DNA of 15,645 nt from Patescibacteria group bacterium (GTDB lineage: Bacteria; Patescibacteriota; Patescibacteriia; Patescibacteriales; JAHJJO01), in NCBI GenBank assembly GCA_018822835.1, contig JAHJJO010000069.1, forward strand, positions 1 to 15,645, in the 5' to 3' direction. Under the pieces are notes generated by a model. The model was not told where the DNA came from, ran no database searches, and saw nothing but the letters and a program-made list of their open reading frames with translations. Of the stretch, positions 1 through 15,645 are shown piece after piece. How positions within the stretch are numbered: position 1 is the stretch's first letter; every line of letters starts with the position of its first letter. The position numbers and the translations under genes are program-made.

Positions 1-495
1 AAACTGGAAACCGAGAACAAAGAATCCCGCCACTCATCTGACCTTTTCGCTCAAAATCTCCGTGATAGTGTTTCCGCCATTAAAACACGCCTCGAACGAC
101 TGACAGACGCATATCTTGGCGAGGCATTGGAATTAGCCGAGTATCAAGAGAAAAAGAATGTTTTAATGGCGGAAAAGAAAACATTTGAGGAGAAATTATC
201 GGATTTTGAACGAAAAGGTAATCATTGGCTCGAACTCATGCGAAACTGGATTATTGAAGCCAACCAAGCCGAAAATCTCATTAAACAAGAAAATCTTTCG
301 GGTATGAAAGATTTTCTTGTGGACATCGGCTCGAACCGCCGACTTTCGGCGGGAATTCTTTCGGCGGAATTCAAAACCCCCTGGAATTTCTTGGCGGAAA
401 CCAATGCCGAGGGGCGAAGCCCCGAGGCAACTTATTTGGCAAATCAACTTTGGTGGAGATGGCGGGAGTTGAACCCGCGTCTAATAAAGTCTTAA
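1..495 (+). CDS. Serine recombinase-like protein, C-terminal fragment (5' end outside window)
   Basis: The frame is open from base 1 to the TAA at 493-495, so the start lies left of the window. The visible ~164 residues are a charged, coiled-coil-type segment (LERLTDAYLGEALELAEYQE, then EKLSDFERKGNHWLELMRNW) followed by a motif GSNRRLS and a TPWNFLAE segment. This is the C-terminal pattern I associate with large serine site-specific recombinases, especially those of CPR genomes; the catalytic serine domain is not in view, so the assignment is by resemblance. GC content and codon use (GCC, CTC, CGC) are higher than in the neighbours, which suggests transfer. The last 15 codons (WWRWRELNPRLIKS and stop) are simply the antisense of the tmRNA 3' end, so the element probably integrated at ssrA and the reading frame was completed by host sequence. 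Confidence 0.7.
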   Translation, partial: KLETENKESRHSSDLFAQNLRDSVSAIKTRLERLTDAYLGEALELAEYQEKKNVLMAEKKTFEEKLSDFERKGNHWLELMRNWIIEANQAENLIKQENLSGMKDFLVDIGSNRRLSAGILSAEFKTPWNFLAETNAEGRSPEATYLANQLWWRWRELNPRLIKS

Positions 496-887
496 AAATA
501 TTTTTACAGAAATGTCCTGATTTAAATTTTCACCGCTATTCTAAAAAATCAGGCAAAAAGAATAACAACTATTCCTTAAATTTTCAATTTACAAGCAAGG
601 ACATCTTATAAATCTATCTTCATACCACGCATCTAAAAGACGCGAGGCATAACACCTGTTTTTAGCTATGAAGACTCACTAAGACAGATGGTTGCAGTTT
701 ATTACTAAACCGCAACATAAGCAAAGTTAGGCATGCTAAAGGCAGTTTTCACCGCGTTATAAGCAGCTGTTACTTTGCTGGCAATTGTATTTACACTTAT
801 TGTTTTTGAGATAAGATTAGCGCGCCATCCCAAAATGCGCGTCCTGAATATTTTTAATGAACTTTATTATCGATGCCTGGCACCCCC
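451..887 (-). ncRNA. ssrA: tmRNA (ssrA)
   Basis: This is transfer-messenger RNA for rescue of stalled ribosomes, acting with SmpB, whose gene lies immediately upstream. The 5' end GGGGGTG (887-881) pairs over all 7 positions with CATCTCC (461-455), followed by A73 (454) and an encoded CCA (453-451). The third pair is G885-U457, the G3-U70 alanine identity pair used by AlaRS. The T-arm is at 462-478 with stem GCGGG/CCCGC and loop TTCAACT. After the acceptor strand comes a degenerate D-loop (CCAGGCATCGA), as in known tmRNAs. The internal part contains a tag reading frame ending in three stops (TAG TAA TAA, 707-699), followed by about 220 nt that can hold pseudoknots. The 437-nt length is somewhat longer than the usual ~350-400. 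Pseudoknots were not folded. Confidence 0.95.
705..782 (-). other. tmRNA proteolysis-tag reading frame
   Basis: The frame ends at TAG (707-705), followed at once by TAA TAA. The likely resume codon is GCC at 782-780, 106 nt from the tmRNA 5' end, set in AAATACAATTGCC, which resembles the region before the resume codon of Bacillus-type tmRNAs. This gives 25 codons beginning ASKVTAAY and ending NFAYVAV, to which the charged alanine is added. The frame is also open further upstream, so the resume codon is inferred. The ending -VAV differs from the usual -LAA/-VAA. Confidence 0.6.
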
Positions 888-890
888 GGA

Positions 891-968
891 ATCAATTATC
901 AATTAACAATTTTCAATTATCAATTAATAAAAAATTAATTGTAAATTGCAAATTGATAATTATTAATT
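891..968. repeat. AT-rich short-unit repeat cluster (CAATTATCAATTA family)
   Basis: Degenerate head-to-tail and inverted units such as CAATTATCAATTAACAATT and TTGATAATTATTAATTG fill this stretch. They cover the ssrA promoter region and the last ~11 codons of smpB. Related units recur inside miaB (1573-1611) and upstream of clpB (13893-14047). Confidence 0.8.
895..923 (-). promoter_or_regulatory. Candidate promoter of ssrA
   Basis: On the minus strand, TTGATA (923-918) and GATAAT (900-895) are separated by 17 nt, and the -10 ends 8 nt before the tmRNA 5' end at 887. Both hexamers are built from units of the TTGATAATTG repeat, so the promoter may be repeat-derived. It may only supplement read-through from smpB. 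Confidence 0.45.
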
Positions 969-1405
969 GCCTTGGCTGTTTCCCTTTTTTTTATTGCTTC
1001 TCTCTTGTCAACTTTTTTCTTTCCTTTTCCAATTCCAAATTCTAATTTAATAAAACCATGTTTAGTATATATTTTTAATGGAACTAATGTCAATCCTTGC
1101 TCTTGTTTTTTGCCGATTAAATGTTGTATTTCTTTCTTTTTTAATAATAATTTTCGCGGTCTTGTTGGATTATAATCTTTTATCATTCCAGCATGTTTAT
1201 ATAAAGAAATATGAGCGCTAATTAGATATAATTCTGGCAATTTCTTTTTGTCATTTTGCTTTACAGTCACATAGCTTCCTTTTAAATTAATATGTCCTGT
1301 TTTAACAGACTTAACTTCATGCCCCAGCAACACCAATCCTGCTTCGTATTTTTCTTTAATTTCATAATCAAAATTAGCGCGTTTATTGATAGTTATAAAG
1401 TTCAT
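935..1405 (-). CDS. smpB: SsrA-binding protein SmpB
   Basis: SmpB binds the tRNA-like domain of tmRNA and delivers it to the empty A site. The 156-residue product has the family pattern: FDYEIKEKYEAGLVLLGHEV near the N-terminus, KSVKTGHINLKGSYV, YKHAGMIKDYNPTRPRKLLL, then EQGLTLVPLKIYTKHGFIKLE and the basic GKGKKKVDKREAIKKRE. It sits directly upstream of ssrA on the same strand, a natural functional pair. Two oddities appear. The ATG (1405-1403) lies within an ATAAAGTT-type repeat, so MNFIT is repeat-encoded. The final residues, INNYQFAIYN, are encoded by the AT repeat instead of the basic helical tail usual in the family. No clear Shine-Dalgarno precedes the start; an initiation codon elsewhere is possible but the conserved core needs a start near here. 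Confidence 0.93.
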   Translation of the reverse strand: MNFITINKRANFDYEIKEKYEAGLVLLGHEVKSVKTGHINLKGSYVTVKQNDKKKLPELYLISAHISLYKHAGMIKDYNPTRPRKLLLKKKEIQHLIGKKQEQGLTLVPLKIYTKHGFIKLEFGIGKGKKKVDKREAIKKRETAKAINNYQFAIYN

Positions 1406-1470
1406 AAAGTTGAAAGTTCATAAAGTCAGGAAGTTAAAAGTTTATAAAGTTATAAAGTTCATAAAGTTAA
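1399..1470. repeat. ATAAAGTT-family repeat cluster, smpB-miaB gap
   Basis: Units of the type AAGTTCATAAAGTT occur about six times with small changes between miaB and smpB, continuing into the first codons of smpB. The same family appears at 3290-3316 and 8681-8716. Apart from this the short gap before miaB shows nothing recognisable. Confidence 0.8.
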
Positions 1471-1496
1471 AATCAAACTCAAAAAGGTTTTTTACT

Positions 1497-3248
1497 TTAT
1501 AAACTAATTTTCCCTTTTAATCCAAAATCCTTAACATCTATAATCTTCACTTTAACAAATTTGCCTGCCAAATTCTTAATTGATAATTGATCATTGACAA
1601 TTGATAATTGTTTACCGGTTTTTGTCTTTCCATGCCATTCTTCTCTCTTGTTTTTATCATCTACTAACACATCAACAACTTGACCTAAATATTTTTTATT
1701 ATTTTCTAACGCGGTTTTTCTTAAAATTTTTGTTAACTCTTGTTCTCTTCTTTTTTTTTCTTGTTTTGTCACATTATCTTTTAATTTTTCAGCAGCAGCG
1801 CCTGGACGCAAACTGTACTGTGAAATATACGCCATATCAAATTTTACTTCTTTGAACAATTTAACAGTGTTGTTAAATTGTTTTTTAGTTTCTCCTGGAA
1901 AGCCAACAATAACATCAGTAGTAATAGACGCTGGTAGATTCCAAAGGTTTCGGGTGTTTAAATTTTTATGATATAATTCGTTTGATGTAGGGGTAACTTG
2001 GTGTGGACGTTGGATTGCCAACCAATGCTCCGGGGGTTCAATTCCCCCTACCTCCACATCCTTTTGATTTTTACTTGACAACTTTTTTATATATGCTATA
2101 TTACTAATAATTGGTTGGCAATCTACTTTTCGCATCAAGTTGGAGTAAACAAAATCCTCTGCATTTGCAGGGGTTTTTGTTTTTGTTGAATTAATTGCTT
2201 TGCAAATTTTATTAATTAATTTTTTATAGTGTTCAACAGTATAATTTCTATTCATTGCTTTTAAAATTTCATTATCTCCTGACTGTGCTGGCAAGTGAAT
2301 ATGTTCGCAAACTTTTTCGCATTCAGCAATTGTTTGAATTAGTTCATCACTCATATCTTTAGGGTGGCTGGTCAAAAATCTAATCCAAAAATTCCCGGGA
2401 ATATTATTTATTAATTTTAGTAAATCAGCAAAATCAATTTTATAACCATTTATAATTCGTGATTTGTAGCTATTGACATTTTGTGCTATTAAAATAATTT
2501 CTTTATAATTATTTTTAACTAATTCTTCAACTTCTTTTAAAATATCTTTCACTGATCGATATGCTTCCCTACCGCGCGCGTACGGAACAACGCAATAAGA
2601 ACAAAAATTATTACATCCATTTCCAATCGGCACAAAAGCGCTAAATTTAGATTGATATTTTGGTTTAATGTTTAAATAATTTTCAGGAGCGTGGCATAAT
2701 GAATCTGATGTGGGGGTAACAAGGTGTGGAGCCCGGCTTATCACCCAGGGCTCCGGGGGTTCAATTCCCCCTACCTCCACATTGTTTTGATTTTTATTTG
2801 ACAAGTTTTTTATACATGATATATTGTTAATAACTGGGTGATGAGCCAAATTCCACGCCGAATAGGAGCGAATAAAAACCTCTGTATTTACAGGGGTTTT
2901 TGTTTGGGCAAATAAATTTTTTAATTTTAAATTCAATTTTGGCAGTTCAGTAATTTTCAGCCAAACATCAACTTTGTCTTTTAATTTTTTTATTACATCT
3001 TTTCGTTGGCTTAAACACCCGGTTAAAATAATTTTAGTTTTAGGATTTTGTTTTTTAATTCTATCTACAAGACCGTAAGCTCTATTTTCAGCTGACTGCC
3101 TAACACCGCATGTATTAATTATAACAAAATCAGCTTTTTCAACGCTATTGGCCATCGCATATTTATGTTTTTCTAAATAACCAACTATGCGTTCACTATC
3201 GCTTTGATTCATAGAACAACCGATTGTAATGATATAGTATAGATACAT
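1497..3248 (-). CDS. miaB: tRNA-2-methylthio-N6-isopentenyladenosine synthase MiaB, with two 65-codon inserts
   Basis: Radical-SAM methylthiotransferase that adds the 2-methylthio group to i6A37 of tRNAs. Counting from the ATG at 3248, the N-terminal cluster cysteines are C11 (TIGCSMNQSDSE), C47 (INTCGVRQ) and C78 (LTGCLSQ); the radical-SAM CxxxCxxC (CNNFCSYC) is near residues 212-219; a TRAM-type domain closes the protein (GKFVKVKIIDV). The frame remains open to 3278, but the family normally begins just before the TIGC motif, so 3248 is preferred. About 583 residues against ~440-475 in the family: the excess is two homologous inserts encoded by 2707-2901 (between the N-terminal and radical-SAM domains) and 1984-2178 (just before SITTDVIVGFPGET), plus a small repeat insert (QLSIVNDQLSI) in the TRAM region. 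No frame is broken, so the gene may be functional with surface insertions, or the inserts may be removed at RNA level; the sequence alone cannot say. Confidence 0.9.
   Translation of the reverse strand: MYLYYIITIGCSMNQSDSERIVGYLEKHKYAMANSVEKADFVIINTCGVRQSAENRAYGLVDRIKKQNPKTKIILTGCLSQRKDVIKKLKDKVDVWLKITELPKLNLKLKNLFAQTKTPVNTEVFIRSYSAWNLAHHPVINNISCIKNLSNKNQNNVEVGGIEPPEPWVISRAPHLVTPTSDSLCHAPENYLNIKPKYQSKFSAFVPIGNGCNNFCSYCVVPYARGREAYRSVKDILKEVEELVKNNYKEIILIAQNVNSYKSRIINGYKIDFADLLKLINNIPGNFWIRFLTSHPKDMSDELIQTIAECEKVCEHIHLPAQSGDNEILKAMNRNYTVEHYKKLINKICKAINSTKTKTPANAEDFVYSNLMRKVDCQPIISNIAYIKKLSSKNQKDVEVGGIEPPEHWLAIQRPHQVTPTSNELYHKNLNTRNLWNLPASITTDVIVGFPGETKKQFNNTVKLFKEVKFDMAYISQYSLRPGAAAEKLKDNVTKQEKKRREQELTKILRKTALENNKKYLGQVVDVLVDDKNKREEWHGKTKTGKQLSIVNDQLSIKNLAGKFVKVKIIDVKDFGLKGKISL
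1573..1611. repeat. QLSI-type repeat inside miaB
   Basis: AATTGATAATTG-type units make the miaB reading frame encode QLSIVNDQLSI between the TRAM segments EWHGKTKTG and LAGKFVKV, where relatives have a short loop. It is the same family as the repeats at 891-968. Confidence 0.75.
1984..2060 (+). ncRNA. tRNA-like domain, copy B
   Basis: An extended terminal stem GATGTAGGGGTA/TACCTCCACATC (1984-1995/2049-2060) contains a 7-bp acceptor with G1991-U2053 as the third pair and one A-C mismatch at position 1-72. The T-arm GGGGGTTCAATTCCCCC (2032-2048) has a textbook TTCAATT loop. There is no D-stem, only ACTTGGTGT. The central arm (2005-2031) carries ATTGCCAA in its loop. It is not a normal tRNA, because U8 and the D-arm are missing. 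Confidence 0.65.
2075..2102 (+). promoter_or_regulatory. Promoter within copy B
   Basis: TTGACA (2075-2080) and TATATT (2097-2102) are 16 bp apart. Copy A has the same boxes and spacing although the spacer sequence differs, and the clpB promoter has nearly the same form. The predicted start is near 2109-2110, exactly where the complementary 14-mer begins. Confidence 0.7.
2109..2178 (+). ncRNA. Putative small RNA, copy B, with 5' complementary segment
   Basis: The expected transcript of ~70 nt starts with ATTGGTTGGCAATC (2110-2123), the exact reverse complement of 2013-2026 in the tRNA-like domain. A ~30-nt linker with GGAG at 2142-2145 follows, then the terminator. It is antisense to miaB. 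Expression is inferred from promoter and terminator only. Confidence 0.55.
2156..2178 (+). terminator. Intrinsic terminator, copy B
   Basis: A 7-bp stem CCTCTGC/GCAGGGG with loop ATTT is followed by TTTTT. The third pair is U-G on the plus strand but would be A-C on the minus strand, which favours the plus strand as the functional one. Confidence 0.7.
2707..2783 (+). ncRNA. tRNA-like domain, copy A
   Basis: A 12-bp terminal stem (2707-2718/2772-2783) includes the acceptor GGGGGTA/TACCTCC with a G2714-U2776 third pair and A at position 73 (2779), followed by CA where a tRNA would have CCA. The T-arm at 2755-2771 is identical to copy B. The central hairpin is a perfect 7-bp stem GGAGCCC/GGGCTCC (2728-2734/2748-2754) with a 13-nt loop GGCTTATCACCCA. 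Only ACAAGGTGT stands where a D-arm would be, reminiscent of the tRNA-like domain of tmRNA. Confidence 0.7.
2798..2825 (+). promoter_or_regulatory. Promoter within copy A
   Basis: TTGACA (2798-2803), 16-bp spacer, TATATT (2820-2825). The predicted start is near 2832-2833, one or two bases before the complementary segment. Confidence 0.7.
2832..2901 (+). ncRNA. Putative small RNA, copy A, with 5' complementary segment
   Basis: The expected transcript begins with CTGGGTGATGAGCC (2834-2847), complementary to GGCTTATCACCCAG (2735-2748) in the loop of the tRNA-like domain, with 13 Watson-Crick pairs and one U-G pair. The linker keeps GGAG (2865-2868) at the same offset as copy B. Confidence 0.55.
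2879..2901 (+). terminator. Intrinsic terminator, copy A
   Basis: A 7-bp stem CCTCTGT/ACAGGGG with loop ATTT, then TTTTT. The closing pair is U-A here and C-G in copy B, a compensatory change; the U-G third pair is kept in both. Confidence 0.7.
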
Positions 3249-3289
3249 AAAACAGTCTATAAAGCATGCCCTGAGCAAAAGCGTAGGGT

Positions 3290-3316
3290 CAAAAGTCCAT
3301 AAAGTTTATAAAGTTA
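3290..3316. repeat. ATAAAGTT-family repeat, cca-miaB gap
   Basis: AAGTCCATAAAGTTTATAAAGTT fills most of the short gap between cca and miaB. It is the same family as 1399-1470 and 8681-8716. Confidence 0.7.
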
Positions 3317-3323
3317 ATTTGTT

Positions 3324-4907
3324 TTATTGTACCCAAAATTTTTTCTTTAACTCCTCATCATCCTCCATTTTTTTTTCTTCAATTTTTTCTTTGGCTTTAT
3401 AACGCAATTCTTCTAATTCTAAATTATTTAATTCTTTGCTTTTTTTTTCTAAGTATTTTTTATTATCTAATTTTGGATCTTCAATAATTTTTGATAATAA
3501 TACGTCTAAAATAGCTCCTATTTTCGGACTTGGTTTGATGTTTAATAATTTTATTAAATCATCACCATTAATTTTTAACATTTTTACTGAAAGAGGGTCT
3601 TTCCGAACTTTTTTCATCATATATTCTAAATGCCTTAATTTGTATGGCTTTGCTTTTGGCACTCCAGAACCTAAACGATCTGCCACTCGCAAATCAATTA
3701 AATCTTTTAAATTATCTTCCCCAACATTATAAATTAAACGCCTTACAGAACTTGCTGTAACCTCATCAACATTATAATAAAACATATGATTGCGAATTAA
3801 TTCAGTGATTTTTTTAATATCTGCTTGAGAAAACTTTAATCTCTGCATTATTTTTATTGTAATTTTAGCTCCAATAATATCATGGTTATAAAAAGTTGCT
3901 ATTCCTTTAATAAATTTTTTAGTCTGCGGTTTTGCAATATCATGGCACAAACAAGCAAACCGCACTCGCCAATCCTTGCTTGGACAATATTTTAAAGACA
4001 AAACTAAATGCTTAAAAACAGTATAAGTATGATGTCTGCTTTGATCAATATTAATTCCATATTCTAATTCAGGCATAATATATTGTAATAATTTATTTTT
4101 ATGAAGAAGTATAATTCCATCGTATGCCATCTTGGATTTTAATATTTTAATCAACTCGTCTCTAATTCTTTCATTAGAAACAAATTTAATCCCGCCTGCC
4201 ATTTTTTTAATCGCTCTTTCGGTTTTTGGCTCAATTTCAAATCTAAGCTGGCATGCAAACCGAATAGCCCGCATCATTCTTAAAGCGTCTTCCTTAAATC
4301 TGTCTATTGGCTCCCCAACAGCTCTTATTATTTTCTTCTTAATATCCTTCTCTCCACCGAACAAATCTACCACCGCATAACGTAGAGCGCATAACGCATA
4401 ACATTTTTTTTTGTTTTTTAAATCTGACATCTGACACCTGACATCTGACATCTGAATCGCCATCGCATTTATTGTAAAATCCCTGCGTTCTAAATCTTTT
4501 TCTAATTTTTCCTCAAATACCACCTTATCAGGATGCCGTCTGTCAGCATAACCATGCTCTGAACGATAAGTTGTTATTTCAATGCCTTGATTTTTAATTC
4601 CTAATTCCTTATTCCTTATTCCTAATTCCTCATTCACTATAACCGTTCCAAATTTATTCTCATATCTTCCATTTGAAAAAACTTTTAAAATTTCATCCGG
4701 TTTTGCGTTAGTGGTAACATCCCAATCTTTTGGTTTTTTCTGTTTAGCCTCCGAAGCTCCCTTCTTAACCAACTTATTCTCCGAAGTTGAAGAAGCGCAG
4801 GAGACCATTAACAAATCCCGTACGCATCCGCCAACAATATAGGCCTCAAATCCGGCTTTATTTAATTTGCTTATTATATTTTTTACATACTCAGGTATTT
4901 TGATCAT
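3324..4907 (-). CDS. cca: CCA tRNA nucleotidyltransferase (class II, with HD domain)
   Basis: Adds or repairs the 3'-CCA of tRNAs. The nucleotidyltransferase head shows VGGCVRD (residues 25-31), the metal-binding DWD (61-63), ITTYRSE, RRDFTINAMA (141-150) and EDALRMMRAIRFACQL (206-221); a C-terminal HD region has HHTYTVFKH (292-300) and CHDIAKPQTK (321-330), so it may also have phosphohydrolase activity. At 527 residues it is longer than ordinary bacterial enzymes (~400-450). Part of the excess lies in three low-complexity inserts in the head domain: residues 35-58, about 93-108 and 152-179. The last two are clearly made of short repeats. Each keeps the frame and lies in a loop between conserved motifs. 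The start ATG at 4907 gives the family's usual short lead before VGG; no strong Shine-Dalgarno is visible. Confidence 0.93.
   Translation of the reverse strand: MIKIPEYVKNIISKLNKAGFEAYIVGGCVRDLLMVSCASSTSENKLVKKGASEAKQKKPKDWDVTTNAKPDEILKVFSNGRYENKFGTVIVNEELGIRNKELGIKNQGIEITTYRSEHGYADRRHPDKVVFEEKLEKDLERRDFTINAMAIQMSDVRCQMSDLKNKKKCYALCALRYAVVDLFGGEKDIKKKIIRAVGEPIDRFKEDALRMMRAIRFACQLRFEIEPKTERAIKKMAGGIKFVSNERIRDELIKILKSKMAYDGIILLHKNKLLQYIMPELEYGINIDQSRHHTYTVFKHLVLSLKYCPSKDWRVRFACLCHDIAKPQTKKFIKGIATFYNHDIIGAKITIKIMQRLKFSQADIKKITELIRNHMFYYNVDEVTASSVRRLIYNVGEDNLKDLIDLRVADRLGSGVPKAKPYKLRHLEYMMKKVRKDPLSVKMLKINGDDLIKLLNIKPSPKIGAILDVLLSKIIEDPKLDNKKYLEKKSKELNNLELEELRYKAKEKIEEKKMEDDEELKKKFWVQ
4371..4454. 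repeat. Two short-repeat families inserted in cca (QMSDVRC and YALCALRYA)
   Basis: TCTGACATCTGACACCTGAC-type units (4423-4454) and CGCATAAC-type units (about 4374-4402) lie back to back. In cca they encode QMSDVRCQMSD and YALCALRYAV where relatives have a short loop before the DxFGG motif. The CGCATAAC family recurs at 9807-9838. Confidence 0.75.
4584..4634. repeat. ELGIRNK repeat inserted in cca
   Basis: Units of CCTAATTCCTTATT on the plus strand encode EELGIRNKELGIKNQ in cca, between FGTVIV and EITTYRSE. The same repeat, in the same reading frame and orientation relative to the gene, is in proS at 10910-10945. Confidence 0.8.
4734..4805. repeat. Low-complexity insert in cca near the active site
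   Basis: Encodes residues 35-58 of Cca, including SENKLVKKGASEAK, between VRDLLM and PKDWD, which are nearly adjacent in relatives. The sense strand has the short direct repeat CTTCGGAG on both sides of a ~22-base core. Family unknown. Confidence 0.5.
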
Positions 4908-4965
4908 TAAACACGAGAATTCCGTGAACTACAAAAAAAAGAGAGTTTTATAATTCAAAGGAAAA

Positions 4966-6996
4966 TTATTTTCTATAAAATCGCAACATTAACAAATTTT
5001 TAGTTACAATAATGGCTGAAAATAAAGAAATAATAATTCCAATAGTTAAGGTAATGGCAAAGCCCTTAACTATGCTTGTAGAGAATTGAATTAAAATAAA
5101 ACATGTTATTAAAGTAGAAATGTTGCCGTCTCGAATTGAAGGCCATGCGCGATGAAATCCCTCTTCAACAGCGTTTATGCGTGATCTTCCTGCTTTTAAT
5201 TCTTCTTTAATCCGTTCAAAAATCAGAACATTAGCATCAACGGCCATTCCAATTGATAAAATAAATCCAGCAATTCCTGATAAAGTTAAAGTCACTGGCC
5301 AAAGTTTAAATACTGCCAATACTAATGTTCCATAAATACACAAAGAAATAACAGCTAACAATCCGTTTATTCGGTAAAATAAAATCATAAATAAAGCTAT
5401 TAGAATTAACCCGATAATTCCAGCTCTTAAACTATTGCTAACAGACTTGCTACCCAAACTAGGCCCAACTGTTTTTTGGCTCACCAACGAAATAGGCACT
5501 GGCAAAGCTCCTGCATTAAGGCGTTGAACCAATAATTTAGCTTCTTTAAGATTAAATTTTCCGCTTATAACCGCTTTTCCGCCTGTAATTTTTTCATTAA
5601 CTGTTGGAGCGCTGATTAAATAACCGTCTAAAAATATCGCTACTTGCTTGTTAATGTTATTATTTGTAATTTCTTCAAATAAATTAGAACCTTGTTTATT
5701 AAATTCCAATCCTACTTCAGGAGAATTGTCATTAGGATTAAATTGAACAGTGGCTCGTTTTAAATCCTTTCCGCTTAATTCAGTGTTTTGCCAATCCTGC
5801 GTTGCGCCTAAAATATCTTGTTTGTTTATTGTCCTAATTAAAATATGGCTAATTTTATATTCATCAATATTTTTTTCGTCTTGCTTGTAAATTAGATGGT
5901 ATCCAAATTTTGTTGCAACCACATATGAAATCGTTCCAATTTTTTGTTCAAAAACAGCATCTTCAAATGGTTTTACCATATTTCCGCGTCCAAACCATCC
6001 TAATTCACCGCCACTTTGATCAGCCCCTGGTTCAGTTGAATGCTTTTTAACTAAATCTGAAAAATTATTTGTATTTGCTTGTTTTTTTATTTCTTTTATT
6101 TTCTCATAAACTTCTTCTTTGCTTGAATCGCTTTGGCATCCTTCGCTTTCTTTATAACAAAGCAACAAATGCGAAGCTTTTATTTGTTTTTCTTCTTTTT
6201 CAGTAAATGGATCTTTCTTAATTCTTTTATCCTCAAGTTTTATAATTTCATATCCATAATTAGTTTTAATTAAATCATTGGTAATTTCTCCAGTTTTCAT
6301 ATTTTGAACAACATCAATAAATTCTGGACTTTCTTTGTTTGTTATCCATCCAAGATCGCCGTTAGCTTCTTTTGTTTTTTCATCCTGGCTATATTCTTTT
6401 GCTAAAGCCCCGAAATCTCCTCTTGATAAAGCTTTTCCTAAAACTTCTGATGCTTTTTCTTCTGCTGTTTTATTAAAATCTTCCATTATTTTTTTTTCTT
6501 CATCTGTTAATTCGCGCTGCTGATCGCCATGTTGTTTAAATTCTAAAATTGGAGTTTCTCCTATTATTTTTATAGCTTCATTAATATCTTTAACACCTGC
6601 TAATTCAACAACAATACGATAATCTCCTCCTGCGGTTTTATTAACCTGCACAACTGGTTCGCTAACTCCAAAAACATTCACTCTGCGTTCAATAACATCT
6701 CTAGCTCCTTCTATTGCGTTAGACCTGTCTTTTGAGGGTATGTTTACAACATCTGCTTGATATACTAAATGCGCTCCTCCTTGTAAATCTAATCCCAATC
6801 TAAAAGGTATTTCTTTTACGCCTGGCAATTTAATAATATTATTAGTTTTGTTTGCAAGCCAAATAGACCCTTTGTTATAATAATTGCCAGCATCAATCAA
6901 TCCGCCAACAATTATTAATACGATAATTAAACCAAAAATCTGCCACATTCGTCCTCGCGCTGATGGTTTTAAAATTTTTTGTAAAACATTATTCAT
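4966..6996 (-). CDS. secD: SecD protein-export membrane protein with two inserted parvulin-like domains
   Basis: Sec translocon accessory protein that uses the proton gradient to help late export. One N-terminal membrane helix (about 18-36) precedes the SecD signature FRLGLDLQGGAHLVYQ (65-80) and RRVNVFGVSEPVVQ; the C-terminal part has five further membrane helices with SIGMAVDANVLIFERIKEE (581-599). Between ELAGVKDINEAIKIIGETP and the later periplasmic segment (AIFLDGYLISAPTV, 453-466) there is about 230 residues of PpiC/SurA-type rotamase sequence. The first module (about 175-258, GDLGWI and YGYEIIKLED) looks partial; the second (about 272-372, KASHLLL, SGGELGWFGRGNMV, FGYHLIYKQDE) looks complete, and ISHILI (382-387) hints at a third start. 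So the protein is 676 residues instead of about 450. secF is not adjacent; cca follows instead. No Shine-Dalgarno is obvious. Confidence 0.9.
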   Translation of the reverse strand: MNNVLQKILKPSARGRMWQIFGLIIVLIIVGGLIDAGNYYNKGSIWLANKTNNIIKLPGVKEIPFRLGLDLQGGAHLVYQADVVNIPSKDRSNAIEGARDVIERRVNVFGVSEPVVQVNKTAGGDYRIVVELAGVKDINEAIKIIGETPILEFKQHGDQQRELTDEEKKIMEDFNKTAEEKASEVLGKALSRGDFGALAKEYSQDEKTKEANGDLGWITNKESPEFIDVVQNMKTGEITNDLIKTNYGYEIIKLEDKRIKKDPFTEKEEKQIKASHLLLCYKESEGCQSDSSKEEVYEKIKEIKKQANTNNFSDLVKKHSTEPGADQSGGELGWFGRGNMVKPFEDAVFEQKIGTISYVVATKFGYHLIYKQDEKNIDEYKISHILIRTINKQDILGATQDWQNTELSGKDLKRATVQFNPNDNSPEVGLEFNKQGSNLFEEITNNNINKQVAIFLDGYLISAPTVNEKITGGKAVISGKFNLKEAKLLVQRLNAGALPVPISLVSQKTVGPSLGSKSVSNSLRAGIIGLILIALFMILFYRINGLLAVISLCIYGTLVLAVFKLWPVTLTLSGIAGFILSIGMAVDANVLIFERIKEELKAGRSRINAVEEGFHRAWPSIRDGNISTLITCFILIQFSTSIVKGFAITLTIGIIISLFSAIIVTKNLLMLRFYRK

Positions 6997-7072
6997 AAAA
7001 TAGACAAAAATATGAAAATTGCAGTAAAAACTTATTGTTCAGTACTTTGAATTTACGAAATGCCACTTTTTT

Positions 7073-7210
7073 GTCATTGCGAGGAGTCCGCCGAATCGGC
7101 GGGCGACGTGGCAATCTCGTTTACCCTGTTAAATAGTCGCAAAGCGAATTTAACAGGGTAAATATCGCATTGCGTTAACAACGAGATTGCTTCGCTTCGC
7201 TCGCAATGAC
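7073..7210. repeat. Palindromic MITE-like repeat (GTCATTGCGAG...CTCGCAATGAC)
   Basis: The ends GTCATTGCGAG (7073-7083) and CTCGCAATGAC (7200-7210) are exact inverted repeats. Nested inside are GCAATCTCGTT/AACGAGATTGC (7111-7121/7180-7190) and TTTACCCTGTTAAAT/ATTTAACAGGGTAAA (7120-7134/7148-7162). This CATTGCGAG-type palindrome is a repeat seen in many unrelated bacterial genomes. It lies between secD and the glycosyltransferase gene and is richer in GC than its surroundings. Confidence 0.85.
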
Positions 7211-7311
7211 AGCGTTGATGACGCATTTTGTAATTCACGGCAGTAAGTCTATTATACCAATCATTTTTATTTTAGCAAGAAAAAGTCTTCTCCAACGCAA
7301 CCTGCCTGGCA

Positions 7312-8673
7312 TTACCTGCCTTTGCGCGATAATACAGTGCTAATAGTTTTTAACATAATTGACAGATCAAGATATATTGATCTATTTTTGATATAAAACA
7401 AATCATATTGTAACTTTTTTAACGTATCTTCATGCGAAGGCGAGTGATATTCTCCTGATATTTGATCCCACCCTGTTACGCCCGGCTTTATTAAAGTTTT
7501 TTCTTTGTAAAAAGGAATATACTTTTCTAAATTTTTTATTAACTCAGGACGTTCCGGGCGCGGACCCACAAAACTCATCTCTCCTTTTAAAATATTTAAT
7601 ACTTGCGGTATTTCATCAATTCGTGTTTTGCGCAAAAAAGAACCAAATTTAGTAATGCGCGGATCGTTTTTAATAGTAATAGAACGGTTGTTGCTTTCTT
7701 CTTTCATTGTCCTAAATTTAAACATTCTAAATTCCCTGTTATTTTTTCCAGCTCTTTTCATTGTAATAAAAACAGGACCTTTACTTTCTATTTTAATTAA
7801 AAACGCTATAATTGGCCAAAAAACGCATGTAATAATAAAAATTAATAATGCCAATATTATATCATAGCTCCTCTTTACTATGTTAAAAAATTTTTTTTCG
7901 CCTTTATTCAAATTTTCCAAAAACCACATTTCATTAATTGCTTTAACAGGAATTTTTCCTGTAACATTTTCATAAAAATGCGGCAAAGTTGTATAATTAA
8001 TTTGTAATGACATACATTGAAATAACGCGGATCGCAATGTATGTGATTCACGAGGATCAGCAGCCAAAACAACTGTATTTATTTTGTAATCAATAATAAC
8101 TTTTTTTAAATTTGTCATGTCGGATATAACGGGAATATTATTAATATTATGTTTAATTTGTTTATTATTAATAATCAGTAAAACATTAAATCCCAAACGC
8201 GGATTTTTTCTTAATTTTTCAATCAATTCATAAACCTGTTGATTAATGCCTATTATTATGATATTGTTTTTGGGAGATATTTTAAGAATCCAATTAAAAA
8301 ATTTTCTCCACAAAAAAAACAAAATAATAAAAATAGCAATGCAAAGAAATAGATTTGTTTTTGGTGCAATATCAAATTGTGGGATTAAATAAAAGAAAAT
8401 AACCGAAAATAATCCTGCTATTATTATACAACGGCTTGTAAGCATAATAAACCTGATATTATTTACTGCTAAATTTAAATTATACAGGTCGGCAATATAG
8501 AAAATAAAAATCCAGACAATAAAAATAATTGTAAAAAGCCAACAATGCTTTTGCCAAAGATCCAAACCTGGTTTGCTCCAATATCTAATTAACAAAGTAA
8601 TATACAGCGAACTGTATAGCATTGCAACATCGCCTGTTAAAAGTATTAATTTTTTTATTGTTCTATAATACAT
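7312..8673 (-). CDS. Polyprenyl glycosylphosphotransferase (sugar-1-phosphate transferase, WbaP/EpsL type)
   Basis: Transfers a sugar phosphate to undecaprenyl phosphate, the first step of building a surface polysaccharide or glycan. The N-terminal ~130 residues hold four or so hydrophobic segments (about 8-30, 45-63, 78-98, 108-128), followed by a cytosolic nucleotide-fold-like region ([18 protein letters not shown]). A further hydrophobic hairpin (272-294) precedes the conserved catalytic domain: [18 protein letters not shown] (306-323), [20 protein letters not shown] (337-356, with the Asp-Glu pair 353-354) and [14 protein letters not shown] (364-377). Its length, 453, is normal. The sugar cannot be told from sequence. 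It is the only glycan gene in the window and is divergent from holB, with 65 bp between them. Confidence 0.9.
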
Positions 8674-8680
8674 AAATTAG

Positions 8681-8716
8681 TTTATAAAGTTAAAAGTTCA
8701 TAAAGTCTATAAAGTT
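8681..8716. repeat. ATAAAGTT-family repeat in the divergent gap before holB
   Basis: Three or four units of TTTATAAAGTTAAAAGTTCA fill the gap between the two divergent start codons. Any promoters of both genes must overlap this repeat or the AT-rich TATTATATTAAC just after it. Confidence 0.75.
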
Positions 8717-8738
8717 ATTATTATATTAACATATTTTT

Positions 8739-9803
8739 ATGAAATTTAATTGGCCATTTATTGGTAATGAAAATGTTGTTCATTTTTTACAAAAAAACAT
8801 TACTAATAATACAATTTCAAACGCGTATATTTTTTTAGGTCCTGTTGACCTAGGAAAATCAACAATAGCACGTTTTTTTGCAAAAAGTTTGTTGTGCCAA
8901 AATAAGGATCAAGTAGAAATTATCACTCCTTGTGAAAATTGCGATGCATGCGAAAAATTGCAAATTATTGAAAAACAATATAATATTGCAGAAAACGGAT
9001 GCAAAACTTTATATGGAGATTTTTATTTAGTTAACAAAGAAAAAGAAGCAAAAAATATTTCCATTCAACAAATTAGAGAATTCATTAGCGCATTAGGCAT
9101 GAGTTCATTTTTTAATTCATATAAAGTCGGGATTATTGAATCAGCGGAAACTTTAAGCTTGGGAGCGGCAAATGCTCTTCTCAAAACTTTAGAAGAGCCA
9201 AAACAAAAAGTAGTAATAATATTAGTTGTTTCTTCTTTAAAGGACTTACCAGAAACAATAGTTTCCCGTAGCCAAATATTAAATTTTTATCCAGTTGCAA
9301 GTGATATTATTTATGATTATTTAACAATAACACGCAAAACAACTCACAGTGTTGCAAAAAATTTATCTAAATTATGCCTTGGTCGACCAGCATTGGCTGT
9401 AAAATTTTTAGAAAATAAAAATTTTTATGAAAATTATATTAAAAAAGTAAAGATATTTTTAGAGTTTCATAATCAAGACATAAATGACCGTTTTCAAGCA
9501 ATTGAAGAATTAATGAAAAAGAATACTGATGATCAAACGCCTGTTCAGCTTGCTAATGACGCAATAATAATATGGATGGGAATAGTTAGAGATTTACTTT
9601 TATTAGACTCTGGTCACACTGATTTAATTCAACATCAAATAGTGAGCGATGAACTTCGTCAGATTGTTAAAATAAACATAGAGGCAGAAAAAAATTCAGA
9701 CAATTTATTAAAATTAATGCAAATTTTAGAAAAAGCCAAACAATATCTAAAAGCAAATGTTAATCCAAAATTAGTGTTAGAAAATGCGGTGAGCAGTTTA
9801 TAA
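8739..9803 (+). CDS. holB: DNA polymerase III delta'-type clamp-loader subunit
   Basis: AAA+ subunit that helps load the sliding clamp. Walker A is GPVDLGKST (34-42). A zinc-binding set C53, C65, C68, C71 follows (TPCENCDACEKL). The sensor region reads SAETLSLGAANALLKTLEEP (135-154), which is very typical of delta'/gamma subunits. The Walker B position has GIIESAE instead of the D-E pair, and the SRC arginine-finger motif reads SRSQ (176-179), so ATPase activity is doubtful, as in many delta' proteins. The C-terminal half is helical and poorly conserved. At 354 residues it is too short for a DnaX tau chain. No Shine-Dalgarno is evident before the ATG. holB and proS are co-directional, 128 bp apart. 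Confidence 0.85.
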   Translation: MKFNWPFIGNENVVHFLQKNITNNTISNAYIFLGPVDLGKSTIARFFAKSLLCQNKDQVEIITPCENCDACEKLQIIEKQYNIAENGCKTLYGDFYLVNKEKEAKNISIQQIREFISALGMSSFFNSYKVGIIESAETLSLGAANALLKTLEEPKQKVVIILVVSSLKDLPETIVSRSQILNFYPVASDIIYDYLTITRKTTHSVAKNLSKLCLGRPALAVKFLENKNFYENYIKKVKIFLEFHNQDINDRFQAIEELMKKNTDDQTPVQLANDAIIIWMGIVRDLLLLDSGHTDLIQHQIVSDELRQIVKINIEAEKNSDNLLKLMQILEKAKQYLKANVNPKLVLENAVSSL

Positions 9804-9806
9804 AAT

Positions 9807-9838
9807 CGCATAGCGCATAACATGGAACGCATAACGTA
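9807..9838. repeat. CGCATAAC-family repeat after holB
   Basis: CGCATAGCGCATAACATGGAACGCATAACG follows the holB stop by a few bases. It is the same unit that is inserted in cca around 4374-4402, here intergenic. Confidence 0.65.
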
Positions 9839-9931
9839 TTGCAATTTAGATTAAATGTGTAATAAATTTTTAATCTTGTGATAGCCTCCAATAAAATCAA
9901 ACAACAACAAAATTAATTTGTAATTGAATAT

Positions 9932-11179
9932 ATGCGACAATCAAAACTTTTTACAAAAACAATAAAAGAATTACCTAAAGATGAAACAAGTTTTAATGCT
10001 AAAGCTTTAATTAGAGCTGGATTTATTGATAAAGTAAGCGCGGGAGTTTATACGTTTTTACCACTTGGATTAAAAGTGCATAATAAAATTTGCAATATAG
10101 TTCGCAAAGAAATGAATGTTATTGGAGGGCAAGAAATTTTAATGCCCGCATTGACACCAAAAGAATTCTGGCAAGTTACTGATAGGTGGAATAATTTTGA
10201 CGCCTTGTTTCAGTTAGCTGGAAGCGACAAAAAAGAATATGCCTTAGGCGCAACTCACGAAGAAATTATTACGCCATTAGTTAAAAAATTTATTTTTTCA
10301 TACAAAGAATTGCCTACATATATTTATCAAATACAAACTAAATTCAGAAATGAATTGCGAGCTAAAGCAGGGCTAATAAGGGGCAGAGAATTTTCAATGA
10401 AAGATTTATATTCTTTTCACGCTGATGAAAAAAATTTAGATGAATTTTATGAATTAATGAAAAAGGTTTATTTTAAAATATATAAACAATGCGGTTTATT
10501 GAATATTACTTATTTAACTTATGCTTCAGGTGGAGCTTTTTCAAAATATTCCCATGAATTTCAAACATTAACTAATGCAGGAGAGGATATTATTTATATT
10601 TGCAGTAATTGCCGCACAGCCATTAATCAAGAAATTATTAAAGAACAAACACATTGCCCAGAATGCAATGATAAAAACTTTCAAAAAGCCAAAGCCGTAG
10701 AAGTTGGTAATATTTTTAAATTAGGCACTCGTTTTTCCAAGCCATTTAATTTGCAATACGTCGATCAAAACGGAAAACATAAAGATATAATTATGGGTTG
10801 TTACGGATTTGGACCAAGCCGAGTTATGGCTACTATCGTTGAAACTCATAATGATGACAAAGGCATAATTTGGCCTGAAGAAGTAGCGCCATTTAAAGTT
10901 CATTTAATAGGAATCAGGAATAAGGAATTAGGAATCAGGAATCAAATAGAAAAATTTTATCAAAATTTACAAAAAAATAATATAGAAGTCTTGTATGATG
11001 ACAGAGACGATGTTAGGCCTGGCGAAAAATTCGCAGACGCTGATTTAATCGGTTGCCCTTATCGCATTGTGGTTAGCGAAAGAACATTGGCGGAAAATAG
11101 CGTGGAGATTAAAAAGAGAGGAAAAGAAAAATGCGAGATGATTAAAATTGATGATGTTATTAATTACTTTAAAAAATAA
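9932..11179 (+). CDS. proS: Prolyl-tRNA synthetase, short form without editing insertion domain
   Basis: Class II synthetase that charges tRNA-Pro. The N-terminus MRQSKLFTKTIKELPKDE and KALIRAGFIDKVSAGVYTFLPLG are typical of bacterial-type ProRS; motif 2 is around TKFRNELRAKAGLIRGREFSMKD (136-158) and motif 3 is CYGFGPSRVMATIVE (290-304). Between them, only a short segment with CSNC...CPEC (224, 227, 242, 245) replaces the ~180-residue INS editing domain of long bacterial enzymes, so mischarged Ala-tRNA-Pro would not be cleared in cis. The anticodon-binding domain follows (APFKVHLI ... NIEVLYDDRDDVRPGEKFADADLIG). Residues 327-338 (GIRNKELGIRNQ) are a repeat insert at the first loop of that domain. 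The gene ends at the two-way terminator shared with clpB. Confidence 0.95.
   Translation: MRQSKLFTKTIKELPKDETSFNAKALIRAGFIDKVSAGVYTFLPLGLKVHNKICNIVRKEMNVIGGQEILMPALTPKEFWQVTDRWNNFDALFQLAGSDKKEYALGATHEEIITPLVKKFIFSYKELPTYIYQIQTKFRNELRAKAGLIRGREFSMKDLYSFHADEKNLDEFYELMKKVYFKIYKQCGLLNITYLTYASGGAFSKYSHEFQTLTNAGEDIIYICSNCRTAINQEIIKEQTHCPECNDKNFQKAKAVEVGNIFKLGTRFSKPFNLQYVDQNGKHKDIIMGCYGFGPSRVMATIVETHNDDKGIIWPEEVAPFKVHLIGIRNKELGIRNQIEKFYQNLQKNNIEVLYDDRDDVRPGEKFADADLIGCPYRIVVSERTLAENSVEIKKRGKEKCEMIKIDDVINYFKK
10910..10945. repeat. ELGIRNK repeat inserted in proS
   Basis: GGAATCAGGAATAAGGAATT-type units encode GIRNKELGIRNQ. They are the same repeat as in cca (4584-4634) and in the same frame. Of the sense frames only this one avoids TAG/TAA. 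Confidence 0.8.
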
Positions 11180-11223
11180 AAATAGAGTGCACTATAGAGT
11201 GCTCTATAATGCACTCTATTTTT
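11178..11223. terminator. Two-way intrinsic terminator between convergent proS and clpB
   Basis: AAAAATAGAGTGCA (11178-11191) pairs exactly with TGCACTCTATTTTT (11210-11223), enclosing a second inverted repeat TATAGAG/CTCTATA (11193-11199/11202-11208). The A-run and T-run at the two ends let it work in both directions. It overlaps the proS stop codon and ends 2 bp before the clpB stop. Confidence 0.9.
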
Positions 11224-11225
11224 GC

Positions 11226-13886
11226 TCAAGCTCTCACCACCACTTTATCCTCCACATTCAAATCAATCGTAATTTTAGCGCCATTTTTGATTTTTCCTTC
11301 TATAATTTGTAAAGACAATTCGTCTAAAATCATATTCTGAATAACCCGTTTTAACGGACGCGCGCCAAAAGTTATGTCGTAGCTTTTATCTGCTAAAAGT
11401 TTTTTTGCTTTAGAACTAATTTTAAGACTTATATCTTTGTTGGTTTTTAATCTTTGCTGAACTTTTTTTAATTCAAGGTCAATAATTTGCGCTAAAACCT
11501 TTTTGTTTAAATTTTTAAACAAAACAATTTCATCAATGCGATTCAAAAATTCAAGCTTAAAATGTCCTTTAAGTATTTTATTTATTTTTTCCCACATTTC
11601 ATCTCTGCGCATTTGAACAGCATGCTTTACGTCTACGTGATTATTAAAACCAATAGAGTATTGTTTAATAATCTCATTGCCTAAATTTGAAGTCATTATA
11701 ATAATAGTATTTTTAAAATTAACTGTGCGACCTTTTGCGTCAGTTAAATGTCCATCATCTAAAATTTGAAGTAAAATATTAAATACTTCTGGGTGGGCTT
11801 TTTCTATTTCATCAAATAAAATAACACTATAAGGCCTTCGACGAACTTTTTCTGTTATTTGCCCTCCTTCTTCATAACCTATGTAGCCGGGAGGAGAGCC
11901 AATTATTTTGGCTACACTATGTTTTTCCATAAATTCACTCATATCCAAACGGATTAAAGCGTTTTCATTATCAAAAATAAACTCGGCTAATGTTTTGGCA
12001 AGCTCTGTTTTTCCAACACCAGTAGGTCCTACAAAAAGAAAAGATCCAATTGGTTTTTTTTCTTCATTTATTCCAGCGCGCGAACGACGTATGGCGTTTG
12101 CCACGGCTTTAATAGCTTCGTCTTGTCCAACAACGCGATTTTGTAATACTTTTTCCGCTCTGCCGAGTTTTTTTACTTCACTTTCAAGCATTTTAGAAAC
12201 AGGAATTCCAGTCCAACGCGAAACAACTTTTGCAATATCTTCTTCGTCAATTTCTTCTTTTAAAAGATTCTGCCCGCTTTTTTGAATTTTATCAAATTGC
12301 GCCTTTTGTTGATTAATTTCTTTTTGCAGTTCAGGAATTTTAAAATAACGTATTTCCGCAACCCGAGTTAAGTCGTCTCCTCTACGTTCAATAATTTCAG
12401 CTTGCGCCTTTAATTCGTCTATTTCTTTTGTTGACTCACGAATTTTTGAAATAATATTTTTTTCATTATTCCAATGCAATTCTATTTGACTTGATTTTTC
12501 TTTTAATTGAACAAGCTCTTTATTAATGTTTTTTAATTTAACAATGTCATTTTTATTAATCTTATTTTTCCCGGAAGTAATAGGCATTAATCCGGCTTTT
12601 GCTATTTCTAAACGTTTAATTTCTCGTTTTAAATTATCTAACTCTTCAGGCATAGAATCAATTGCAACCCTTAATGCGGAAGTTGCTTCATCAATTAAAT
12701 CAATTGCTTTGTCTGGCAAAAATCTGTCAGCAATGTAGCGTACTGACAATTTTGATGCCGCAATTAAAGCATCATCCGTGATACGCACTCCATGATGCAC
12801 TTCATATTTTTCTTTAATTCCGCGAAGTATAGCGATTGTTTCTTCAGCGTTTGGTTCAGATACATAAATTGGCTGAAACCTTCTCTCTAAAGCAGAGTCC
12901 CGTTCAATGTATTTTTGATATTCTTTTGCTGTAGTGGCTCCAATTGTTTTTAATTCTCCACGAGCCAAAGCAGGCTTCAACATATTAGAAGCATCCATTG
13001 TTCCTTCTGGAGATCCTGTCCCCACAATAGTGTGCAATTCATCAATAAATAAAATCAAATTCCCTTCTTGAGATTTAACTTCTTTTAGAACGGCTTTTAA
13101 TCTGTCTTCAAATTCACCTCTAAATTTAGCTCCTGCCACAAGAAGTCCTAAATCTAAGCCAACTATTTGTTTATTTTGAAGGCTTTCAGGCACATCTCCA
13201 TTAATTATCCGTTGCGCCAAACCCTCAACAATTGCTGTTTTGCCTGTTCCGGCTTCTCCAATTAAAACAGGATTATTTTTTGTTCTGCGAATAAGAATTT
13301 GAATAATGCGCCTTATTTCTTCATCCCTGCCAATAACAGGATCTAATTTTTTTTGTTTTGCAAGGTCTGTTAAATTAACTGTATATCTTTCAATTGCTCT
13401 AAATTTTGTTTCAGGAAAAGCGTCAGTAATCTTTTGCGAACCGCGCAAATTCTTTAATGCTTGCACGACTTTTTCATATTCAATATTAAAATTGAGTAAA
13501 ATACTTTGAGCTTTTGATTGTATTCCTATTAAAGCCAAAACCAAATGTTCTGTGGAAACATATTCATCCTGCATTTGATCAGCTTCTTTTTTGGCTCTTT
13601 CTAAAATCATTGCTATTTCATTCGTGCCTTGCACAGCCCCAATTTCAATGCCAAGCGAGGAGCTTCGAGTTTTTGGCAATTTTTCAATTTCATTTATTAC
13701 ACATTTTTCCACATCAAGCACGTCAACTCTAATTTTTTCCAGAATTGGCTTAATTAAACTTTCATCCTGCTGCAATAAAGAAAGCAGTATATGCAAACCT
13801 TCAATATATTGCTGACCATAATTTTGCGCGATCACTTGAGCGTTAATTATTGCTTCCTGCGATTTATTTGTAAATTTATTAAACAT
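11226..13886 (-). CDS. clpB: Chaperone ClpB (Hsp100 disaggregase)
   Basis: Hexameric AAA+ disaggregase that works with DnaK. An N-terminal Clp domain (about 1-145) precedes the first ATPase ring: Walker A GEAGTGKT (210-217), Walker B ILFIDE (278-283), arginine-finger ERRFQ (334-338). A long coiled-coil M-domain (about 407-535) identifies ClpB rather than ClpA or ClpX. The second ring has [11 protein letters not shown], Walker A GPTGVGKT (620-627), Walker B VILFDE (688-693) and the C-terminal [10 protein letters not shown]. No ClpP-binding IGF/L loop is apparent in the second ring. Length 886 is close to the family norm. Control is by a sigma70-type promoter with an overlapping CIRCE site (14049-14107), implying HrcA repression; the ~190-nt leader contains the heptamer array. 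Confidence 0.96.
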
Positions 13887-13892
13887 AGATAG

Positions 13893-14047
13893 TCAATTAG
13901 CAATTTACAATTAGCAATGAACAATTAAAATAATAAATTAAAATTTAATGCAAATTAATTGGATAATTGTTAATTGATAATTGGATAATTGTTAATTGTT
14001 AATTGTTAATTGTTAATTGTTAATTGTTAATTGTTAATTGTTAATTG
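13893..14047. repeat. AT-rich repeats and eight tandem TTAATTG heptamers in the clpB leader
   Basis: Units of TTAATTG repeat exactly eight times at 13992-14047, preceded by degenerate relatives (GGATAATTG, CAATTAGCAATT) down to 13893. It lies between the clpB start codon and its predicted transcription start, so it would be in the 5' untranslated region. The 346-bp gap between clpB and the dehydrogenase gene otherwise holds the clpB promoter, CIRCE and the two palindromes listed here. Confidence 0.85.
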
Positions 14048-14048
14048 T

Positions 14049-14075
14049 TTAGCACTCTCGTTATTTGACTGCTAA
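14049..14075. promoter_or_regulatory. CIRCE operator (HrcA site) of clpB
   Basis: TTAGCACTC-N9-GACTGCTAA matches the CIRCE consensus TTAGCACTC-N9-GAGTGCTAA with one mismatch. It covers the predicted clpB transcription start, the classical place for HrcA repression of heat-shock genes. Confidence 0.9.
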
Positions 14076-14079
14076 TGTT

Positions 14080-14107
14080 AATATAGCACACAAAATTATT
14101 TCGTCAA
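14080..14107 (-). promoter_or_regulatory. clpB promoter
   Basis: On the minus strand, TTGACG (14107-14102) and TATATT (14085-14080) are 16 bp apart, with the start predicted near 14073, inside CIRCE. Confidence 0.8.
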
Positions 14108-14168
14108 GAAAATACTATTCACATAATATTATTAAAATGGTAGGATTAATTATATAAAACAGGGATTA

Positions 14169-14218
14169 AGAAACTAAGTTTCCCTTAATAACTGTTTTTA
14201 GTTGGAAACTTAGTTTCC
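14169..14218. promoter_or_regulatory. Two 15-bp palindromes upstream of the dehydrogenase (candidate operators)
   Basis: AGAAACTAAGTTTCC (14169-14183) and GGAAACTTAGTTTCC (14204-14218) are copies of one odd-centred palindrome, 35 bp apart centre to centre, the second ending 14 bp before the ATG. In RNA they could also pair with each other. The regulator is unknown; TATATAAAA just upstream (14151-14159) may be the -10. Confidence 0.7.
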
Positions 14219-14232
14219 AATACTACAAACTT

Positions 14233-15234
14233 ATGAAAACAATTGAGTATTTAGGACCAAAAAAACTTGTTTTAAAAAATAGACCCAAGCCAAAACCAAA
14301 AGCTAATGAAATTTTAATGCAAACTAAATCAGTTGGCATTTGTGGGACTGATTTGCATATTTACAATGGTGGCATGAATTTGCCAACACCACTGGTGCCT
14401 GGACATGAATTTAGCGGAATCATTTCTGCAATTGGCAGTCAAGTGTCTAAAAATTTTAAAATTGGCGACAGAATTACAGCTGAGCATGTAATTCCTTGCA
14501 ATAAATGCAATTATTGCAAACAAGGCAAACCGAATTTATGTATTAATGCAAAAATAATTGGATTACATAGACCAGGCGCATTAGCTGAATATGTCGCTAT
14601 TCCAGCTGATTTAGTTTATAAAGTGCCGAATAAAATAAGTTTTGAAGAGGCTGCTTTGCTTGAGCCGTTAACAATAGCTTTATACGCTATCCATGAAACA
14701 ACACAACTTTTAAATATTAAAGCCGCAGTTATTGGTCAAGGTCCAATTGGTATTTTATTAGATCAAGTATTAAAAGCTTCTGGAGCTTATGTGGTTGGTT
14801 TTGATATTTTACAATCGCGTTTGCAATGGGTTAAAAATAAAAAATGGGCTGATGAAGTAATTGATAGTAAAAAAAGCAATGAACTAAAAAAATTTGCTAA
14901 CAGCTTTGATGTTGTTTTTGAAGTTGTTGGCCGTCAAATTACAGCCCAAACATCAATTGATATAGCACGTAGAGATGGCCAGGTATTTTTGCTTGGAGTT
15001 TTTGAAGAGCCATCAAAATTAGATTTAATGAAAATCGTAAAAAAAGAATTGAATGTGCATGGTTCTTGGACATGCGCATTTTCTTTTCCGCAAGCCATAG
15101 ATCTGGTAATGCAAAATAAAATTGATTTGAAAAGTTTAATTACTCATCGCTATTCAATTGATCAAGCAGCTCAGGCTTTTAAGGACGCCAGCGCTTATAG
15201 TAATGATAGAATTAAAACAGTCATTAATTTTTAA
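14233..15234 (+). CDS. Zinc-dependent medium-chain alcohol/polyol dehydrogenase
   Basis: NAD(P)-dependent oxidoreductase of the sorbitol/threonine dehydrogenase branch of the MDR superfamily. Catalytic zinc ligands C37 (GICGTDLH), H58-E59 (VPGHEFSG) and E144 (LLEPL) are present; the structural zinc site is C89, C92, C95, C103. The Rossmann motif GQGPIG (168-173) is intact, with a D residue after the next strand (GFDILQSR), which suggests NAD rather than NADP. Length 333 is normal. The true substrate cannot be read from sequence. It stands alone, divergent from clpB and preceded by the twin palindromes, so it is probably controlled by its own regulator; it converges on the gene at 15273. Confidence 0.9.
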   Translation: MKTIEYLGPKKLVLKNRPKPKPKANEILMQTKSVGICGTDLHIYNGGMNLPTPLVPGHEFSGIISAIGSQVSKNFKIGDRITAEHVIPCNKCNYCKQGKPNLCINAKIIGLHRPGALAEYVAIPADLVYKVPNKISFEEAALLEPLTIALYAIHETTQLLNIKAAVIGQGPIGILLDQVLKASGAYVVGFDILQSRLQWVKNKKWADEVIDSKKSNELKKFANSFDVVFEVVGRQITAQTSIDIARRDGQVFLLGVFEEPSKLDLMKIVKKELNVHGSWTCAFSFPQAIDLVMQNKIDLKSLITHRYSIDQAAQAFKDASAYSNDRIKTVINF

Positions 15235-15272
15235 TCAATTTAATTATTTTTATCACCAAAAAGAAAATTAAT

Positions 15273-15645
15273 CTAAAAATCTTCAGCAGGCATGCTGGAA
15301 TAATAATTACGCGCAAGATTTAAAGCAGAATATTTTTCAGCAATAGTAATAAATTCTCCTGTTTGTGGTTCAATTTCTATTGCTATCCACTGATGGCGAC
15401 CTTGAGTAATGTCGCCAACCACCATTTCTGTTTCAATATCCAATGCTTGCAGTTTATTTCTTAATTCTCTTGAAGCGGCAACACATGGAGTTGGTTTTTC
15501 TTGTTTAAAAGATTTTTGGGCTGTTGCTTGAATAGCTTTTTCTATTAGGGCATATTTTTTATAAATTGGCTCTATTGTTTTAAGCTGATTTTTGCTTACT
15601 CTTAAAGCTACAATTGTTTTTTGAAAATCTGCATTAATATTAATT
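15273..15645 (-). CDS. Unidentified protein, C-terminal part (5' end outside window)
   Basis: The frame is open from the right edge to TAG at 15275-15273, about 123 residues. The first part is helical and charged (RVSKNQLKTIEPIYKKYALI). Then PTPCVAASRELRNKLQAL, ETEMVVGD and GRHQWIAIEIEPQTGEFITI follow. The spacing of a Cys at a helix start, a strand ending VVGD, and an HxW with a following strand resembles the Cys-His core of transglutaminase-like/papain-fold proteins, but this is a resemblance only and no third catalytic residue is certain. It lies 38 bp from the end of the dehydrogenase gene in convergent orientation, with no clear terminator between them. Confidence 0.7.
   Translation of the reverse strand, partial: ININADFQKTIVALRVSKNQLKTIEPIYKKYALIEKAIQATAQKSFKQEKPTPCVAASRELRNKLQALDIETEMVVGDITQGRHQWIAIEIEPQTGEFITIAEKYSALNLARNYYSSMPAEDF

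Follow-up and report, generated by a model that had tools for sequence, protein, structure and literature searches.

Paired tRNA-like and antisense RNA genes in Patescibacteria, a candidate RNA-only toxin-antitoxin-like module

What two similar RNA-encoding elements are doing inside a tRNA-modification gene is the question raised by the window analysed here, a stretch of 15,645 nt of contig JAHJJO010000069.1 from a Patescibacteria group bacterium. The host gene, miaB, matches TIGR01574 above the cut-off (E 8.7e-112), split into three stretches, and its Pfam domains are UPF0004, Radical_SAM, and TRAM. The parts of the locus are as follows.

1497..3278, minus strand: miaB (tRNA methylthiotransferase), the reading frame of which stays open across both elements
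1935..2192, minus strand: insert B in miaB, in frame, 86 aa, not in six aligned relatives; carries copy 1 on the opposite strand
2685..2915, minus strand: insert A in miaB, in frame, 77 aa, not in six aligned relatives; carries copy 2 on the opposite strand
1972..1977, plus strand: -10 box TATAAT of the copy 1 tRNA-like gene, 6 nt upstream of the stem (direct reading)
1984..2060, plus strand: copy 1 tRNA-like RNA (fold, covariance model, and pair counts; numbering by direct reading)
1989-1995/2049-2055, plus strand: copy 1 acceptor, with G3 = 1991, U70 = 2053, and A73 = 2056
1984-1988/2056-2060, plus strand: copy 1 acceptor extension
2013..2026, plus strand: copy 1 arm segment that pairs with the antisense RNA, GATTGCCAACCAAT
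2017-2019, plus strand: copy 1 anticodon-like GCC, with U33 = 2016 and A37 = 2020
2032-2048, plus strand: copy 1 T arm
2075..2102, plus strand: copy 1 antisense promoter, TTGACA 2075-2080, 16 nt, TATATT 2097-2102 (direct reading)
2110..2178, plus strand: copy 1 predicted antisense RNA, complement 2110-2141
2156-2173, plus strand: copy 1 antisense terminator hairpin, followed by a U run at 2174-2178
2695..2700, plus strand: -10 box CATAAT of the copy 2 tRNA-like gene (direct reading)
2707..2783, plus strand: copy 2 tRNA-like RNA (fold z -4.3; covariance model and pair counts)
2712-2718/2772-2778, plus strand: copy 2 acceptor, with G3 = 2714, U70 = 2776, and A73 = 2779
2735..2748, plus strand: copy 2 arm segment that pairs with the antisense RNA, GGCTTATCACCCAG
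2740-2742, plus strand: copy 2 anticodon-like AUC, with U33 = 2739 and A37 = 2743
2798..2825, plus strand: copy 2 antisense promoter, TTGACA 2798-2803, 16 nt, TATATT 2820-2825 (direct reading)
2834..2901, plus strand: copy 2 predicted antisense RNA, complement 2834-2859
2879-2896, plus strand: copy 2 antisense terminator hairpin, followed by a U run at 2897-2901

The original prediction described two equal-length elements in which a 14-nt stretch of the central arm pairs, in one shared register, with a segment behind a promoter. Both copies are indeed of equal length, as 1973-2182 and 2696-2905 align gap-free (78%). The arm segment of copy 1 is the perfect complement of 2110-2123, that of copy 2 complements 2834-2847 with one G-U pair, and the register is identical in both. 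Across the 13 shared positions, the five compensatory double changes and the absence of mismatches were confirmed, but only one G-U pair was counted instead of the two claimed. The complementarity exceeds 14 nt, running through the D-loop to about 2141 in copy 1 and about 2859 in copy 2, with a 3-nt internal loop within the extended pairing of both copies. Beyond what had been predicted, both copies lie in frame inside miaB, their acceptor stems carry alanine identity, and the paired loop is the anticodon loop, in tRNA register. A single long-range fold was considered and rejected: one strand can fold in this way, yet a promoter separates the halves and opposite-strand layouts exist. Because of that intervening promoter, and because the antisense gene lies upstream or on the other strand in other copies, a single-strand fold is probably not the natural unit. 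The pairing instead joins two separate predicted transcripts, a point that the original prediction did not contain.

Covariance searches, the check that had been proposed, recovered further copies in this genome and in others of the phylum with new yet self-complementary segments, amounting to 95 distinct elements in 55 Patescibacteria genomes. Five matches (L060, L061, L063, L065, and L095) were dropped as ordinary tRNAs on inspection before counting, and many listed covariance matches below about 41 bits were left outside the 95-copy set. In the alignment fitted to the model, the model structure was 89.4% paired compared with at most 55% when slid, and covariation was 0.712 compared with 0.183 after shuffling. 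The model describes a tRNA-like RNA with no D stem, a D-loop GG, and a normal T arm, in which a 7-bp acceptor abuts a 5-bp T stem and up to five extra leader-trailer pairs occur. The anticodon-like arm is long and its loop measures about 8 nt; the predicted loop was 8-9 nt in 56 of the 95 elements and 7 nt in 15. The family model thereby departs from a canonical tRNA, that is, a cloverleaf with a D stem and a 7-nt anticodon loop. CCA is encoded in only 31/95 elements. In 33 loci scanned with ARAGORN, a tRNA call overlapped the element in three (L037, L090, and L117). When Rfam was searched at 20 element-bearing loci, only L090 (RF00005, 35.1 bits) and the related locus L037 (G000:C100; RF01852, tRNA-Sec) had matches to the element; the other 18 had none at the gathering threshold, in line with the earlier statement that no named family has this layout.

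The tRNA-like domain of tmRNA also has no D stem, and the elements share with it the T arm and a G3.U70-type acceptor. At 2712-2782, copy 2 matches the Rfam tmRNA model with 37.2 bits, short of the gathering threshold of 47. A piece of tmRNA was nevertheless ruled out: the family has an acceptor-to-T-arm spacing of about 35-39 nt and no tag reading frame, and a complete tmRNA, with an acceptor of the G3.U70 type, lies nearby in the same window at 451-887.

A cognate antisense segment, with a score of at least 30 and no more than 130 nt away, accompanies 89 of the 95 elements, which supports the proposed functional interaction between a tRNA-like RNA and an antisense RNA. Copies without complementarity had been named as counter-evidence; six fall below 30. 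No partner was found for L113 (26.5) or L125 (19.5), and L042 is situated at a contig end. Score 30 was reached by 2.6% of the non-cognate pairings and by 4/95 reversed-arm controls, and for 78 elements the own flank ranked best of 95; the complementarity greatly exceeds chance. Among ordinary tRNAs, 3/59 had such a partner inside 130 nt, whereas a 600-nt flank was a poor control in which 11/59 attained this score. These 59 tRNAs were the ARAGORN calls in 57 loci of two element-bearing genomes, one covered in part (27/27 matches of G000, three of them under the family cut-off, and 30/43 of G200). In a second set, collected with a pattern blind to the loop, a partner was found, among the matches listed, for 35 of the 59 whose acceptor is fully paired compared with 1 of the 56 whose acceptor is not, and six of these 35 also belong to the 95-copy set.

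By predicted energy, each of the six pairs of this genome prefers its own partner, and at one leuS site common to three genomes the arms differ while each fits its own antisense. Relative to the tRNA-like gene, the antisense gene lies downstream on the same strand in 63 elements, downstream on the opposite strand in 19, upstream on the opposite strand in five, and upstream on the same strand in two. Since it can be downstream or upstream, on either strand, the RNAs would act in trans. Trans pairing, co-variation, and specificity among copies are thus established at the sequence level.

Each element contains two predicted RNA genes with promoter and terminator signals. Sigma-70 antisense promoters scoring at least 9/12 were present in 92% of the 89 elements, compared with 9.6% of 438 random sites at the same loci, and the -10 box ended 6 or 7 nt upstream of the complement in 48/89. 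Terminator-like hairpins were found at 90% of the antisense genes compared with 17% of the controls. The antisense RNA is predicted to start near the first complementary nucleotide and to end in the terminator. The mean promoter score of the tRNA-like gene (8.2, n=92) was lower than that of the antisense gene (10.2), with 7.1 for random sites; in 57/94 elements, a -10 box with at least 5 of its 6 positions matching lay no more than 20 nt from the stem.

Of the 95 elements, 77 have G.U at pair 3:70, 17 have C-G, and one has U-A, while the adjacent pairs vary. The full alanine identity (G2-C71, G3.U70, and A73) is likewise present in 77/95, and 74 of those also have G1-C72; in L024, one of the 77, the register was forced by the model, and reading by hand gives A3-U70. 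Pair 1 of copy 1 is an A-C mismatch. Among the 59 ARAGORN tRNAs (two genomes, one in part), G3.U70 with A73 occurred in 5/5 tRNA-Ala and 0/54 others; an odd tRNA, L421, combines G3.U70 with U73. The conserved alanine identity is firm as a sequence feature, from which we infer charging by AlaRS. At position 34 all 95 elements have a purine, G in 70 and A in 25. An alanine anticodon is clearly present in none of the 77 alanine-type copies; for L091 the script parsed AGC, which was reset by hand to GCG (7-nt loop). Among the pattern-set matches listed, two alanine-type copies, L233 and L244, do have AGC and, with an alanine anticodon on an alanine-type acceptor, would not misincorporate. The U73 class (13 copies) resembles the tRNA-Thr of this lineage, and 7/13 carry the threonine anticodon GGU and may thus be cognate; like the two AGC copies, they count against pure mistranslation. 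Glycine identity for this class was rejected, as GCC..GGC-U73 occurs in 5/5 tRNA-Thr and GCG..CGC-U73 in 5/5 tRNA-Gly.

Allo-tRNAs are described as having unusual shapes and diverse anticodons, including GUC and GCG (Mukai et al. 2017, via PMC7609411), with an 8/4 or 9/3 acceptor domain and mostly serine identity, and as coming from Clostridia, Proteobacteria, and Acidobacteria (PMC7609411). The elements resemble them in unusual shape and diverse anticodons but are 7/5 and have no D stem.

The explanation that we favor, with a probability of roughly 50%, is that the element is an RNA-RNA toxin-antitoxin-like addiction module in which a charged rogue tRNA is neutralised by its cognate antisense RNA. 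Here the pairing is shown by the sequences, whereas we infer the charging and toxicity of the tRNA-like RNA. The tRNA-like RNA would be trimmed and given CCA, and AlaRS would charge it with alanine, the U73 class receiving threonine. It would then enter the ribosome with a mostly non-alanine anticodon and corrupt translation by misincorporation, or by frameshifting via the long loop. The antisense RNA, from a stronger promoter, would pair with the anticodon loop, stem, and D-loop, unfolding the anticodon arm and silencing the tRNA-like RNA. If the element were lost, the stable tRNA would outlast the labile antisense RNA, and such an addiction module could reside inside host genes. Points against this explanation are that the longer acceptor helix may impede trimming or charging and that only 31/95 elements encode CCA, and a charged tRNA controlled by antisense RNA could also serve mechanisms other than toxicity. 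More tentatively, and a little short of even odds, these may be widespread Patescibacterial selfish RNA-only modules, pairing a charged, miscoding D-armless alanine (or threonine) tRNA toxin with a co-evolving anticodon-masking antisense RNA, some of them locked into essential genes or inteins. If such in-frame locking is true, both DNA strands would be under selection.

In type VIII toxin-antitoxin systems, both partners are described as RNAs from neighbouring genes, whether these share a strand or lie on opposite ones, and SdsR and RyeA as opposite-strand RNAs that overlap (distance <0) (PMC10767807). CreT-type toxins reportedly sequester rare tRNAs, with antitoxins that are antisense or CRISPR-mimicking (PMC12548467). 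Like these systems, 89/95 elements have an antisense segment within 130 nt, most with predicted promoter and terminator signals, and the candidate antitoxin RNA pairs specifically with the candidate toxin RNA, as judged by sequence and predicted energy. In contrast to SdsR-RyeA and CreTA, it is the suspected toxin that resembles a tRNA here, and the antisense RNA comes from a separate short predicted gene.

The conserved acceptor identity and anticodon loop would also suit a regulated auxiliary tRNA in deliberate host use (stress mistranslation, recoding, or an alanine donor outside translation), with the antisense RNA timing its activity, and some elements are retained at one site across families (leuS). 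A precedent of deliberate mistranslation is tRNAProX of Streptomyces and others, in which acceptor identity and anticodon disagree as they mostly do here, and which is toxic in E. coli (PMC10365949). These are proline-charged tRNA-Pro bodies beside a ProRSx gene, and the available text of that report does not mention antisense RNA (PMC10365949); the present elements differ in being of alanine or threonine type, without a D arm, and with an adjoining antisense gene. No ProRS was found among the typed hosts and neighbours. We consider this alternative unlikely. Arm stems and their antisense differ between copies, and a single genome can hold several copies that are orthogonal to one another, which fits self-specific modules better than one regulator; the distribution is patchy, with at least 28 of 379 sampled phylum genomes holding an examined element with a partner; and, leuS apart, no enzyme gene recurs among the typed host and neighbour ORFs, a small part of all neighbours.

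Rickettsia palindromic elements are described as small and inserted in frame in unrelated protein genes (PMC10969869). Similarly, 24 of the 95 copies lie within long open frames, 23 of them opposite to the tRNA-like strand, and the host ORFs include miaB, leuS, ileS, and intein-bearing ORFs. Weak PD-(D/E)XK matches were present in four host ORFs, and peptides derived from the terminator and from the T arm seem similar from one copy to the next by eye. A miniature mobile element of this kind, with RNAs for mobility or copy-number control (the antisense acting on an RNA primer or a processing intermediate) and a tRNA-like processing or attachment module, is nonetheless quite improbable: 71/95 copies are not in such frames, the window copies show little similarity outside the two RNAs, and mobility needs neither a conserved G3.U70 nor an anticodon loop. 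Unlike the Rickettsia elements, moreover, these carry promoters, two RNAs, and a terminator.

One small RNA that combines a tRNA-Ala acceptor with the anticodon-like loops of several tRNAs might be a decoy for anticodon-cutting nucleases or AlaRS, acting by enzyme binding instead of decoding and tuned by the antisense RNA. However, a harmless decoy needs no silencing, whereas the dedicated antisense to the anticodon arm in 89/95 copies implies that the tRNA-like RNA must be silenced, making this reading very improbable. A dual guide-RNA system, in which the tRNA-like/antisense duplex loads a protein, is barely tenable: the internal loop between two helices in both window copies gives a shape similar to the repeat:anti-repeat duplex of crRNA-tracrRNA, but the typed ORFs show no recurrent protein gene beyond leuS and the weak PD-(D/E)XK matches, and the conserved alanine identity is left unexplained.

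No tRNA is known to us that has an antisense RNA gene dedicated to it, and no report of one was found in an open-licence literature collection, covered partly as listed titles and abstract openings. Charging of the tRNA-like RNA, if it takes place, would amount to a new way of poisoning or retuning translation, extend RNA-RNA toxin-antitoxin systems to tRNAs, and account for the odd in-frame inserts that these bacteria carry in aminoacyl-tRNA synthetases and in an enzyme of tRNA modification. Every locus offers a pair of RNAs that are specific for each other by nature, and the mechanism can be tested directly through the identity element and the anticodon.

Spread by phages was considered and rejected, as the IMG/VR pattern matches were, by eye, mostly ordinary phage tRNAs and tmRNA ends; two of the matches, L286 and L291, have a plausible antisense partner. 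Alanine-type matches that lack a D arm and have no partner close by were found in other phyla, which counts against the favored explanation. Outside Patescibacteria, two examples are plausibly real, one in Anaerolineaceae UBA1363 (L212) and one in Eremiobacterota (L180, score 29.5).

The window, contig C59, belongs to an 805-kb genome (G000); its segments 1973-2182 and 2696-2905 align as two ungapped copies with 78% identity. Each copy comprises two RNA genes. The first encodes a tRNA-like RNA in which a 7-bp acceptor stacks on a T stem of 5 bp; the T loop is normal, the D stem is missing but the D-loop bears GG, and the anticodon-like arm is long. In the second, an antisense RNA gene, the segment complementary to this arm lies right after a TTGACA/TATATT promoter, and the 3' end is a hairpin-U terminator. 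A recount of both copies bore out the complementary 14-mers (2013-2026/2110-2123 and 2735-2748/2834-2847), the register they share and all five compensatory double changes of the original prediction, but gave only one G-U pair in the shared helix, where two had been reported. The pairing between arm and antisense segment reaches approximately 32 nt in copy 1 and 26 nt in copy 2, with a small internal loop. Both copies lie within miaB, on the strand opposite to it, and the surroundings are as follows:

1935-2192, in-frame miaB insert of 86 aa, frame open, absent from six aligned relatives
2685-2915, in-frame miaB insert of 77 aa, frame open, absent from six aligned relatives
451-887, minus strand, complete tmRNA adjoining miaB and an smpB-like ORF (935-1405, minus strand, assigned by eye)
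894-973, 1571-1628 and 13892-14051, A+T-rich short dispersed repeats (AATTGATAATTG type)

From the ORF list, we take the window neighbours to be smpB-like, CCA-adding-enzyme-like and secD-like, as named by eye.

A blast search of G000 revealed two more copies in leuS (C52) and two loci (C3 and C100) in which a tRNA-like or tRNA gene is preceded by a complementary segment. C52 reads as a palindrome, with mirror-image matches at 1934-2577 and 4358-5001 that probably reflect an assembly error, so its four matches represent two loci. Covariance models built from six copies (R1) and 29 copies (R2) were run on 288 relatives and 379 genomes sampled evenly across the phylum, presumably Patescibacteria, and the strong matches, a subset of all those listed, were examined. 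The 96 sources gave 107 matches, 95 of them distinct, in 55 genomes, with a maximum of six per genome; all 95 scored at least 40.6 bits except L024 (27.7). Up to five extra leader-trailer pairs extend the acceptor and vary with compensation, the outer three being broken in 31 to 43 of the 95 elements.

Partners, that is, segments complementary to the arm, were sought within 130 nt on either side and on both strands, with a cut-off score of 30. This score was reached by 89 of the 95 elements, compared with 2.6% of non-cognate combinations, 4/95 reversed arms and 3/59 ordinary tRNAs from two genomes given the same 130-nt test, and for 78 elements the own flank ranked best of 95. The partner was downstream on the same strand in 63 cases, downstream on the opposite strand in 19, upstream on the opposite strand in five and upstream on the same strand in two. 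Below the cut-off, L042 sits at a contig end, L080 and L087 have a 9-bp match in the usual place next to promoter and terminator, the best score of L101 was 26.5, and L113 and L125 had no partner within 130 nt on either strand. Antisense promoters scored at least 9 of 12 in 92% of the 89 genes (9.6% of 438 random sites), and terminators were present in 90% (17% in the control). In 48 of the 89, 6 or 7 nt separate the end of the -10 box from the complement, so transcription would begin at about the pairing segment.

Within the phylum sample, an examined element with a partner was found in at least 28 of 379 genomes (G000 counted), a minimum figure, as scoring covered no more than 12 candidates per genome. 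A separate genome scan used a pattern ignoring the anticodon loop. Among the matches listed, a partner accompanied 35 of 59 distinct copies whose acceptor is fully paired versus 1 of 56 whose acceptor is not, and the 24 fully paired copies without a partner include some from other phyla. Of these 35, again among the matches listed, 30 carry Patescibacteria-type record titles (Peribacteria, Peregrinibacteria, Falkowbacteria, Parcubacteria/Paceibacterota, Pacebacteria, Gracilibacteria, Uhrbacteria, Moraniibacteriota, Roizmanbacteria and Daviesbacteria), three only 'bacterium', and two others: L212 is titled Anaerolineaceae, and L175 is titled Planctomycetota, yet is the same element as that of a G000 relative (G092:C69). 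D-armless alanine-type matches without a near partner also occur in Acidimicrobiia, Chloroflexi and a gammaproteobacterium (L149, L232, L248, L185 and L218).

Arms and antisense segments diverge together. Four copies in G200 keep the GGU loop and a similar acceptor but have four distinct stems, each with its own antisense. For six pairs of G000, the own partner is favoured by 3 to 18 kcal/mol in predicted energy, and at one leuS site shared by G000, G084 and G073 the arms differ, each being complementary to its own antisense. The leuS genes of G000 (L020) and G084 (L040) have an insert immediately before the element that is missing from G073 in the alignment; judged by its motif, it looks like a Nudix hydrolase domain.

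Pair 3:70 was G.U in 77 elements, C-G in 17 and U-A in one, counts mildly biased by model training on G.U and C-G examples, and pairs 4-7 are variable. G3.U70 is the classic alanine determinant (PMC9976931); together with A73, it occurred in 5/5 tRNA-Ala and 0/54 other tRNAs of two genomes of this lineage. An odd, low-scoring tRNA in G000 (L421, C120:1705-1779; 35.9 bits, ARAGORN Cys(ACA)) has G3.U70 with U73. The U73 class (13/95) shares its acceptor with tRNA-Thr of this lineage rather than with tRNA-Gly, and five further elements combine C2-G71-like stems with A73 or odd pairs. The anticodon-like triplet was placed by tRNA register using U/C33 and A37; its first base, which was no criterion, was always a purine in the 95 (G 70, A 25). 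Alanine-type triplets (n = 77) were GUC 30, GAC 14, AUC 10, ACC 6, GAU 5, GCC 3 and others 9. No alanine triplet occurred among these 77, with L091 set by hand to GCG from the loop CAGCGAA (the script parsed AGC, i.e. alanine). Threonine-type triplets were GGU in seven (cognate) and GUC in six. Among the pattern matches listed, two of 29 new copies (L233 and L244) have the alanine triplet AGC, the triplets of L217 (CUC) and L212 (CCU) start with a pyrimidine, and L158 and L239 were read by eye as GAC.

Taken together, we infer from sequence that the tRNA-like RNA may be a rogue tRNA masked by its own antisense RNA. Charging by AlaRS is predicted because the bacterial alanine set given in PMC9976931 lists no anticodon element. 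The conserved anticodon loop suggests that the RNA could decode, and misincorporation would then follow for most copies. For cognate-anticodon copies, frameshifting through 8-9 nt loops could serve instead; such loops have precedent for frameshifting. As a counterpoint, PMC7609411 describes a mitochondrial tRNA whose loop has 8 nt and which is a working decoder. The stronger antisense promoter, orthogonal co-divergence and patchy distribution would fit an addiction module.

At the Rfam gathering score, 18 of 20 loci had no match to the element. As far as the descriptions go, the elements have in common with type VIII toxin-antitoxin systems the RNA-RNA logic, with tRNAProX the acceptor/anticodon mismatch, with allo-tRNAs the odd shape and with Rickettsia palindromic elements the in-frame insertion; the whole feature set appears in none of these descriptions. 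L037 (G000:C100:9016-9108) is tRNA-Sec-like (Rfam RF01852, 54 bits). It combines the anticodon GCG and G3.U70 with an antisense segment upstream, and antisense pairing may thus extend to allo-tRNA-like genes. The tRNA-like element L090 (triplet GCG) has an ordinary tRNA-Arg(GCG) about 130 nt away, encoded on the opposite strand (1296-1372 and 1501-1578). IMG/VR loci including L255, L265 and L337 are phage tRNA-like genes that pair the alanine identity G3.U70 and A73 with a triplet reading cysteine (GCA); the best partner scores of these three were 29 to 31.5.

Inside open frames of at least 200 codons lie 24 of the 95 elements, 23 with the frame antisense to the tRNA-like RNA, an orientation in which the host mRNA would not include the terminator. 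Hosts include miaB, leuS (three genomes), ileS (slightly below the cut-off), three ORFs with intein splicing domains (one under the cut-off) and four with weak PD-(D/E)XK nuclease matches (one under the cut-off, one also an intein match); the remaining host ORFs gave no clear family in the family search. Those with intein splicing matches contain L046, L048 and L081, and L048 is flanked by the two ends of the domain match, possibly at the homing-endonuclease position. The Falkowbacteria chromosome CP066698 has five matches, and three copies are intergenic, with genes such as metK and PEP-synthase-like ORFs around them.
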